From the NCBI RefSeq assembly GCF_003967355.1, contig NZ_BIFH01000029.1:62001-126000 (forward strand): DNA of 64,000 nucleotides, read 5' to 3'. The notes below the pieces were generated by a model. It was not told where the DNA came from. It was given only the letters and a program-made list of their open reading frames with translations, and ran no database searches. Shown piece after piece: positions 1 to 64,000 of the stretch; positions within the stretch are counted from its first letter, which is position 1, and every line of letters begins with the position of its first letter. A program made the translations under genes and the position numbers. The stretch comes from Embleya hyalina. Its GTDB lineage: Bacteria; Actinomycetota; Actinomycetes; Streptomycetales; Streptomycetaceae.

Positions 1-294
1 CTGGCCCGGGACCTGACCGTCGAGCGCATGGCCGAGCACGCGCTGATGTCCCCGCGTACCTTCGCCCGCCGATTCCAGCAGGAGACCGGCACCACGCCCT
101 ACGACTGGCTCATCGCGCAACGGGTGCTGCTCGCCCAGGAATTGCTGGAGGAGACCGCGCTGTCCGTCGACGCGGTCGCGGAGCGCTCCGGTTTCGGCAG
201 CGCGGCGACCCTGCGCCACCACTTCCTCCGCCGACGCGGCACCACGCCGCAGAACTACCGCCGGACCTTCTGCCCCGGGAGCGCCACCGCATGA
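1..294 (+). CDS. GlxA-type AraC family regulator, C-terminal part (5' end outside window)
   Basis: The frame is open from base 1, so the gene starts before the window and only about 97 C-terminal residues are present. They form the double helix-turn-helix DNA-binding domain of the AraC/XylS family. The pattern 'MSPRTFARRF', then 'ETGTTPYDWL' and 'GFGSAATLRHHF', is the form usual for GlxA-type regulators, which carry an N-terminal amidase-like sensor domain that lies outside this window. Its stop overlaps the start of the next gene (ATGA), so the two are probably co-transcribed. The target and ligand cannot be told from this part. Confidence 0.85.
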   Translation: MARDLTVERMAEHALMSPRTFARRFQQETGTTPYDWLIAQRVLLAQELLEETALSVDAVAERSGFGSAATLRHHFLRRRGTTPQNYRRTFCPGSATA

Positions 295-758
295 CCGAAC
301 CCACGATCCGCACCGCCCGCGCCGACGACTACGACGCCGTCGTCGCGGTCGTCGACGACTGGTGGGGCCGGCCGATGACCGCCGCGCTGCCCCGCCTGTT
401 CCTGGACCACTTCCACACCACCAGCCTGGTCGCCGAGGACGCCGACGGGCTCGGCGGCTTCCTGATCGGGCTGCTCTCGCCCGCGCACGCGGACGAGGCG
501 TACATCCACTTCGTCGGCATCCGCCCGGACCTGCGCCGATCGGGCCTGGGCGCCGAGTTGTACGAGCGTTTTCTCGTGCTCGCGCGGGCGGCCGGGCGGG
601 TCCGGGTGCGCGCGATCACCAGTCCGGGCAACACCGGTTCGATCCGCTTCCACACGGCGATGGGCTTCGCCGTGCACGGACCGGTCGCGGACCTGGACGG
701 GCCCGGTCGGGACCGGATGCGGTTCGAACGGCGCCTGGATGTCGGACCGGGCGCGTAG
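291..758 (+). CDS. GNAT family N-acetyltransferase
   Basis: This 155-residue protein is the size of a single GNAT domain. It begins with 'IRTARADDYDAV', the usual first strand and helix of the fold. It carries the acetyl-CoA pyrophosphate-binding loop as RRSGLG at residues 82-87, and 'SPGNTGSIRFHTAMGF' matches the C-terminal motif B region of small-molecule or protein N-acetyltransferases. It starts inside the stop codon of the upstream GlxA-type regulator, which suggests translational coupling and control by or with that regulator. The acetyl acceptor is unknown. Confidence 0.9.
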   Translation: MTEPTIRTARADDYDAVVAVVDDWWGRPMTAALPRLFLDHFHTTSLVAEDADGLGGFLIGLLSPAHADEAYIHFVGIRPDLRRSGLGAELYERFLVLARAAGRVRVRAITSPGNTGSIRFHTAMGFAVHGPVADLDGPGRDRMRFERRLDVGPGA

Positions 759-770
759 CCTTCGAGGTTC

Positions 771-817
771 GACGGTCCGGTCCGGCACCCTCTTGCCCCT
801 GTCCGGCCCGGACCGTC
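771..817. terminator. Bidirectional hairpin between convergent genes
   Basis: Ten-base arms GACGGTCCGG (771-780) and CCGGACCGTC (808-817) are perfect inverted repeats. They sit between two genes that converge here. There is no T-run, as is common for terminators in very GC-rich actinomycetes. The 27-base loop is longer than ideal, so confidence is moderate. Confidence 0.5.
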
Positions 818-818
818 G

Positions 819-1082
819 TCAGGACAGCCGGGCCGCGGCCCGCAGCGCGCGCATGACCTTGAACCGGTTCGGCCCCAGCACCATCATCGGATGCGCGTGC
901 AGCGCGTGTATGGCGTTGCGTTCCGCGCGCACCGCCGCCGACCACTGCCGGGTCAGTTCGGCGTCCAGCCGCCCCGGGTTCTCGCGCGCGAAGGTGGTGA
1001 CCACCTCGGCCGCGTGGTCGCGGTCCCGCTGAAGGGCAATCAGCTCCGCCGGGATTTCCGCCGCTTCATACATGCGGATCAT
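819..1082 (-). CDS. Small hypothetical protein
   Basis: This is a small acidic-to-basic protein of about 87 residues that I do not recognise. It begins 'MIRMYEAAEIPAEL' and has a helix-rich middle with many Arg, Glu and Ala residues and a basic C-terminus. No signal peptide, membrane segment or catalytic motif is visible. An upstream in-frame GTG at 1106 would add eight residues, and neither start has a strong ribosome site. It lies 40 bases downstream of the MFS gene on the same strand, so it may be the last gene of that transcript. Confidence 0.55.
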   Translation of the reverse strand: MIRMYEAAEIPAELIALQRDRDHAAEVVTTFARENPGRLDAELTRQWSAAVRAERNAIHALHAHPMMVLGPNRFKVMRALRAAARLS

Positions 1083-1122
1083 CGTAGGTGGCGGAAAGCC
1101 CGACACCTAGGACATGCGTACA

Positions 1123-2343
1123 TCACATATGCCGCGAATCCTCCGGGGTGCTCGCCGGCGTCGCCTCCTCCACCGGCGCCGTCTCCCCGCGCCCCGCCGC
1201 GCAGTACAGCGCGACCACCACGCCGAGCGCCGCGGCCCCGAGCAGGATGAGCCGATAGTCCACCACGACCAGCAGACCCGCCACGCCGAGCAGGGCGAAC
1301 GCGGTGGGCGCGAACATGATCGTCCCGGCCGTCGCCGCGACCCGGCCGACCAGATGCGCCGGCGTCTCCCGCTGCAACACGGTCATCGCCGCCACGTGCA
1401 CCGCCGGCAGCCCGAACCCGTTCAGCACACTGCCGGTAGCCACCGCGGGCAACCACGGCAGCACCCGCAGCCCCACCCCGATCGCGAACAGCACCAGGCC
1501 GAGCACCGCGAACCCCTTCGCGCCCAGCCGCCGGATCAGCGCGCCCGCGGCCAGCCCGGCCGCCACCGAACCCGCGCCCTGGGCCATGTACAGGACCCCG
1601 GCGAACGCGGGCGAGCGGCCGAGCCCCTCGTCGACCACGGCGTACACCGCCCCGCCGCTGATCCCCGACACCACCATCGCCAGCCCGCCGGCGACCACCA
1701 GGCGGCGCAGCGGACGGTGCGCCCACAGGTGGCGCACCCCTTCCGAGGTCTCCGCGACCCACCCGGTCGCCGTGCGTTCCCGCACCGGCTGTTCGAAGCG
1801 CATCAGCGTGAACACCCCCGCCGCGAGCACGAACGTGCCCGCGTCGAGCAGCGCGACGGTGTGTCCGCCCGACCACGCGAACAGGCCCGCGCCCGCGAGC
1901 GGGGCGATCAGTTTCATGCCCTCGGAGGCGCTGAGCCGCAGCCCGTTCAGATCGCCCAGGATGCCCGGCGCCACCGCCGCGGAGAGCGCGGTCGACTCCC
2001 CCGCGTCGATCAGCACGAAGCCGAAGCCGTAGCCGAGCATCACCGCGAACAGGATCCACACCTGCGCCTCGGAACGCACGGTGAGGGTGGCGGTGAGCAG
2101 TACGGCGAGCATCGTGTTGACCACCACGAGCAGCCGTTTGGCCGGCCATCGGTCCGCGAGCGCGCCGAGCACCGGGCCGAGCAGGGTCGGCGCGAACACG
2201 CCGAGCGCCATCAGTGCGGCGATGCTGTCCGATCCGGTCAGCGACTTGGCCCAGACCCCCGCGACCAGGGTCATCGCGCTGCTGCCGAAACCGGAGATCA
2301 CCACCCCGCTCAGATACAGGCCCGCGTTGCGGTCCCGGAGCAC
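1123..2343 (-). CDS. MFS transporter (drug-efflux type)
   Basis: The protein is about 406 residues with roughly 12 hydrophobic segments spread evenly. It begins 'VLRDRNAGLYLSG', the usual short cytosolic lead into helix 1, and carries 'LGALADRWPAKRLL' in the loop between helices 2 and 3, which is the family motif A (G-x-x-x-D-R). It most resembles actinobacterial MFS proteins annotated as macrolide or multidrug exporters. I chose GTG at 2343 because GGAGTGGGG lies just upstream; another GTG at 2364 would add seven residues. The gene is divergent from the thioesterase gene, with a short shared promoter space. Confidence 0.85.
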   Translation of the reverse strand: MLRDRNAGLYLSGVVISGFGSSAMTLVAGVWAKSLTGSDSIAALMALGVFAPTLLGPVLGALADRWPAKRLLVVVNTMLAVLLTATLTVRSEAQVWILFAVMLGYGFGFVLIDAGESTALSAAVAPGILGDLNGLRLSASEGMKLIAPLAGAGLFAWSGGHTVALLDAGTFVLAAGVFTLMRFEQPVRERTATGWVAETSEGVRHLWAHRPLRRLVVAGGLAMVVSGISGGAVYAVVDEGLGRSPAFAGVLYMAQGAGSVAAGLAAGALIRRLGAKGFAVLGLVLFAIGVGLRVLPWLPAVATGSVLNGFGLPAVHVAAMTVLQRETPAHLVGRVAATAGTIMFAPTAFALLGVAGLLVVVDYRLILLGAAALGVVVALYCAAGRGETAPVEEATPASTPEDSRHM

Positions 2344-2421
2344 TTTTACCCCACTCCACGCCACGCCTTCACCACGCCCCTCGTCGTCGGTGTCGCGGCC
2401 GTCATTGCTCTACTTGCAGCC

Positions 2422-3384
2422 ATGAGCAGCGCCGTCAGCCGATTCGTCGCAGAAGTTGAGCCCACCAGACTCAGGCCCGAGGGGGTCGAGCGTAGTGGAC
2501 CGGGGGGCACCGAAGTTGAGCCTTCCGCACTCAATCCCGAAAAACTTGAGCCCAGCGGACTCAAGTTCGACCTTTTCGAGGGGAAAAGTCCCGATCCGGA
2601 CGCGCTGCGGGTGTTCGGCGGTTGGCTCGTCGCCCAAGCCCTGGCCGCCGCCGGGGCCACCGTCGACGCGGACCGGGTGCCGCATTCGCTGCACACCTCG
2701 TTCCTGCGGCCCGCCGACGCGACGCTGCCGCTGACCTACCGGGTCACCCGGACCCTCCAGGGACGCACGCTGAGCCACCGTCGGGTCGACGTGCTCCAGG
2801 GCGACAGGATCGTCGTACACCTGGTCGCGTCCTTCCGGGTGACCCGCCCCGAGAGCCCCTTCGACCACGCTCCGAGCGCCCCCGCCGTGCCCGCCCCGGA
2901 CACGCTGCCCACCCTGGAGCGGCTCGTGGACACGCTGCCCGGTCCGCTGCGTCGACCGGGCCTGGTCCGGTACAACCCGATCGACATGCGCTTCGTCGAC
3001 CCGCCGACCTGGGCGGACGAGACGTTCGCCGCCCGCCCGCCGCACAACGCGCTGTGGTGTCGCACCGACGGCGAACTCCCGGACGCCCCGCTGCTGCACG
3101 CGTGCGCCGTCGCCTACGCGACCGACCTGACCTTCCTCGACGCGCTGGTGCTGCCGCACGCGGACACCCTGGCCGGGCGCTGGATGCCGCGGGCCAGCCT
3201 GGACCACACGATCCGCTTCCACCGCCCGTTCCGCGCCGACCGATGGTGGTTGTTCGACCAGGAGGGCATCACGCTGCACGGCGCGCACGGCACGGCGCAC
3301 GGTCGACTGTTCGACGCGGCGGGAAAGCTGTTTGCGACGGTCGGTCAGGAGGCACTGTTCGGCGAGCCGGTCGAACACCGGTAG
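2422..3384 (+). CDS. tesB: Acyl-CoA thioesterase II (TesB family) with an N-terminal decapeptide repeat
   Basis: This 320-residue double-hotdog enzyme should hydrolyse acyl-CoA to free acid and CoA. The family's catalytic Asp, Thr and Gln are recognisable as D235 ('ATDLTFL'), T263 ('SLDHTIRFHRP') and Q309 ('TVGQEAL'). The usual 'RVFGGQ' is RVFGGW here (W68). The conserved core begins near residue 50, later than in typical TesB proteins. The extra residues 12-51 are four ten-residue units of the type 'VEPSALNPEK'. No ATG, GTG, TTG or CTG codon occurs in frame between 2425 and the conserved core, so the start must be ATG 2422 or further upstream, and the repeats are translated. Codons in this stretch are AT-richer than in the rest of the gene. 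Confidence 0.85.
   Translation: MSSAVSRFVAEVEPTRLRPEGVERSGPGGTEVEPSALNPEKLEPSGLKFDLFEGKSPDPDALRVFGGWLVAQALAAAGATVDADRVPHSLHTSFLRPADATLPLTYRVTRTLQGRTLSHRRVDVLQGDRIVVHLVASFRVTRPESPFDHAPSAPAVPAPDTLPTLERLVDTLPGPLRRPGLVRYNPIDMRFVDPPTWADETFAARPPHNALWCRTDGELPDAPLLHACAVAYATDLTFLDALVLPHADTLAGRWMPRASLDHTIRFHRPFRADRWWLFDQEGITLHGAHGTAHGRLFDAAGKLFATVGQEALFGEPVEHR
2455..2574. repeat. Four 30-bp tandem repeats with HAIR-like inverted repeats
   Basis: Units start at 2455, 2485, 2515 and 2545. Units 1, 3 and 4 each contain a 21-base inverted repeat: GTTGAGC-N7-ACTCAGG (2455-2475), GTTGAGC-N7-ACTCAAT (2515-2535) and CTTGAGC-N7-ACTCAAG (2545-2565). Unit 2 is degenerate. The last copy differs by one base from the published HspR operator (HAIR, CTTGAGT-N7-ACTCAAG). 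The 30-base period is a whole number of codons and close to three DNA helical turns. The repeats lie inside the start of the thioesterase gene and about 110 bases upstream of the divergent MFS gene. Confidence 0.75.
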
Positions 3385-3426
3385 CCGGGCCGCCGACGGC
3401 CGGTGGCCCCAGCCGAGGGAGTGCGC

Positions 3427-3813
3427 ATGTCGCAGGTCGGATTGCAGGTCGGAAAGGTCTCGCTCAACGTCAGCGACCAGGACGCGGCCAAACGATTCTG
3501 GGTCGAGAAGATGGGCTTCGAGGAGGTCCTCGACACCCCCATGGGCGAGGCCGGCAGCCCGCGCTGGATCGAGGTTCGCGCCCCGGGCGACGGCATCACG
3601 CTGATCCTGTTCAGCCAGCGCTTCGACATGGAGAAGGTCGGCAGCCTGAACAACGTCCTGTTCACCTGCGACGACCTGCGACGCGCCTACACCGAGCTGA
3701 GCGCGAGGGGCATCGACTTCCCGGACAAGCCCGCGCAGCAGGAATGGGGTTGGTGGGCCACCTTCCGCGACAACGAGGGCAACTTCTACGGCCTGACCCA
3801 GCGCAACCCCTGA
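3427..3813 (+). CDS. VOC family protein (glyoxalase/dioxygenase fold)
   Basis: This 128-residue protein starts at ATG 3427, placed by GAGGGAG seven bases upstream. It has the paired beta-alpha-beta-beta-beta modules of the vicinal oxygen chelate family: 'KVSLNVSDQDAAKRFWVEKMGF' opens module one and 'NNVLFTCDDLRRAYTELSARGIDF' opens module two, ending in 'FRDNEGNFYGL'. That last motif carries the Glu that often binds metal. Proteins like this are commonly annotated as glyoxalase or bleomycin-resistance-like, but the substrate cannot be read from sequence. It follows the thioesterase by 42 bases on the same strand. Confidence 0.88.
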   Translation: MSQVGLQVGKVSLNVSDQDAAKRFWVEKMGFEEVLDTPMGEAGSPRWIEVRAPGDGITLILFSQRFDMEKVGSLNNVLFTCDDLRRAYTELSARGIDFPDKPAQQEWGWWATFRDNEGNFYGLTQRNP

Positions 3814-3975
3814 CCGGGCACCGCCGCCGATCCGGCGCGCCCCCGGACCGAACACGGCCCCGGCGACCGGCCGCGGCCGTCGCCCCGCGCGGCCGACTGT
3901 GATCTTGGCCGCTTGCGCGGCCCCCGGGCCCACGCCTCTCGATTCCTGCGCACCGTTGGGATATCCCAGGGTGTC

Positions 3976-4755
3976 ATGGCGGACAAGCTGCTCCTCGACT
4001 ACGACGGTCCGATCGCGACGATCACCAACAACAACCCGGACCGGCACAACGCGTTCGACGACGAGATGGACGCACTGCTGTGGCGGATCCTCGGCGAACT
4101 GCGGCAACGTCCCGAGATCCGGGCGGTGATCTGGCGCGGGGAGGGCAAGTCCTTCTCCTCCGGCCGCGACGTGTCCTCGATCGGCGGGCACCGGGTCGAG
4201 GACACGCACCACGAGTTGATGACGCGCGGCCATCGCGGCATCCAGCAGCTGTTCGACCTGGACGCGCCGGTACTGGTCGCCTGCCGGGGCTGGTCGATCG
4301 GCGCGTCCTTCCAGCGTGCGCTGCTGTGCGACATCCGGGTCGCCGCCGAGGGCGCCCGGTTCATGCTCCCGGAGACCACCCACGGGGTGATCCCGGACAC
4401 CGGCGGGGTGGCCCGCCTGTTCCAGATCTGCGGCCACGGCGTGGCGGCCGACCTGGTGCTGACCGGGCGGCCGATGGACGCCGCCGAGGCGTACGCGCAC
4501 GGCATCGTCTCGCGCGTGGTGCCCGCCGACGCGCTGGACGCCACCGTGCGCGAGATGGCCGAGCGCATCGCCGCCGCGCCGGCCGTGACGATCAAGACCG
4601 CCCGCCGGATGCTCGGCCGGCTCGCCGAACCCGCCGTGCGCGCCTCGATGGCCGACGAGTTGATCGCCCAGACCTTCGTCAACAAGTCGGACGACTACGC
4701 CGAGTTCCGCGCCGCGCGCGCCGAACGGCGGCCCGCCCACTACACGGGGAGCTGA
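3976..4755 (+). CDS. Enoyl-CoA hydratase/isomerase family protein
   Basis: The crotonase fold is clear over 259 residues. The oxyanion-hole segment reads 'FSSGRDVSSI' (60-69) and a second conserved segment reads 'PETTHGVIPDTGG' (132-144). In classical enoyl-CoA hydratase two Glu residues act. Here the second is kept (E133) but the first position is Q113 in 'GASFQRALLCD', and the usual GGG is changed. It may therefore be an isomerase or another crotonase-type enzyme. I placed the start at ATG 3976. Three bases separate it from the downstream SDR gene, so the two form an operon, probably for degradation of an acyl-CoA. Confidence 0.87.
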   Translation: MADKLLLDYDGPIATITNNNPDRHNAFDDEMDALLWRILGELRQRPEIRAVIWRGEGKSFSSGRDVSSIGGHRVEDTHHELMTRGHRGIQQLFDLDAPVLVACRGWSIGASFQRALLCDIRVAAEGARFMLPETTHGVIPDTGGVARLFQICGHGVAADLVLTGRPMDAAEAYAHGIVSRVVPADALDATVREMAERIAAAPAVTIKTARRMLGRLAEPAVRASMADELIAQTFVNKSDDYAEFRAARAERRPAHYTGS

Positions 4756-4758
4756 CCC

Positions 4759-5664
4759 ATGACCGAGACGACCGGCACGACCGACGGCATCATCGGCCTG
4801 CCCGAGCCGCCCGCCCTCGGCGCGAGCGCGCTGCCCGCGGGCACCTACGCGGGCCGTACCGTCTTCGTCACCGGCGGCGGCACCGGCCTGGGCCGGGCGA
4901 TCGCCCTCGAATTCGCCCGCCTCGGCGCGAACCTCGTCGTCGCCAGTCGCAAGGAGGAACACCTGGCGGCGGCCCGCGAGACGCTGGCCGAGACCGGCGC
5001 GAAGATCCGCACCGTGAGCTGCGACATCCGCGAGCCCGAGCGGATCGCCGCCGCCTTCGACGCGGCGGTCGAGTCGTTCGGACCGCCCGACGTGCTGATC
5101 AACAACGCCGCGGCCAACTTCCCGGTCCCCGCCGAGGAGATGTCGCCCAACGCCTGGCGCACGGTCGTCGACATCACCCTCAACGGCACCTACTTCTGCG
5201 CGCGCGAGTTCGCCCGCCGACACCTGGCGGCGGGCACCCCCGGCTCGATCGTCAACATCGGCGCGTCCTACGCCTGGACCGGCGGCCCCGGCTTCGCGCA
5301 CAGCGCCGCGGCCAAGGCGGGCGTGAAGAACCTGGTCGAGACACTGGCCGTGGAGTGGGGCCCGTACGGGATCCAGGTCAACGGCCTGGTCCCGGGCCTG
5401 TTCCCGCACGAGGACATGACCGCCGACATCAAGGGCAACCTCGCCGGCACCCACGACAAGGACCCGTGCCAGCCCGCGATGCGGGTCGGCCGGCTGCGCG
5501 AGCTCGGCTGGGCCGCGACGTTCCTCGCCTCGCCCTACGCCCGCTTCGTCTCCGGCCACACCCTGGTCGTGGACGGCGCCAACTGGCAGCGCCGCGGCCT
5601 GGTCAACCCGCCGGTGGTCACCGTGCGGCAGCAGATGGGCAGGGGGCCGTTCGTCCTGCCGTAG
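4759..5664 (+). CDS. SDR oxidoreductase, 2,4-dienoyl-CoA reductase-like
   Basis: This is a 301-residue Rossmann-fold dehydrogenase. The nucleotide-binding motif is TGGGTGLG at residues 38-45, and 'NNAAANFPVP' is the usual NNAG region. At the classical Tyr-x-x-x-Lys site the sequence is 'HSAAAKAGV', with S182 where Tyr is expected and K186 kept. The same change is known in 2,4-dienoyl-CoA reductases, whose 'SASAKAGV' segment this resembles, followed by 'EWGPYGIQVN'. It lies three bases after the crotonase gene and should act with it in unsaturated acyl-CoA breakdown, with NADPH the likely cofactor. Confidence 0.88.
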   Translation: MTETTGTTDGIIGLPEPPALGASALPAGTYAGRTVFVTGGGTGLGRAIALEFARLGANLVVASRKEEHLAAARETLAETGAKIRTVSCDIREPERIAAAFDAAVESFGPPDVLINNAAANFPVPAEEMSPNAWRTVVDITLNGTYFCAREFARRHLAAGTPGSIVNIGASYAWTGGPGFAHSAAAKAGVKNLVETLAVEWGPYGIQVNGLVPGLFPHEDMTADIKGNLAGTHDKDPCQPAMRVGRLRELGWAATFLASPYARFVSGHTLVVDGANWQRRGLVNPPVVTVRQQMGRGPFVLP

Positions 5665-5910
5665 CCCGACTCCGGCCGGGTCGGGACGCCTCGATCCGCC
5701 CCGCCCCGGCCGGGTTTGCGCCGAAGCCCACCCGGCGGAAGCCCGACGGATCGGCGCGGGCCCGCATCGGGCGATGCCCTGAATGGCATACATACGCGAT
5801 ATCTGCGCGGAAATATGGACAATACGAAAGTAGGGCCGACCGCGACTCCCGGCACGATCGGCCCGATGTGGTGTCCGTGTTCGTCGCCGCCCAGTGTCCC
5901 GGAGCCCCGC

Positions 5911-7041
5911 ATGTCCGATCGGCGTCTACCCTTCCGCGCCCGCAGGCACGGCACGCCCGAACCGCCCGAGCGCTCGATGGACCCCCGCGCGGCGGACACC
6001 CCCGAGCCCCCGCCCGTCGAGCACAGCCTGATCGACACGGCGATCTACGTGGAGGGGGTACGCGTCGCCTCGCCGACCACCCTCGCCGACACCTACCGCG
6101 AACTGCACGCCCGCCCGGGCGCCATGGCCTGGATCGGCCTGTATCGCCCCTCCGAAAGCCAACTCCTCTCCGCCGCCGAGGAGTTCGACCTGCACGCGCT
6201 GGCCGTCGAGGACGCGATCGTGGCCCACCAGCGCCCCAAGCTCGAACGCTACGGCGAGACGCTGTTCGTCGTCCTGCGCGCCGCCCGCTACCTCGACGAC
6301 GTCGAGGAGGTCGACTTCGGCGAGCTGCACGTCTTCCTCGGCCGCAACTTCGTGGTCACCGTCCGGCACTCCGAGTCCCCCGACCTGTCGGCCGTGCGCC
6401 GCTGGGCGGAGGAGCGGCCCGAACTCCTGCGCCAGGGCCCCGAGGCGGTGCTCTACGCGATCCTGGACAGCGTCGTGGACGCCTACGCGCCCGTCGTCGG
6501 CGGGCTGCAGAACGACATCGACGAGATCGAGGCGGAGGCCTTCCTCGGCGCCCCGAACGTCTCCCGGCGCATCTACGAACTCTCCCGCGAGGTGATCGAG
6601 TTCCAGCGCGCGACCCGCCCGCTGCTGCACATGCTCGCCGACCTGTCCACCGGCTTCGACAAGTACCACGTGGACGAGGAACTGCGCCGCTACCTGCGCG
6701 ACGTCCAGGACCACGCGACGATCGCCGTGGAGCGCGTGGTCGGCTTCCGCCAACTGCTCGAAGGCATCATGCGGGTCAACGCGGTGGTGGTGACCCAGGC
6801 CCAGAACGAGGAGATGAAGCAGCTCACCGCGGCCAGCAACGCGCAGAACGAGGAGGTCAAGAAGATCTCCGCGTGGGCGGCCATCCTGTTCGCACCGACC
6901 CTGATCGGCACCGTGTACGGGATGAACTTCGACCACATGCCCGAACTGCACTGGGCGTACGGCTACCCGTACGCGATCGCCCTGATGCTCGTGGTCTGCG
7001 TCGTCCTGTACCTGATCTTCAAGCGCCGCAACTGGCTCTGA
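5911..7041 (+). CDS. corA: CorA family divalent metal (Mg/Co) channel
   Basis: The 376-residue protein has the CorA plan: a long acidic, helical cytosolic domain, two C-terminal membrane helices and the signature GMN at residues 337-339 directly after helix 1. The short loop 'DHMPELHWAYGY' follows, and the protein ends 'KRRNWL', typical of this family. It would let Mg2+ into the cell as a pentamer. The start at ATG 5911 is supported by GGAG six bases upstream. The first 40 residues are Pro- and Arg-rich and poorly conserved. The 246 bases before it contain an AT-richer patch near 5785-5830 that probably holds the promoter. Confidence 0.92.
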   Translation: MSDRRLPFRARRHGTPEPPERSMDPRAADTPEPPPVEHSLIDTAIYVEGVRVASPTTLADTYRELHARPGAMAWIGLYRPSESQLLSAAEEFDLHALAVEDAIVAHQRPKLERYGETLFVVLRAARYLDDVEEVDFGELHVFLGRNFVVTVRHSESPDLSAVRRWAEERPELLRQGPEAVLYAILDSVVDAYAPVVGGLQNDIDEIEAEAFLGAPNVSRRIYELSREVIEFQRATRPLLHMLADLSTGFDKYHVDEELRRYLRDVQDHATIAVERVVGFRQLLEGIMRVNAVVVTQAQNEEMKQLTAASNAQNEEVKKISAWAAILFAPTLIGTVYGMNFDHMPELHWAYGYPYAIALMLVVCVVLYLIFKRRNWL

Positions 7042-7084
7042 GCCGCCGGGAACCATCGCCGCGTGTGCCATTCCCGAAATCAAA

Positions 7085-7150
7085 CCTGTCGTGATCTGTC
7101 AGGTACACGCGACAGGATCTTGATCGCAGGACGAACACCGAACCAAGATC
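7085..7150 (+). promoter_or_regulatory. Promoter/operator region with two inverted repeats
   Basis: CCTGTCG (7085-7091) pairs with CGACAGG (7110-7116), and GATCTTG (7116-7122) pairs with CAAGATC (7144-7150). A shorter ACCTG...CAGGT palindrome (7084-7103) overlaps the first. They fill the gap before the alpha/beta hydrolase gene. No regulator gene is adjacent, so the binding protein is unknown. Confidence 0.45.
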
Positions 7151-7163
7151 GAGGAGCATCACC

Positions 7164-7904
7164 ATGGCGAACATCGTTCTCGTGCCCGGCTACTGGCTCG
7201 GCGCGTGGGCCTGGGACCGGGTCGCCGAACCGCTGCGGGCCGCCGGCCACGAGGTCGTCGCGATCACCCTGCCCGGCCTGGAGCCGGACCGCACCGACGG
7301 GACGGGCGTCGACCTGGCCGCGCAGTCCCGCGCCCTGATCGAGGAGATCACCACGCGCGACCTCACCGACGTGGTCCTGGCCGGCCACTCGGGCGGCGCG
7401 TTCGCCGCGTACGAGGCGCTGGACCGGATCCCGGAGCGGATCGCCCGGATCGTCTACGTGGACGCCGGCCCGGTGGCCGCGGGCATCTCGCTCCTCGACC
7501 TCCAGGAGCCCGAGGAGCGGGCCCGGATCGAGGCCGAGGTCGCCGCCCGCGGCGACGGTCGCTACGTCCACCCCTGGGACCCGGCCGCCGACCCGGTGAT
7601 GCTCGACGGCCTGTCCGACACCGACCTCGCCGAACTGCGCGCCCGCGCGATGCCCCAGCCGTACGCCGTGGCCGCGAGCCCGCAGCAGGTCGCCGACCCG
7701 GCCCGGCTGCGGGTGCCGGCCCACCTGATCACCTGCCTGTTCCCGGCCGAGCAGGTCGAGGCCATGATCGCCGCCGGGCACCCGTTCATGGCCGAGTTCG
7801 CCGCGGCCGAGCAGCGCACGGTGCACAGCCTGCCGACCGGTCACTGGCCGATGTTCTCGCGCCCGAAGGACCTCGCCGAATTGTTGTCGGACATCGCCGG
7901 CTGA
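7164..7904 (+). CDS. Alpha/beta hydrolase
   Basis: This 246-residue protein has the compact alpha/beta hydrolase form seen in small plant and bacterial esterases. It starts 'MANIVLVPGYWLGAWAW', where the oxyanion-hole segment follows strand 3. The nucleophile is S76 in GHSGG, and the catalytic His is in 'LPTGHWPMFSRP' near the C-terminus. No signal peptide is seen, so it is cytosolic. GAGGAG precedes the ATG. It is transcribed alone, between an operator-like region and a strong terminator. The ester or lactone substrate cannot be told. Confidence 0.9.
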   Translation: MANIVLVPGYWLGAWAWDRVAEPLRAAGHEVVAITLPGLEPDRTDGTGVDLAAQSRALIEEITTRDLTDVVLAGHSGGAFAAYEALDRIPERIARIVYVDAGPVAAGISLLDLQEPEERARIEAEVAARGDGRYVHPWDPAADPVMLDGLSDTDLAELRARAMPQPYAVAASPQQVADPARLRVPAHLITCLFPAEQVEAMIAAGHPFMAEFAAAEQRTVHSLPTGHWPMFSRPKDLAELLSDIAG

Positions 7905-7912
7905 CCCCGGCT

Positions 7913-7938
7913 CCGGGGTGGGCCCAGGCCCACCCCGG
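7913..7938 (+). terminator. Hairpin terminator after the alpha/beta hydrolase gene
   Basis: CCGGGGTGGGCC (7913-7924) and GGCCCACCCCGG (7927-7938) are perfect inverted repeats almost touching each other. They begin eight bases after the hydrolase stop. No T-run follows. Confidence 0.7.
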
Positions 7939-8031
7939 TTCGGGGTGCCTCCCCCGTGACCTGCCCCGTCGGCGCCCGACACACTGATGACAGAGGACAT
8001 CGCAGTCACGGTAGATCCACGGGAGGACCCC

Positions 8032-9348
8032 ATGAGCACGCTCACGCCAGACAGAGCCGACCCGCCGGCAACCCGGTGGCGGCTCGGCTGGGCGCTGCTG
8101 TGCGCCTGGCGCGGCTTCGCTCTGGTCTTCCTCTCGATCCCCGCCCTCGCGCTGTTCATCACCTGCGTGGTGTTCATGGCGCTGCTGCCGATCGGCGTCG
8201 GCCTGCTGTTCTTCTTCCCCCTGATGTTGCTGCTGCGCGCGACCGCCAACCTGACCCGCAACGCGATGGGCGCCTGGGCGCACGTCCCGATCGGTACCCC
8301 CTACCGTCGACTGCCCACGGGCGGCGGCGTGACCGGGCTGTGGGCGCGCACCAAGCGGATGATCACCGAGGCGGCCACCTGGCGGGACCTGCTGTGGGCG
8401 CTGCTCTACCTGCCGTCGAGCCTGCTGATCGCGTGCTTCCCGATGTTGCTGATCGTCAACGGCCTGCACGGCGTGCTGATGCCGTTCCTGTGGGAAGTGG
8501 CCTACCGGCACGTCGACGACGCGCAGTGGTACACGTTCATCAAGGTGGACAGCTCGCAGCGGGCCGGCCTCGCGGTGCCGTGGGGCCTGGTCCAGATGGC
8601 CGCCGGCCTCGCCCTCGCGCCCTGGTTCGCCCGGGTCAACGGACTGTGGAACCGGTCCCTGCTCGCCCCCACCAAGCAGGCCGAGTTGGCGCTGCGGGTC
8701 CAGCACCTGACCGAGAGCCGGACCGACGCGGTGGACGCCTCGGCGGCCGAACTGCGCCGGATCGAGCGTGACCTGCACGACGGCGCGCAGGCCCGCCTGG
8801 TCGCGATGGGGATGAACCTGGGCGCCGCGGAGGCGCTGATGAAGACCGACCCCGACGCGGCCCGCGTGTTGCTCGCCGAGACCCGCGAGGCGTCCGCGAA
8901 GGCGCTGCACGAACTGCGCGACCTGGTCCGGGGCATCCACCCGCCGGTGTTGTCCGACCGGGGCCTGGCCGACGCGGTGCGCGCGGTGGCCCTGGAGAGC
9001 CCGCTCGACGTCAACGTCAACGTCTCGTTGCCGGGCCGGCCCGAACTCCCGCTGGAGTCCGCCGCCTACTTCGCGGTCACCGAGGTGCTGACCAACGCGG
9101 CCAAACACTCCGGCGGCCGGCACGTGGAGATCGATCTCACGTACACGGACGGCACGTTGCGGATCTCGGTCACCGACGACGGCGTCGGCGGCGCCGATCT
9201 GATGAAGGGCACGGGGCTGCGCGGCATCCAGCGCAGACTCGATACATTCGACGGGACGCTCGCCCTGCACTCCCCGGTGGGCGGCCCGACGACTGTGATC
9301 ATGGAGCTGCCGTGCGACTTGTCCTCGCGGAAGACCTCGCCCTCCTGA
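8032..9348 (+). CDS. Sensor histidine kinase, DesK/NarX type
   Basis: The 438-residue kinase starts at ATG 8032, preceded by GGGAGG. It has a membrane sensor region with four or more hydrophobic helices over residues 20-205 and a predicted two-sheet loop, then a HisKA_3 dimerisation domain with phospho-acceptor H249 in 'ERDLHDGAQARL'. A HATPase domain follows ('EVLTNAAKHSGG' N-box, 'DDGVGGAD' G1 box, 'GTGLRGIQRRL' G2 box). It should phosphorylate the response regulator encoded next. Its end overlaps that gene by 37 bases. The stimulus is not evident. Confidence 0.93.
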   Translation: MSTLTPDRADPPATRWRLGWALLCAWRGFALVFLSIPALALFITCVVFMALLPIGVGLLFFFPLMLLLRATANLTRNAMGAWAHVPIGTPYRRLPTGGGVTGLWARTKRMITEAATWRDLLWALLYLPSSLLIACFPMLLIVNGLHGVLMPFLWEVAYRHVDDAQWYTFIKVDSSQRAGLAVPWGLVQMAAGLALAPWFARVNGLWNRSLLAPTKQAELALRVQHLTESRTDAVDASAAELRRIERDLHDGAQARLVAMGMNLGAAEALMKTDPDAARVLLAETREASAKALHELRDLVRGIHPPVLSDRGLADAVRAVALESPLDVNVNVSLPGRPELPLESAAYFAVTEVLTNAAKHSGGRHVEIDLTYTDGTLRISVTDDGVGGADLMKGTGLRGIQRRLDTFDGTLALHSPVGGPTTVIMELPCDLSSRKTSPS

Positions 9349-9962
9349 GGGACGGGCTGGTCCGCCTGCTCCAGGCGCACGGCTTCGAGATCGTCGCGGC
9401 CGTGGACAACGGGCCCGAACTGCTCCGGGCCCTGGTGCAGCACAAGCCGGACGTCGCGGTGGTCGACGTCCGGCTCCCGCCGACCTTCACCGACGAGGGC
9501 CTCCAGGCCGCCCTGGAGGCCCGCCGGCAGGTCCCCGGACTGCCGATCCTGGTGTTGTCGCAGTACGTCGAACAGCTCTACGCCCGCGAACTGCTCGCGG
9601 ACGGCACCGGCGCGGTGGGGTATCTGCTCAAGGACCGCGTGTTCAACACCGACGAGTTCGTGGACGCGGTCCGCCGGGTCGCGTCGGGAGGTACCGCGAT
9701 GGACCCCGAAGTGATCTCGAAGCTGCTCGCCCGCAACGTGCGGGACAAACCGCTGGCCCAGCTGACGCCGCGCGAGCGCGAGGTCCTGGAGCTGATGGCG
9801 GAGGGATGCTCGAACGCGGCCATCGCGGGCCGCCTGTTCGTCTCGGAGGGCGCGGTGAGCAAGCACACCACGAACATCTTCGCCAAGCTGTCGATCGACA
9901 CGTCGGACGAAACGAACCGTCGTGTCCTGGCGGTTCTGGCCTACCTCAACGGAACCAACTAG
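9312..9962 (+). CDS. Response regulator, NarL/LuxR family
   Basis: This 216-residue regulator has a receiver domain with phosphorylation site D52 ('VAVVDVRLPP') and a C-terminal LuxR-type helix-turn-helix ('LTPREREVLELMAEGCSNAAIAGRL'). The GTG start at 9312 lies inside the kinase gene, giving a 37-base out-of-frame overlap that couples the two translations. The pair is a standard DesK/NarL-type two-component system. Phosphorylation should promote dimerisation and promoter binding. The targets are unknown. Confidence 0.93.
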   Translation: MRLVLAEDLALLRDGLVRLLQAHGFEIVAAVDNGPELLRALVQHKPDVAVVDVRLPPTFTDEGLQAALEARRQVPGLPILVLSQYVEQLYARELLADGTGAVGYLLKDRVFNTDEFVDAVRRVASGGTAMDPEVISKLLARNVRDKPLAQLTPREREVLELMAEGCSNAAIAGRLFVSEGAVSKHTTNIFAKLSIDTSDETNRRVLAVLAYLNGTN

Positions 9963-10145
9963 GCGAACCCGCACGAACCGCCGGCCCGGCCGAGGGCATC
10001 ACGAGCGGGCGATCACGCCACGGTGGTCGCACCCGCTCGGCCCGGGACGGCGCGGTGGCGATTCACCCGTGCCGTGCGGACGGGCCGCGACGCGTCGGGG
10101 ATCGACGCCTTCGCCGTGGCTCGCTCGGCGGTCGGGAACCGGCGG

Positions 10146-10349
10146 TCAGGAGCCGGTGGTCAGGCGCAGCAGGCGGTCCCGCTCCTCCTCCACGATGCGT
10201 TGGGCCCGGAGGACGACGGCCTCGGGCACCCCTTCGGGCAGCTCGCCGAAGTCGCGGAATCGGCGGAGGTCGCGTGGACGAACGCCGGTGATGTCGTAGG
10301 CCTTCAACGCGGCGAGCGACACGGCGTAGTCGTCGAGTGTGCGAGGCAT
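10146..10349 (-). CDS. Small hypothetical protein
   Basis: A 67-residue protein starting 'MPRTLDDYAVSLAALKAYDI'. I chose the ATG at 10349 because GAAGGAGA sits just upstream on its strand; the longer frame upstream looks non-coding. It appears helical and charged, with a tail rich in Arg and Glu, and has no signal peptide or membrane segment. I do not recognise it. It converges with the NarL-type regulator gene. Confidence 0.55.
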   Translation of the reverse strand: MPRTLDDYAVSLAALKAYDITGVRPRDLRRFRDFGELPEGVPEAVVLRAQRIVEEERDRLLRLTTGS

Positions 10350-10895
10350 GGTCTCCTTCTCGCGCGCTGAGAGGTCCGATCCGGGCACCTCGGGCGAGCC
10401 GGCGTCGGCCGGATCAGGGCTGCTGTCGTACACGCTGCCCCCGTCTGATGTTGTCAACGTCATTGCGGCGGTGCGGGTTCCCGATACCAATCTTCCGGAC
10501 GGGAGGGCGTGGGTCGCTCCCCCGTACGGATGAACTTCGCGACGCCTGTGGCAGGAGACGCGGTTTTTCGCTACTTCACCCGCCGCGATGTGTGCGTCGC
10601 ACGCACCGGACGAGCCCTCATCACCTCACGGTGTTCGAGGACGCACAGATTGTCATGACGCGGGGTGGAAAGCCAAGCATCTTTGGATACTGGTTCGAAT
10701 CCGACCCTTCTCGCCCGCATCAACGCCCGGCCCCGGGGAACAAGGGCGCGCGATGATACGTTCGGCGTGGTAAGTGTTTGACCCTGAATCGCCCGTTGAG
10801 CAAGGAGCGTGTGTGTCCGCCCAAGAGACGGACCCCCCTAGTACCGGTCCCTCCCGAGACTGTGATCGAAGCCGCGACGTCCGGGAGGCGGTCTC
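10350..10895. other. 546-base gap between divergent genes
   Basis: No coding frame here looks real. The stretch is less GC-rich than its surroundings. It contains a short palindrome, TGCGT-CGC-ACGCA (about 10591-10603). At 10692-10702 it contains GGTTCGAATCC, which looks like a tRNA T-arm, but no matching acceptor stem was found. The right end forms the leader of the CNNM-type genes, including a hairpin that covers their ribosome site. Confidence 0.6.
10850..10895 (+). promoter_or_regulatory. Leader hairpin able to hide the ribosome site of the CNNM-type gene
   Basis: CCTCCCG (10850-10856) is the exact complement of CGGGAGG (10882-10888). The latter contains the whole ribosome site of the gene starting at 10896. 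GAGAC (10856-10860) can alternatively pair with GTCTC (10891-10895), next to the start codon. The two pairings exclude each other. This suggests translational control, but no known riboswitch was recognised. Confidence 0.45.
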
Positions 10896-12332
10896 ATGAC
10901 CGCGGCTCTGGGCATAGCCGCGATCGTCGTGCTGACCCTCGGTACCGGTTTCTTCGTCGCCCAGGAATTCGCCTACGTGGCGGCCGACCGGAGCCTGTTG
11001 CGCCGTCGCGCGGAGGCCGGTGACAAGGCCGCGGCCCGGGCGATGACCGTGATGGGGCGACTGTCGTTCATGTTGTCGGGTGCCCAGTTGGGCATCACCG
11101 TGACGGCCCTGCTGGTCGGTTTCATCGCCGAGCCCGCGCTGGCCGCCGTGATCTCCCCCTTCCTCGAACTGGTCTCGGTGCCCGACGGCGCCGTCCCGGT
11201 GATCTCCCTCGTCCTCGGCTTCGCGGTCGCCACCGCCATCCAGATGGTGCTGGGCGAGCTGGTCCCGAAGAACTGGGGCATCGCCGAACCGGAGCGCGTC
11301 GCGGTCCTGCTGGGCCGGCCCACCATCGTGTACCTCAAGGTCGCCGGCCCGCTGATCCGACTGTTCGACACCCTGGCCAACCGCATCGTGCGCTCGATCG
11401 GCATCGAACCGGTCGAGGAGCTGCACGGCGGGGCCACCACCGAGGAGCTGGCGCACATCGTCGACGAGGCCGGCCGTGACGGCGACCTCGACCCCGGTCT
11501 GTCCGGGATCCTGCGCCGCGCGATCGCGTTCGGCGACCTGACCGTGGACCAGGTGATGGTGCCGCGGCCGGACGTGGTCCGGGTCCGCGCCGAGACCACC
11601 GCCGCCGAGCTGATCGAACTGGTCGCCGAGCGCGGCCACTCGCACTACCCGGTGGTCGGCGAGCGGGTCGACGACGTGCTGGGCGTGGTCGGCGTGGCCT
11701 GCCTGCTCGAGGTGGCCCCCGAGGACGCCGCGCACGTCACCGCCGGATCCATCGCCCGGCCCGCGCTGCTCGTCCCCGACACCGCCGGGCTGGCCTCGCT
11801 GCTCGAACAACTGCGGGCCGCCAACGAGGAGTTCGCGGTCGTCCTGGACGAGCACGGCGGACTCGCCGGGATCGTCACCTACGAGGACGTGGCCGAGGAA
11901 CTGGTCGGCGAGATCGCCGACGAGAGCGACGACGAGGACCCCGTCGACACCGAGCCCGAGGACGGCTGGTGGCGCCTGGACGCCGGACTGCGCGTGGACG
12001 AGACCGAGCGGATCGTCGGCGCCGAGTTGCCCGACGGGCCGTACGACACCCTCGGCGGTCTGGTCATCGCGCACCTGGGTCGGCTGCCCGAGGTGGGCGA
12101 CCGGATCCGGGTCCCCGACCCCGACGAGGTCCGCGCCGGGCGCTCGGCCGAGGAGGACGACGAGCCGATCCGCTACACCGAGATCGAGGTGCTGGCGGTC
12201 GAGCGGCACGTGCCCGCCCTGGTCCGGCTCCGGGTGCTGACCTCCGAGCCCGCGTTCCCCCGCGACATTCCCGAATGGAGCGCCGATCGGCGCGCCGGAC
12301 ACGAGACACGCACCACAGAGGTGACCGCATGA
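10896..12332 (+). CDS. CNNM/CorC-type transmembrane protein with CBS pair (hemolysin-like)
   Basis: The 478-residue protein has the full domain order of this family. A DUF21/CNNM membrane domain (about residues 1-200) includes 'SGAQLGITVTALLVGFIAEP' and 'LGELVPKNWGIAEPERVA'. A pair of CBS domains (about 215-335, with 'MVPRPDVVRV' and 'VLDEHGGLAGIVTYEDV') binds adenosyl nucleotides in relatives. A CorC_HlyC domain follows (about 355-435). Relatives are linked to Mg2+ or Co2+ export. The old name hemolysin is historical. The start has GGGAGG seven bases upstream, and the stop overlaps the next, related gene. Confidence 0.9.
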   Translation: MTAALGIAAIVVLTLGTGFFVAQEFAYVAADRSLLRRRAEAGDKAAARAMTVMGRLSFMLSGAQLGITVTALLVGFIAEPALAAVISPFLELVSVPDGAVPVISLVLGFAVATAIQMVLGELVPKNWGIAEPERVAVLLGRPTIVYLKVAGPLIRLFDTLANRIVRSIGIEPVEELHGGATTEELAHIVDEAGRDGDLDPGLSGILRRAIAFGDLTVDQVMVPRPDVVRVRAETTAAELIELVAERGHSHYPVVGERVDDVLGVVGVACLLEVAPEDAAHVTAGSIARPALLVPDTAGLASLLEQLRAANEEFAVVLDEHGGLAGIVTYEDVAEELVGEIADESDDEDPVDTEPEDGWWRLDAGLRVDETERIVGAELPDGPYDTLGGLVIAHLGRLPEVGDRIRVPDPDEVRAGRSAEEDDEPIRYTEIEVLAVERHVPALVRLRVLTSEPAFPRDIPEWSADRRAGHETRTTEVTA

Positions 12333-13396
12333 CCCCGTCCCTGGCCTCCGCCGGCGGCCTGGGCTCGATGGAGCTGGGCCTGTGGCCGGCCCTGGCCGTC
12401 ACGGTCGCGCTGCTCGTGGGCAACGCGTTCTTCGTCGCCGCCGAGTTCGCGATGGTCGCCGCGCGGCGACACCGTCTGGAGGCCCTGGCCGCCGAGCGCA
12501 AGCGCGGCGCCAAGTCGGCGCTGGCGGGCGTGCGGGAGTTGTCCCTGATGCTGGCCGGTGCCCAGTTGGGCATCACCATGTGTTCGCTGGGCCTGGGCAT
12601 CGTGTCCGAGCCGGCCATCGCCACCATGCTCGACCCGCTCTTCGACGCCGTCGGCATGCCGGCCGCGGCCGGGCACGCGGTGTCGTTCGCGATCGCGCTG
12701 GTGGTCGTGGTGATCCTGCACATGGTGCTCGGCGAGATGGCGCCCAAGTCGTGGGCGATCGCCGGCCCCGAGAAGGTCGCGCTCGTCCTCGCCCCGTCGT
12801 TCCGCGGCTACACCCGCGTGGTGCGACCGCTGCTGCGCGCGATGAACGGGGTCAGCAACGGGATCCTGCGGCTGGCCCGGATCGACCCCAAGGACGAGTT
12901 GTCGCACCCCAAGGACGCCGAGGGGCTGCGCCGCCTGGTGGGCGAGTCCCGTCGGCTCGGCCTGATCGACAACGCCTCGCACGACGTGCTCTCGGGCACG
13001 CTGCGCACGCACACCGAGCCACTGGCCCGGCTGATCGTGCCGACCGCCGAGATCGACTCGGTGCCGGCCGACGCGGGGCCGGAGGAGATCGCCGCGGTCT
13101 CCCGCCGCAACGGCCGCAATCGGCTGCTCGTGCGGAGCGAGGACGGCACGCTGTTCGGGGTGGTGCACATCCGCAAGGTGCTCACCTCCCGCACGCAGGC
13201 GTCCGGGAACACCGCCGGCGAACTGGCCACCGCGGTGCTCACCCTCACCGTGGACACCCCGATCCAGCGCGCCGTGGCCGCCCTCCAGGAACGCCGCGCG
13301 TCCCTGGCCCTGGTCCACGCCGCCGACGGCACCCTGCTGGGCCTCGTCGGCCTGGACGACCTGCTCGGCAGCGTGCTGGGCGCCAGAGCCGCGTGA
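12329..13396 (+). CDS. Second CNNM/CorC-type transmembrane protein with CBS pair, short form
   Basis: This 355-residue paralogue of the previous protein starts in an ATGA overlap with it. The CNNM domain is clear ('AGAQLGITMCSLGLGIVSEP', 'LGEMAPKSWAIAGPEKVAL'). It ends after the CBS pair ('LALVHAADGTLLGLVGLDDLL') and lacks the CorC_HlyC domain. Side-by-side long and short paralogues occur in many actinomycetes, and they may form a hetero-oligomeric metal transporter. The first CBS half is weakly conserved. Confidence 0.9.
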   Translation: MTPSLASAGGLGSMELGLWPALAVTVALLVGNAFFVAAEFAMVAARRHRLEALAAERKRGAKSALAGVRELSLMLAGAQLGITMCSLGLGIVSEPAIATMLDPLFDAVGMPAAAGHAVSFAIALVVVVILHMVLGEMAPKSWAIAGPEKVALVLAPSFRGYTRVVRPLLRAMNGVSNGILRLARIDPKDELSHPKDAEGLRRLVGESRRLGLIDNASHDVLSGTLRTHTEPLARLIVPTAEIDSVPADAGPEEIAAVSRRNGRNRLLVRSEDGTLFGVVHIRKVLTSRTQASGNTAGELATAVLTLTVDTPIQRAVAALQERRASLALVHAADGTLLGLVGLDDLLGSVLGARAA

Positions 13397-13489
13397 CCGC
13401 GCCCCGGGCCGACCCGATCGGGTGATGCCGGTCGGCCGGTCGGGTTGCTTTGGTCGGGGGTCGGGGGCGGGGCGTGTCACGTTCGCGGG

Positions 13490-14176
13490 ATGAGAGTCGA
13501 AGTCAGACACGGTCCCGCCTTCGCCGCCGCGCGCTGCCTGCTCGATCCGGGCGAGGCGATGCGGGCCGAATCCGGCGCGATGATGGCGCACAGCGCGGAC
13601 GTGGAGATCTCCTCCAAGGTCGAGGGCGGCCTCATCCGGGGCCTCAAGCGCAGCATGCTGGGCGGGGAGTCGTTCTTCCAGACCACGTTCACCGCGCCCG
13701 CGCGGGGCGGGTGGGTGGACGTGGCCACCGCCCTGCCCGGCGACATCGCCAACGTCACGCTCACCCCCGAGGTGCCCGAGTTCCTGCTCACCCGGACCAG
13801 CTGGCTGGCCAACTCGGCCGGGGTGCACATCGACACCCGGTGGGGCGGGCTGCGCAACCTGGTCGGCGGCGAGGGCGGGTTCCTCGTGCACGCGTCCGGG
13901 CAGGGCGAGGTGATCATGGGCTGCTACGGCGCGCTGGACGTGCTGGACCTGGAGGCCGGCGAGCAGGTCGTGATCGACACCGGCCATGTGGTCGCCTACG
14001 CGCCGACCATCACGTTCACCACCCGGCGGGCCGCACGCGGGCGCACGATCGCCTCGGTCACCTCCGGCGAGGGTCTGGTCTTCGACTTCACCGGGCCCGG
14101 CCGGGTGCTCACCCAGACCCGCAACCCGTCCGCGTTCGCGTCGTTCGTCGCCGGTCTGCCGGGTGTTCGCAACTGA
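13490..14176 (+). CDS. AIM24 family protein
   Basis: This 228-residue beta-rich protein belongs to the AIM24/TIGR00266 family, a double-stranded beta-helix fold. Recognisable segments are 'ESGAMMAHSADVEISSKVEGG', 'GESFFQTTFTAPARGGWVDVA' and 'VIDTGHVVAYAPTITFTTRRA'. In yeast the relative affects mitochondrial inner-membrane architecture. The bacterial role is unknown. No signal peptide is present. The ATG at 13490 gives the usual length. It may be transcribed alone. Confidence 0.88.
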   Translation: MRVEVRHGPAFAAARCLLDPGEAMRAESGAMMAHSADVEISSKVEGGLIRGLKRSMLGGESFFQTTFTAPARGGWVDVATALPGDIANVTLTPEVPEFLLTRTSWLANSAGVHIDTRWGGLRNLVGGEGGFLVHASGQGEVIMGCYGALDVLDLEAGEQVVIDTGHVVAYAPTITFTTRRAARGRTIASVTSGEGLVFDFTGPGRVLTQTRNPSAFASFVAGLPGVRN

Positions 14177-14197
14177 GCGGCGGCGAGCGGCGGCGGC

Positions 14198-14959
14198 TCA
14201 GCCCGACGCGCGGTGCGCTCCCGGCGTGTGGCCGAAGGCGCGCCGGAAGACGTCGATGAACGCGCTCGCCGAGGACCACCCGCAGCGGTGCGCCACGGTG
14301 GTCACCGGTACGTCCTCGGCGAGCAGTACCAGCGCGTGGTGCAGCCGCGCCTGGGTACGCCACTGCGGGAACGTCATGCCCACCTCGGCCGCGAACAGCC
14401 GGGTCAGCGTGCGCTCGCCCGCCCCCACCTCCGCGCCCAGGGCGGCCAGGGTGCGCTGATCGGCGGGATCGGCCCGCAGCAGCGCGCAAACCGCCACCAG
14501 GCGCGGATCCCGGCCGGTGGGCAGGTGCAGCGCCTGCCGGGGGCTGTGCCGGAGCTGGTCCAGCAGGACCGCGAGGATGCGCCGCCCCTCGTCGGTGCCC
14601 ACGAGGTCGGGGCGGCTGTAGGCGATGATCAGCTCGCGCAGCAGCGGGCCGACGGCGAGCACCGCGGGGCGGGCCGGGTCCAGCGGGTCGGCGCCGGCGG
14701 GGATGCCCACCGCGTGCAGCACGGTCCGCCCGTGCGCGCGATGCCGGTGCAGGGTGCCGGCCGGGATCCACAACGCGCGGGTGGCGGGCGCGACCCAGGT
14801 GCCCGCGTCGGTGCTCACCGACAACACGCCCCGACCCGCGTAGACGACCTGGTGCACCTCGTGCCGGTGCGGCGCCACCCCGCCCCCGGCGGGCAGGTGA
14901 CGGGTGGTCGTGCTGAGGCCGGTGGGCGGCTCGGCGAGGGGTTGGCGGGAGATCGGCAT
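14198..14959 (-). CDS. AraC family regulator with cupin sensor domain
   Basis: The 253-residue protein has an N-terminal cupin-like sensor ('PHRHEVHQVVYAGRGVLSV', 'IPAGTLHRHRAHG') and a C-terminal AraC helix-turn-helix pair ('VTTVAHRCGWSSASAFIDVFRRAFGHTPGAHR'). Its start at 14959 lies 54 bases from the GTG of the divergent MFS transporter gene, so it most likely controls that exporter and perhaps itself. Several His residues in the sensor could bind a small ligand or metal. The ligand is unknown. Confidence 0.9.
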   Translation of the reverse strand: MPISRQPLAEPPTGLSTTTRHLPAGGGVAPHRHEVHQVVYAGRGVLSVSTDAGTWVAPATRALWIPAGTLHRHRAHGRTVLHAVGIPAGADPLDPARPAVLAVGPLLRELIIAYSRPDLVGTDEGRRILAVLLDQLRHSPRQALHLPTGRDPRLVAVCALLRADPADQRTLAALGAEVGAGERTLTRLFAAEVGMTFPQWRTQARLHHALVLLAEDVPVTTVAHRCGWSSASAFIDVFRRAFGHTPGAHRASG

Positions 14960-15013
14960 CACTTGGCAGATTATCGGAAGCCCGCCGACGGTGTCGGAAT
15001 CGACGATCGACGG

Positions 15014-16279
15014 GTGACCAATCCCCCGCCCACCGGGCACCCCGAACAGCTTCGATCGACTCCCGACGCCGACCCCACCGCCGACGCGTCGCCCACCGCC
15101 GCCGACCGACGGGCCATCCCGATGATGGCCGTCGGGCACGCGACCGTGGACTTCTACCAGGGGGTCGTGCCCTGCCTGGTGCCGTTCCTGGTGGCCGAGC
15201 GGCACTACGGCTATGTGGCGGCCTCCGGGATCGTGCTGGCCGCGACCCTGCTGTCCTCGATCGTGCAGCCGCTGTTCGGCGCCCTCACCGACCGCTGGAC
15301 GATGCCGTGGCTGATCCCGCTCAGCACCACCGGCGCGGGCCTGGGCATCGCCTTGGCCGGACCGGCCGACTCGTACCCGCTGACCTGGCTGGCCATCGCG
15401 CTGTCCGGGATGGGCGTGGCCGCCTACCACCCCGAGTCCGCGCGGCTGGCCCGGGTGGCCTGCCGAGGCAGTCACGTCGCGATGGGCTGGTACTCGCTCG
15501 GCGGCAACGTGGGCTTCGCCCTCGCCCCGATCATCGCCTCCCCGATCCTGTCCGCCGGCGGTCTCGACGCGACCCCGTGGCTGCTGCTGCCGGCCCTCGC
15601 CGGGGTCGCCGTCACCGCCTCCGTGATCCGCCGACTGGCCCGCTACGCCGCCGCCACCCGAGCCGCCTCCGTCCCCACCCGCCCGGACGACTGGCCCGCC
15701 TTCACCCGGCTGACCGCCGTCATCGTGTGCCGGTCCATCGTCTTCGTGGGCCTGAGCACCTTCGTCGCGCTGTTCGCCGAACGGCACCTCGCCGGCGGCG
15801 ACACGGCCGGCTCGATCGCGCTGTTCTGCCTGTTCGCCGGCGGCGCCGTCGGGACCGTGCTCGGCGGTCGGCTGGCCGCCCGCTGGGGCCGTACCCGCAC
15901 CCTGCGCCGCGCCTACGCCGCGTCCGTGCCGGCCACCGCCGGCCTGGTGCTGATCCCGGGCCCGACCCTGTACCTCTTCGCCGCCGCCACCTCGATCGCC
16001 CTCTACGTCCCGTTCTCGCTGCACGTCACCCTCGGCCAGGACTACCTGCCGCACCGCATCGGCACCGCCAGCGGCGTCACCCTGGGCCTCGCGGTCAGCA
16101 TCGGCGGCGTGGCCACCCCCGCCATCGGCGCGCTCGCCGAGGCGAGCACCCTGCGGATCGCGCTCACCCCGTTGATCGCGCTGTGCGCGCTCGCCTGGTA
16201 CCTCGGCCGCACCCTGGCCGAGCCCGAGGACCGCCCCGGGCCCGGCCCGTCGCGCACGGCCGACGCCTCCGCGGGGTAG
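15014..16279 (+). CDS. MFS transporter, fosmidomycin-resistance-like
   Basis: This 421-residue protein has about 12 membrane helices after a 35-residue Pro/Thr-rich cytosolic start. 'MAVGHATVDFYQGVVPCLVPFLVAERHYGY' and 'GMGVAAYHPESARLA' resemble the Fsr branch of MFS exporters, including its helix-5 'YHPE' signature. It would export a small molecule in exchange for protons. GTG 15014 is the best start. It is divergent from an AraC regulator, which is the likely controller. Confidence 0.88.
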   Translation: MTNPPPTGHPEQLRSTPDADPTADASPTAADRRAIPMMAVGHATVDFYQGVVPCLVPFLVAERHYGYVAASGIVLAATLLSSIVQPLFGALTDRWTMPWLIPLSTTGAGLGIALAGPADSYPLTWLAIALSGMGVAAYHPESARLARVACRGSHVAMGWYSLGGNVGFALAPIIASPILSAGGLDATPWLLLPALAGVAVTASVIRRLARYAAATRAASVPTRPDDWPAFTRLTAVIVCRSIVFVGLSTFVALFAERHLAGGDTAGSIALFCLFAGGAVGTVLGGRLAARWGRTRTLRRAYAASVPATAGLVLIPGPTLYLFAAATSIALYVPFSLHVTLGQDYLPHRIGTASGVTLGLAVSIGGVATPAIGALAEASTLRIALTPLIALCALAWYLGRTLAEPEDRPGPGPSRTADASAG

Positions 16280-16318
16280 GCCGGTGTAGGCCGCTCGCGG
16301 ATCGGGGACCGGCCGGGC

Positions 16319-17065
16319 ATGAACGTACGCGCGCTGGCCGTCGACTTCGGGGACACCCTGGCGGTACCCGGACCCAACCCCGACGGCCGCGTCGTCCTGG
16401 AGGTGCTGCGCGAACTGCCGGACACGCGCGTCCCGGACGCCTTCGTGGCCGCCTACGACCACGTGCACCGGATCACCCGCGAGGGCGACCGGGTCCGGGA
16501 CACGCACACCTCCTTCGCCACCGAGATCCACTGGGCCGCGCGGTTGTGCGGGGCGCGGATCCCGGACCCCGGGGCGGCCCTCGAACCGGTCTTCGAGCGG
16601 GTCCCGGACTCCCGGGTGATCCGCCGGGCCGCCGAGGCGCTGCTGCGCATCCGGGCCCGCGGCGACCTGGTGTGCGTACTCGCGTGCGACACCCAGCGCC
16701 CCGAGTCGGTACGCCGGCGGACCCTGGCCGAGGCGGGCATCGAGGACTGCTTCGACGCCGTCGTGCTCTCCTGCGCGATCGGGCTGCGCAAGCCGCACCC
16801 GGACTTCTACGCCGAGGTCGAACGCGCCTGCGGCGTCCCGCGCGAGGAGATCATGTTCGTCGGCAACACCCCGAGCAAGGACGCCACCGCGCCGCACGTG
16901 TACGGGATGCGCGCGGTGCTGGTCGCGCCGACCGGCCGCCCGCGGGGCCTGGCCGACCCGATCGGGGTGATCGGGCACTTCGCCGAGTTGCCCGACTACC
17001 TCGGTCGCGCCGCCGCCGACCGGCCCGCGCTCAGCGGCGGATCTCCGCCACGTGCTCCACGTTGA
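16319..17065 (+). CDS. HAD superfamily hydrolase
   Basis: This 248-residue protein shows HAD motif I as 'VDFGDTL' (nucleophile D9), motif III Lys in 'LRKPHPDFY' and a motif IV region 'MFVGNTPSKDATAP'. The second motif I Asp, two residues after the nucleophile, is G11 here. Loss of that acid is found in some HAD members that act on other substrates, so ordinary phosphatase activity is uncertain. A helical cap lies between motifs I and II. The last 35 bases overlap, tail to tail, the sugar-phosphate isomerase gene on the other strand. Confidence 0.85.
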   Translation: MNVRALAVDFGDTLAVPGPNPDGRVVLEVLRELPDTRVPDAFVAAYDHVHRITREGDRVRDTHTSFATEIHWAARLCGARIPDPGAALEPVFERVPDSRVIRRAAEALLRIRARGDLVCVLACDTQRPESVRRRTLAEAGIEDCFDAVVLSCAIGLRKPHPDFYAEVERACGVPREEIMFVGNTPSKDATAPHVYGMRAVLVAPTGRPRGLADPIGVIGHFAELPDYLGRAAADRPALSGGSPPRAPR

Positions 17066-17483
17066 GTACGTCCGCGACCTCGCGGCTCGGCGCGGTCGCG
17101 AACCACGCGTCCAGGATCTCCATCAGCACCGGCCCCGAGGTCAGCCGCATGCTCAGCGCCAGCACGTTCGCGTGGTTCCAGCGCCGCGCGCCGGCCGCCG
17201 TCTCCGCGTCCGAGCACAGCGCCGCCCGGATCCCGTCCACCTTGTTCGCCGCGATCGACGCCCCGGTACCCGTCCAGCAACACACGATCGCCTGATCGGC
17301 CCGCCCCGCCGCCACCTCGCGCGCGGCGGCCGCGCTCACCGGCGCCCAGTCGTCGGCGAACTCGGGCGTGTGCGCCGGGTCGAAGGCGCCGTACGGCAGT
17401 ACTTCGTGGCCACGCTTGCGCAGTTCGTCGGCGAGGTACAGGCCGCAGCCCTTGATCTGGTCGGCCGAGATCGCGATGCGCAT
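17031..17483 (-). CDS. RpiB/LacA/LacB family sugar-phosphate isomerase
   Basis: This 150-residue protein is the normal size for the family. It starts 'MRIAISADQIKGCGLYLADELRKRGHEV', and the active-site stretch is 'CCWTGTGASIAANKVDGIRA' with C69, followed by 'RRWNHANVLALSMR'. Such enzymes interconvert aldose and ketose phosphates, for example ribose 5-phosphate and ribulose 5-phosphate. Which sugar is used here cannot be told. It is divergent from an AraC-type regulator gene 75 bases away. Its end overlaps the HAD gene. Confidence 0.88.
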   Translation of the reverse strand: MRIAISADQIKGCGLYLADELRKRGHEVLPYGAFDPAHTPEFADDWAPVSAAAAREVAAGRADQAIVCCWTGTGASIAANKVDGIRAALCSDAETAAGARRWNHANVLALSMRLTSGPVLMEILDAWFATAPSREVADVLNVEHVAEIRR

Positions 17484-17558
17484 CGGATACTCCCTGGTCG
17501 GTGCTTCGTCTGGTCGGTGGTCGGCGCCTTGTCGGCACCGGGTGTGAGACTGGACAGC

Positions 17559-18416
17559 ATGGTCCCCACGGACACTCTGCACGTGACCCGACACACCTCC
17601 GCGCTCGGGTCCATGGAGACCGTGTCGGCACCCGCGCATCCCGCGCTCGCGCCGCTGCTCCACTCCTGCCTCGGCTACGACGAGCGCCTCCACGCGCCAC
17701 TGCGCCGCCGCGAGGTGGCCACCGGCTCGATCACCGTGATCATCGGTTTCGTGCCGATCCGGGTCCACTCCCCGCACGCGGGCCTCGACACGCCGGGCAC
17801 CACCCACTCGTTCGTGGCCGGACTGCACGGCGGGCCCGCGATCGTCGAGCACGACGGCCGACAGGCCGGCATCCAACTCGACCTGACCCCGCTCGGCGCC
17901 TACACGCTGCTCGGCCTGCCCCTGGCCGAGATCGCCGACCGGGTGGTGCACCTCGACGACCTGCCCGGATGGGACGGCGACGCGCTGGTCGACCGGCTGG
18001 TGTCCGCGCCCGACTGGGCGACCCGCTTCGCCCACCTCGACGAGATCCTGCTTCGGCGCCTGGACATCGGCCCCGAGCCGCTGCCCGAGGTGATCCGCTC
18101 CTGGGACCTACTGACGGCGAGCGCGGGCCGGATCGACGTCACATCGCTGGCCCGGGAGACCGGATGGAGTCGGCGCCACCTCGGCGCCCGCTTCCGGGAG
18201 ACCGTCGGCCTGCCGCCCAAGACGATGGCAAGGGTGTTGCGCTTCCGGCACGCGATCGCGCTGCTGGACGGGGCGCCGCGCTCGTGGGCGGAGGTCGCGG
18301 CGGAGGCCGGCTACTACGACCAGGCGCACTTCAATCGCGACTTCAAGGTGCTCGCGGGCTGCACCCCCGGGGCCTACCTGGGCTCCCGGCTGCCCGCCGG
18401 CGGTTTCGCGGGCTGA
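17559..18416 (+). CDS. AraC family transcriptional regulator
   Basis: The 285-residue protein ends in a typical AraC domain ('IDVTSLARETGWSRRHLGARFRETVGLPPK' and 'VAAEAGYYDQAHFNRDFKVLAGCTPGAY'). The N-terminal 170 residues form a sensor domain of the kind annotated as DUF6597 or similar in actinomycetes, with no metal-binding His cluster. ATG 17559 has no strong ribosome site. The VOC gene follows in the same direction, 135 bases downstream, and could be a target. Confidence 0.9.
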   Translation: MVPTDTLHVTRHTSALGSMETVSAPAHPALAPLLHSCLGYDERLHAPLRRREVATGSITVIIGFVPIRVHSPHAGLDTPGTTHSFVAGLHGGPAIVEHDGRQAGIQLDLTPLGAYTLLGLPLAEIADRVVHLDDLPGWDGDALVDRLVSAPDWATRFAHLDEILLRRLDIGPEPLPEVIRSWDLLTASAGRIDVTSLARETGWSRRHLGARFRETVGLPPKTMARVLRFRHAIALLDGAPRSWAEVAAEAGYYDQAHFNRDFKVLAGCTPGAYLGSRLPAGGFAG

Positions 18417-18551
18417 CCGGCGGCACGGCGGGGCTCGTTCCCGTTTGTCCAATACCGCGAGGGGTCACCAGCCGGAAGCTGGTCTCGACCCGCCCGGCAC
18501 ACACCGGACCCACCGCGACAGGCCGCCACACCCGGCCGCAAGGAGCGCACC

Positions 18552-18959
18552 ATGAGCGACAACACGCTGATCGCCGACCTCGTCCCGACCCTGCGCTACA
18601 ACGACGCGACGGCGGCGATCACCTTTCTCCGGGAGGCGTTCGGGATGACCGCGGTCATGGTGGTCCCGGGCGACGGCGACACCGTCGCACATGCCGAACT
18701 GACCTTCGGCAACGCCATGGTGATGCTCGGCAGCAACCCGCCGGAGGGACGGGACGACCGGCTGCGGTGGCCCGTCGGCGGCTCGGCGCTCTACGGCGTG
18801 ATCGACGGCGACGTGGACGCGCACTGCGCGCGGGCGGTGGCGGCGGGCGCGACCGTGGTGCTCGAGCCGAAGGATCAGGACTACGGCGGTCGCGGCTACA
18901 CCGTCCGCGATCCCGAGGGCAATCTCTGGAGCTTCGGCGGCTACCGCCCGAACGTCTGA
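18552..18959 (+). CDS. VOC family protein (PhnB/glyoxalase-like)
   Basis: This 135-residue protein starts with 'LVPTLRYNDATAAITFLREAFGM', a hallmark of the PhnB-like branch of the VOC fold. It ends in 'YTVRDPEGNLWSFGGYRP', with the conserved Glu and Trp. AAGGAGC precedes the ATG. Members are often annotated as bleomycin-resistance-like or glyoxalase, without proven substrates. A strong hairpin ends the transcript. Confidence 0.9.
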   Translation: MSDNTLIADLVPTLRYNDATAAITFLREAFGMTAVMVVPGDGDTVAHAELTFGNAMVMLGSNPPEGRDDRLRWPVGGSALYGVIDGDVDAHCARAVAAGATVVLEPKDQDYGGRGYTVRDPEGNLWSFGGYRPNV

Positions 18960-18970
18960 GGTCCGCGTGC

Positions 18971-19004
18971 GTCGGCGGGCCGGCGCGGGGCCCGGCCCGC
19001 CGAC
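18971..19004 (+). terminator. Hairpin terminator
   Basis: Thirteen-base perfect arms GTCGGCGGGCCGG (18971-18983) and CCGGCCCGCCGAC (18992-19004) with an 8-base loop lie 11 bases after the VOC gene stop. No T-run. Confidence 0.75.
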
Positions 19005-19037
19005 GATCGCGCCGCCCACACGGGCTAGCGTCATGCC

Positions 19038-19514
19038 GTGGAGATGAAGACTCTGGGGTACGACCACCCCGACGTGCGCAAGCTGGTGGCGGATGTGCAG
19101 CAGGAATACGTGCACCGCTACGGCGACCCCGACGAGACGGCGGTGGACCCGGCCGAATTCCTGCCGCCCGAGGGCCTGTTCTGCGTGGCGTACGACAACG
19201 GCGCCCCGATCGCCTGCGGGGGCTGGCGGGCTCGCGGCACGTCGCCGGAGGACCCGAGCCTGTGCGACGGCGACGCCGAACTCAAGCGGATGTACGTGGT
19301 GCCGCACGCCCGCGGGCGCGGTCTGTCCCGGGTGATCCTCGCGCACCTGGAGGAGACCGCCCGCGCGGCGGGCCGGCTGCGGGTGGTCCTGGAGACCGGG
19401 TCCAAGCAGCCGGAGGCGATCGCGCTGTACCGGTCCTCCGGATACGAGCGCATACCCGGGTTCGGCTACTACAAGGACTACCCGAGCAGCATGTGCTTCG
19501 CCAAGGCGCTCTGA
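19038..19514 (+). CDS. GNAT family N-acetyltransferase
   Basis: The 158-residue protein carries the acetyl-CoA loop as RGRGLS (residues 92-97) after 'ELKRMYVVPHA', and the C-terminal 'EAIALYRSSGYERIPGFGYYKD' typical of GNAT enzymes acting on small molecules or amines. GTG 19038 is the first start, and ATG 19044 two codons later is equally possible. It converges on an MFS exporter gene, with a strong shared terminator between. Confidence 0.9.
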   Translation: MEMKTLGYDHPDVRKLVADVQQEYVHRYGDPDETAVDPAEFLPPEGLFCVAYDNGAPIACGGWRARGTSPEDPSLCDGDAELKRMYVVPHARGRGLSRVILAHLEETARAAGRLRVVLETGSKQPEAIALYRSSGYERIPGFGYYKDYPSSMCFAKAL

Positions 19515-19592
19515 GCACGCTCCCGGGGATCCTCCGGGCGAGTCGTCGCGGCGGTTTTCCGGGATCGGCGCTCGTGGACGGGGGGAGCGCCG

Positions 19593-19634
19593 GGCCGGTT
19601 CGCCGGCGGGGTCGCCCCCGCCGGCGGACCGGCC
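19593..19634. terminator. Bidirectional terminator between GNAT and MFS genes
   Basis: A 19-base-pair stem (19593-19611 with 19616-19634, one G-T pair) closes a TCGC tetraloop. It lies between converging genes and ends one base before the MFS stop codon. Confidence 0.85.
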
Positions 19635-19635
19635 G

Positions 19636-21201
19636 TCAGTGCTCCACGTCGGACCCGGCGGTCTGCGCGCCGCGCAGCATGAACCAGGCCGCGACGGCGG
19701 CGGCGAGCAGCACCACCGCGCCCGCGCCGGCCGCTATCCGCAGTCCCTCCAGGAACGCGTCGTTCGCCGAGTGCGTGAGGTCGGCGGCGACCTGCCCGGA
19801 CACCGTGTCGGCCGCCTCGGCGGCGCCGGCGAGCGACTCGCGCGCACCGTCGGCCGCCGGGCCGGACACCCCCTCGGGCACCGTCAGGTGGCCCCGGTAG
19901 ATCCCGGTGACCACCGAGCCGAGCAGCGCGATGCCCAGCGCCGCGCCCAGTTCGTACGCGGTCTCCGAGACGGCGGAGGCCGCGCCCGCGTTCTCCTTCG
20001 GCGCGCTGCCCAGGATCAGGTCGGCGGTGACCGTGAACGAGAAGCCCGCGCCGACACCGACCAGGAGCAGCACGCCGCCCAGGTAGAGGTACGGCGTGTC
20101 CTCGGCCAGCACGGTGAGCGCGCCCAGGGCCAGCCCTATCGCGGTCAGGCCCGACGTCACCACCACGCGCGGGGTGAGCCGGCGGGCCGCCGCGCCCGCG
20201 AGCAGACCCGACACGATCGCCCCGACGGTGGCCGGCAGCTCGGCCAGACCCGCCTGCAACGGGCTGCGCCCCTGGACCAGTTGGAGGAACTGGGACAGGA
20301 AGAAGATCAACCCGGACATGCCGAGCACGGTCAGCAGGTCGGCCAGTACCGATCCGGAGAACGCCCGGTTGCGGAACAGGCGCATGTCGAGCAGCGGCAC
20401 CGGCAGCGACAACTGCCGGCGGCCGAACCACACCAGCGCGGTCACCCCGATCGCCAGTGCCGCCCACACGTCGGGGCGCAGCAGGCCGTGGGTCGCGGCC
20501 TCCTTGACCGCGTACACGGTCGCGATCATGCCGACCAGGGACAGTGCGGCACTGAGCATGTCCCACGGGCCCGGGTTCGGGTTGCGCGACTCGGGGAGCA
20601 TCTTGACGCCGACGGCGATCAGTACGGCCATCACCGGCAGGTTGATCAGGAAGACCGAGCCCCACCAGAAGTGTTCGAGCAGGAAGCCGCCGACGACCGG
20701 GCCGAACGCGGCGCCGGCCATCGACATCGCGCCCCACACGCCGATCGCGAAGCTGCGCTCGCGCGCGTCGGGGAAGATGTTGCGGACCAGGGCCAGGGTG
20801 GAGGGCATCAGCGACGCGCCGGCGACGCCCATCGCGACCCGGGCGGCGATCAGTGCCTCGGCGCTGGGCGCGTAGGCGGCGGCCACGGACAGCGCGCCGA
20901 ACGCGGCCGAGCCGAAGAGCAGCAGCTTCTTGCGGCCGATCCGGTCGCCGAGGGTGCCGGCGGTGACCAGCAGACCGGCGATGACGAAGGAGTAGACGTC
21001 GCCGATCCACAACAGCTGGGTGCCGGTCGGCTCCAGGTCCTCGCTGAGGAACGGGATGGCCAGGCCGAGCACGGTGGCGTCGATCGCCACGAGCAGCACC
21101 GACAGGGTCAGTACGCCGAGCGCGATCCAGCGGCCCGGCGCGCCCTTGGCGGGGCCGCCGGTGCCGGTATGAGCGGGAATCGAGGAAGTGGGAGCTGCCA
21201 T
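19636..21201 (-). CDS. MFS transporter, DHA2 (EmrB/QacA) family, 14 helices
   Basis: The 521-residue protein has 14 predicted membrane helices. The DHA2 marks are 'VAIDATVLGLAIPFLSEDL' in helix 1, 'GTLGDRIGRKKLLLFGS' (motif A) and 'GAAFGPVVGGFLLEHFWWGSVFLINLP' (motif C). Such proteins export toxic cations, dyes or antibiotics using the proton gradient. The ATG at 21201 is preceded by a suitable purine-rich site on its strand. The TetR gene lies 71 bases upstream in the same direction, so the two form a repressor-exporter unit. Confidence 0.92.
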   Translation of the reverse strand: MAAPTSSIPAHTGTGGPAKGAPGRWIALGVLTLSVLLVAIDATVLGLAIPFLSEDLEPTGTQLLWIGDVYSFVIAGLLVTAGTLGDRIGRKKLLLFGSAAFGALSVAAAYAPSAEALIAARVAMGVAGASLMPSTLALVRNIFPDARERSFAIGVWGAMSMAGAAFGPVVGGFLLEHFWWGSVFLINLPVMAVLIAVGVKMLPESRNPNPGPWDMLSAALSLVGMIATVYAVKEAATHGLLRPDVWAALAIGVTALVWFGRRQLSLPVPLLDMRLFRNRAFSGSVLADLLTVLGMSGLIFFLSQFLQLVQGRSPLQAGLAELPATVGAIVSGLLAGAAARRLTPRVVVTSGLTAIGLALGALTVLAEDTPYLYLGGVLLLVGVGAGFSFTVTADLILGSAPKENAGAASAVSETAYELGAALGIALLGSVVTGIYRGHLTVPEGVSGPAADGARESLAGAAEAADTVSGQVAADLTHSANDAFLEGLRIAAGAGAVVLLAAAVAAWFMLRGAQTAGSDVEH

Positions 21202-21272
21202 GATCGAAAGTCCAAAAAAGAGATGGAACCAGGGGTGGGGCGACGGATCGGGTGTCGCGTCGCCCCGGGGGG

Positions 21273-21830
21273 TCAGTCGGGGTTGCCCGGGGTACGCCGG
21301 GCGCCGCCGAGCAGGAGTTCGGTGACCGAGCGGGCCGCGTCGCGGCCGGCGAGGCGGCCCTCGTGCACGGCCCAGCCAGCCGCGGCGACGAACGCGAACA
21401 GCGCCTCGGTGACCCACTGGGCGGTGAGGTCGACCCGCATCGAGCCGTTCTCCTGGCCGCGCCGGACCACGGCGGCCACCTGCTCGTCCATCACGCCCCA
21501 GGCCCGCTCCAGGTCCGGGTCGCCGACCAGCGAGCTCTCGCCGTACAGGAACGCCAGGTAGTCGGCGCAGGGCATCAGCTGCTCGACCAGGTCGCGCAGC
21601 GCCCGCGGTACGTCGTCGGCGCTCAGGTCGGCGGCGTCGATCGCGCACCCGATCCGGGCGGAGGCCTCCGCCCCGAGCGCGGTGATCAGCGCCGGGCGGC
21701 CGGGGAACATCCGGTGCAGCGTGGCCCGGCTGATCCCGGCCGCGCGGGCGATCTCGTCCATGGACGAGGCGGGGCGCCGGAGCAGCAGGGTGACGGCGGC
21801 GCGCAGCACCTGCTCGTTGTCGGTGGGCAT
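21273..21830 (-). CDS. TetR family repressor of the DHA2 exporter
   Basis: The 185-residue regulator has an N-terminal TetR helix-turn-helix ('SSMDEIARAAGISRATLHRMFPGRPALITAL', residues 17-47) and a divergent helical ligand domain. It lies upstream of the DHA2 exporter in the same direction. An 18-base perfect inverted repeat 20 bases before its start is the likely operator, so it probably represses itself and the exporter until a drug-like ligand binds. Confidence 0.92.
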   Translation of the reverse strand: MPTDNEQVLRAAVTLLLRRPASSMDEIARAAGISRATLHRMFPGRPALITALGAEASARIGCAIDAADLSADDVPRALRDLVEQLMPCADYLAFLYGESSLVGDPDLERAWGVMDEQVAAVVRRGQENGSMRVDLTAQWVTEALFAFVAAAGWAVHEGRLAGRDAARSVTELLLGGARRTPGNPD

Positions 21831-21849
21831 GGATCAACTCTAGCCCAGA

Positions 21850-21867
21850 TGAGACATCTTTGTCTCA
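21850..21867. promoter_or_regulatory. Probable TetR operator
   Basis: TGAGACA (21850-21856), TCTT, TGTCTCA (21861-21867): perfect 7-base arms with a 4-base centre, in an AT-richer patch just upstream of the tetR-type gene. The spacing fits a TetR dimer site. Assignment to the neighbouring regulator is inference. Confidence 0.65.
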
Positions 21868-21929
21868 GGAATTACGTGACAGGCTCAGCCGGCACACCGT
21901 GCCATCGGGCGGCGCGCCGTGGCGTCGGG

Positions 21930-22445
21930 TCAACCCGCGCCCTGCGGGGTCAGCTCCGGACGGGGTTCCTGCCAGGTCAGCACCGCGCCGCCGAGCCCGG
22001 CGTTGAGCCCGGCGCCCGGAAACACCCGCAGCCGCCACGGCGACAGGCGCATCACCGCGAAGTCGGGCGAGGAGGGCTTCTCCCACCCGGGCACCCCGGC
22101 CGGGTCGTAGCCCAGCGGCTCCGGGGTGTCCCGGAACAGGTGCCACACCCGCTCGCGGACCTCCTCGTCGAAGAGCAGGTCCGCGCGGCACTCGGCGGCG
22201 CACGTGTCGTGCGTGGGCGACCAGTAGTTGCAGGAAACGAACGGGTTGCGGGCGATGTGCGCGCGTTTGGTCGCGGTCGGCGCGGTGACCACCCAACCGG
22301 TGAGTCGACCGTGCTCCCACACCCAGTAGGGGTGCAGGATCCGGGTGCGAGGGCGGCCGGCGCTGTCCACGGTGGCGATCGAGGCCCACACGATCGAGTG
22401 CGCCATGGCGACGAAGGCCGGGGCCGCGGTTTCCAGATCGGTCAT
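21930..22445 (-). CDS. Pyridoxamine 5'-phosphate oxidase-like flavin-binding protein
   Basis: About 171 residues with the split-barrel fold of the PPOX superfamily: 'IVWASIATVDSAGRPRTRILHPYWVWEHGRLTGWVVTAP' shows the N-terminal strands, and 'TKRAHIARNPFVSCNYW' is the conserved Lys/Arg helix that binds flavin or F420 phosphate. Actinomycetes have many such proteins that use F420 or FMN. The substrate is unknown. I prefer the ATG at 22445 over a longer start at 22490, since the family begins near 'MTDLETAAPAF'. Confidence 0.8.
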   Translation of the reverse strand: MTDLETAAPAFVAMAHSIVWASIATVDSAGRPRTRILHPYWVWEHGRLTGWVVTAPTATKRAHIARNPFVSCNYWSPTHDTCAAECRADLLFDEEVRERVWHLFRDTPEPLGYDPAGVPGWEKPSSPDFAVMRLSPWRLRVFPGAGLNAGLGGAVLTWQEPRPELTPQGAG

Positions 22446-22512
22446 GGCGGCAACCCCTGTCTCGTCGTGACGGCCCGACACCCACCCCATACTGTCGTGA
22501 ACGGGCGCGACC

Positions 22513-23124
22513 CTAAAGGCCCATCGGGAAGTCGTACGAGGCCGGCGGCTTGATCCGCACCCGATCGTCCTGGAACATCACCGAGATCTGGTCGTGCGGA
22601 CGCAGCTCGATCCGGGCCGGATCGCCGGTCACCGACTCGCCGTTGAGGTAGGTGCGATAGGTGTGCGTGGCATCGGGGGTGAGCGCGCCCAGGTGGGTGT
22701 CGTCGAACCTGACGTTCCACATCGCGAACAACTGGCCCAGGACGAAGCGGGCGTTCGCGTCGTGGCTCTCCACGTGCAGTACGCCGCTGTTGTCGTGGGT
22801 GTGCAGGTCGGCCAGCAGCCCGGACGTGTGGTCGATGCCCAGATTCGGGGCGACCTCGACGCGCTCCGGGCCGACGAAGATGTCCAGATGCACGTGGAAG
22901 TGCTGCTTCGCGCCCTCCATCGTGTCCAGCGCCAGTCCGGCGTCGGCCCCGCGCCGCGCGCTGTCGGCGGGCACCGGCCAGGGCGGCAACTCGGCGTTGG
23001 TGGACGCCTTCGGCCGCGGCAGCGGGGGCCGGACGTCGGCGGCCACGGGGGCGCCGGCGGCGAGTGAGCAGGCGGACAGGAGCGCGGCGACCACGCCGAC
23101 TCCGCCGCGGAGATGACGGTTCAT
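22513..23124 (-). CDS. Putative lipoprotein of unknown function
   Basis: This 203-residue protein has a short N-terminal signal ending in the lipobox LSAC (C19), so it should be lipid-anchored on the outer face of the membrane. The mature part includes a His-rich segment, 'KQHFHVHLDIFV', followed by 'DLHTHDNSGVLHVES', which suggests metal binding. I know this kind of actinobacterial protein only as hypothetical. It lies 67 bases upstream of the PPOX gene on the same strand. Confidence 0.75.
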   Translation of the reverse strand: MNRHLRGGVGVVAALLSACSLAAGAPVAADVRPPLPRPKASTNAELPPWPVPADSARRGADAGLALDTMEGAKQHFHVHLDIFVGPERVEVAPNLGIDHTSGLLADLHTHDNSGVLHVESHDANARFVLGQLFAMWNVRFDDTHLGALTPDATHTYRTYLNGESVTGDPARIELRPHDQISVMFQDDRVRIKPPASYDFPMGL

Positions 23125-23346
23125 CAGGGGCGCCTTCCGGAAGCGGGACGAAATCACCAACCTCGCGGCTTCGGCGACCCCGACGAAAGCCGATCGGGCG
23201 CGTCGGACCCGGACTTCACCCATACGGAGCACGGTGCGGCGCGCCCCCGGCGGTGTTCGGGATTCGGGCCGAACGCGGAACGCGCCGCCGCGCGACCACA
23301 TGCCGCCCGCCGCGCCGCGGCGTGTCCTCGATCCCCCGGGCGTCGG

Positions 23347-23943
23347 CTACGACGAGGCCGGCGGGCTCGGGTTCGTCGTCGGCAGGAGTGCCTCGCAGGT
23401 CTTCAGGGCCTCGACCACCGCGGGGTCCGTGCGGTCGAGGGCCGACGGGCCACCCGGGGGGAGGTCGACGTGGTGGTCGTGGAGGCAGCTCGCGAACGCC
23501 CGGGTGCCGGAGTCGTTCGGGCCGCCGTTCGGGGCGGCGGTGCCCCGGCCGCCCGGTGTGCGGGAGGGGCGCAGCGTCGCGCAGGTCTCCTCGGCCTTGC
23601 GCAGGGCGGGATCGGTCGCGCGTGGGCGGCCGGGGAAGCCCGAGGGGCGTTCGCCGGCCGGGCGGCTCGGGCGATCGGATGGGCGGGCGGTGCCATCGGG
23701 CCGACCCGACGGGCGGGCTCCCCCACCCGGCCGTCCGGTCGGCACCGTGACCCCGTTCGCGCGCAGGCAGTCGGTGTACGCCTTCGTGGCGTCGGCACCG
23801 GCGCTCGGCGCGCTCGACGGACCCGCGACGCTCGTGCTCCTGCCGCCGCTCCCCCCACATCCGGCCAGCAGCAACACGAGTGCCGAGGCGGCGACCGGCA
23901 CTACCGCCGTGGTCCATGCCGGTCGACCCGGGTACCTCGTCAT
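23347..23943 (-). CDS. Lipoprotein with two Cys-containing repeats
   Basis: This 198-residue protein has a signal with lipobox LAGC (C29). The mature part contains two related modules, each beginning with a Cys followed by Leu and His/Asn-Gly-Val ('CLRANGVTVP', 'CLHDHHVDLP') and ending in 'ETCATL' or 'KTCEALL'. The four Cys could pair as disulfides or bind metal. A Pro/Arg/Gly-rich linker joins them. Similar lipoproteins occur next to MacAB-like exporters and two-component systems in actinomycetes, and here the exporter operon is divergent, so it may be part of that envelope system. Confidence 0.75.
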   Translation of the reverse strand: MTRYPGRPAWTTAVVPVAASALVLLLAGCGGSGGRSTSVAGPSSAPSAGADATKAYTDCLRANGVTVPTGRPGGGARPSGRPDGTARPSDRPSRPAGERPSGFPGRPRATDPALRKAEETCATLRPSRTPGGRGTAAPNGGPNDSGTRAFASCLHDHHVDLPPGGPSALDRTDPAVVEALKTCEALLPTTNPSPPASS

Positions 23944-24212
23944 GACGTCCTTCCCACGCGACTCGGGATCGGCCGCCGGACGACGCACCGCCCATCCGCC
24001 CCGGACTCAAGCACGGCGGGATGGTGGTTGGCCGCGCGCCGCCTGGGAGTTCGCTGGGAGCCCGAGCCGAATCCCACGGAAGACTTGTCGTTATTGCAAT
24101 GATTTCATCCGGTACGCGCCCGGCCTCCGGCCTCGATCCGCCGTCGCGTTGCCGGCCAACTCCCAGACGGCCGACAGCCTTCCGGTACGTGTGCGGTTCA
24201 GTCTTGACCGCC

Positions 24213-25766
24213 ATGAGGCGTGTACGACTACGACGCAAGTCGGTCCTGCTCAATCTGACCCTGGCCGCGGCGTTGGTCACCGGCGCCGGCTTCGCCTACG
24301 CGGCGGTGGACGACGGGGGCGGATCGACGCGCACCGGCCGGGCGCGTACGGGCAAGGTCACCAAGGGCACGGTGATGGCCACGGTGTCCGCGTCCGGGTC
24401 GTTGAGTTCGCCCTCCGACACGGGGGTGGCCTTCACCGCCGCGGGCAAGGTCACCGCGGTCGCGGTCAAGGTGGGCGACCGGGTCACCGCCGGCCAGGTG
24501 CTGGCGCGGATCGATCCGGCCCAGGCCGGGGAGGCGCTGGACGCGGCGAAGTCGGCCGTGACCGTGGCCCAGGCGAATCTGACCAAGGCCCGCGCGGGCA
24601 CCCCGGTCCAGAGCGGAGGCGGCAACGGAGGCGGCAGCAACGGCGGTGGCAGCGGCAACCAGGGCAGTGGCAACCAGAGTTCCGGCATCGAGAACACGGC
24701 CGTACGCAGCGGCGGCACCGCCTCCCGCGATGTGCCCGCCGCCACGCCCACGACGGCGCCGCCCGGGTCCGCGTCCACCCCTGTCGCCCAGCCGCACCCG
24801 ACCGTCACCGTCACCGTCACCAAAACCGCGACGGCCACCCCGTCGCCGAGCACGACGGTGGACGCCGCGGCGGTCACCCAGGCCGAATCGGCCCTGGTCA
24901 CGGCGAACAACAAGGTCGCCGACGCGCAACGGGTCCTGGACGGCTGCACCCTGATCGCCCCCTCCGACGGCGTGGTGGCCTCGGTGTCGGGCAAGGTCGG
25001 CGACAGCGTCTCCGCCGGCGGCTCGGGCGGTACCGGCGCCTCCACCGGCTCTTCCGGCTCTTCCGGCTCTTCCGGCTCGGGCGGTTCCGGCGGCCAGGGC
25101 GGCTCGTCCGCGTCCTCGAACAGCACGGCGAGCGGATTCGTGGTGCTCGCGAACCCGACCGGCATGGAGAGCCGGGTGTCCTTCTCGGAGGCCGACGCGG
25201 CCAAGGTCAAGGCGGGACAGCCGGCCACGGTCACCCTCAACGTCGACTCCGCGATCCGGCTGAACGCCAAGGTGGTGAGCGTCAATCCGCTCCCGGACAG
25301 CGGCGGGTCGGCCGGTTCGGTCAAGTACGGCGCCACCATCGCGCTCCAGGGCGACGTGTCCACGCTGCGCACCGGCCAGACCGCGAACATCTCGGTGATC
25401 GTCGCCCAGGCGGACAACGCGCTCCAGGTGCCCTCGGGAGCGGTGACCGGCGGCACGAGCGGTTCCGCCGGCACCGGCGGCTCCGGCGCCTCGGTACGCG
25501 TCCTCGTGGACGGCGTCGAACAGCGCCGCACGGTGACCCTCGGCGTGGTGGGCGACCAGACCACGCAGATCCTCTCCGGCCTGGCCGAGGGCGACGAGAT
25601 CGTGATCGGCACCGTTGCCGCCACCGGTTCCACCTCGGGCCGCTCCGGCCAATCCACCCGCGGCGGCGGTACCGGCGGCGGAGTCCCGGGCGGCGGCGGG
25701 GTCTTCCCCGGCGGCGGCAACGGCGGCGCGACCGGCGGCGGCTTCCCGCGCGGCGGCTCACGATGA
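24213..25766 (+). CDS. HlyD/MacA-type periplasmic adaptor of an ABC exporter
   Basis: The 517-residue protein has one N-terminal membrane segment (about 11-30), a lipoyl/biotinyl-like half with 'VKVGDRVTAGQVLARID' (85-101) and its partner 'LIAPSDGVVASVSGKVGDSV' (247-266), and a beta-barrel and C-terminal domain ('GLAEGDEIVIGTV'). Between the lipoyl halves, where adaptors usually have a coiled-coil hairpin, it has Gly/Asn-rich (134-157) and Thr-rich (180-216) linkers. A Ser/Gly run follows at 267-306 and a Gly tail at the end. It is the first gene of a coupled exporter operon. Confidence 0.88.
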   Translation: MRRVRLRRKSVLLNLTLAAALVTGAGFAYAAVDDGGGSTRTGRARTGKVTKGTVMATVSASGSLSSPSDTGVAFTAAGKVTAVAVKVGDRVTAGQVLARIDPAQAGEALDAAKSAVTVAQANLTKARAGTPVQSGGGNGGGSNGGGSGNQGSGNQSSGIENTAVRSGGTASRDVPAATPTTAPPGSASTPVAQPHPTVTVTVTKTATATPSPSTTVDAAAVTQAESALVTANNKVADAQRVLDGCTLIAPSDGVVASVSGKVGDSVSAGGSGGTGASTGSSGSSGSSGSGGSGGQGGSSASSNSTASGFVVLANPTGMESRVSFSEADAAKVKAGQPATVTLNVDSAIRLNAKVVSVNPLPDSGGSAGSVKYGATIALQGDVSTLRTGQTANISVIVAQADNALQVPSGAVTGGTSGSAGTGGSGASVRVLVDGVEQRRTVTLGVVGDQTTQILSGLAEGDEIVIGTVAATGSTSGRSGQSTRGGGTGGGVPGGGGVFPGGGNGGATGGGFPRGGSR

Positions 25767-26539
25767 GCGGGCCGCACGGGGGCCGCCCCGCGCCGGTGAT
25801 CGACGTCCGCGCGGTGACCAGGTCGTACGGGCACGGCGCCGCCGCCGTGCAGGCGCTGCGCGGCGTCGACCTGACCATCGAGGTCGGCGAATACGTGGCC
25901 ATCATGGGCAGTTCGGGCTCCGGCAAATCCACCCTGATGAACGTCCTGGGCTGCCTGGACGTCCCGTCCTCGGGCCGCTACCTGCTCGACGGCCTCGACG
26001 TCGGCCGGCTCGACGAGCACCAACTCGCCCTGGTCCGCAATCGCCGCATCGGCTTCGTCTTCCAGTCGTTCAACCTGATCCCGCGCACCACCGCGCGCGC
26101 CCAGGTCGAACTTCCGCTCTCCTACGCGGGGGTGCGCGCCAGGGAACGCCGGCGCCGCGCCCGCGCCGCGCTCGACCTGGTCGGCCTGTCCGATCGCGCC
26201 GACCACGCGCCCAACGAACTCTCCGGCGGCCAGCAACAACGTGTCGCGCTGGCCCGGGCCCTGGTCACCGCCCCGGCCCTGCTGCTCGCCGACGAGCCCA
26301 CCGGCAACCTGGACAGCCACAGCACCCGCGAGGTGCTGGGCATCCTGGACCGGCTGCACGAGGCCGGCCGCACGATCGTCGTCATCACCCACGAGGACGA
26401 GGTCGCCGCCCGCGCCGAACGGGTCCTGCGCCTGGTCGACGGCCTGGTGGTATCCGACCGCCGGCGATCCCCCGCGTCCGCGCCGGCCGCGCCGGAGCCC
26501 GTCGCGGCCGGCCCGCTCGTGGAAGGTCCCCGTCGGTGA
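25763..26539 (+). CDS. ABC transporter ATPase, MacB/LolD type
   Basis: This 258-residue ATPase has Walker A GSSGSGKST (49-57), the signature LSGGQQQR, Walker B 'LLLADEPTGNLD' and the H-loop His in 'VVITHEDE'. The 'TGNLDS' form is typical of the MacB/LolCDE branch. It starts in an ATGA overlap with the adaptor gene and overlaps the permease gene by GTGA, so the three should be made in fixed ratio and form one complex. Confidence 0.95.
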   Translation: MSGPHGGRPAPVIDVRAVTRSYGHGAAAVQALRGVDLTIEVGEYVAIMGSSGSGKSTLMNVLGCLDVPSSGRYLLDGLDVGRLDEHQLALVRNRRIGFVFQSFNLIPRTTARAQVELPLSYAGVRARERRRRARAALDLVGLSDRADHAPNELSGGQQQRVALARALVTAPALLLADEPTGNLDSHSTREVLGILDRLHEAGRTIVVITHEDEVAARAERVLRLVDGLVVSDRRRSPASAPAAPEPVAAGPLVEGPRR

Positions 26540-27756
26540 ACCCCGTCGAAGTGCTCCGATTCGCCGTCCTGGGCCTGGCCGCGAACAAGATCCGGACCGC
26601 GCTGACCATGCTCGGCGTACTGATCGGGGTCGGCGCGGTGATCCTGCTCGTCGCCGTCGGCAACGGCTCGTCCAAGTCGGTACAGGCCTCCATCCAGCGC
26701 CTCGGCACGAACCTGCTCACCGTCTCGCACACCGCGGGCGGCGGGCGATTCGGCGCGGCCGGACAGGGCGGCACGCTCAAGGACCTCACTCCCGAGGACG
26801 CCCGGGCGCTGGTCGACAAGACCCTGGCCCCGCACGTGAAGTCGGCCGCCCCGGTGCAGACCACGTCCCAGAGCGTCACCTACGCCGGCCAGTCGGTCAC
26901 CGTGTCCCAGATCGTCGGCACCACACCGGACTGGTTCGCCACCACCAACCACGACCTGGGCCGGGGCGCGCTGTTCGGCGCCGACGACGTGGACTCCCGG
27001 CGTCGGGTGGCGGTCCTGGGCAGCACCACGGTGGAGAACGTGTTCGGCACGGAGAACCCGATCGACAAGGAAATCCTGGTCGGCGGCGTGCCGTTCCGCG
27101 TCGCGGGCGTCCTGCGCACCAAGGGCGGCAACGGCGCGGCCGACTCCGACGACACCATCGTGCTCCCGGTGACCACCATGCGCGACAGCCTGACCGGCTA
27201 CGGTTCGTTGTCCGCGATCGCCGTACAGGCCACCTCCTCCGACGACACCACGCTCGCCCAGGACGAGGTCACCTCGATCCTGAACAACCGGCACCGGATC
27301 ACCGATTCGGCGCAGAGCGACTTTCGGATCACCAACCAGCAGTCGCTGCTGAGTGCCAACGACGAGACCAACAAGACCTTCACGGTGCTGCTCGCCGCGG
27401 TGGCCGCGATCTCGCTCCTCGTCGGCGGGATCGGCATCACCAACATCATGCTGGTGACGGTCGCCGAACGCACCCGCGAGATCGGCATCCGCAAGGCGAT
27501 CGGTGCGCCGCGCGGGGCGATCCTGGGCCAATTCCTCGCCGAATCCACGCTGTTGTCGGTGATCGGCGGCGGACTGGGGGTGGCCGCCGGGCTGTTCGCG
27601 GCCCGCTTCGAGGTGGTCGGGATCACGCCCGTCGTGGTGCCGAGTTCGGTGGTCGGCTCGTTCGCCGTGTCGGTCGCCATCGGCCTGTTCTTCGGCGGCT
27701 ACCCGGCCGCGCGCGCCGCCGCGCTGCGGCCGATCGAGGCGCTGCGGCACGAATAG
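26536..27756 (+). CDS. ABC transporter permease, MacB/FtsX type
   Basis: The 406-residue protein has the four-helix FtsX plan. Helix 1 ('NKIRTALTMLGVLIGVGAVILLVAVG') is followed by a large extracytoplasmic MacB-PCD domain (about 45-265), then three C-terminal helices. 'TREIGIRKAIGAPRGAILGQFLAES' is the conserved FtsX cytosolic loop. With the adaptor and ATPase it forms a mechanotransmitting exporter for peptides, lipids or lipoproteins. The GTG start overlaps the ATPase stop. Confidence 0.93.
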   Translation: MNPVEVLRFAVLGLAANKIRTALTMLGVLIGVGAVILLVAVGNGSSKSVQASIQRLGTNLLTVSHTAGGGRFGAAGQGGTLKDLTPEDARALVDKTLAPHVKSAAPVQTTSQSVTYAGQSVTVSQIVGTTPDWFATTNHDLGRGALFGADDVDSRRRVAVLGSTTVENVFGTENPIDKEILVGGVPFRVAGVLRTKGGNGAADSDDTIVLPVTTMRDSLTGYGSLSAIAVQATSSDDTTLAQDEVTSILNNRHRITDSAQSDFRITNQQSLLSANDETNKTFTVLLAAVAAISLLVGGIGITNIMLVTVAERTREIGIRKAIGAPRGAILGQFLAESTLLSVIGGGLGVAAGLFAARFEVVGITPVVVPSSVVGSFAVSVAIGLFFGGYPAARAAALRPIEALRHE

Positions 27757-27795
27757 CCCGACCACCCACCGCCGTTCCGGAGGAGAATCCCGACC

Positions 27796-28575
27796 ATGAC
27801 GCCGAAGCCCGGCCTCGACCCGCACGACACCCGCCCGCTCGACCCCGTCCCGGGCGAGCCGGCGCCCGATCCCGGCGCGCCCGCATCCCCCGCGCACGAG
27901 CCGACCGACTTCGTCGGCGGCTTCCGCGCCGAACCGGCCGCCGGCCCCGCTCCGGACGAGTCGCCGGAGGACATCCTCGCCCGACCGCCCGCCGCCCGCG
28001 ACGTCGCCGACGAGTTGGCCGCCCCGCCCCGCCGCCGACTGCCCGCACTGACCCTGGCCCTGGGCGCGGGCGTGCTGCTGTCCGCGGGCTTCCTCGCCGG
28101 CGTCGAGGTACAGAAGGACCACGCCGGCGGCGGCACCGGGCAGGGTGCGGCGCAGCAGGGCGCGAACCCCTTCACCGCCCGCACCGCCGGCGGCGGCAAC
28201 GGCACCCAACCGGGCGGAGGCCGCGCGGCCGCGCCGGCCGGCGGCACCACGTCCGGCGCGGGCTCCGGCTCCGGCTCCGATCTGACCACCGGGACCGTGA
28301 AGGTCGTCGACGACTCTTTCATCTATGTCTCAGATTCGGCCGGCAACATCGTGAAGGTGAAGACCGACGCCGGAACGAAGATCCAGGTGACCCGCGACGG
28401 GCGCACCGTCGACCTCAAGCCGGGCGACACCGTCGTGGTGCGCGGCGCGACCGGCGCCGACGGCGCGGTGACCGCGACCTCCGTCGCCCAGGGCACCGCT
28501 CCGCTCGGCCGCGGCGGCGCGGGCACGGCGGGCCCCGCGGGCGGCACCGGCGGCGCGACCGGCGGGGCGGGCTAG
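27796..28575 (+). CDS. Membrane-anchored protein with DUF5666-like domain
   Basis: This 259-residue protein has a long Pro/Asp-rich cytosolic start (1-78), one membrane helix (about 82-103), Gly/Ala-rich linkers and a small C-terminal domain (about 165-225) reading 'TGTVKVVDDSFIYVSDSAGNIVKVKTD' onward, which resembles DUF5666-type OB-like domains. It sits between the exporter permease and the response regulator in one operon and may be an accessory or sensing component. GGAGGAGA precedes the ATG. Confidence 0.7.
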   Translation: MTPKPGLDPHDTRPLDPVPGEPAPDPGAPASPAHEPTDFVGGFRAEPAAGPAPDESPEDILARPPAARDVADELAAPPRRRLPALTLALGAGVLLSAGFLAGVEVQKDHAGGGTGQGAAQQGANPFTARTAGGGNGTQPGGGRAAAPAGGTTSGAGSGSGSDLTTGTVKVVDDSFIYVSDSAGNIVKVKTDAGTKIQVTRDGRTVDLKPGDTVVVRGATGADGAVTATSVAQGTAPLGRGGAGTAGPAGGTGGATGGAG

Positions 28576-29304
28576 ATGACCACGCCCGCCGAGGGCACCC
28601 GCACCCGCCTGCTCGTCGTCGACGACGAGCCGAACATCCGTGAACTGCTCTCCGCCAGCCTGCGTTTCGCCGGATTCGAGGTCGACTCGGCGGCCGACGG
28701 CGCCGACGCGCTGGCCGCAGTCGCGCGATGTCGGCCGAACCTGGTCGTGCTCGACGTGATGCTCCCCGACCTGGACGGCTTCGAGGTGGTGCGCCGACTG
28801 CGTGCCGACGGCACCCGCCTGCCGGTGTTGTTCCTGACCGCGAAGGACACCACGAAGGACAAGATCACCGGATTGACCCTGGGCGGGGACGACTACGTCA
28901 CCAAGCCGTTCAGCCTCGAGGAGTTGATCGCCCGGATCCACGCGGTGCTGCGCCGGGTGCACGGCGGCGAGACGGTGCCGACCTCCTCCAACCGGATCGT
29001 GGTCGCCGATCTGGAACTCGACCCCGACGGCCACGAGGTGCTGCGCGGCGGACGGCCGGTGTCGCTGTCGCCCACCGAGTTCAAACTGCTGCGCTACCTG
29101 ATGCTCAACACCGGCCGGGTGGTGTCCAAGACGCAGATCCTGGACCACGTCTGGCAGTACGACTTCGGCGGCGATCTGAGCATCGTCGAGTCGTACATCA
29201 GCTACCTCCGCCGCAAGATCGAACTCGACGTCGGCGGCGGCAAGTTGATCCACACCGTGCGCGGGGTCGGATACGTGCTGCGGCGCCCGCAGCCGTCGGC
29301 CTGA
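28576..29304 (+). CDS. Response regulator, OmpR/PhoB family
   Basis: This 242-residue regulator has a receiver domain with acidic pocket 'VDDEPN', phospho-acceptor D60 ('[16 protein letters not shown]') and Lys in '[15 protein letters not shown]'. A winged-helix DNA-binding domain follows ('[26 protein letters not shown]'). The ATG immediately follows the stop of the DUF5666-like gene. It pairs with the next kinase and most likely controls the exporter operon in which it lies, as in other self-regulated Mac-type systems. Confidence 0.95.
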
Positions 29305-29314
29305 CGGCGCCGGA

Positions 29315-30778
29315 ATGCGCCTCCCGCACCCGAGCCGATCGTCGCTGCGCGTCCGCGTGCTGATCATCGCGATGACCCTGGTCGCCGTCGCCCTGCTGGT
29401 CAGCCAGACGGTCGTGGTGGGCTCGCTGCGCGGCTACCTCACCGACCAGGTGGACCGGCAACTGGGCCAGGCCGCACGGGGGATGGCGTACCGTCCGCCC
29501 GAGTCCCCCGGCGAACCGCGCGGCAACGGGCCGCCGCCGCCCGGCGGTCGCGGGCGGGCGTTCGGCGTGTTGCCGAGCCGGATCGTGGCCGAGTACCTGA
29601 ACCCCGACGGCACCACCCGCCAGCGGGTGCGCTCGCCCGGCGCCGAGGAGGAGTTGGGCCCGCGGCTGCCCCGCCTGGACACGGTCACCGTGGCGGCGCT
29701 GGGCCGGCGTCCGTTCGAGACCGACTCGATGTCCGGCGACACCCGCTGGCGGGTGCTCGCGGTGCCGACGGCGGGCGGCGAGGGCAGCGTGGTGCTGGCC
29801 CAGCCGCTGAACGACGTCCGGGCGACGGTCGACCGGATGCGCACGGTGTGCCTGCTGATCGGCCTGACCTGCCTGACCGTACTGGCCGCGGCCGGCTGGT
29901 TCGCGCTGCGCGGCGGGCTGCGTCCGCTGCGCCGGATCGAGGAGACGGCGGCGGCGATCGCGGCGGGCGACCTGTCCCACCGGGTCCCGGTACCCGCGCC
30001 CGGCACCGAGATCGGCCGGTTGTCCACGTCGATCAACGGCATGCTGGCCCAGATCGAGACCGCGTTCGCGGCCCGCGCCGAGTCGGAGACCCGGATGCGC
30101 CGGTTCGTCGCCGACGCCGGGCACGAGCTGCGCACCCCGCTGGCCAGCGTGCGCGGCTTCGCCGAGTTGTACCGGATGGGCGCGCTCACCGATCCGGCCG
30201 AGGTGGCCCGCACGATGCGGCGCATCGAGGACGAGGCGATCCGGATGGGCGGCCTGGTCGAGGACCTGCTGCAACTGGCCCGCCTGGACGAGCAGCGGCC
30301 GCTGTGCAACGAGCCGGTGGACCTGCGCATCCTGGCCGCCGACGCGGTGCACGACATCAAGACCCTGGCCCCGGACCGCACGGTGACCCTGACCGGCCTG
30401 GACGGCGGCCCGGCGCATCCGGTGACGGTCTTCGGCGACGAGTCCCGGCTGCGCCAGGTGGTGGCCAACCTGGTCTCCAACGCGTTGACCCACACCCCGG
30501 CCAGTACCACGATCCGGATCGCGGTGGGCCGGACCGGACCGCCGGACCGGTGCGCGGCCCTGGAGGTCGCCGACGCCGGCCCCGGCCTGACCCCGGCCCA
30601 CGCCCAGCGCGTGTTCGAACGTTTCTACCGGGTCGACTCCTCGCGCAGTCGCGCCGCCGGCGGCGGTTCCGGCCTCGGCCTGGCCATCGTCGCCGCCCTG
30701 GTCGACGCGCACGGCGGCCGGGTGGAGGTACGCACCGCCCCGGCCGAGGGCGCGGCGTTCCGGGTGCTGCTGCCCTGA
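29315..30778 (+). CDS. Sensor histidine kinase, EnvZ/BaeS type
   Basis: This 487-residue kinase has two membrane helices around an extracytoplasmic sensor (about 45-175), a HAMP domain ('GLRPLRRIEETAAAIAAGDL'), HisKA with H270 in 'DAGHELRTPLASV', and a HATPase domain ('LVSNALTHTP', 'DAGPGLTPAHA', 'GGSGLGLAIV'). The sensor loop is rich in Arg, Pro and Gly, without a known ligand domain. It is the last gene of the exporter operon and should phosphorylate the OmpR-type regulator encoded 10 bases upstream. Confidence 0.95.
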   Translation: MRLPHPSRSSLRVRVLIIAMTLVAVALLVSQTVVVGSLRGYLTDQVDRQLGQAARGMAYRPPESPGEPRGNGPPPPGGRGRAFGVLPSRIVAEYLNPDGTTRQRVRSPGAEEELGPRLPRLDTVTVAALGRRPFETDSMSGDTRWRVLAVPTAGGEGSVVLAQPLNDVRATVDRMRTVCLLIGLTCLTVLAAAGWFALRGGLRPLRRIEETAAAIAAGDLSHRVPVPAPGTEIGRLSTSINGMLAQIETAFAARAESETRMRRFVADAGHELRTPLASVRGFAELYRMGALTDPAEVARTMRRIEDEAIRMGGLVEDLLQLARLDEQRPLCNEPVDLRILAADAVHDIKTLAPDRTVTLTGLDGGPAHPVTVFGDESRLRQVVANLVSNALTHTPASTTIRIAVGRTGPPDRCAALEVADAGPGLTPAHAQRVFERFYRVDSSRSRAAGGGSGLGLAIVAALVDAHGGRVEVRTAPAEGAAFRVLLP

Positions 30779-30818
30779 CCCGGGACCGGCGGCCCGACGG
30801 TCCCGACCGCCCCGCCCC

Positions 30819-32954
30819 TCAGCCCACCGGCGCGCCCGCCCGCTCCTTCTCCCCCGCCGGCTTGGTGTCCCCGTGCCCCGGCCACCACGCCGTGTGGCCG
30901 ATCAGCGCGGTCAGGCTCGGCGTGAAGATCAGCGCCATGATGAAGGCCGCGATCGCGATCCCGCTGGAGAGCGCGAAGCCCATCTGGGACAGCGTCGAGT
31001 TGCCCGCGAGCATCAGCGTGGCGAAGGTGCCCGCCAGGATCACGCCGGCGGCGGCGATGGTGGGCCCGGAGTGCTTGACCGCCACGGCCGCCGCGTCGTG
31101 CGGGTTGTGCCCCTCGCGGGCCTCCTCGCGCAGTCGGGACACCATCAGGATGTTGTAGTCGGTGCCCAGCGCGACCACGAACAGGTACATGATCACCGGC
31201 AGCATGAACATCAGTCCGGGCTGGTCCCCGATCTTCTGGAACAACACCGAGGTCGCCCCGAGGGTGGCGCCGAACCCGAGCGCCACCGAGGCCATCAGAT
31301 ACCACGGCGCGACCAGGCTGCGCAGCAGCAGTCCCAGGATGATCATGATGCACACCGCCGCGACCGGGAAGACCACCGAGTAGTCCCGGTCCACCGCGCG
31401 GTTGATGTCCACGTAGACCGCGGTGATCCCGCCCACCAGCGCCTCGGTGCCGGCCGGCGCGGCCCGGTGCATGGTCGGCCGCAGCCGGTCCTTCACCGTG
31501 GACAGCGCCGCGTCGGTGGCCGGCGAGTCGGAGAGCACCACCGAGTAGAACGCGGTCGCCAGGTCGGGGGTGAGCACCGGCTCGGCCACCGAGCCGACCC
31601 CCTTCACCCCGCGCAGCTCCGCCTCGAAGGCGGCCCGCTCCTGCGGGGTGAGCGGCCGGCCGGTGGTGGACTCGAGGTAGACCTCGGTCGGATCGGTGGT
31701 CCCCGGCGGGAAGCCCTTCTCCAGGTTCTTCATCGCCTTGACCGACTCCTTGTTCGACGGCAGCGAGGAGCCGGCGAGGTCGAAGTTGGCCTTGTAGCCC
31801 AGCGCGCCGATCGCGAGCACCCCCATCACCAGCGCGGACGCCACCGCGAACACCACCGGGCGGCGGCCGATCCCGCGCCCGAGTCGGGCGAAGCCGGTGC
31901 CGTGCGGGGCCACCCGCCAGGACTTGGACGGCCAGAACACGCGCGTGCCGAGCAGCGAGACCACGGCCGGCACCAGCGTCAGTCCGGCCAGCAGCGTCAC
32001 GAACACGGCGATCGCGAGCGCCGGCCCCATCGAGCGCAACATCCCCAGGGTGGACAGGGTCAGCGCGGCGAACGCGACGATCACCGCCGCCGCGGCGGAG
32101 GCGATCGCCTCGCCCACCCGGGAGACCGCGCGCACCATGCCGTTCTTCGGGTCGACGCCCTCGCGCAGCACCTCGCGATAGCGGAACAGCAGGAACAGCA
32201 CGTAGTCGGTGCCGACGCCGAACAGCACCACGGTGAGCAACTGTTCGATCGAGCTGTCGGCCTTCATGTCGAAGACCTTGTTGGCGGACGCGATCAGTCC
32301 GGTGGCCATCGGCGAGATCAATCCGATGATCACCACCGGAAGCAGCGCGATGATCGGGCTGCGGAAGATGATCAGCAACAGCAGCACGATGATCACGATC
32401 GTGCCCACCGCGACCAGGGTTCCGGCGGTCTCGGACGAGTCCCGTTCGTCCAGCGCCTGGGCGGCGGAGCCGGTGATCCCGGCGGTCAGGTCGGTCCCGG
32501 CGACCTGCGCCTTGACCTCCTTGCGCATCGCCTCGACCGCGTCCTGCGGGGTCTCGTCGTTGGGGTCCTTGACCTCCGGCATGGCCACCATCGCGGTCTG
32601 CACCAGCCCGTTCGGCGAGACCTGGCCCGGCGTCACCCCCAGCACGTCCTTGATCTTCCGCGCCTCCACCGCCGTGGAGACCCGCGCCACCACGGCGCTG
32701 TCCGCCGGGGTCAACGGCTTGCCGTCGGTGCGCTGGAAGACGATCACCGCGCCCACGTTCTCCTGCTGCGGGAACGCCCGCTCGCGCAGGTCGGAGGCGC
32801 GGACCGACTCGTAGGACTTGGGGAGGAAGCTCTTCTCGTCGGTGGAGGAGGTCAGCTTCGGCGCGAGGCCGATCACCACACCGGCGGCGATCACCCACGC
32901 GAGGATGACCCACCAGGGCCTGCGAACGACAAATCCCCCCAGGGCCGCGAACAT
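30819..32954 (-). CDS. MMPL family (RND-type) transporter
   Basis: The 711-residue protein has 12 predicted membrane helices in two halves with large extracytoplasmic loops, as in MmpL and RND exporters. Key segments are 'FGVGTDYVLFLLFRYRE' and 'ALGTDYNILMVSRLREEAREG', each with the conserved Asp-Tyr of the proton-relay helices, and 'SYESVRASDLRERAFPQQENVGAVIVFQR' in the first loop. Members move lipids, siderophores or drugs across the membrane. It converges on the exporter kinase gene and is divergent from the duplicated kinase gene. Confidence 0.92.
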   Translation of the reverse strand: MFAALGGFVVRRPWWVILAWVIAAGVVIGLAPKLTSSTDEKSFLPKSYESVRASDLRERAFPQQENVGAVIVFQRTDGKPLTPADSAVVARVSTAVEARKIKDVLGVTPGQVSPNGLVQTAMVAMPEVKDPNDETPQDAVEAMRKEVKAQVAGTDLTAGITGSAAQALDERDSSETAGTLVAVGTIVIIVLLLLIIFRSPIIALLPVVIIGLISPMATGLIASANKVFDMKADSSIEQLLTVVLFGVGTDYVLFLLFRYREVLREGVDPKNGMVRAVSRVGEAIASAAAAVIVAFAALTLSTLGMLRSMGPALAIAVFVTLLAGLTLVPAVVSLLGTRVFWPSKSWRVAPHGTGFARLGRGIGRRPVVFAVASALVMGVLAIGALGYKANFDLAGSSLPSNKESVKAMKNLEKGFPPGTTDPTEVYLESTTGRPLTPQERAAFEAELRGVKGVGSVAEPVLTPDLATAFYSVVLSDSPATDAALSTVKDRLRPTMHRAAPAGTEALVGGITAVYVDINRAVDRDYSVVFPVAAVCIMIILGLLLRSLVAPWYLMASVALGFGATLGATSVLFQKIGDQPGLMFMLPVIMYLFVVALGTDYNILMVSRLREEAREGHNPHDAAAVAVKHSGPTIAAAGVILAGTFATLMLAGNSTLSQMGFALSSGIAIAAFIMALIFTPSLTALIGHTAWWPGHGDTKPAGEKERAGAPVG

Positions 32955-33200
32955 GGGCGCCTCGCTTCCTGCTCGTGCCGGATCCCGATCACCTCTCGTC
33001 ACCATCGAACGGACCGGTCGGCCCCGCCGGCGGGGTGATCCGTGCGGGTGACACCGCGTGACCGGTGCGGGAATCGGGCCCCGGGGTGACGGTCGGATGT
33101 CCGGTGGGTACGGTTTGCCCTGCCGTTGCGGGAGCGGCCGGGTGTACGGGCGGCCCGACATCGCGTCCGTCGAGCGCACCGGTATCAGCACGGGAGAGTC

Positions 33201-35162
33201 ATGGCGTCGAGGGGTCGCCGCAGCGTGCCGCGGATCGCCGCCGGTCCCCGGGACGACGCCGCGTGGGCGCCGCTGCTCGCGCGCGTCGTGGTCGCGACCG
33301 TGACCTGCGGCTTCTTCTTCGGCGGCTTCGTCGGCCTGGTCCAGTCGACCCGGCTGTCCACGACGGCCGAGGCCACCGCGCTGGCCATGCTGCTCGCCCT
33401 GGTCGCCCTGCACATGCGCAACTGCGTACGGCCGGCCGACGGCTCCCGGCCGCGCGGCTGGGTCTGGACGCTGGGCGCGCAGGCGGTGCTCACCTATGTG
33501 CCGATGATCTGGTTCCACGACACCTGGTACGGCAACCCGGGCTTCCTGGCCGGCGCCGCGCTGCTGCTGCTCCGGCCCGCGTGGGCGGGCTGGGCCGGGT
33601 TCGCGGCGGTGGTGGCCGTACAGGTGCCGGTGGGTCTCGCGGTGCGGCCCACCGTGGTCGAGGCGCTGTATCTGGTCTTCGGCCAGGCCGCGCTGGTCGG
33701 GCTCGCGGTGTACGCGCTGGCCGGGCTCACCGATCTGGTGGCCGCGCTGGCCGCGACGCGCACCGCGCTCGCCGACGCCGAGGTGGCCCGCGAGCGATTG
33801 CGCTTCACCCGGCACCTGACCGACGGGGTCGGGGCCAGTCTGACCCGCATCGTCGAGCGCGGCGAGGCGCTGGTCGCCGAACTGCGCGAATGTCCGGAGC
33901 GGGCCCGGGCGGCGCTGACCGAGGCGCTGGCCGAGGCCCGGGGCGCGATGACCGAGGTGCGCGCCTACGCGCACGCGCACAAGAGCGTCGCGGGCACGCC
34001 GCCGCCGGCCATCGCGGTCGAGCCGACGCCGCGGGCGGTGTCGGTGCTGCGGGTGGTGATCCTGGTGCTGATCGTGGTGCCGCTGCCGGTACGGATGCTG
34101 GCGGCGAGCCACTACTCCCCCGCGCGGCAGGCGCTGTTCCTGCTGCTGCTCGCCGGCTTCGTCGCGCTGTACATCCGCAACTGCACGCCGGCCTCGACCG
34201 GTCGGCCCCGGGGGTGGCGGTGGACGTTCGCGGCGCAGGTCGCGCTCGCGTACGTCCCGCTGACGGTGTTCGACGCGAAGACGTGGTCACTGGGACTGTT
34301 CCTGGCCGGCATCGCGCTGGTACTGCTGCGCGGGCCGTGGCGGGTGCTCGCGGTGATCGGGTTCGCCTGCCACGACCTGTACTTCGGGACGTGGAGTCCG
34401 ACCGCGCTCGACCACGTCTACCACGTGGTGTGGATCCTGGAGCGGGCCGCGCTGGTGTACGGGCTGGTGCGGATGGCCGACGTGGCGCGGGCGTTGAACG
34501 CGGCGCGCGCCGAGTTGGCGGCCGTGCGGGTGGCCCGCGAGCGGCTGCGGTTCGGGCACGATCTGCACGACCTGCTCGGGTTCAGCCTGTCCGCGCTGGT
34601 GTTGGAGAGTCAGCTGGCGCTGCGGCTGGCCGATCGGGACCCGGAGTCGGCGGCGGAGCGGGTCGCCCAGGGGCTGACCATGGCCCGGCAGGCGCTGGCC
34701 GACGTGGGCACGGTCGCGGGCGGGTATCGCGGGATGTCGCTGGCCGTGGAGGCGCGCTCCGCCCGGGACGTGCTGGCGGCGGCCGGGATGGCGGTGGAGG
34801 TCTCGGTCGAGGTCGGCGCGTTGCCGGTCGGCGTGGACACCGCGCTGGCCACCGTGTTGCGCGAGGGCACCACCAACGTGCTGCGGCACAGCGACGCGAG
34901 CCGGTGTGCGATCACCGCGTCGGTGGCCCCGTGCGGCGAGGTGGTGTTGGTGCTGACCAACGACGGGGTCCGTGCCCCGGTGGGTCCGGCGCCGACCGCG
35001 GCGGGCATGGGTCTGGGCTCGCTCGGACGCAGACTGGCGGCCGAGGGGGGCACGTTGTCCGCCGGCGTGGTCGACGGGGGCTTTCGACTGGCCGCCCGAA
35101 TACCGGGCCGGACCCCCGGGCGCATACCCGGCGGCGAGCCGACGGAGCCCGCGCGCGGATGA
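33201..35162 (+). CDS. Internally duplicated DesK-type sensor kinase with a degenerate first half
   Basis: This 653-residue protein consists of two copies of a membrane-plus-dimerisation module about 250 residues apart. 'MRNCVRPADGSRPRGWVWT' (72-90) matches 'IRNCTPASTGRPRGWRWT' (325-342), and 'RERLRFTRHLTDGVGASL' (197-214) matches 'RERLRFGHDLHDLLGFSL' (446-463). The second has phospho-acceptor H456 and is followed by a HATPase domain ('REGTTNVLRHSD'). In the first the acceptor position is T207, and no ATPase domain follows. The first half is therefore likely a pseudo-kinase or sensor. GGGAGAG supports ATG 33201. No response regulator gene is adjacent. Confidence 0.85.
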   Translation: MASRGRRSVPRIAAGPRDDAAWAPLLARVVVATVTCGFFFGGFVGLVQSTRLSTTAEATALAMLLALVALHMRNCVRPADGSRPRGWVWTLGAQAVLTYVPMIWFHDTWYGNPGFLAGAALLLLRPAWAGWAGFAAVVAVQVPVGLAVRPTVVEALYLVFGQAALVGLAVYALAGLTDLVAALAATRTALADAEVARERLRFTRHLTDGVGASLTRIVERGEALVAELRECPERARAALTEALAEARGAMTEVRAYAHAHKSVAGTPPPAIAVEPTPRAVSVLRVVILVLIVVPLPVRMLAASHYSPARQALFLLLLAGFVALYIRNCTPASTGRPRGWRWTFAAQVALAYVPLTVFDAKTWSLGLFLAGIALVLLRGPWRVLAVIGFACHDLYFGTWSPTALDHVYHVVWILERAALVYGLVRMADVARALNAARAELAAVRVARERLRFGHDLHDLLGFSLSALVLESQLALRLADRDPESAAERVAQGLTMARQALADVGTVAGGYRGMSLAVEARSARDVLAAAGMAVEVSVEVGALPVGVDTALATVLREGTTNVLRHSDASRCAITASVAPCGEVVLVLTNDGVRAPVGPAPTAAGMGLGSLGRRLAAEGGTLSAGVVDGGFRLAARIPGRTPGRIPGGEPTEPARG

Positions 35163-35332
35163 TTCGCGGACGTCCCGAACCCCCACCACGACGGCGGATG
35201 TGGCGGAATCGACGGAACCGCGCCCACAGTTCGGCAGCCCGTTGTCGTCCACCCGTGGTGGGATGGGGTATCACTGCATGGGCGATCGCACGATGCGCGT
35301 CACCCGCGCGTCACGGCGGCGCACATCGGACT

Positions 35333-35348
35333 TCTACATTCCTGTAGA
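35333..35348 (+). promoter_or_regulatory. Inverted repeat in the terD promoter region
   Basis: TCTACA-TTCC-TGTAGA is a perfect 6-base-arm inverted repeat in an AT-richer patch about 80 bases before the terD start. It overlaps TAGATT, a plausible -10 sequence, so it could be an operator. No regulator is assigned. Confidence 0.4.
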
Positions 35349-35428
35349 TTTACCCCGGTGGGCGGCCGTCGCGGTGGTCACCCGATCCGCCCGTACCCCG
35401 AATATGCACGAGGGAAGGAAGCACTGCC

Positions 35429-36004
35429 ATGGGAGTCAGTCTCGCCAAGGGCGGCAACGTATCCCTGTCCAAGGCCGCGCCCGGCCTCACCGCCGTCGCG
35501 GTGGGTCTCGGATGGGATGCGCGCAGCACGACCGGTGCGGACTTCGACCTCGACGCGAGCGCGCTGCTGCTCGGCAACGACGGTCGGGTGCTGTCCGATC
35601 TGCACTTCGTCTTCTACAACAACCTGACCAGCCCCGACGGCTCGGTCCAGCACACCGGTGACAACCTCACCGGTGAGGGCGAAGGCGACGACGAGACCGT
35701 CAACGTCGACCTGGCCTCGGTGCCGGCCGACGTGCAGCGGGTCGTCTTCCCGGTCTCCATCCACGACGCGGTGGCCCGGGACCAGTCGTTCGGCCAGGTC
35801 CGCAACGCGTACATCCGCGTGGTCAACCGCGCCGACAACAACGAACTGGCGCGCTACGACCTCACCGAGGACGCGTCCACCGAGACCGCGATGGTCTTCG
35901 GTGAGCTGTACCGCAACGGCAACGAGTGGAAGTTCCGCGCCGTCGGCCAGGGCTACGCCTCCGGTCTCGCGGGCATCGCGAAGGACTTCGGCGTCAACGT
36001 CTGA
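35429..36004 (+). CDS. terD: TerD family stress protein
   Basis: This is a 191-residue protein of the standard TerD length. It starts '[20 protein letters not shown]' and includes '[17 protein letters not shown]', the Asp-rich Ca2+-binding region, and '[21 protein letters not shown]', a family hallmark. TerD proteins bind calcium and are linked to tellurite resistance and, in streptomycetes, to development and stress. Here it stands alone, without other ter genes, and has its own terminator. Confidence 0.95.
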
Positions 36005-36057
36005 GCCGGCTCCCCGTCCGGGGATCCGCTCGCGCACGGCCCGCGGACACGCCGCGC

Positions 36058-36091
36058 GGCGGGGTCGCACCGTTTCCGGTGCGACCCCGCC
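36058..36091 (+). terminator. Terminator after terD
   Basis: Fourteen-base perfect arms (36058-36071 and 36078-36091, the first reading GGCGGGGTCGCACC) enclose a GTTTCC loop, 53 bases after the terD stop. Confidence 0.85.
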
Positions 36092-36221
36092 GTCGCCTCG
36101 GGGGAACGAATCGGCCCGGGGGAACGATTCGGCCCGGTCCGCGGTTGATCCTGAACCAGAGCAACACCGAACCGCGGCGGTGGCGACCCGATCGCCCCGC
36201 GAGGAACAAGGAGTGGGCGTC

Positions 36222-36341
36222 ATGGCCGGTCTCGACAAGCTGATCAAGAAGGCGACCGACTACGCCAAGCAGAACCCGGACAAGGTCAAGTCGATCGTCG
36301 ACAAGGTGAAGAAGCAGGCGGACAAGCGCAAGGGTCGCTGA
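36222..36341 (+). CDS. 39-residue Lys-rich protein, antitoxin-like (Rv0909 type)
   Basis: A very small protein starting 'MAGLDKLIKKATDYAKQNPD' and ending in a Lys/Arg-rich tail. AAGGAG lies eight bases before the ATG. It is highly charged and predicted as one amphipathic helix. Short proteins of this kind are annotated in actinomycetes as Rv0909/MT0933-like antitoxins, but no toxin gene is next to it, so function is unproven. Spacing, codon use and the ribosome site support a real gene. Confidence 0.7.
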   Translation: MAGLDKLIKKATDYAKQNPDKVKSIVDKVKKQADKRKGR

Positions 36342-36402
36342 CCCTCGACCGTCGGACGCGCGGCCGTCTCCCCTCCTGCCCCACGGGAGCGGCCCGCCGC
36401 CC

Positions 36403-37131
36403 TCACCCTCGCCCGTCGGGCCCGGCGGCCGGATCCGGCCGCAGCCGATCGGCGAGCGCGTCGAACGCCGCCGTGAACGCGCCGGCGGTGGGCGCCGGAC
36501 CGGGCCCGCGCAGCCGCCCGGCCAGCGCCGAGCCGAGCCCCGCCATTCGGGTCACCTCGTCGGCCATGGTCTCCACGTCGTCCGGCCACGGATAGTCGGG
36601 CCGGGCCAGATACAGCGCCACCAGGCCGTGCAGCGCGGCCAGCATCTGCAACGCCAGCCGGGTCGGGTCGCCGACCAGGACGCCCGCCTCCAGACACGGC
36701 CGGATCGCCTCGCCGACGTAGGCCAGGCACGCGTCGGCCGCGCTCCACTCGGCCTCCTCGCCCGAGCGCGGGCGCATCATCAACAGGCGGTACTGCACCG
36801 GGTGTTCGAGCCCGAAGCGGACGAACGCGGCGCCGTGTCGACGCATCGCCTGGTACGGGTCCTCGACCCCCGCCCCCGCGTCGCGCATCCGCCGCCCCAG
36901 GTCCTCCCAGACCGCCAGGCACACCGCGTCGACCAGTTCCCGCTTGTTCGCGAAGTGCAGGTACACCGAGGGCGTGGTCACCCCGGCGCGGGCGGCCACC
37001 GCGCGCAGCGTCAGCGCGGACTCGTCGCCGGCCTCGTCGAGCAGGGCGGTGGCGGCGGACAGGATCTCGCCGCGCAGCAGCGCCCCGTCGCCGGGTCGGG
37101 CGCGGGCACGGGATCGACGGGTGTCGGGCAC
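36403..37131 (-). CDS. TetR family regulator
   Basis: The 242-residue regulator has a clear TetR helix-turn-helix ('LTLRAVAARAGVTTPSVYLHFANKRELVDAV') and a C-terminal domain of the TetR_C_13/WHG type ('HPVQYRLLMMRPRSG'). I chose GTG 37131; a TTG at 37167 would place the start inside the operator palindrome. It is divergent from a PaaI-type thioesterase gene and shares with it a nested palindrome, so it probably represses both. Confidence 0.9.
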   Translation of the reverse strand: MPDTRRSRARARPGDGALLRGEILSAATALLDEAGDESALTLRAVAARAGVTTPSVYLHFANKRELVDAVCLAVWEDLGRRMRDAGAGVEDPYQAMRRHGAAFVRFGLEHPVQYRLLMMRPRSGEEAEWSAADACLAYVGEAIRPCLEAGVLVGDPTRLALQMLAALHGLVALYLARPDYPWPDDVETMADEVTRMAGLGSALAGRLRGPGPAPTAGAFTAAFDALADRLRPDPAAGPDGRG

Positions 37132-37137
37132 GCGCCC

Positions 37138-37183
37138 AGTTGACAGCCGGCGAGTTGACGTTGTCAACTTGACAGCGTCAACT
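37138..37183. promoter_or_regulatory. Nested double palindrome between divergent tetR and thioesterase genes
   Basis: Four copies of one heptamer form two nested inverted repeats: AGTTGAC at 37138 and 37153, GTCAACT at 37163 and 37177. The inner pair has a 3-base centre. The outer pair is nearly symmetric about it. This looks like a site for two TetR dimers. Confidence 0.7.
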
Positions 37184-37200
37184 CAGATGAGGGGTTCGGG

Positions 37201-37650
37201 ATGAGCACTATGTCGTCGACCACGGGACCGACCGGTCTGGAACAGCTGCTGGCCCTGCGGGACCACGGCATGCCCACGGGGATCGGCCCGTTCATCGGGA
37301 TGACGCCCGAGGAGGTCGAGGACGGCCGGGTCGTCTTCGGCGCGAGCGCGCGACCCGAGTTCGCCAACCCGATCGGCACCATGCACGGCGGCATCGCCGC
37401 CACCCTGCTCGACTCGGCGATGGCCTGCGCGGTGCACACCACGCTGCCGCCCGCGACCGGCTACACCTCGCTCGACATCTCCGTGCGCTACCTGCGCCCG
37501 GGCCCGCTGGACGGCAGCAGGCTGCGCGCCGAGGGTCGGGTCGTGCACCGGGGCCGCACCATCCGCACCGCCGAGGCCGAACTCACCGACGACCGGGGCC
37601 GGCTGCTCGCGACGGCGACCACGACGTGCCTGATCATGACACTCGGCTGA
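37201..37650 (+). CDS. PaaI-type hotdog thioesterase
   Basis: This 149-residue single-hotdog enzyme has 'NPIGTMHGGIAATLLDSAMACAVHTTLPP', the conserved H-G-G active-site helix with Asp, then 'YTSLDISVRYLRPG'. Such enzymes hydrolyse aryl- or acyl-CoA thioesters. It starts 'MSTMSSTTGPTGLEQLLAL', with GAGGGG before the ATG. The divergent TetR gene and shared operator suggest induction by an acyl-CoA or aromatic compound. Confidence 0.9.
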   Translation: MSTMSSTTGPTGLEQLLALRDHGMPTGIGPFIGMTPEEVEDGRVVFGASARPEFANPIGTMHGGIAATLLDSAMACAVHTTLPPATGYTSLDISVRYLRPGPLDGSRLRAEGRVVHRGRTIRTAEAELTDDRGRLLATATTTCLIMTLG

Positions 37651-37689
37651 GACCGACTCCGGGCGCTCGGCCGAGACCGCCTCCGGCGG
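37642..37689. repeat. Two imperfect 24-bp tandem copies at the thioesterase 3' end
   Basis: CTCGGCTGAGACCGACTCCG at 37642 recurs at 37666 with three changes in the same 20 bases. The first copy contains the thioesterase stop codon, so the second is a non-coding echo of the gene end. A small local duplication. Confidence 0.6.
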
Positions 37690-37692
37690 GCG

Positions 37693-38622
37693 TCACCCGT
37701 CCGGGGTCGTCGCCCGCCCGATGCGCTCGACGCCCACCGGCAGTCGTTCGGGGGTCAGGAACGCCACCAGCTCCTCCCGGAACGCCCGCGCCGCGTGGGT
37801 GAGCGCGGCGTCGCTGCGATGCGCGAGCGCGATGGTGCGGGACAGGCCCGGCGGGGCCAGCGGCGTCGCGGTCAGGCCGGGTCGCCCGGCCAGCACCATG
37901 CTCGGCACGATGGCCGGTCCCAGGCCCACCTCGACGAACCGCAGGACGGCGTCCATCTCACCGCCCTCGATCGCGAACTCCGGCTCGAACCCCGCCTCGT
38001 GACACGCCGTCAGGGTCGCCTCGCGCAGGTCGTAGCCGTCCCGGAACATGACCAGGCGCACCCCCCGCAGCGCCGCGATCGGCACGCTCGGGCCGGCCAC
38101 CGGCGGGCGACCCGCGAGCACCAGGTCCTCGCGCAGCAGCGGCTCGGTGGTCAGCGCCGCGCCGACCCCCTGCGGCGGCACCACGATCAGCGCCAGGTCC
38201 AGATCACCCCGCAGCAGCGCGCGCACCAGGTCGCGCGAGCCGTTCTCGTCGACCAGGAGCCGGATCCCGGCGTAGCGGTCCTGGAAACTGCGCAGCACCT
38301 CGGCCAGCAGACTCGCCGACAACGACGGCGTGGCCCCGATCCGGACCCGCCCCGAGCGCAGTCCGACCAGCTCGGCCACCTCCAGATGGGCCACGTCCAC
38401 GTCGGCCAGGATCCGCCGCGCGATCGGCAGCAGCCGCTCCCCCGCCGGGGTGAGCGCGATGTTGCCCCGCACCCGCGTGAACAACTCCGCCCCCAACTCG
38501 TGCTCCAGGGCCCGGATCTGCTTGGACAACGACGGCTGCGCGACGTGCGTGCGAACCGCCGCGCGGGTGAAGTGCCGGGTCTCGGCGACCGCGACGAAGT
38601 AGACGAGCTGCTGGAACTGCAT
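37693..38622 (-). CDS. LysR family regulator, divergent from sdhCAB
   Basis: This 309-residue protein has the LysR winged helix ('FTRAAVRTHVAQPSLSKQIRALEHELGAELFTR', residues 19-51) and the periplasmic-binding-like effector domain ('RVRIGATPSLSASLLAEVLRSF'). The first bases of its gene are 88 bases from the sdhC start, and a LysR-box palindrome lies between. It most likely controls the succinate dehydrogenase operon in response to a metabolite. Confidence 0.93.
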   Translation of the reverse strand: MQFQQLVYFVAVAETRHFTRAAVRTHVAQPSLSKQIRALEHELGAELFTRVRGNIALTPAGERLLPIARRILADVDVAHLEVAELVGLRSGRVRIGATPSLSASLLAEVLRSFQDRYAGIRLLVDENGSRDLVRALLRGDLDLALIVVPPQGVGAALTTEPLLREDLVLAGRPPVAGPSVPIAALRGVRLVMFRDGYDLREATLTACHEAGFEPEFAIEGGEMDAVLRFVEVGLGPAIVPSMVLAGRPGLTATPLAPPGLSRTIALAHRSDAALTHAARAFREELVAFLTPERLPVGVERIGRATTPDG

Positions 38623-38629
38623 GGATCAA

Positions 38630-38662
38630 GCCTTGCATAGCCTGTGGCTATCGAAACAAGGC
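38630..38662. promoter_or_regulatory. LysR box in the lysR/sdhC divergent promoter
   Basis: ATAGCC-TGT-GGCTAT (38637-38651) is a perfect palindrome fitting the LysR rule T-N11-A. It is nested inside GCCTTG (38630-38635) and CAAGGC (38657-38662). It starts eight bases from the lysR start codon, fitting autorepression and activation of sdhC. Confidence 0.65.
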
Positions 38663-38710
38663 ATTTCCGATCTTGGACGGCATGACGTCGATCCCCCTAC
38701 CGTCGACGAC

Positions 38711-39420
38711 ATGGCGACCCTGACCCGCGCTCCCGGCTCCGCCGGACGGCGCAGGCAGGGAGCGTCGCACCGCTCCACCGTGACGATGAAGATCGCGATG
38801 GCGCTCAGCGGTGCCGTGCTCCTTGCCTACCTGACCGCCCACATGCTGGGCAATCTGAAGATCTTCTTCGGCGAGTCGAGCTTCGACCACTACGCGCACT
38901 GGCTGCGCACCATCGGCGAGCCGCTGGTGCCACACGAGGGCGCCCTGTGGATCATCCGCGTCGGGTTGACCGTGAGCGTGGTCGTGCACATGGCGATGGC
39001 GATCCTGCTCACCCGACGGGCCAGGCGGGCCCGTCCGGTCAAGTACGTACACCGCCCGCCCGTACAGGGCTCCTACGCGGCCCGCACGATGCGCTGGGGC
39101 GGGGTGATCATCGCCCTGTTCGTGGTCTACCACCTGCTCGACCTGACCGTCGGGGTGGCCAACCCGACCGGCGCCGCCGGCAAGCCGTACACCAACGTCA
39201 CCGCCGACTTCGAGCACTGGTACATCACCGTGATCTACACGGTCGCCGTGGTGGCGGTCGGATTCCACCTGCGCCACGGCGTGTGGAGCATGACCCGCAC
39301 CCTGGGCCGGCGGCGACCGGGCACCGAGCGCCTGGCGGGTCGGATCGCGACCGGCTACGCCGTGTCGATGACGGCCGGATTCCTGTCCGTGCCGTTCGCC
39401 GTGACCGTCGGAATCGTGGG

Positions 39421-39424
<4 letters not shown>
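38711..39424 (+). CDS. sdhC: Succinate dehydrogenase cytochrome b subunit (type B, five helices)
   Basis: This 237-residue protein is the single, fused membrane anchor used by type-B succinate:quinone oxidoreductases. Five helices are visible, with His residues suited to bind two hemes ('[12 protein letters not shown]' H44, 'SVVVHMAMA' H93, 'VVYHLLDL' and '[10 protein letters not shown]'). It passes electrons from SdhB to menaquinone in the cell membrane. ATG 38711 is the start, and the stop overlaps the sdhA GTG. Confidence 0.93.
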
Positions 39425-41384
<1,960 letters not shown>

Positions 41385-41388
<4 letters not shown>

Positions 41389-42131
41389 AGCTCACCCTGC
41401 GCATCTGGCGCCAGAAGGGTCCGAAGGACCGGGGCGGCATGGTCGCCTACGACGTTCCCGACGCGTCGGCCGACATGTCGTTCCTGGAACTGCTCGACGT
41501 GCTCAACGAACGGCTCATCGAGTCGGGCGAGGAGCCGGTGGCGTTCGACCACGACTGTCGCGAGGGCATCTGCGGGGCGTGCAGCCTGGTCATCGACGGG
41601 GTGCCGCACGGGCCGCAGAAGGCCACCACGACCTGCCAGTTGCACCTGCGCCACTTCCGGGACGGGCAGAGCATCGACGTCGAACCGTGGCGCGCCGCGG
41701 CCTTCCCGGTGGTCAAGGACCTGGTGGTGGACCGTGGCGGCCTGGACCGGATCATCGAGGCGGGCGGCTACGTCAGCGCGCCCACCGGCTCGGCGCCCGA
41801 GGCCCACGCCACGCCGATCCCCAAGGCGGACGCGGACGCCGCGTTCGAGGCCGCGACCTGCATCGGCTGCGGGGCGTGCGTGGCGGCGTGCCCGAACGGC
41901 TCGGCGATGTTGTTCACCGCCGCCAAGGCCACCCACCTGGGCCTGCTCCCCCAGGGAAAGGTGGAACAGGACACCCGGGTCGACGCGATGATCCACGCCC
42001 ACGACGAGGCGGACTTCGGCGGCTGCACGAACACGGGCGAATGCACGGCGGTCTGCCCGAAGGGCATCCCCCTGGGCGTCATCGGCCGCTTCAACGCCGA
42101 CGTCCTCGGCGCCGTCCGGCGCGGCCGATAA
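41385..42131 (+). CDS. sdhB: Succinate dehydrogenase iron-sulfur subunit
   Basis: The 248-residue protein carries three clusters: [2Fe-2S] ligands C58, C63, C66 and C84, [4Fe-4S] ligands in '[11 protein letters not shown]' (C159-C169), and [3Fe-4S] ligands C214, C220 and C224 with the shared C-P motif. It wires electrons from the flavin to the cytochrome b. The start overlaps the sdhA stop (ATGA). A strong hairpin follows the operon. Confidence 0.95.
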
Positions 42132-42220
42132 CCAACCTCGCGCGCCGGCCGGGTCGGGTGGTTTCGAGCGCCGCCCCGGCCGGAGTCGGTGCGGGTTTCG
42201 CGCGGTCGGGGCGGCGAGGG

Positions 42221-42248
42221 GCCCGCCCACCCGGATCGGTGGGCGGGC
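42221..42248. terminator. Terminator after sdhCAB
   Basis: GCCCGCCCACC (42221-42231) and GGTGGGCGGGC (42238-42248) are perfect 11-base arms with a 6-base loop, between the converging sdhB and hypothetical genes. Confidence 0.8.
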
Positions 42249-42283
42249 GGGCGGTGGGTCGGATGGGTCTCGGCGCCGGGGAA

Positions 42284-42805
42284 CTACCGCGACGGGCCGG
42301 GCGGAAGGACCTCCGCGACGGCGGCGACCAGGGCGCGCAGGAGTGGGGTCTCGTCGATCCAGGCGACCGGGTCGCCGCGTCGGCGCGGGTCGGCGTCGGC
42401 GCGGATCGCCGCCGCGTTGCGCTGGAGCCAGGCGGCGGCGTTGGCACAGTGGTACGGGTGCATGTCGGCGATCTCCAGCACGTCACCGCCCGCGGTGGTC
42501 CAGGTCAGTTCCTGGTCCAGGAGCGCGGCCCACGCGCCCTTGCGGTGCCGGCCGCGGGCGATCAGCGCCTGGCGACCGGCGCGGGTGATGCCCATGTTCC
42601 GGCCGCGCAGCGGTACTTCGGTGCCGAGGCGGACCAGTCGGCCGCGCTGGAGGGTGGCCAGGGTGCGCAGCGAGATGCCGGGTGCGCCGGGCCGCCCGCC
42701 GTCGGGGTGGGTGCGCACGGTCTTGGTGTCGATCCGGGTCAGGGCCCGGCGCACGGTCGCGGGTTTCACGGGGGTCAGCCGGGTCATGGTGTTGATCGTG
42801 GACAT
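42284..42805 (-). CDS. Hypothetical protein with a winged-helix-like start
   Basis: This 173-residue protein starts at ATG 42805, with GAGGAGGA before it. Residues about 45-85 ('ISLRTLATLQRGRLVRL', 'GITRAGRQAL') look like a winged-helix domain. A second part includes 'DVLEIADMHPYHCANAAAWLQRNAAAI', a pattern I associate with small proteins from plasmids and phages of actinomycetes, where the role is unknown. It faces away from the other small unknown gene at 43218 across a 410-base gap. No function is assigned. Confidence 0.65.
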   Translation of the reverse strand: MSTINTMTRLTPVKPATVRRALTRIDTKTVRTHPDGGRPGAPGISLRTLATLQRGRLVRLGTEVPLRGRNMGITRAGRQALIARGRHRKGAWAALLDQELTWTTAGGDVLEIADMHPYHCANAAAWLQRNAAAIRADADPRRRGDPVAWIDETPLLRALVAAVAEVLPPGPSR

Positions 42806-43217
42806 GGAGGATCCTCCTCTGCGTCGAGCCGCGGCGGGTCGGCCGCGGTGGCGCTCAACCCATGCGTCCAGCATCCCACCCGGCACCGACATCGGGCCCG
42901 CCGCGACCTGCGCGTATGTGGGGCCAAGTCCGGCTTTCGGGGCGGGAGTTGCCGCCGGGTCGGATGGGTTGCCGGACCGGTTCGGCAAAGCCCCACGGGT
43001 CGGCGGGAGAAGCCGCGCCGATTCACCCACGGGCCCGGCCCCGCGCGTTGAGGGCGGCGGTGATCGGGCCGGGGTGTCGGGCGGCCACAGCGGGTCGACG
43101 CTCTCCGAACGTGGCCGCGCCCGCACCGTGGGCGGCCGTGCAAACCTTTGGTCACTCGTTTGTGGAGGGGTTGTGCGGTTTGCCCCCTGGGGGTGGACCG
43201 TATTCGAGACTCGGGGC
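42806..43217. other. 412-base gap between two divergent unknown genes
   Basis: No convincing gene. The right part is AT-richer and holds GCAAACC (43140-43146) opposite GGTTTGC (43177-43183), with a further GTTTG at 43158. These look like promoter and operator sequences for the gene at 43218. Confidence 0.5.
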
Positions 43218-43577
43218 ATGAGGCGGATCTGGGGTGGGGACGGCGATTCGGGGCTCGGGTCCCACGACGCCCTGCTCAAGGACGCCCGGTTGAGCGTGTC
43301 GGCCCGCGGTCTGGCCGTGTATCTGTTGCTGCTGCCCGACGGGGCCCGGCCCGATCCCCGGGTGCTGGGTTCGCGCCCGGGAGAGAGCGTGGCGTCGATC
43401 GCGGGCTATCTGGCCGAGTTGGCCGAGGCGGGCTACCTGACCCGGGTCGCCGCGGGGCGCGACGCGCGTGGAGGGGCACTGGAGCAGGTGCGACTCGCGG
43501 CGAATCCGGGCGAGCACGCGGCGGCGGCCGGCCGGGTGTTCCGGTGGCCGGTGCCGGGCCCGGTCGGGGCCGGGTGA
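43218..43577 (+). CDS. Small winged-helix protein
   Basis: This 119-residue protein begins 'MRRIWGGDGDSGLGSHDALLKDARLSVSARGLAVYLLLLPDG'. 'DARLSVSARGLAVYLLLL' followed by 'SVASIAGYLAELAEAGYLTRVAAG' is the form of wHTH domains annotated in actinomycetes as helix-turn-helix or replication-initiator-like proteins, where the second motif is the recognition helix. It has no other domain. It converges with a crotonase gene 22 bases away. The partner or target DNA is unknown. Confidence 0.7.
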   Translation: MRRIWGGDGDSGLGSHDALLKDARLSVSARGLAVYLLLLPDGARPDPRVLGSRPGESVASIAGYLAELAEAGYLTRVAAGRDARGGALEQVRLAANPGEHAAAAGRVFRWPVPGPVGAG

Positions 43578-43599
43578 GGCGCGGGTCGCCGCTTGTGGC

Positions 43600-44406
43600 T
43601 CACATGTCCCGCCACACGGGTGTGCGGCGTTCGCGGAAGGCGACGGCGGCCTCGGTCATGTTGCCGGTGAAGGTGCCCAGGACCTGGGTGCGGTTCTCCA
43701 GTTCGATCTGTTGGCGCAGCGAGGAGGCGCCGATCCCGGACCACAGGCCCTTCTTGGTCATCCAGACGCCGTATTCGCTGTTGGCCGCGATCGCGCGGGC
43801 CAGGTCGAGGGCGGCGGACACGTGTGCGCCCGCCTCGGTGCGGGCGTTGAGCAGGCCGTACCGGTCCGCCTCGGCGGCGTCGAAGTGGCGTCCGGTGAGC
43901 ATCAGTTCGGCGGCGCGGGTGGGACCGACCAGGCGTGGGAGCAGGTAGCTGGTGCCCACGTCGGCGGACGACAGGCCGACCTTGATGAACACCGAGCCGA
44001 AGCGGGCGCTCTCGTCCGCCACGCGCAGGTCGCAGGCCAGCGCGAGGGCCAGACCGCCGCCCACCGCCGCGCCGTGCACGGCCGCGATCACCGGCTTCTC
44101 GCACTCGTGTACGGCCAGGATCAGCTCGGACAGGTGTTCCTGCGAACGGTAGACGTGTCCGACCGGGCCGCGGTCCTCGGCGTCGGGCGCGTGGTCGGGG
44201 TCGCCGGACAGGTCGGCGCCCGAGCAGAAACCGCGCCCCTCGCCGGTCAGCACGATCGCGCGTATCCCGCGCTCGCGGTGCAGGGCACCGAAGGCCGTCT
44301 TCACGTCCGCGACCATGGTCGCGGACAGGGCGTTGAGGCGGTCCGGGCGATTGAGGCAGACCACGGCGAGGCGGGGTTCGGGGTATTCGACGCGCACGTA
44401 TTTCAT
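43600..44406 (-). CDS. Enoyl-CoA hydratase/isomerase family protein (EchA12-like)
   Basis: This 268-residue crotonase-fold protein has the oxyanion-hole 'FCSGADL' (60-66) and 'GAAVGGGLALALACDLR' (113-128). Both classical catalytic Glu positions are changed: A120 and F140. D149 in 'GLSSADVGTSYLLPRL' matches the Asp used by dienoyl-CoA isomerases, so isomerase activity is more likely than hydration. The start is ATG 44406. The region before it holds a TGAC-TCA-GTCA palindrome shared with the divergent hotdog gene. Confidence 0.88.
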   Translation of the reverse strand: MKYVRVEYPEPRLAVVCLNRPDRLNALSATMVADVKTAFGALHRERGIRAIVLTGEGRGFCSGADLSGDPDHAPDAEDRGPVGHVYRSQEHLSELILAVHECEKPVIAAVHGAAVGGGLALALACDLRVADESARFGSVFIKVGLSSADVGTSYLLPRLVGPTRAAELMLTGRHFDAAEADRYGLLNARTEAGAHVSAALDLARAIAANSEYGVWMTKKGLWSGIGASSLRQQIELENRTQVLGTFTGNMTEAAVAFRERRTPVWRDM

Positions 44407-44407
44407 G

Positions 44408-44418
44408 TGACTCAGTCA
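44408..44418. promoter_or_regulatory. Short palindrome in divergent promoter
   Basis: TGAC-TCA-GTCA sits directly upstream of the crotonase gene start, in the gap shared with the hotdog gene. It is short, so significance is modest. Confidence 0.3.
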
Positions 44419-44505
44419 AGCAGATTGGCCCGGTGAAGGAAACGTCCACACCTCGGGCGCGAGGCGCCGCCCCGGACGAAGTTACCTGCGGGTAGCATCG
44501 CGCCC

Positions 44506-44970
44506 ATGAGCGAATCGACGATCGACTTCGATGCCGTCGCCGAGGGCCTGCGTGCCTCGGTGCCCTTCGTACGCACCCTCGGCCTGGAGTTCGTGGAACT
44601 CGCCGCCGACCGGGCGGTGCTGCGCCTGCCGGACGAGCCCGCGCACCACAACCACATCGGCGGTCCGCACGCGGGCGCGATGTTCACCCTCGCCGAGTCC
44701 GCCTCCGGCGCCATCGTGATCGCCGCGTTCGGCGACCAGTTGGGCCGGGCCACCCCGCTCGCGGTGGACTCCACCATCCGCTACCTCAAGATCGCGCGCG
44801 GTCCGGTGCTGGCCGAGGCCCGGCTCGGCCGCCCCGCCGCCGAGGTGATCGCCGAACTGGACGCGGGCACCCGACCGGAATTCGTGGTGGCGATCACCGT
44901 TCGGGACGAGGCGGGCGTGACCACCGCGGAGATGACCGTCACCTGGACGCTGCGCCCCCACCGCGCGTAA
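44506..44970 (+). CDS. Hotdog-fold thioesterase (DUF4442/PaaI-like)
   Basis: This 154-residue single-hotdog protein reads 'HNHIGGPHAGAMFTLAESASGAIVIAAFG', where the H-N-H-I-G-G-P-H-A-G segment holds the active-site residues and 'STIRYLKIARGPVLAEARL' forms the next strand. DUF4442-type proteins are predicted acyl-CoA thioesterases. It is divergent from the EchA12-like gene and could remove CoA from its product. The gene ends 76 bases before the large PLC-like membrane protein gene. Confidence 0.85.
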   Translation: MSESTIDFDAVAEGLRASVPFVRTLGLEFVELAADRAVLRLPDEPAHHNHIGGPHAGAMFTLAESASGAIVIAAFGDQLGRATPLAVDSTIRYLKIARGPVLAEARLGRPAAEVIAELDAGTRPEFVVAITVRDEAGVTTAEMTVTWTLRPHRA

Positions 44971-45046
44971 GTCCCGCACACTCGGGCAGGCAAGGCCCCG
45001 TACCCGGTCGGGAAGATCCCGATCACGTACTTGCTTCGGGTTGGTG

Positions 45047-47326
45047 ATGATTTCCTATCGTGCTGAGACGACCGGTCCGATCGTGGTGGGCAAGGTGTCC
45101 CGCCGAGTCCGGGCCCGCGACGCCTGGCTCCGGTGGCGCCGGGTGTGGCGGGCCCTGCTGACCGCGCTGGTCGTACTGTCCGTCACGGTGATCACCGGGC
45201 TCGGGGTCGCCCGGAGCACCGTGCTCTCCGCCGACTGGTACGACGGCGTGTTCGAACGCGAACACGCCTACGACCGGCTGTACGACGAGGTCCTGGTCGA
45301 CCCCCGACTGGCCGGCGTGCGCAACGACCTGCTCGGCCGGTTGCCGATACCGCCCAACCAGGTCACCGCCAATCTGCGCCTGGTGCTGCCGCCGTCCACG
45401 CTGCGCGGCATGGTCCGGGTGCAGGTCGGCCACATCGTCGGATACCTGCGCGGCGACGAGCGCGAGTTGCGGCTGAGCGTCGACCTCAAACCGGTGATCA
45501 ACAACCTCGGCAAGGCCGCCGACGTCTACGTCGGCGACCTCACCGGCGACGTGCCCCGGGTGACCCAGGACAACGCGCCCGCGCTCGTGGACAACGTCTC
45601 CAAGGCCCTGGACGCGCTGGCCCAGGGCCGACCGCCCGAGGCGCTGCCCGCGCTGAACCTGGACCCCGCGGCGGCCCCCGAGGTGGCCGACCTGATCCTG
45701 GCCCGGCTGCCGGTCGAGGCGCGTGAGCCGATCCGCGGGCAGGTGGTGGCCTCGCTGCGCGCCGACGACCTCGGCGGGGTACTGGTCGCCGTCGTCCCGG
45801 TGATCTTCGGCGAGAAGGTGCGCCAGGCCCAGCTGGGCCTGACCGGCCTGTCCCACGGCGGCAGTTGGGACCTGACCCTGGACCTGCGGGCGAACCGGGC
45901 CAAGCAGACCGAGATGCGCCTGGGTCAACTCGAACAACTGCGCGCGATGACCGTGTTCGGGCTGGGTCGGCTGCTGATCGCGGCGAGTGTCACCGCGCTG
46001 CTCGGCCTGGTGCTGCTGTGGTGGACCGGCCCCACGCGCGGCGCGGCCCGGTTGCGGCTGCCGGCCCTGGCGCTGGCGGGCGGCGGGCTGCTCGCGGGAG
46101 CGGGCTGCCTGATCGGCTGGGCCCTGCTGCCGCACGTGGTGCCGGAGGACCGCGACGGGTGGGCGCCCTCGGTGACCCGGCTCACCGGCGACCTCCAGGA
46201 GGCGGCGGCCCGGGACGTGGTCGGGGTGTGGCTGGCCGCCGCCGCGGTACCGCTGGTGTTCGGCGGGGTCACCTTCGGCGCAATCGCGCTGTGGGAGCGG
46301 CACCGGCACCGGCGGGCCGCGCCGGTGCGCCACACCACCCGCCGCGTGCTCACCACCGGCGCGGCGGTGGCCGCGGCCGGGGCGCTCGCGCTGACCGTCT
46401 TCGTCCCGGTGCCCACCTCCGGCTCGAAGTCGCACGGCGAGCGCTGCAACGGGATGACCGAGTTGTGCGGTCGGCGCTACGACCAGGTCGCCTACCTGGC
46501 CACGCACAACTCGATGTCCTCGACCGCGGCGCGCTTCCTCAGCCCGCTCCAGGACGCGGACATCGTCACCCAACTCGACGCGGGCGTGCGGGGCCTGCTG
46601 GTGGACTCCTACACGTGGGAGGCGCCCGAGGAGGTGGCGAGCCGGCTCGCCGAGTCGGACCTGGACCCCGACTCGCGCCGGATCATCGCCGGGGTGGTCA
46701 ACGACGTCGCGCCGGCCCGACCCGGGTTGTGGTTCTGCCACTCGGTGTGCCGGGGCGGCGCGCTGCCGATGGTGGACACGCTGCGCGCGGTGGGGCAGTG
46801 GATGGACCGCAACCCGCGGGAGGTGGTGACCCTGATCGTGCAGGACGCGATCAGCGCCCAGGCGACCGAATGGGCCTTCCACGAGGCCGGGTTGGACCGG
46901 CTGCTGTTCACCCCGGCCGCGGATCCGAGCGAACCGTGGCCCACCCTCGGCACGATGATCGACCGCGGCCGACGCCTGGTGGTCTTCGCCGAGCGCGCCG
47001 ACGGACCCACCCCGTGGTACCGCAACTTCTACCGCTACGGGATGGAGACGCCCTACGCGTACGCGAGCCCGACCGAGATGAACTGCCTGCCCAACCGCGG
47101 CGGTACCGACAAGCGGCTGTTCCTGCTGAACAACTTCGTCACCGCGACCGGCGGCAGTCGCACCGACGCCGCACAGGTCAACGCGCGCCCGTTCCTGCTG
47201 GATCGGGCCCGCCGGTGCGAGCGCGAGCGCGGCGCGCCGGTGAACTTCGTCGCCGTCGACTTCGCCGGCATCGGCGACACGAAGGGCGCGGTGGACGTGT
47301 TGAACATCACCCGGAAATCACACTGA
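45047..47326 (+). CDS. Membrane protein fused to a PI-PLC-like domain
   Basis: The protein has about 759 residues. The N-terminal half has one helix near 35-60, a large extracytoplasmic part (about 60-290) and three more helices (about 300-445). The C-terminal half resembles a PI-PLC X domain: 'YLATHNSMSS' (H487), 'DAGVRGLLVDSYTW', 'LWFCHSVCRGGALPM' with a second His, and 'REVVTLIVQD'. The domain should lie outside the cell and act on a phosphodiester such as a phosphatidylinositol lipid, which actinomycetes contain. The Ca or acid-base residues cannot all be assigned. I chose ATG 45047; GTG 45044 and TTG 45041 precede it in frame. Confidence 0.75.
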   Translation: MISYRAETTGPIVVGKVSRRVRARDAWLRWRRVWRALLTALVVLSVTVITGLGVARSTVLSADWYDGVFEREHAYDRLYDEVLVDPRLAGVRNDLLGRLPIPPNQVTANLRLVLPPSTLRGMVRVQVGHIVGYLRGDERELRLSVDLKPVINNLGKAADVYVGDLTGDVPRVTQDNAPALVDNVSKALDALAQGRPPEALPALNLDPAAAPEVADLILARLPVEAREPIRGQVVASLRADDLGGVLVAVVPVIFGEKVRQAQLGLTGLSHGGSWDLTLDLRANRAKQTEMRLGQLEQLRAMTVFGLGRLLIAASVTALLGLVLLWWTGPTRGAARLRLPALALAGGGLLAGAGCLIGWALLPHVVPEDRDGWAPSVTRLTGDLQEAAARDVVGVWLAAAAVPLVFGGVTFGAIALWERHRHRRAAPVRHTTRRVLTTGAAVAAAGALALTVFVPVPTSGSKSHGERCNGMTELCGRRYDQVAYLATHNSMSSTAARFLSPLQDADIVTQLDAGVRGLLVDSYTWEAPEEVASRLAESDLDPDSRRIIAGVVNDVAPARPGLWFCHSVCRGGALPMVDTLRAVGQWMDRNPREVVTLIVQDAISAQATEWAFHEAGLDRLLFTPAADPSEPWPTLGTMIDRGRRLVVFAERADGPTPWYRNFYRYGMETPYAYASPTEMNCLPNRGGTDKRLFLLNNFVTATGGSRTDAAQVNARPFLLDRARRCERERGAPVNFVAVDFAGIGDTKGAVDVLNITRKSH

Positions 47327-47355
47327 TGGACCGTCAATTTATCGACAGTAGGTGG

Positions 47356-47820
47356 TCAATAGGACAGGCCGTGCCCGGTTTCGAAGAGCGGTTCCGCGTC
47401 GGCCGGCAGCGCGTCGACCAGCCGGCCGGCCGGCGCGTAGCGGCCGAACACCACGTCGAGCACGCCCACGTCGTCGGCGCCCCTGGTGCCCAGCAACGCC
47501 GCGCAGTAGCCGACCAGATCGGCCACCGCGGCGGGGCGGAACAGGTCGATCACGGCCACTGTGGGCACCGACGCGGCGATGTCCACGATCCGGTCGAGTT
47601 CGGCGTCGGCGTGGTCCTCGGGCAGCCGCAGCAGGGCCACGTCGGCGTCGGCGAGATCGCTCACCACGGTCGCGTAGCGGGCCGCGACGCCGATGTCCAA
47701 GTGCTCGGTGTACACGCGCAGCGCGTCGCGCAGCGGCAGGGCCGGGCCGCCGCTGGTGCTGATCCGTGAGCTGGTGCGGTTCGTGAGCAGCACGACGGCG
47801 TGCGGGTCCCGATCCGGCAT
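47356..47820 (-). CDS. Stand-alone GH3 C-terminal-like domain protein
   Basis: This 154-residue protein resembles only the C-terminal (alpha/beta sandwich) domain of family 3 beta-glucosidases. 'ALRVYTEHLDIGVAARYATVVSDLADADVALLRL' and the closing 'FGRYAPAGRLVDALPADAEPLFETGHGLSY' match the end of such enzymes, where the segment before 'GHGLSY' closes the active site. The N-terminal catalytic barrel is missing. GGAGGAGGG before ATG 47820 supports a true start, so it may be a free domain rather than a relic. It lies downstream of the two DUF3558 lipoprotein genes. Confidence 0.65.
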   Translation of the reverse strand: MPDRDPHAVVLLTNRTSSRISTSGGPALPLRDALRVYTEHLDIGVAARYATVVSDLADADVALLRLPEDHADAELDRIVDIAASVPTVAVIDLFRPAAVADLVGYCAALLGTRGADDVGVLDVVFGRYAPAGRLVDALPADAEPLFETGHGLSY

Positions 47821-47931
47821 GGGTGAGCCCTCCTCCTGGCCGCGGCACGCGCCGCCCTGACCCCGGACCCTACGCGCCGGGGACGACGTCTCGAGCACCA
47901 GGTTGCCGGCGCCTACCCCGAATCGGCCCGC

Positions 47932-48522
47932 TCAGCCGGCCACTTCCAGCGCCGCCGCCGCCGTGCGGGCCAGCGCGACCAGGCGCTCGCGGTCGGCGAC
48001 GGGCACGGTGATGTCGACCGCGACGACCAGGTCGCCCCGGGCTCGGGCGAAGGCCAGGCCCAGACCGCGGACGGGGTCCTGGTACAGCACCGCGGCCTCG
48101 GCGATCCCGGGCAGCGTCTCGCGCGGGCCGCTGCCCGTGGCCGACGAGCGCGCGGCGTCGACCGGCCCGCCGACCATCGCCTGGGGCAACTGCCCGACGG
48201 TGACGGTCAGTACCCGCTGCTCGCGCCCGTCCAGGTAGTCGCAGGTGCGGCCCGCCTCAGCGGGGCGGGTGTGCACGGGGCCGATCGCCAGCACCTCCTC
48301 GACCCGGGTGAGCGAGAGCAGGTCGCAGCCGCTGCCCGGCGGCGCGTTGCCGGCCGGCGCCGCGCGGGTGGGCCGCGGCGGGGCGCCCGCGGGATCGCCC
48401 GGAGTGAGGGTGGCCGAGGCCGTGTGTCGCGGCGCCGGGTCGTCGCCGTCGCAGCCGCCGAGCAGGCACGCCAGGCCCACCACGGCCACCAGGCCGGCGG
48501 TGGACCCGGCGCGCCCGGTCAC
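47932..48522 (-). CDS. DUF3558 family lipoprotein (second of pair)
   Basis: This 196-residue protein has a signal with lipobox LGGC (C24). After a Pro/Ala/Thr linker, 'GCDLLSLTRVEEVLAIGPVHTRPAEAGRTCDYLDG' resembles the start of DUF3558 domains, with two Cys that could pair. Members are cell-surface lipoproteins of unknown function, common in actinomycetes. It starts with GTG overlapping the stop of the upstream DUF3558 gene, so the two are co-translated. Confidence 0.8.
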   Translation of the reverse strand: MTGRAGSTAGLVAVVGLACLLGGCDGDDPAPRHTASATLTPGDPAGAPPRPTRAAPAGNAPPGSGCDLLSLTRVEEVLAIGPVHTRPAEAGRTCDYLDGREQRVLTVTVGQLPQAMVGGPVDAARSSATGSGPRETLPGIAEAAVLYQDPVRGLGLAFARARGDLVVAVDITVPVADRERLVALARTAAAALEVAG

Positions 48523-49241
48523 ACCCGGCCGATCATCGTCCGGGCGATCGTGGCCAGCACATCGGGCGGGACGTCCTTGTCGCTGCGGGTGACGTAGACG
48601 TCGGCGTCCAGGTAGGTGTCGCCCACGCGCTTGGCCCACACGACGCCGTTGGCGGTGGAATCGCGGTAGGTGAAGGCCGCGTCGCCCACGCCGGCGAGCG
48701 CCACGGGGTTGTCGCTCGCGCCGATCGTGCCCTTCGCGGCCTGCTCGGCGCTGCTGTACCGGGGATCGCTGGTCGACATCATCACCGTCATCATGGACAA
48801 GCCGCGCGAATCGCGGTAGTCGCAGAACGAACTGCTCGAAGAGTGGAGTTTCTCGTCCACTTCGGCCTTGACCACCGGAAGTCCGATGAACGAGGCCACC
48901 TCGGCGACGGTGAGCAGCTTGCACGGGTCGTTCACATAGGGCGCCGCGGGCCCGGTCGCGGGCGCGGCGGTGCCGCTCGACGACGAACTCGCGGACGCGC
49001 TCGGCGAGGACGACGTGCCGCCGGTGGGCGGCGCGGTGGTGCGGCGCGGCGGGCGGGTGGTGCTCTCGCTGGGGCGATCCGTGGGCCGGTCGCTCGCCCG
49101 GGGGCTCGACGCGGGCGGGCTCTCCAGCGCGCGCACGGTGTCCAGCGGGGATCGATTGTCGGTACCGCAGCCGGCCGTCGCGCCGGCCGCGGCCAGGGCG
49201 AGGAGTACCGCGACGCCGGCGCGGACGGTCCTGATGCGCAC
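48519..49241 (-). CDS. DUF3558 family lipoprotein (first of pair)
   Basis: This 240-residue protein has a signal with lipobox TAGC (C25), a long Ser/Thr/Pro-rich linker (about 35-105) and a C-terminal DUF3558 domain ('DPCKLLTVAEVASFIGLPVV', 'SFCDYRDSRGLSMMTVMM', 'VGDAAFTYR'). The linker should span the cell wall. I chose GTG 49241, with GGGGGG upstream; a longer start at 49280 is possible. It overlaps the next DUF3558 gene by four bases. Confidence 0.82.
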   Translation of the reverse strand: MRIRTVRAGVAVLLALAAAGATAGCGTDNRSPLDTVRALESPPASSPRASDRPTDRPSESTTRPPRRTTAPPTGGTSSSPSASASSSSSGTAAPATGPAAPYVNDPCKLLTVAEVASFIGLPVVKAEVDEKLHSSSSSFCDYRDSRGLSMMTVMMSTSDPRYSSAEQAAKGTIGASDNPVALAGVGDAAFTYRDSTANGVVWAKRVGDTYLDADVYVTRSDKDVPPDVLATIARTMIGRV

Positions 49242-49379
49242 TTTGGTGTTCCCCCCGATGTTCGAAGTGCAGTCGTCCATGAGATGAACCTAGGCCCCCG
49301 AGGGTTCCCCGAACGAGCGGTACCTCCCTTGCACCTGCCCGGGGACCCCGAGGCGACTCCCGCACGGGATAATGCGCCC

Positions 49380-50126
49380 ATGACTTCCGCTCCACACTCG
49401 ACCACCCATCCGGGGGCCCGCGCGGTGACGCAGGCCGTGATCCTCGCCGGCGGGCAGGGTTCACGGTTGCGCCCCTACACCGACGATCGGCCCAAGCCGA
49501 TGGTGGAGATCCCGGGCACCGGTACCCCGATCATCGGACATCAGCTGCGCTGGCTGGCCGCCGAGGGCGTGACCGACGTGGTGGTCTCCTGCGGACACCT
49601 CGCCGAAGTGCTGCAGGACTGGCTGAAGAGCGCCGAGTTGCCGGTGCGCGTGGAGACCGTGGTGGAGACCGAACCGCTGGGCCGGGGCGGCGGGTTGAAG
49701 TTCGCCGCCGCCGCGCTGCCGCGTCCGGACGAGCCGTGGTACGCCACCAACGGCGACATCTGGACCAGGTTCTCGCTCACCGAGATGGCCGCCTTCCACC
49801 ACGAGCGCACCGCGCTGGCCACGCTCGCGCTGGCCCGGCCCAGGATTCCGTGGGGGGTGGTGGAGACCGACAAGTACGGGCACGTCCTGGACTTCATCGA
49901 GGCGCCGCCCTCGCCCTACCTGATCAACGCCGGCGTATACGTGTTCGCGCCCGAGTTCACCGCGCTGCTGCCCGACGTGGGCGACCACGAGCGCACCACG
50001 TTCCCGGGCCTGGCGCGGGCGCAGAAGCTGGCCGGCTTCCCGATCCCGCAGGGCGCGTACTGGCGGGCGATCGACACCGCCAAGGATCTGTCGGAGGCGG
50101 CCCGGGAGTTGCGCGCCGAGGGCTGA
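49380..50126 (+). CDS. Sugar-1-phosphate nucleotidyltransferase
   Basis: This 248-residue protein has the nucleotidyltransferase core: 'AVILAGGQGSRLRPYTDDRPKPMVEI' (19-44), with G-G-x-G-x-R-L-x-P and the catalytic K39, and the metal-binding Asp in 'ATNGDIWTRF'. It lacks a C-terminal hexapeptide-repeat domain. Such proteins join a sugar 1-phosphate to an NTP, producing an NDP-sugar for glycans. The likely sugar cannot be named. It has its own strong terminator and stands alone, 1.5 kb from the sugar dehydratase-like gene. Confidence 0.9.
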   Translation: MTSAPHSTTHPGARAVTQAVILAGGQGSRLRPYTDDRPKPMVEIPGTGTPIIGHQLRWLAAEGVTDVVVSCGHLAEVLQDWLKSAELPVRVETVVETEPLGRGGGLKFAAAALPRPDEPWYATNGDIWTRFSLTEMAAFHHERTALATLALARPRIPWGVVETDKYGHVLDFIEAPPSPYLINAGVYVFAPEFTALLPDVGDHERTTFPGLARAQKLAGFPIPQGAYWRAIDTAKDLSEAARELRAEG

Positions 50127-50156
50127 GCCGGCTCGCGAGTACCCCGTCGGAACAGG

Positions 50157-50190
50157 TCCGGCCCCGGTCGCGGTCGCGACCGGGGCCGGA
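50157..50190. terminator. Bidirectional terminator, nucleotidyltransferase/MarR
   Basis: Sixteen-base perfect arms (50157-50172 and 50175-50190, beginning TCCGGCCCCGGTCGCG) with a 2-base centre, 30 bases after the nucleotidyltransferase stop. Confidence 0.85.
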
Positions 50191-50320
50191 ATCTTCTCCC
50201 CGGGAATGTCGGCGGATTCCTCCGGTGGTGAGTGTGTCGTTCGGGATCTCGTCCCGCTTCCCGTGACCCCCGCGGCCACGGGTTTGGGCGGTTTCGAGTT
50301 ACCGCTTCAAGGCCGCGGAA

Positions 50321-50830
50321 TCAGGACGTGATGCCCGCTCGCGCGCCCGGGTTGGCGGTGTCGCGCACCACCCGGAGGCCGTCGAGGAGGCCGTCGAGCT
50401 GACCGTCGGCCAGCGGATCCAGCAGCCAGGTCTGGATCAGTTCGACGTGGCCGGGCAGAACCCCGCCTATTCGGTCCGCGCCGTCGCGGGTGAGCACCGC
50501 GAACAGGGCCCGGCGGTCGGTGGGACAGTTCTCGCGGGTGACCAGTCCTTCCTTTTCCAGGCGGTCCACCACTCGGGTCACCCCCGAGGTGGACAGCGAC
50601 GTCTGTGCGGCGAGATCGCTCATCCGCAGGCGCTGCTCCGAGGAGCGGGCCAGGCGGACCAATACGTTGAAGTCCACCGTGGACAGACCGTGCTCGCCCA
50701 GCTGCGGGCTGAGGCGATCCATCAGGCCGGTGTAGACCTCCACGAGCAAACCCATCGCGGTGATGCGAGGGTCGTCGAAGGGCGTGGCCGTCGAAGGGGT
50801 GGGGGATGCGGCTCTCGGGGGAGTGTGCAT
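50321..50830 (-). CDS. MarR family regulator
   Basis: This 169-residue protein has the MarR winged helix ('LRMSDLAAQTSLSTSGVTRVVDRLEKEGLVTRENCPTDRRALFAVLTRDG'), with the D-x-R wing. ATG 50830 is preferred over a TTG at 50857, which lies in the operator. It is divergent from the YceI gene. MarR-YceI pairs are common in streptomycetes, where the regulator likely responds to a hydrophobic compound. Confidence 0.9.
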   Translation of the reverse strand: MHTPPRAASPTPSTATPFDDPRITAMGLLVEVYTGLMDRLSPQLGEHGLSTVDFNVLVRLARSSEQRLRMSDLAAQTSLSTSGVTRVVDRLEKEGLVTRENCPTDRRALFAVLTRDGADRIGGVLPGHVELIQTWLLDPLADGQLDGLLDGLRVVRDTANPGARAGITS

Positions 50831-50843
50831 CCGTCCATCATAG

Positions 50844-50870
50844 CAAGTAGTTGACAAGTGGAATATGTCA
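50844..50870. promoter_or_regulatory. Probable MarR operator
   Basis: TGACA (50852-50856), nine bases, TGTCA (50866-50870), preceded by CAAGTAGTTG. The AT-rich patch lies between the divergent marR and yceI genes. Assignment is inference. Confidence 0.5.
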
Positions 50871-50934
50871 GTTCAATATGTTGTTGAGGTCGATATCCGC
50901 AGGACAACAACTCCGTCCACGAGGAGATAACGAC

Positions 50935-51513
50935 ATGACGGCCACCACCCCCCGCCGCGACTGGCAGGGGCTCACGATCCCCACGCCCGGCACCTACGTG
51001 CTCGACGCGAACCACACCCGGGTCGGGTTCACCGCGCGACACCTGATGGTGAGCAAGGTGCGGGGACAGTTCGGCGAATTCTCCGGCGAGATCACCATCG
51101 CCGAGAACCCGCTGGAGTCCGGGGTCGAGGCGAGCATCGCGACGGCGAGCATGACCACCGGCCAGAAGGACCGCGACGCGCACCTGGCGAGCGCGGACTT
51201 CCTGGAGGTGGAGAAGTACCCGACGATGAAGTTCCGGACACTGCGGCTGACCGGCCACAAGGGCGGCGCCTTCACCCTGGTCGGCGAGCTGACCGTCAAG
51301 GACGTCACTCGCGAGGTGGAACTCGCCCTCGAACTGGAGGGCCTGGCGACCAGCCCGTGGGGCCAGGAGGTGCTCGCCTTCTCGGCGACCACCACGATCG
51401 ACCGCGAGGACTTCGGGATCACCTGGAACCAGGCGCTGGAGAGCGGCGGCGTGCTGGTGTCCAAGCGGATCGCGATCGAGATCGAGGGCGAGGCGATCCG
51501 TCAGGAGGACTGA
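50935..51513 (+). CDS. YceI family protein
   Basis: The 192-residue protein has a lipocalin-like YceI barrel: 'TYVLDANHTRVGFTARHLMVSKVRGQFGEFSG' with 'HTRVGF', and 'KYPTMKFRTLRLTGHKGGAFTLVGELTVKDVTREV'. YceI proteins bind isoprenoid chains or amides. No signal peptide is seen, so it is cytosolic. GAGGAG precedes ATG 50935. A strong shared terminator follows. Control is probably by the divergent MarR protein. Confidence 0.93.
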   Translation: MTATTPRRDWQGLTIPTPGTYVLDANHTRVGFTARHLMVSKVRGQFGEFSGEITIAENPLESGVEASIATASMTTGQKDRDAHLASADFLEVEKYPTMKFRTLRLTGHKGGAFTLVGELTVKDVTREVELALELEGLATSPWGQEVLAFSATTTIDREDFGITWNQALESGGVLVSKRIAIEIEGEAIRQED

Positions 51514-51557
51514 GGCCCGGGTTCCGTTCGGCCTCCATCCGGGTTCCGTCGCACGCG

Positions 51558-51596
51558 AGGGCGGGGCCGGGCGCGACACGCGCCCGGCCCCGCCCT
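51558..51596. terminator. Bidirectional terminator, yceI/sugar dehydratase
   Basis: Seventeen-base perfect arms (51558-51574 and 51580-51596) with a GACAC loop, between converging genes. Confidence 0.85.
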
Positions 51597-51616
51597 TCGC
51601 CGCGTGCGGCGCTCCG

Positions 51617-52816
51617 TCAGCGGCTCGCCAGGAACGCGTCGACCTGCTCGTGGATGTAGGCCACGTCGCCGGCGTCCATCCGGTGGTTCATCGGCACGAT
51701 CAGCGCGCGCTCCATCACCCGGTCCGCGTGGGGATAGCCGGCCGGGTCGGCGCGGTGCACGATGTCCTTGAAGCCGGGCTGGCGCAGGATGTTGCCCGAC
51801 CACACGGTGCGCGTGGACACCCCGCGCCGCTCCAGCCAGGACTGCATCTCGCCCCGGCTGAACGGGACGTCGTCGTTCAGCAGGATCGGGAAGTTGAGCC
51901 AGCCCGTCTCCAGGCCCTCGGTCTGCCTCGGCGCGGTGAACTCCGGCCGGGCGTCGAAGTAGGCGTGGTGGGCCGCGAAATGCTCCCGGCGGGTGGCCAG
52001 GAAGCGGGGCAGCTTGGCGAGTTGGGCCAGGCCGAACGCGGCACCGAGCTCGGACGGCTCGAAGTTCCAGCCGATCTCGTCGAAGATGAACAGGTTGTCG
52101 TACAGGACGCCGTCGATCTCCTCGAAGAAGTCGCGGTTGCCGCGCTTGGAGCCGAACAGCTGCACCTCGCTGCGCCGACCCCAGCGGCGCAGCAGCAGGC
52201 CGCGGTCGCGCAGCTCCTCGTCGTCGGTGAGCACCATGCCGCCGTTGCCGGCGCAGGTGATGATGTGCGACATCGCGAAACTGGTCACCGAGATGTCCGA
52301 GCGGGTGCCGGTGGGCGTGCCGCGCAGGGTGGCGCCGAGCGCGTCGCAGGAGTCCTCGACCACCTTCAGGCCGTGCCGGTCGGCGATCGCGCGGATCGTG
52401 TCCCAGTCGGGGGCGTTGCCCGCGAGGTTGGGGGTCAGGATGGCCCGGGTGCGCGGGCCGATCAGCGCCTCGATCCGGGCCGGGTCGATCTGGTAGGTGT
52501 CCGGCTCGACGTCGACGAGCACGGGCACCAGGCCCGCCTTGACCATCGGCGCGATGTCCGTGGAGAAGGTCAGCGTGGAGGTGATGATCTCGTCGCCGGG
52601 CGACAGGCGGAGCAGTTCGATCGCCAGATACAGCGCGGAGGAACCCGAGTTGCACATCAGGCCGTTGTGCTTGCCGAACAACTCCGCGACGCGCGACTCC
52701 ATGGCCGCGACGTTGGCTCCGATGCCCATCGCCGAGGGGGGTCCGTTCAGGACCGCCAGCATGGCGTCGATCTCGGCCTGGTCGTGCACGCTGCCGGCGT
52801 ACGGGATCTTGCGCAT
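51617..52816 (-). CDS. DegT/DnrJ/EryC1 family, 3-dehydratase-like (RfbH/ColD type)
   Basis: This 399-residue aminotransferase-fold protein is typical in length for the NDP-sugar branch. PLP-binding segments include 'LMCNSGSSALYLAIEL' and 'VVEDSCDALGA' (D155). The position of the PLP-linking Lys is H184 ('SFAMSHIITCAGNGG'), the change known in GDP-4-keto-6-deoxymannose 3-dehydratase ColD and in the E1/RfbH dehydratase. The four-Cys [2Fe-2S] site of RfbH is absent: the region reads 'EVQLFGSKRGNRDFFEEIDG'. So it is ColD-like, removing a 3-hydroxyl from a keto-sugar, or a new variant. Divergent from the AKR gene. Confidence 0.82.
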   Translation of the reverse strand: MRKIPYAGSVHDQAEIDAMLAVLNGPPSAMGIGANVAAMESRVAELFGKHNGLMCNSGSSALYLAIELLRLSPGDEIITSTLTFSTDIAPMVKAGLVPVLVDVEPDTYQIDPARIEALIGPRTRAILTPNLAGNAPDWDTIRAIADRHGLKVVEDSCDALGATLRGTPTGTRSDISVTSFAMSHIITCAGNGGMVLTDDEELRDRGLLLRRWGRRSEVQLFGSKRGNRDFFEEIDGVLYDNLFIFDEIGWNFEPSELGAAFGLAQLAKLPRFLATRREHFAAHHAYFDARPEFTAPRQTEGLETGWLNFPILLNDDVPFSRGEMQSWLERRGVSTRTVWSGNILRQPGFKDIVHRADPAGYPHADRVMERALIVPMNHRMDAGDVAYIHEQVDAFLASR

Positions 52817-52885
52817 GAGTGTGCCTACCCTCGTGGTGGTGCCGCGATCGCGGGCGTGGCTGACGGTGTGTCAGTTGGCGATGTG

Positions 52886-52906
52886 TCATAGCTATCATGG
52901 CTATGA
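52886..52906. promoter_or_regulatory. Perfect 21-bp inverted repeat in divergent promoter
   Basis: TCATAGC (52886-52892), TATCATG, GCTATGA (52900-52906). It lies between the sugar dehydratase-like gene and the AKR-GntR operon, 29 bases before the AKR GTG. The GntR-type protein is the obvious candidate to bind. Confidence 0.6.
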
Positions 52907-52934
52907 TGGGCGGACAAGACGACGGGAGCAGAGC

Positions 52935-53870
52935 GTGCGATACACCACGGTGGGCAGGTCGGGCCTGAAGGTCTCCGCGATCGGCCTGGGCTGCAACAAC
53001 TTCGGCATGCGGATCGACCAGGGCGGCGCCGACAAGGTGGTCGGCGCGGCGATCGACGCGGGCGTGACCCTGTTCGACACCGCCGACGTCTACGGCGGGG
53101 GGCAGTCGGAGGTGCTGCTCGGCAAGGCGCTGGGCGGCCGTCGCGAGGACGTGGTGGTGGCCACCAAGTTCGGCGCCAAGGTGGCCGAGGGGCCGTACGG
53201 CCGGGGCTCCTCGCGCCGGCACGTGGTACGCCGGTGCGAGGAGAGCCTGCGGCGCCTGGGCACCGACCACATCGACCTGTACTACCAGCACTACGCCGAC
53301 CCCGACACCCCGATCGAGGAGACGCTGGGCGCGCTCGACGACCTGGTCCGGGCGGGCAAGGTGCGCTACGCGGGTACGTCCAACCTGGCCGCGTGGCAAC
53401 TCGCCGACGCCGCGCACGTGGCCGGCGGTACCCGGTTCGTCGCCGCGCAGCTGGAGTGGAGCCTGCTCGACCGCACCATCGAGCGGGAACTGGTGCCCGC
53501 CGCGCGGCACTTCGGCGTCGGTGTGATCCCCTACTTCCCGCTCGCGTCCGGTCTGCTGACCGGCAAGTACCGGCGCGGCGAGGCGTTCGCCGAGGACACC
53601 CGGTTCGGCGCCATCCCGCGCTTCGCTCAGGCGGTGGCCACGGACGAGAACTTCGCCATCGTGGAACGGCTCACCGACTACGCCGAGGGGCAGGGGCTGA
53701 CCCTGCTCGAACTCGCCCTGTCCTGGCTCGCCGCGCAGCCCGAGGTGGCCTCGGTCCTGGTCGGCGCGACCCGCCCCGAACAGATCGCGGCCAACGCGGC
53801 GGCGGTCCGCGAGCTGACCGCGACCCAGGTCGCGGAGACGGCCGAACTGGCCGCGGCGGTACCGGCGTGA
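52935..53870 (+). CDS. Aldo/keto reductase
   Basis: This 311-residue TIM-barrel reductase has the full tetrad: D48 and Y53 in 'FDTADVYGGG', K78 in 'VATKFG', H119 in 'LYYQHYADP'. The C-terminal 'VLVGATRPEQIAANAAAV' binds the NADP phosphate. It reduces an aldehyde or ketone with NADPH. The GTG start is 52935. The gene overlaps the GntR regulator gene, which suggests induction by the substrate. It could act on the same sugar path as the divergent dehydratase-like gene. Confidence 0.92.
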   Translation: MRYTTVGRSGLKVSAIGLGCNNFGMRIDQGGADKVVGAAIDAGVTLFDTADVYGGGQSEVLLGKALGGRREDVVVATKFGAKVAEGPYGRGSSRRHVVRRCEESLRRLGTDHIDLYYQHYADPDTPIEETLGALDDLVRAGKVRYAGTSNLAAWQLADAAHVAGGTRFVAAQLEWSLLDRTIERELVPAARHFGVGVIPYFPLASGLLTGKYRRGEAFAEDTRFGAIPRFAQAVATDENFAIVERLTDYAEGQGLTLLELALSWLAAQPEVASVLVGATRPEQIAANAAAVRELTATQVAETAELAAAVPA

Positions 53871-54643
53871 ACGCCGCGGCGCGGCCGGTCCGCGCCGGCA
53901 CCGAGCGACCTCTGCACAATTCCGGCATCGCGGACGAGCTGGCCCGCCGGCTGCGCCGCCGGATCCTGGACGGGCCGCTCCGGGACGGCGACATGCTGCC
54001 CAAACAGGACGACCTGATCGCCGAGTTCGGCGTCGGGCGCACCACGCTGCGTCAGGCGTTCCGGATCCTGGAGACCGAGGGCCTGATCACCGTCAAGCGC
54101 GGCAACACCGGCGGCGCGGTGGTGCACGTCCCGCAACCGGCCGACGCGGCGCACATGTTCGGCATGGTCATGCACGCGCGCCAGGTCCGGCTGGACGACC
54201 TGGCGCAGGCCCTGCGGCGGCTGGAGCCGGTGTGCGCGGCGCTGTGCGCGGCACGGCCGGATCGGGCCACCGAGGTGGTGCCGTGGCTGCGCGAGGTGCA
54301 CACGCGGATGGAGCGGGCCGTGGCGGACGGGCCCGCGTTCATCCGGGCGGCGCGCGACTTCCACGAGGCGCTGGTGCTGCTGTGCGGGAACGAGACGATG
54401 AAGATCCTGCTGGGCGCGGTCGAGGTGTTGTGGGCGCAGCAGGAGCAGGAGTGGGCCCGGGACGCGTTGGCCGACACCGGTGAGCGGGTGCGACGCGCGG
54501 GACTTCGCGAACACGAGCACCTGATCGCGCTGATCGAGGCCGGCGACGAAACCGAGGTCTACCGCGAATCCGTCCGCCACCTGGAAGCCGCCCAGGACTA
54601 CCCCCTCAAGTCCCACTCCGCGACCCCGATCACGTCCCCGTGA
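53867..54643 (+). CDS. GntR family regulator (FadR subfamily)
   Basis: This 258-residue protein has a GntR winged helix ('LRDGDMLPKQDDLIAEFGVGRTTLRQAFRILETEGLITVKRGNTGG') and a C-terminal FCD helical ligand domain ('DFHEALVLLCGNETMKILLGAVEVLW', 'EHEHLIALIEAGD'), where His and Asp residues often hold a metal and an acid ligand. GTG 53867 overlaps the AKR stop. It likely controls the AKR operon and possibly the divergent dehydratase-like gene. Confidence 0.92.
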   Translation: MNAAARPVRAGTERPLHNSGIADELARRLRRRILDGPLRDGDMLPKQDDLIAEFGVGRTTLRQAFRILETEGLITVKRGNTGGAVVHVPQPADAAHMFGMVMHARQVRLDDLAQALRRLEPVCAALCAARPDRATEVVPWLREVHTRMERAVADGPAFIRAARDFHEALVLLCGNETMKILLGAVEVLWAQQEQEWARDALADTGERVRRAGLREHEHLIALIEAGDETEVYRESVRHLEAAQDYPLKSHSATPITSP

Positions 54644-54693
54644 CCGGCCGGCGCGAAGTGGTGCCCCGCGAGCCGGGTCGGCGTGTTCGGCGG

Positions 54694-55509
54694 TCAGTTC
54701 CTGCGGCCGACCGCGGTGTAGATCCAGGACTGGGACAGACGCTCGGGTGAGAGGTCGGCGCCTTCCTCCGGGCGCCACAACGGAGCCTGGACCAGGCCGG
54801 GTTCGACCAGATCGACGCCGGTCAGGTAGCCGGCGATCGTGGCGTGCGGGCGCGGCAGCATGAACTCGGCGTCGTCGTTGATCTCCAGCACCCGTTCCGC
54901 CGAGATCGGCGGCAGGAAGTCCGACGTGGTGTGCGAGGCGATCAGCAGGCTGCCCGAAGGCACCGCGTCGAGCAGTCGGTTCACGATGCCCGCCGGGTCC
55001 TCGGCGTCCGCCACGTAGTGCAGGATCGCCACAAGGAGCAGCCCCACCGGGCGGTCGAAGTCGATCACCTCGCGCACCTCGGGGGCGGCCAGAATCTTCT
55101 CCGGCTCGCGCACGTCGCCCATGGTGAACGTGGTCCGACCCCGATCGGTGGCGGGCATCAGCGCGCGGGCGTGCGCGAGCACGATCGGGTCGTTGTCCAC
55201 GTAGGCCACCCGGGCCGAGGGCACGATCTCCTGGGCCACCTCGTGCGTGTTGCCCGGCGCGGGGATCCCGGTGCCGATGTCGAGGAACTGGTCGATGCCC
55301 TGCTCGGTCGCGTAGCGGACCGCGCGCCCGAGGAAGGCCCGGTTGTCGAGGGCGGTCACCGAGGTCTGCGGGGCGACCGCGATGAACCGTTCCGCGAGCT
55401 CACGATCGACCGGGTAGTTGGTCTTGCCGCCGATGTGGTAGTCGTACACACGGGCGGGATGGGGACGACTGATGTCGATCCCGGTCGGCGCCCAGTCCTG
55501 CTCGGACAA
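54694..55509 (-). CDS. SAM-dependent methyltransferase (DUF574 family)
   Basis: The 271-residue protein belongs to the actinobacterial Methyltransf_19/DUF574 group: it starts 'IDISRPHPARVYDYHIGGKTNYPVDRELAERF', a hallmark, and motif I is 'FLDIGTGIPAPGNTHEVAQ', followed by 'VAYVDNDPIVLAHARALM'. The N-terminal 'YDYHIGGKTNY' is characteristic. These enzymes are numerous in streptomycetes, and substrates are mostly unknown. It converges with the GntR gene and is divergent from the STAS gene. Confidence 0.92.
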   Translation of the reverse strand: MSEQDWAPTGIDISRPHPARVYDYHIGGKTNYPVDRELAERFIAVAPQTSVTALDNRAFLGRAVRYATEQGIDQFLDIGTGIPAPGNTHEVAQEIVPSARVAYVDNDPIVLAHARALMPATDRGRTTFTMGDVREPEKILAAPEVREVIDFDRPVGLLLVAILHYVADAEDPAGIVNRLLDAVPSGSLLIASHTTSDFLPPISAERVLEINDDAEFMLPRPHATIAGYLTGVDLVEPGLVQAPLWRPEEGADLSPERLSQSWIYTAVGRRN

Positions 55510-55686
55510 CGTGTCATCCCCTCGAAGTCGGTACCGCGTCAGCCTACGACACCCAAACCGACCGCTTCACAAGGGATTTGACCGAACCGTCGCACTCGCC
55601 GTGCGGCCCCGGGCCGACGGCCCGTGATGAGTTTTGCCCGGCGGAACGGTCATCACCGGGTACAGCGTCGTCACAGGAGGTCGTCG

Positions 55687-56109
55687 ATGGTCGAACCACC
55701 CGAACCACCCCCCGAATCGGTCCTCCCCCGGTCCCCCGCCCTGATCGTGTACGCCCCGCTCACCCGCGCGGATGTGCCCGGTCTGTGTGCGCGCCTGGTC
55801 GAACTGCTCCGCCACGAGCGGGCCGACCCCCTGCCGTGCGACGTGAGCGCCCTGGTCTGTCCGGACCTGGCCGTGATCGAGGCGCTGGCCCGCCTTCAGT
55901 TGACCGCGCGCGGACTCGGCCGACGCATCCGTCTGCGCGGCGCTTCGGGCGAGTTGCGCGACCTGCTCACGCTGACCGGCCTGGACACGATCGTCCCGGC
56001 CGGCCCGAGGGAGGCGGGGTTACGCGTCGAGTGTCGCCGGGAGGCCGAACAGCGGGAACAGGTGCGGCACGTCCAGGAACGAGTTGAGGCCGATGATCCG
56101 CCCCTCTGA
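55687..56109 (+). CDS. STAS domain protein (anti-anti-sigma-like)
   Basis: This 140-residue protein starts at ATG 55687, with AGGAGG before it. 'PLPCDVSALVCPDLAVIEALARLQLTARGLGRRIRLRGASGELRDLLTLTGLDTIV' is a STAS fold of the MlaB-like or lone-STAS type. The canonical phospho-Ser/Thr region is not clear ('VCPDLAVIEAL'). The last 30 residues, rich in Glu, Arg and Gln, are read from DNA opposite the end of the sigma factor gene: the two genes overlap tail to tail by 90 bases. A regulatory link to that sigma factor is possible. Confidence 0.8.
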   Translation: MVEPPEPPPESVLPRSPALIVYAPLTRADVPGLCARLVELLRHERADPLPCDVSALVCPDLAVIEALARLQLTARGLGRRIRLRGASGELRDLLTLTGLDTIVPAGPREAGLRVECRREAEQREQVRHVQERVEADDPPL

Positions 56110-57009
56110 GATCTCGATGACCTGCAGCGCCCACGGCTCGAAGCCGCCGCCGGGACCGCCGGCGCGGTACTGGCCGAAGCCGGGCGTGCCGTTGGCCACG
56201 ATCGGGACCAGGCGCGAGCCCCGGCAACCTATGCCGGTGCCCAGGAACCACTCGCGGATGTCGGCGTGCCCGCGCAGCCACAGCTCGTACGGCGGCATCG
56301 ACAGGGTCGCGTCCTCGCGCAGCAGGGCGGTGAGCGAGTCGAGGTCGTAGCGCTCGAAGGCGTCCACGTAGCGGGCCAGGAGCGACTGCTGCTCCTCGTC
56401 CATCGGCCGCACCGGATCGGTCGCGGTGACCTCGCTCTCGGCGAGCGCGGCCCGGGCGCGCTGCAGCGCGCTGTTGACCGAGGCGACCGAGCTGCCGAGC
56501 AGTTCGGCCACCTCGCTCGCCTTCCAGGCCAGCACCTCGCGCAGGATCAGCACCGCGCGCTGGCGCGGGGGCAGGTGTTGGAGCGCGGCGACGAAGGCCA
56601 GTCGTACGCTCTCGCGCGCGACCGCCAACTCGGCCGGGTCGGCCACGCTCGGCACGACCCGGCCGTCGGGGATCGGCTCGATCCAGGTGGCCTCGGGTCG
56701 CGCCGGGGTCAGCGCGGAGGAGGCGGGCACCGGCGAGGACAGGTCCATCGGGCGGGCCCGGCGCTCGCGCCCGTTGAGGCTGTCCAGGCACACGTTGGTG
56801 GCGATCCGGTACAACCACGAGCGCACCGACGAGCGGCCCTCGAAGCGGTCGAAGCTCTTCCAGGCGCGGACCATGGTGTCCTGGACCGCGTCCTCCGCCT
56901 CGAAGACCGAGCCCAGCATCCGATAGCAGTAGCCGGTGAGCTCGACCCGAAACGGCTCGAACTGCTCCTCGACCACGTCGACGCCGTCCGTCGCGACCAG
57001 GTCACTCAT
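56020..57009 (-). CDS. ECF sigma factor with SnoaL-like C-terminal domain (TIGR02960 type)
   Basis: The 329-residue protein has sigma region 2 ('YRMLGSVFEAEDAVQDTMVRAWKSFDRFEGRSSVRSWLYRIATN'), region 4 ('LQHLPPRQRAVLILREVLAWKASEVAELLGSSVASVNSALQRARAAL') and a C-terminal SnoaL/NTF2-like domain (about 205-325, 'YVDAFERYDLDSLTALLREDATLSMPP'), which in relatives modulates activity in place of an anti-sigma factor. It should direct RNA polymerase to stress promoters. Its end overlaps the STAS gene, and a UBP zinc-finger gene lies upstream. Confidence 0.92.
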   Translation of the reverse strand: MSDLVATDGVDVVEEQFEPFRVELTGYCYRMLGSVFEAEDAVQDTMVRAWKSFDRFEGRSSVRSWLYRIATNVCLDSLNGRERRARPMDLSSPVPASSALTPARPEATWIEPIPDGRVVPSVADPAELAVARESVRLAFVAALQHLPPRQRAVLILREVLAWKASEVAELLGSSVASVNSALQRARAALAESEVTATDPVRPMDEEQQSLLARYVDAFERYDLDSLTALLREDATLSMPPYELWLRGHADIREWFLGTGIGCRGSRLVPIVANGTPGFGQYRAGGPGGGFEPWALQVIEISEGRIIGLNSFLDVPHLFPLFGLPATLDA

Positions 57010-57117
57010 CGGAATCTCCCGCGAATTGGGGCTTCATCGACCACGCGGCAGAGTCTAGGCAGCCGCACCGACAATCGCCCGGGCACGGCGCGGCGCGGCG
57101 CGCCGGGCGACGGCGGG

Positions 57118-57441
57118 TCAGTCCACGGGCAGCGCGACCAGTTCGTCGGCGTAGCACCACGCCCACTCCTCGCCGGGCTCGAAGGAGCGCACCAGCGGAT
57201 GGTCGGCCGCGTGCCAGTGCGCGGTCGCGTGCCGGTTCGGCGAGCTGTCGCAACAGCCGATGTGCCCACACGTCAGGCACTCCCGCAGGTGCACCCACCG
57301 CGTGCCGTCGCGCAGGCAGTCCTCGCAGCCCTCGGTCGACCCCGGCCGCACGTTCTCGGGCAGTGTGTCGAGGTGCGCACAGGGCGTGTCCGTGGGCCGC
57401 CCGGCACCGTCCTGGACCACCTGGTACTGCGTCCCGGCCAT
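57118..57441 (-). CDS. UBP-type zinc finger protein
   Basis: This 107-residue protein is a lone UBP zinc finger: Cys and His ligands C21, H23, C39, C42, C55, C58, C63 or C64, and H71, H75, H77, H81 give the ZnF-UBP pattern ('ECLTCGHIGCCDSSPNRHATAHWHAADHPLVRSFEPG'). Eukaryotic members bind the ubiquitin C-terminus. The bacterial role is unknown. ATG 57441 is preferred. It lies 108 bases upstream of the sigma factor gene on the same strand. Confidence 0.9.
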   Translation of the reverse strand: MAGTQYQVVQDGAGRPTDTPCAHLDTLPENVRPGSTEGCEDCLRDGTRWVHLRECLTCGHIGCCDSSPNRHATAHWHAADHPLVRSFEPGEEWAWCYADELVALPVD

Positions 57442-57551
57442 CGTCGTACTCCTCGTCCGGCGCGGCGGGCGACACCCCTTGCGTGCGCCCGATCGTCCCC
57501 TGCCTACCACGCGGACCTTCCCCGGCGCGCGGACCGCCGCGCGCGCCGCGA

Positions 57552-57629
57552 TCGTGCGCCTCGATCACGCGCTTCGGTCACGCGCTTCGGTCACGTGCCC
57601 CGGATCCGCGCCTCGGTCACGGCGCGCTT
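57552..57629. repeat. 13-bp tandem repeats between divergent genes
   Basis: Units start at 57552, 57565, 57578, 57591, 57604 and 57617. Two are identical (TCACGCGCTTCGG at 57565 and 57578) and the others drift. Consensus TCACGCGCYTCGG. They fill part of the 345-base gap between the UBP zinc-finger gene and the SDR gene. Confidence 0.7.
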
Positions 57630-57753
57630 ACCGCCCGTCCGCTCGTCGGCCGCGCCGTACCCGGTCTTCCGTGCCGCTCGCGGCTCTCAGTAGCCTCCGG
57701 ATGGCGGCGCCGGTCCTCGCGGACGGCGTCTCGACGGGATGCACAGGCCCGTT

Positions 57754-57768
57754 ATCGGATTATCCGAT
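57754..57768. promoter_or_regulatory. Perfect 15-bp palindrome before the SDR gene
   Basis: ATCGGAT-T-ATCCGAT, an AT-rich island 18 bases before the SDR start. A dimeric regulator site is likely. No regulator gene is adjacent. It also argues for the GTG 57787 start over ATG 57739, since the latter would put the palindrome in the coding region. Confidence 0.55.
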
Positions 57769-57786
57769 TATCCCCAGGGAGTGCGT

Positions 57787-58710
57787 GTGATACGGGACTT
57801 CAGCGGCCGGGTGTGCGTCGTCACCGGCGCGGGATCGGGCATCGGTCGGGCGCTGGCGACGGAGCTGGCCGCGCACGACGCGCGCCTCGCGCTGGCCGAC
57901 GTGGACGCGGAGGGACTGGCCGAGACCGCCGCACGGGCGGCCCGGCTCGGCGCGCGCGAGGTGCACACCGAGGTCCTCGACGTGTCCGATCGGGCCGCCG
58001 TACTCGCCTGGGCGGACGCCACCGCCGCGCGCTTCGGCGGGGTGGACCTGGTGGTCAACAACGCGGGCGTGGCGCTGACCGCGGGCGTCGAGGAGATGTC
58101 CTGGGACGACTTCGAGTGGCTGATGGGCGTCAACTTCTGGGGCGTGGCGTACGGCACCAAGGCCTTCCTCCCCCACCTGCGCCGCTCGCCCGACGGGCAC
58201 CTGGTCAACATCTCCTCGGTGTTCGGCCTGTTCGGCGTGCCCTCGCAGAGCGCCTACTGCGCGGCCAAGTACGCGGTGCGCGGGTTCACCGAGTCGGTGC
58301 GCCAGGAGCAGCGGGTCTCCGGCTCCGGGGTCGGGGTGACCACCGTGCATCCGGGCGGGATCCGGACCGACATCGTGCGCAACTCGCGCGCCGCCGCCGG
58401 GCACGACAAGGACCGGGTGGTGGCCCTGCACGACTCCGTCTCGCGCACCTCGGCGCAGCGCGCGGCGCGGATCATCCTGAGCGGGGTGCGGCGCGGCCGG
58501 TCCCGGGTCTTCGTCGGCGCGGACGCCACCGCGATCGACGTCGGCTCGCGGCTGCTCGGCTCGGTCTTCGAACCGCTGGTGCGGATGGTGTCCCGGCGGC
58601 CGGGGGCGAACACTTCGGCCCCGACCGGGCCCGCGCTCCCGCCGGACGGGGCGGGCTCGGCGCCGGCTTTGTCGGCGAAGGGGTATTCGGACCCCGTTAC
58701 CGGTGGGTAG
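57787..58710 (+). CDS. SDR family oxidoreductase
   Basis: This 307-residue classical-type short-chain dehydrogenase has TGAGSGIG at residues 13-20, 'NNAGVALTAGVEEM' and the catalytic S-Y-K in 'NISSVFGLFGVPSQSAYCAAKYAV'. 'VDAEG' after the second strand suggests NAD(H). A longer C-terminal tail rich in Pro and Ala ends it. I chose GTG 57787, six bases after AGGGAG. It is followed after 35 bases by an alpha/beta hydrolase gene and the two probably form an operon. Confidence 0.9.
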   Translation: MIRDFSGRVCVVTGAGSGIGRALATELAAHDARLALADVDAEGLAETAARAARLGAREVHTEVLDVSDRAAVLAWADATAARFGGVDLVVNNAGVALTAGVEEMSWDDFEWLMGVNFWGVAYGTKAFLPHLRRSPDGHLVNISSVFGLFGVPSQSAYCAAKYAVRGFTESVRQEQRVSGSGVGVTTVHPGGIRTDIVRNSRAAAGHDKDRVVALHDSVSRTSAQRAARIILSGVRRGRSRVFVGADATAIDVGSRLLGSVFEPLVRMVSRRPGANTSAPTGPALPPDGAGSAPALSAKGYSDPVTGG

Positions 58711-58745
58711 AAAGTAGCGGAGGGGCGCGGGCGCGGGAGGCGGAC

Positions 58746-59729
58746 ATGGCGACGGACACCGGGGGCACCGGGACTCTCCTTCGGCACGACACCACGATCC
58801 ACACCGGCGACGGCGCGGCGCTCGTCGCGCGGGTGGCCGGGCCGCCGGACGCGGCCGTCACGGTGGTCTTCGCGCACGGCTGGACGCTGCACGGCGAGGT
58901 GTGGCGGCCCCAGGTCGAGGCGCTGGTGGCGGCGGGTGTCCGGGCGGTCGCCTACGACCACCGCGGACACGGGCGATCCACCGCCGGGCGGGCCTCGCCG
59001 TGGACCATCGACCTGCTCGGCGACGATCTCGCCGACGTGATCGACGCGGTGGCGCCCGGCGGCCCGGTCGTGCTGTGCGGGCACTCGATGGGCGGTATGA
59101 CGATCATGGCCCTGGCCGCCGCCCGGCCGGAGCTGTTCGGGTCGCGGATCACCGGGGTGGTCCTGGTCGGCACGTCGGCGGGCGACCTGGTGCCGACCGG
59201 CCGCGGGTTTCCCGCGTCGGTGCGGCTCAGGTCGGTCGCGCAGAGCCGGTTCTTCGCGTTCGGACAGCGGTATCCGCGTGTGTTCACCCGGGGCCGCACG
59301 CTCCTCCCCGGCCCGGACCGGCCGGGTCATTTGCGGGTCGTGCGCCGGAGCCTGTTCGGTCCCGACGCCGATCCGATCCTGGTGCGCGAGTGCGCGCGGA
59401 TGTTGTTCGCGACGCCGATGACCACCGTGTGCGGCTTCTTCCCGGCACTGGCGCGGCACGACAAGGCGGGCGCGCTGGCGGCGCTGGGAACCGTACCCGT
59501 GCACATCGTGGTGGGCGCCCACGACCGCCTCACCCCGCTCGCCCACAGCCGAGCGCTGGCGACCGAGTTGCCCGACGCCACCCTGCACATAGCCCCCGAC
59601 TGCGGTCACATGGTCTTCACCGAACGCCCGGACAGCGTGATCGACCCGCTGCGCGAGATGTGCGTGGGCGGCGTGTCCCGCACCCGAACGCCGGACGGAC
59701 CGATGCGATCCGGCCCGTCCGGCGTTTGA
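58746..59729 (+). CDS. Alpha/beta hydrolase
   Basis: This 327-residue protein has the alpha/beta hydrolase core: oxyanion segment 'FAHGWTLHGEVW', 'VAYDHRGHGRSTA', nucleophile S114 in GHSMGG, acid in 'VGAHDRLTPLAHS' and catalytic His in 'IAPDCGHMVFTERPD'. A cap region lies between about 150 and 230. No signal peptide is seen. It follows an SDR gene closely, so the two may act on a common ester and alcohol. The substrate is unknown. Confidence 0.9.
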   Translation: MATDTGGTGTLLRHDTTIHTGDGAALVARVAGPPDAAVTVVFAHGWTLHGEVWRPQVEALVAAGVRAVAYDHRGHGRSTAGRASPWTIDLLGDDLADVIDAVAPGGPVVLCGHSMGGMTIMALAAARPELFGSRITGVVLVGTSAGDLVPTGRGFPASVRLRSVAQSRFFAFGQRYPRVFTRGRTLLPGPDRPGHLRVVRRSLFGPDADPILVRECARMLFATPMTTVCGFFPALARHDKAGALAALGTVPVHIVVGAHDRLTPLAHSRALATELPDATLHIAPDCGHMVFTERPDSVIDPLREMCVGGVSRTRTPDGPMRSGPSGV

Positions 59730-59773
59730 CGACAGCCGGCCGCGGGCCCGGCTTCCGGGCCTGCCCGGGAACC

Positions 59774-62002
59774 TCAGCTCGGCTCGATGCCCAGCAGCTC
59801 CGCGGTCCAATCCGGATCCCCCGTGACCACGGCGAGCAGCCGGGTGGCCCGGGTCAGCGCGACGTAGAGGGTGCGCATGCCGTTGGGGGACTGTTCGACG
59901 ATCCCGCGCGGGTCGACGATGACCGCGACGTCGAACTCCAGGCCCTTGGCGTCGAGCGCGTCCATCAGCTGCACGCGCGCGTCCAGGCCGGCCAGGTCGG
60001 CCGCCAGGTCCTCGGTCGCGCCGACCGGGGTGACCACGCCGATGGTGCCCTCGCCCGCGTCGAGCAGTTCGCGCACCAGCTTGCGCACCACCGGACCGGT
60101 CCGCTCCCCCGCCGTGGCGTGCACGGTCGGCGGCTCGCCGCCGCTGCGCACGGCCCGCGAAGGCCGGGCCCCGGGCACCGCGCGCACCAGCACGCGGGCG
60201 GCGACGTCGGCCACCTCGACCGGATTGCGGTAGTTGGTGGTCAGCTCGAACTCGTACCGGCGGCGTTCGCGCAGCGCCTCGGCCATCGCCGCGGCCGACG
60301 CGCTCGGGTCCTCCCAGGCACTCTGGGCGGGGTCCTCGACGATGGTCCAGGTCGCGTGCCGGCCGCGGCGGCCGAGCATCCGCCACTGCATCGGGGTCAG
60401 GTCCTGCGCCTCGTCGACGACGATGTGCGCGTACTCGACCGGCTCGTCCTCGTCCTCGTCGCGGGCGCGGCGCGCGCCGCGCCCGCCGGACATGCGGTCG
60501 GCGTAGGTGGTCACCTCGGTGATCTCGTCGGGCACGTCCCGGCCGACCGTCTCGCCGCTGAAGATGTCCCGGCCGTCCACCACGTACGGGTTGTCCTCGT
60601 CGGGGCTGCCGTGCACCGGCGTGCGCTTGCGCGGCAGCGGCCCGAGCAGCCCGGTCAGCTCGTCCATCAGCGCCACGTCGTGGAAGGAGACCTCACCGGT
60701 GCGCGCGGTCCGTGCCCAGGAGCCGGCCAGCACGGCCACCTGCTCGGGCGTCAGGTTCCGCTCGAAGCGGCGCAGCCGCTCGGGGTCGGCCAGGCCCGCC
60801 AGCACGTCCACCGGCCGCTGCAGCGGCCACCACGCGCGCAGGAACGCGGCGAACTCGTCCCGCGCGGCCACGTCCTCGTGGAAGGCGTCCTTCTCGCCGC
60901 GGCCGGCGCCGCGCGAGAGCAGCCGGCCCCACAGCTCGGTGAGCAGTTGCCGGGCCACCTGGAGGCGGGCGGTGTTCGGACCGCCGCGGTTCTTGGCCAG
61001 CACCTCGCGGCGGATCCGGCGCAGCGCCTTGTGGTCGAGCACGATCCGGGTGCCGCGGTGCGAGACCACGAACTCGGTCGGCGCGCCCGCCGGCACGTCG
61101 GCCACGGCGCGGCGGAGCAGCCCGCTCATCACCGCGGCGCCCTTGAGCCGGGCCGCCGCGGCGTCGTCGTGGTAGGCCGCCTCGACCCCGTCGACGAGGT
61201 CGCCCAGCGAGCGCAGCACCGCGCCGCCCTCGCCGAGGGACGGCAGGACCCGTTCGATGTAGGCGGTGAAGCGGGGGTTGGGGCCGACCACGAGCACGCC
61301 GCGCGAGCCGAACCGGCGGCGGTACTGGAAGAGCAGGTACGCGACGCGGTGCAGCGCGACGGCGGTCTTGCCGGTGCCCGGGCCGCCGCGGACCAGCACC
61401 GAGCCGTCGATGGGCGCCCGGATCGCCTCGTCCTGCTCGCGCTGGATGGTGGCCACGATGTCGTGCATCGAGCCGTCGCGGGTGCGGGAGAGCGCGGCCA
61501 GGAAGGCGCCGTCGCCGATGATCACCATGTCGCCGGCGGCGTCCGGGTCGAGCAGGTCGTCCTCGATGTCGACGACCGAACGGCCCCGGCAGTGCAGGAC
61601 CCGGCGGCGGATCACGCCGCGCGGGTCGTCGGGGGTGGCGCGGTAGAAGGCCTCGGCGGCGGGGGCGCGCCAGTCGACGACCAGCACCTCGCTGTCCTCG
61701 TCGCGGATGCCGATCCGGCCGATGTGCCGGGTCTCGCCGTCGAGCTGGTCGAGCCGGCCGAAGACGAGTCCGTCGTCGGCGGCGTCGAGTGAGCGGGCCC
61801 ACAGTTCGGCGCGGTAGACCATGACGTCGCGCTCGACCAGGGCCGCGCGGGTGCCGACCTGCGCCTGCCGGTAGCCCTGCCGCAGCAGTGCCTGGGCTTC
61901 GTCGCGCATGTGTTCCAGGCGCGCGTAGGAGCGGTCGACGTGGCCCTGTTCCGCGGCGAGCTCGTGTTCCTTGGCCTGGGGGTCGCCTGCCGGCGCGGGC
62001 AT
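59774..62002 (-). CDS. helR: HelR-type RNA polymerase-recycling ATPase (HelD/UvrD-like helicase)
   Basis: This 742-residue protein is a superfamily 1 helicase-like ATPase. Walker A is GGPGTGKT (206-213), Walker B 'HIVVDEAQDLTPMQWRMLGRR', and a late motif is 'TLYVALTRATRLLAVVTGD'. The N-terminus ('KEHELAAEQGHVDRSYARLEHMRDEA') is a coiled-coil as in HelD proteins that enter the RNA polymerase channel. The actinobacterial HelR type dislodges stalled polymerase and confers rifamycin tolerance. AAGGAG before ATG 62002 supports the start. No rifamycin-associated element was clearly found upstream. Confidence 0.88.
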   Translation of the reverse strand: MPAPAGDPQAKEHELAAEQGHVDRSYARLEHMRDEAQALLRQGYRQAQVGTRAALVERDVMVYRAELWARSLDAADDGLVFGRLDQLDGETRHIGRIGIRDEDSEVLVVDWRAPAAEAFYRATPDDPRGVIRRRVLHCRGRSVVDIEDDLLDPDAAGDMVIIGDGAFLAALSRTRDGSMHDIVATIQREQDEAIRAPIDGSVLVRGGPGTGKTAVALHRVAYLLFQYRRRFGSRGVLVVGPNPRFTAYIERVLPSLGEGGAVLRSLGDLVDGVEAAYHDDAAAARLKGAAVMSGLLRRAVADVPAGAPTEFVVSHRGTRIVLDHKALRRIRREVLAKNRGGPNTARLQVARQLLTELWGRLLSRGAGRGEKDAFHEDVAARDEFAAFLRAWWPLQRPVDVLAGLADPERLRRFERNLTPEQVAVLAGSWARTARTGEVSFHDVALMDELTGLLGPLPRKRTPVHGSPDEDNPYVVDGRDIFSGETVGRDVPDEITEVTTYADRMSGGRGARRARDEDEDEPVEYAHIVVDEAQDLTPMQWRMLGRRGRHATWTIVEDPAQSAWEDPSASAAAMAEALRERRRYEFELTTNYRNPVEVADVAARVLVRAVPGARPSRAVRSGGEPPTVHATAGERTGPVVRKLVRELLDAGEGTIGVVTPVGATEDLAADLAGLDARVQLMDALDAKGLEFDVAVIVDPRGIVEQSPNGMRTLYVALTRATRLLAVVTGDPDWTAELLGIEPS

Positions 62003-62505
62003 AGAGAAGCTCCTTGTGACGTGACACAGGTCGGCGCCCACGGTGGACGAGGCGTCGACGATCGTATGTGTCGCCGGCGCCGTCTTCCCGCGGGCCGATC
62101 CGCCCACGGGGGTTGCGGCTGGGGTCGGGGGTGCTCCCCCGGAGGACAGAGGACACAGTATTCGGGACCCGCGCCGCCATCCGCGACGCCCGGGCGGGTC
62201 ACCCCGAGCCGGCGACCGCCCGGGCACCGGGACCCGTCGACGGGAAGGCCCCGGGCGGGAATCCCCTCAGGCGCGGCCGGCCCGGACGGGAGACCTCGCA
62301 AAGGGCGTGCCTCTCGGGACGGGAAGCCCCTCGGGCGTGGCCGACACGGGCCGGAGACCGCTCCGACACGCCCGACCGGGACGGGCAACCCCTCGAAGGC
62401 GTCCCCTCGGACGAGCGACCGCTCGGGGGGCCGCCGGACGGGAGGGCTCGCTCGGGGCGTTCCCCGCCGGACGGGTTCGCGCGTCCGGCGTGGGGTGGGG
62501 GACGG
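62003..62505. other. 503-base gap upstream of helR
   Basis: No gene is seen. Near helR it holds GGGGG-TGCT-CCCCC (62127-62140), a possible leader hairpin. From 62282 to about 62480 it consists of degenerate tandem repeats. The surface-protein gene ends at its right edge. Confidence 0.6.
62282..62480. repeat. Degenerate tandem repeats, 27-35 bp period
   Basis: GGACGGG or a close variant recurs near 62284, 62317, 62344, 62379, 62409, 62436 and 62469, usually followed by a C-rich block and GGCG. Spacing is 27-35 bases. No open frame of good quality runs through it. Confidence 0.5.
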
Positions 62506-64000
62506 TCAGGTGCGGCGGGCTCGGAGGAGGCGTATCGCGATCACCACGCCGATCAGGCCGACGCCGCCGAGTGTCGCCCACAGCCACGTCGAGGTCCCCG
62601 CGCTGCCGCCACCGCCGCCGTCGCCCGGCGCGAGGGCGGCGCGCGCGGGCCCGGCGGCCTCGACCGCGGCGGTCACGGTGATCCCGAAGCGGGCCTTGGC
62701 CTCGTGCTTGGTCGGCGCGTTGTCGGAGACGGTGACGCCGAATCCGGTCTCGCCGGCCGCGATCGGTATGCCGGCGATCACTCCGCTGTCCGGGTCCAGG
62801 GTCAGGCCCGGCGGCAGCGGATCGTCGGCGATCCAGTGGTAGGGGGCGGTGCCGCCCTGGGCGGCCAACTTGGCGGTGTAGGCCCGGCCGACGGTCGCGG
62901 GCGGCAGCGCGGCGGCCGGCAGCACCAGTGCGGCCGAGGGCACGCCGTCGACGGCGGCGGAGGGGTCGGATTCGCCGACCGCGTTGACCGCGCTCACCGT
63001 GTACGAGTAGGTCGTGCCGTTGTCCAGGCCCTGGTCGGTGTAGGTCAGGGTGTCCGCGCCGAGGGTGGCGAGCGGCGCGCCGGCGGCGGCCTCGCCGTTG
63101 GTGGAGCGGTGGATCAGGTAGTTGGTGAGCGGGCTGTCGCCGGTGTCGGCGGGCGGCATCCAGGAGAGCACGGCCTGCCCCTGCCCGGCGGTCACCGACA
63201 ACCCGCCGGGGGCGCCCGGCTTCCCGCTGCCCACCCCGGCCAGGGTCACCGTGCGACTGCCGCCCGGGATGTTGCCGGTCAGGGTGAGTTTGCCGGCGGC
63301 GGTGCCGCGCTTGGTCGGGGTGAACACGACGGCGAACGAACACGAGGATCCGCCGGGCACGTTGGTGTCCGGGCCGAAGGCGCAGGTGGTGCCGCCGGGG
63401 TCGATGGCGAACGGGCCGTCCGCGGTCGCGGCGGAGATCATGAACGGCACGTCGCCGCTCGTGGTGATCGGCAGGTTGCGGGTGGCCTTCTGCCCGACGG
63501 GCGAGGCGCCGAAGTCGATGGCGGGCAGCACGTCGCCCACCTGCGCGGCGGGCACGGTGAAGGACAGCAGCGCGTGCCCGTCGCCGACGCCGCCGGTCGC
63601 GGACGTCTGCGCGCCGGGGAAGACGAGCGGATCGGCGTAGGGCACACCGACGGCCGCGGCGGGGGCGTGCAGCCAGGGCAGCGGGGTCGAGGCCGAGAAC
63701 AGCGTCGTGGCGTCGTCGGCGATCCGTACCACCAGCGTCGCGCCGGCCTGGAGCGGACCGCCCGCCGTCACCGCGGCGGAGCCGGCCACCGACGTGCCCT
63801 GGGCGCCGCCGACCGCCCGGCCGTACACGGTGGCGGTCATCGCGGTCGCGCCGGCCGGGACGGTGACCCGATGCTCGCCCGCCCCGGTGACCGGGGTCTG
63901 CACCTGCGTGCTGCCGCCCGGCGCGGTCGGGGCGGCGGGTCGGGAGCGGATGCCGGCCGGCGTCGCGGCCGCGGCGACCGCCGGGGCGAGTGCGGCGAGC
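62506..64000 (-). CDS. Secreted, membrane-anchored surface protein with FN3 and Ig-like domains (5' end outside window)
   Basis: About 498 residues are present. The visible start, 'LAALAPAVAAAATPAGI', looks like the end of a signal peptide, so only a few residues are missing beyond 64000. Domains in order: an N-terminal beta domain ('HRVTVPAGATAMTATVYGRAVGG'), a choice-of-anchor D-like domain ('FGASPVGQKATRNLPIT'), an FN3 domain ('PGGLSVTAGQGQAVLSWMPP', 'TYSYTVSAVNAVGESDPS') and a putative Ig domain ('PYHWIADDPLPPGLTLDPDSGVIAG'). A C-terminal helix and Arg tail ('LLRARRT') anchor it. It is likely a cell-wall adhesion or scaffold protein. Confidence 0.85.
   Translation of the reverse strand, partial: LAALAPAVAAAATPAGIRSRPAAPTAPGGSTQVQTPVTGAGEHRVTVPAGATAMTATVYGRAVGGAQGTSVAGSAAVTAGGPLQAGATLVVRIADDATTLFSASTPLPWLHAPAAAVGVPYADPLVFPGAQTSATGGVGDGHALLSFTVPAAQVGDVLPAIDFGASPVGQKATRNLPITTSGDVPFMISAATADGPFAIDPGGTTCAFGPDTNVPGGSSCSFAVVFTPTKRGTAAGKLTLTGNIPGGSRTVTLAGVGSGKPGAPGGLSVTAGQGQAVLSWMPPADTGDSPLTNYLIHRSTNGEAAAGAPLATLGADTLTYTDQGLDNGTTYSYTVSAVNAVGESDPSAAVDGVPSAALVLPAAALPPATVGRAYTAKLAAQGGTAPYHWIADDPLPPGLTLDPDSGVIAGIPIAAGETGFGVTVSDNAPTKHEAKARFGITVTAAVEAAGPARAALAPGDGGGGGSAGTSTWLWATLGGVGLIGVVIAIRLLRARRT

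What the first reader, a model, noticed from the sequence alone, without database searches (positions are those of the whole stretch)
2455..2574. Translated 30-bp repeats that also form HspR (HAIR)-like operators
Three of four 30-bp units contain the frame TTGAGC-N7-ACTCA, and the last is one base from the HspR operator CTTGAGT-N7-ACTCAAG. The period keeps sites on one helix face. Yet no start codon lies in frame between 2425 and the conserved TesB core, so the same DNA encodes the decapeptides 'VEPTRLRPEG' to 'LEPSGLKFDL' (residues 12-51). Codons here are AT-richer than in the rest of the gene. This may be an operator array embedded in a coding region that also stretches the thioesterase N-terminus, or a coding repeat that only mimics HAIR.
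Basis: partly seen in the sequence, partly recalled or inferred. Interest (0 to 1): 0.7.

Follow-up and report, generated by a model that had tools for sequence, protein, structure and literature searches.

The report
Heat-shock operators inside thioesterase gene start
In soil bacteria of the genus Embleya, the DNA that codes for the start of a fatty-acyl thioesterase also carries the recognition sequence of the heat-shock repressor HspR, and in two species this site appears to have been copied in tandem, which made the enzyme thirty amino acids longer.

Summary
Units 3 and 4 match the published minimal HspR operator, TTGAGY-N7-ACTCAA, exactly; unit 1 misses by one base; unit 2 is decayed. In the four Embleya genomes held, TTGAGY-N7-RCTCAA occurs 18 times: 8 upstream of dnaK, 4 upstream of clpB, 6 in this tesB start. 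Two other Embleya carry one unit, in a 290-291-residue TesB that aligns from its first residue with a solved thioesterase II, so ATG 2422 is the likely start and the array is 30 extra codons. Over 8 units (two decayed ones dropped) 0 of 11 arm columns vary against 15 of 19 others. Recoding the same protein with host codons gave two or more sites in 0 of 200,000 draws. In 22 of 26 TesB paralogs from other genera the same codons lie one or two bases from the motif, so the enzyme's conserved start may have been the operator's cradle. Most likely HspR binds here and represses tesB and/or the divergent MFS gene, 57 bp away. Binding and heat response are untested. The "one helix face" claim is weak: 30 bp is 2.86 turns.

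The parts
2422..3384 (+). tesB, acyl-CoA thioesterase II, 320 aa, start ATG 2422
   Evidence: Pfam Acyl_CoA_thio 4.3e-24, 4HBT_3C, 4HBT_3; the one-unit ortholog of L007 aligns from residue 1 to 4qfw residue 1
2455..2574 (+). array of four 30-bp units, codons 12-51
   Evidence: not listed by Tandem Repeats Finder
2456..2474 (.). HAIR in unit 1, TTGAGC-CCACCAG-ACTCAG, one mismatch to TTGAGY-N7-ACTCAA
2485..2514 (.). unit 2, decayed HAIR (5 mismatches); its first 21 bases are identical in G004
2516..2534 (.). HAIR in unit 3, exact match to the published minimal HspR operator
2546..2564 (.). HAIR in unit 4, exact match to the published minimal HspR operator
2365..2421 (.). 57-bp region between the divergent start codons; same length in the four Embleya; promoters not identified
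1123..2364 (-). divergent MFS transporter (start GTG 2364); candidate second target; HAIR 1 begins 92 bp from its start codon
   Evidence: Pfam MFS_1 2.1e-20; divergent neighbour in the four Embleya
3427..3813 (+). glyoxalase/VOC-fold gene downstream of tesB, kept in the four Embleya

Best explanation
Codons 12-51 of tesB contain three HspR operators (HAIRs) and one decayed copy. An HspR dimer, with DnaK as its partner (recalled for Streptomyces, from no call), is expected to sit on them in unstressed cells and hold down transcription from the short region shared by tesB and the divergent MFS gene: as an obstacle just inside tesB, and/or as a repressor bound just upstream of the MFS promoter. 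Heat would release it, as at dnaK, clpB and lon. Ancestrally one HAIR overlapped codons 12-18 of an ordinary TesB; in the lineage of the window and of G004 it was duplicated in frame (30 bp is ten codons), which added sites and, as a by-product, 30 residues between the TesB N-terminus and its conserved core. Shown: sites, location, open frame, unit number in four species, arm conservation, unusual codons. Inferred: HspR as binder, repression, which gene is the target, duplication as the route, and the benefit of more copies.
For: All 18 exact TTGAGY-N7-RCTCAA sites in the four Embleya genomes held lie at dnaK, clpB or tesB. The own genome's HspR passes the NCBIfam HspR cut-off (144.6 against 105 bits); each genome has one close ortholog (92-100% to that query), and the next MerR-like matches are far weaker, best 3.6e-7 at 44% over 63 residues. 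Units 3 and 4 (window and G004) and the single unit of both relatives match the published minimal operator exactly. Arms vary in 0 of 11 columns against 15 of 19 others over 8 units, decayed unit 2 of both species dropped (p 5e-5); with all 10 units it is 4 of 11 against 18 of 19 (p 0.001). Arm bases use rare codons: GTT 0.019, CTT 0.011, AGA 0.004, GCA 0.027, GGA 0.042; recoding null 0 of 200,000 with two or more sites. In 24 of 26 sampled loci of other Streptomycetaceae the same pattern lies by dnaK, clpB or lon, so it is a specific HspR mark.
Against: No binding, expression or heat data. No sigma-70-like promoter was found at 2340-2600, so the geometry is unproven. The reversed-pattern control is as frequent as the pattern (4 against 5; 93 against 19 with one mismatch). 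Units are related by descent and so not independent. Window against G004 alone gives 0 of 42 arm changes against 42 of 843 outside the array, p 0.26. Same-residue codons are not more often identical in the first 70 alignment columns (20 of 33) than later (104 of 180). Only four Embleya genomes were available. Tandem Repeats Finder does not list the array. An HspR site in a coding region has been seen apparently without regulation, in H. pylori speA (PMC6102357, passages).
Confidence: 0.66

Rival explanations
1. Coding mimic: the conserved TesB start (LEQIELN-type) happens to resemble HAIR, and the array is a neutral or structural peptide repeat without HspR.
For: In 26 of 26 non-Embleya TesB loci examined the motif was found, and its DNA lies 1 (8 loci), 2 (14), 3 (2) or 4 (2) mismatches from TTGAGY-N7-RCTCAA in the same register. 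The array keeps frame.
Against: None of those 26 is an exact match. Embleya has exact matches, built on rare codons, in all four genomes held. Recoding null: 0 of 200,000 with two or more sites. Spacers and linkers drift between units while arms do not. All exact sites outside tesB in these genomes lie at dnaK or clpB.
Confidence: 0.14
2. HspR binds here, but the regulated gene is only the divergent MFS transporter; the sites fall in tesB because the spacing to the MFS promoter puts them there.
For: HAIR 1 begins 92 bp upstream of the MFS start codon, in the range of dnaK (95 and 43) and clpB (132) in this genome. MFS-tesB order and the 57-bp gap are kept in the four Embleya.
Against: The extra units lie away from the MFS gene, with the best sites farthest from it (units 3 and 4, 152-200 bp, from the coordinates). 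No MFS promoter was found.
Confidence: 0.3
3. HspR binds but does nothing for transcription (a bystander or decoy site), as reported for the intragenic speA site of H. pylori.
For: Precedent in PMC6102357 (passages read).
Against: The site lies beside a divergent start region, is present in the four Embleya genomes held and is multiplied in two, with arms held constant in all but the decayed unit 2.
Confidence: 0.1
4. Another regulator with a HAIR-like site uses the array.
For: Other MerR-like proteins exist in each genome (10-16 matches per genome to the HspR query, HspR included).
Against: They are distant (best 44% over 63 residues), and the sites have the same form as the dnaK pair of the same genome.
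Confidence: 0.06

Closest known systems
HspR/HAIR operators of dnaK, clpB and lon in Streptomyces (PMC2687793, passages and section 12 read)
   Same: Exact minimal consensus TTGAGY-N7-ACTCAA; this genome carries the same form at dnaK (two sites) and clpB
   Different: The consensus there was drawn from sequences upstream of the genes; these sites lie in codons of tesB. In the passages read tesB is not named among the targets, and the word thioesterase does not occur in that paper's main text
Intragenic HspR site in H. pylori speA (PMC6102357, passages read)
   Same: HspR site inside a coding region
   Different: In the 3' part of the gene, one region, apparently without regulation; here near the start codon, repeated, beside a divergent gene
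lac operator O2 inside lacZ (recalled, no call)
   Same: Operator inside a coding sequence
   Different: Not repeated and adds no peptide repeat (recalled)
Acyl-CoA thioesterase II TesB (4qfw, 1c8u)
   Same: Family, and start position of the one-unit form
   Different: 30 extra residues before the conserved core in the window and G004

Membership tests
HspR operator (HAIR) | TTGAGY-N7-ACTCAA | tested here: met
   Units 3 and 4 and both single-unit relatives exact; unit 1 one mismatch; unit 2 five
HspR operator (HAIR) | An HspR is encoded in the genome | tested here: met
   L006:7632-8099, NCBIfam HeatShock_HspR 144.6 bits, cut-off 105; dnaK, grpE, dnaJ and clpB beside it also named by NCBIfam; one close ortholog in 4 of 4 Embleya genomes
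HspR operator (HAIR) | Same form as the genome's own dnaK and clpB sites | tested here: met
HspR operator (HAIR) | Lies upstream of, or at, a promoter | tested here: inconclusive
   92 bp from the MFS start but inside tesB; no promoter consensus found
HspR operator (HAIR) | HspR binds it | not testable with these tools
   needs gel shift or ChIP
HspR regulon | Transcript rises on heat or in an hspR mutant | not testable with these tools
   no expression data
TesB (acyl-CoA thioesterase II) | TesB profile match over cut-off | tested here: met
   PF02551, PF20789 and PF13622 over cut-off
TesB (acyl-CoA thioesterase II) | N-terminus of usual length | tested here: not met
   320 aa against 291 and 290 in L007 and L008, with a 30-column gap at the array

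The most novel reading that the evidence does not exclude
A transcription-factor operator was born inside a conserved protein motif (the TesB LEQIELN-type start is one or two bases from HAIR in 22 of 26 paralogs examined), was fixed there by rare codons, and then grew by in-frame tandem duplication, so that selection on a DNA-binding site wrote a repetitive peptide into an enzyme. HspR control thereby spread to acyl-CoA metabolism or export in Embleya.
Probability: 0.45. Interest if true: 0.65.

Novelty: new variant of a known kind. Interest (0 to 1): 0.55.

Why it matters
It would extend a very small, classical heat-shock regulon to a lipid-metabolism gene and its divergent transporter, and give a clean natural case in which a regulatory site and a protein sequence share the same bases, with one-unit and four-unit states in living relatives. 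It makes the question of how operators arise inside genes directly testable with synonymous mutations.

Tried and rejected
Structure prediction of the extended TesB from the window, L007 and L008 proteins gave mean pLDDT 30.7; nothing is drawn from it. Promoter and terminator scan of 2340-2600: none found. By eye, TACTTG (TACTAG in L007 and L008) lies 5 bases before ATG 2422 with no obvious Shine-Dalgarno sequence, which could mean a leaderless transcript; kept only as a guess. Tandem Repeats Finder does not list the array. Search for closer TesB orthologs outside Embleya: in 394 family genomes the best-scoring match outside the genus is 46% identical, and in 118 class genomes only the own genome passed 1e-72. 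Window-G004 substitution test for arms alone: not significant. The first column test had the right arm shifted by one base; it was corrected. The helix-face argument was computed and set aside. Paper searches: HspR with HAIR and Streptomyces, with thioesterase, HspR regulon, HspR intragenic, Embleya with HspR (no paper), operator within the coding region with tandem repeats and Streptomyces (no paper); in the rows listed by these six searches of open-licence PMC papers (20 of 27, 15 of 16, 15 of 28 and 8 of 8 for the first four) no title spoke of HspR and tesB.

Full report
What is there. The window lies in a 12.05-Mb genome (G000) whose relatives with this tesB include Embleya scabrispora DSM 41855 (L007) and Streptomyces sp. 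SID3343 (L008); three further genomes held are of the same genus, and I call the genus Embleya after L007. tesB runs from ATG 2422 to 3384 (Pfam Acyl_CoA_thio and both 4HBT_3 domains). Its codons 12-51 are four 30-bp units. The repeat finder groups units 1, 3 and 4; Tandem Repeats Finder lists no array; units 1, 3 and 4 share 18-20 of 30 bases pairwise and unit 2 shares 13-14 with each. Units 1, 3 and 4 carry TTGAGC-N7-ACTCA; unit 2 is decayed. A divergent MFS gene starts 57 bp from the tesB ATG, and a VOC-fold gene follows tesB; both are kept in the four Embleya genomes held. Of the next genes, the enoyl-CoA hydratase matches elsewhere on the other strand in L007 and the SDR gene has no match in that stretch.

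The motif is the HspR operator. The published minimal operator from clpB, lon and dnaK upstream sequences is TTGAGY-N7-ACTCAA (PMC2687793, section 12 read). Units 3 and 4 match it exactly, unit 1 with one mismatch, unit 2 with five. The genome encodes an HspR over the NCBIfam cut-off, next to dnaK, grpE, dnaJ and clpB, also named by NCBIfam. In the own genome TTGAGY-N7-RCTCAA has five exact sites: two that begin 95 and 43 bp before dnaK, one 132 bp before clpB, two here. With one mismatch allowed there are 19. Of the 14 extra sites one is unit 1 and one ends 33 bp before the start of lon (Pfam LON_substr_bdg; Lon_C downstream on the same strand). In the four Embleya genomes the exact pattern has 5, 5, 4 and 4 sites, 18 in all, and every one lies at dnaK, clpB or tesB. 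In a sample of 61 Streptomycetaceae genomes each has 1-5 sites; of the 26 loci laid out from non-Embleya genomes of that sample, 24 have the site next to dnaK, clpB or lon and two (L080, L101) match none of those queries. The reversed-pattern control is as common as the real pattern in Embleya (3-5 per genome) though mostly rarer in the other genomes, so the count by itself proves nothing; the locations do.

It reads as translated. The one-unit ortholog (L007) aligns from residue 1 to residue 1 of the solved thioesterase 4qfw, so ATG 2422 is the likely TesB start. After it, no in-frame ATG, GTG or TTG occurs before GTG 2611 (codon 64), inside the RVFGG core, and that codon is GTC in L007 and L008. 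The window and G004 (93% identical TesB, 320 aa) have four units; L007/G020 (291 aa) and L008/G031 (290 aa), the same two loci seen in two collections, have one. The window therefore has three more units, 90 bp, 30 codons.

It is more than a coding accident. Recoding the first 60 residues with host codon use (11 genes, 4845 codons, tesB included) gave one site in 778 of 200,000 draws and two or more in none; observed three. For G004 it was one in 98 of 50,000 and more in none, observed three. For the one-unit relatives a site appears in 464 of 200,000 (L007) and 113 of 50,000 (L008). The arm bases rest on rare codons, GTT (0.019), CTT (0.011), AGA (0.004), GCA (0.027) and GGA (0.042). GC3 is 0.625 in the array and 0.915 in the rest. 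Over 8 units, the decayed unit 2 of window and G004 dropped, 0 of 11 arm columns vary against 15 of 19 others (p 5e-5); with all 10 units 4 of 11 against 18 of 19 (p 0.001). Units are related by descent, so these p-values are guides. Two tests did not help: window against G004 has 0 of 42 arm changes, 7 of 78 in the rest of the array and 42 of 843 elsewhere (p 0.26 for arms against elsewhere), and same-residue codons are not more often identical at the gene start (20 of 33) than later (104 of 180).

Where it may have come from. Of 30 loci laid out (the best-scoring of 393 matching genomes), 26 are not Embleya. In all 26 the start motif is LE-Q/R-I-E-L/V/T-N, and its DNA in the same register is 1 (8 loci), 2 (14), 3 (2) or 4 (2) mismatches from TTGAGY-N7-RCTCAA, never zero. 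None of those 26 stretches carries a HAIR core or a match to the MFS neighbour. So an ordinary TesB start is often almost a HAIR, and one or two base changes could make it one. This would explain the position and part of the resemblance; it does not explain exact matches with rare codons in four genomes.

How it most likely works. By analogy with dnaK, clpB and lon, HspR would occupy the sites without stress and repress. Because the sites are inside tesB and 92-200 bp from the MFS start, either or both genes may be targets; no promoter consensus was found. The 30-bp period here is a multiple of three, which keeps the frame; it is 2.86 turns, so the sites are not on one face.

What is known. 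HspR regulons are small. In S. coelicolor, ChIP found dnaK, clpB, lon, SCO5639 and two stable-RNA regions (PMC2687793, passages). In H. pylori one of four HspR regions is inside a gene, speA, apparently without regulation (PMC6102357, passages). A search for Embleya with HspR found no paper. I file this as a new variant of a known kind: HspR-type operators, inside codons and multiplied. That HspR binds them remains inference.

Noticed in passing
2898-2910 and 2928-2940: A 13-bp exact repeat GGACACGCTGCCC, again 30 bp apart, inside tesB; it encodes DTLP twice in the window and not at all in G004, L007 or L008.
   Followed up: partly
2411-2421: TACTTG (TACTAG in L007 and L008) five bases before the tesB ATG with no obvious Shine-Dalgarno sequence; may be a -10 box of a leaderless transcript.
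   Followed up: partly
L013-L038: Streptomycetaceae TesB paralogs carry a near-HAIR (1-2 mismatches in 22 of 26) at the LEQIELN-type motif in the same register.
   Followed up: yes
L080 and L101, position 1501: Exact HAIR cores with no match to the dnaK, clpB or lon queries within about 1.5 kb; possible further HspR targets in other genera.
   Followed up: no
G000:C62:22173-22191 (L077): One-mismatch HAIR ending 33 bp before the lon start codon of this genome.
   Followed up: yes
L108-L117: In ten genomes of one other actinobacterial genus the dnaK upstream region carries two HAIRs 27-28 bp apart, closer than the 52 bp of the Streptomycetaceae pairs seen.
   Followed up: partly
36099-36137: 18-bp unit CGGGGGAACGAATCGGCC repeated 2.2 times, 95% matches.
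   Followed up: no
57542-57621: 13/39-bp tandem repeat, 2.1 copies of the 39-bp unit.
   Followed up: no
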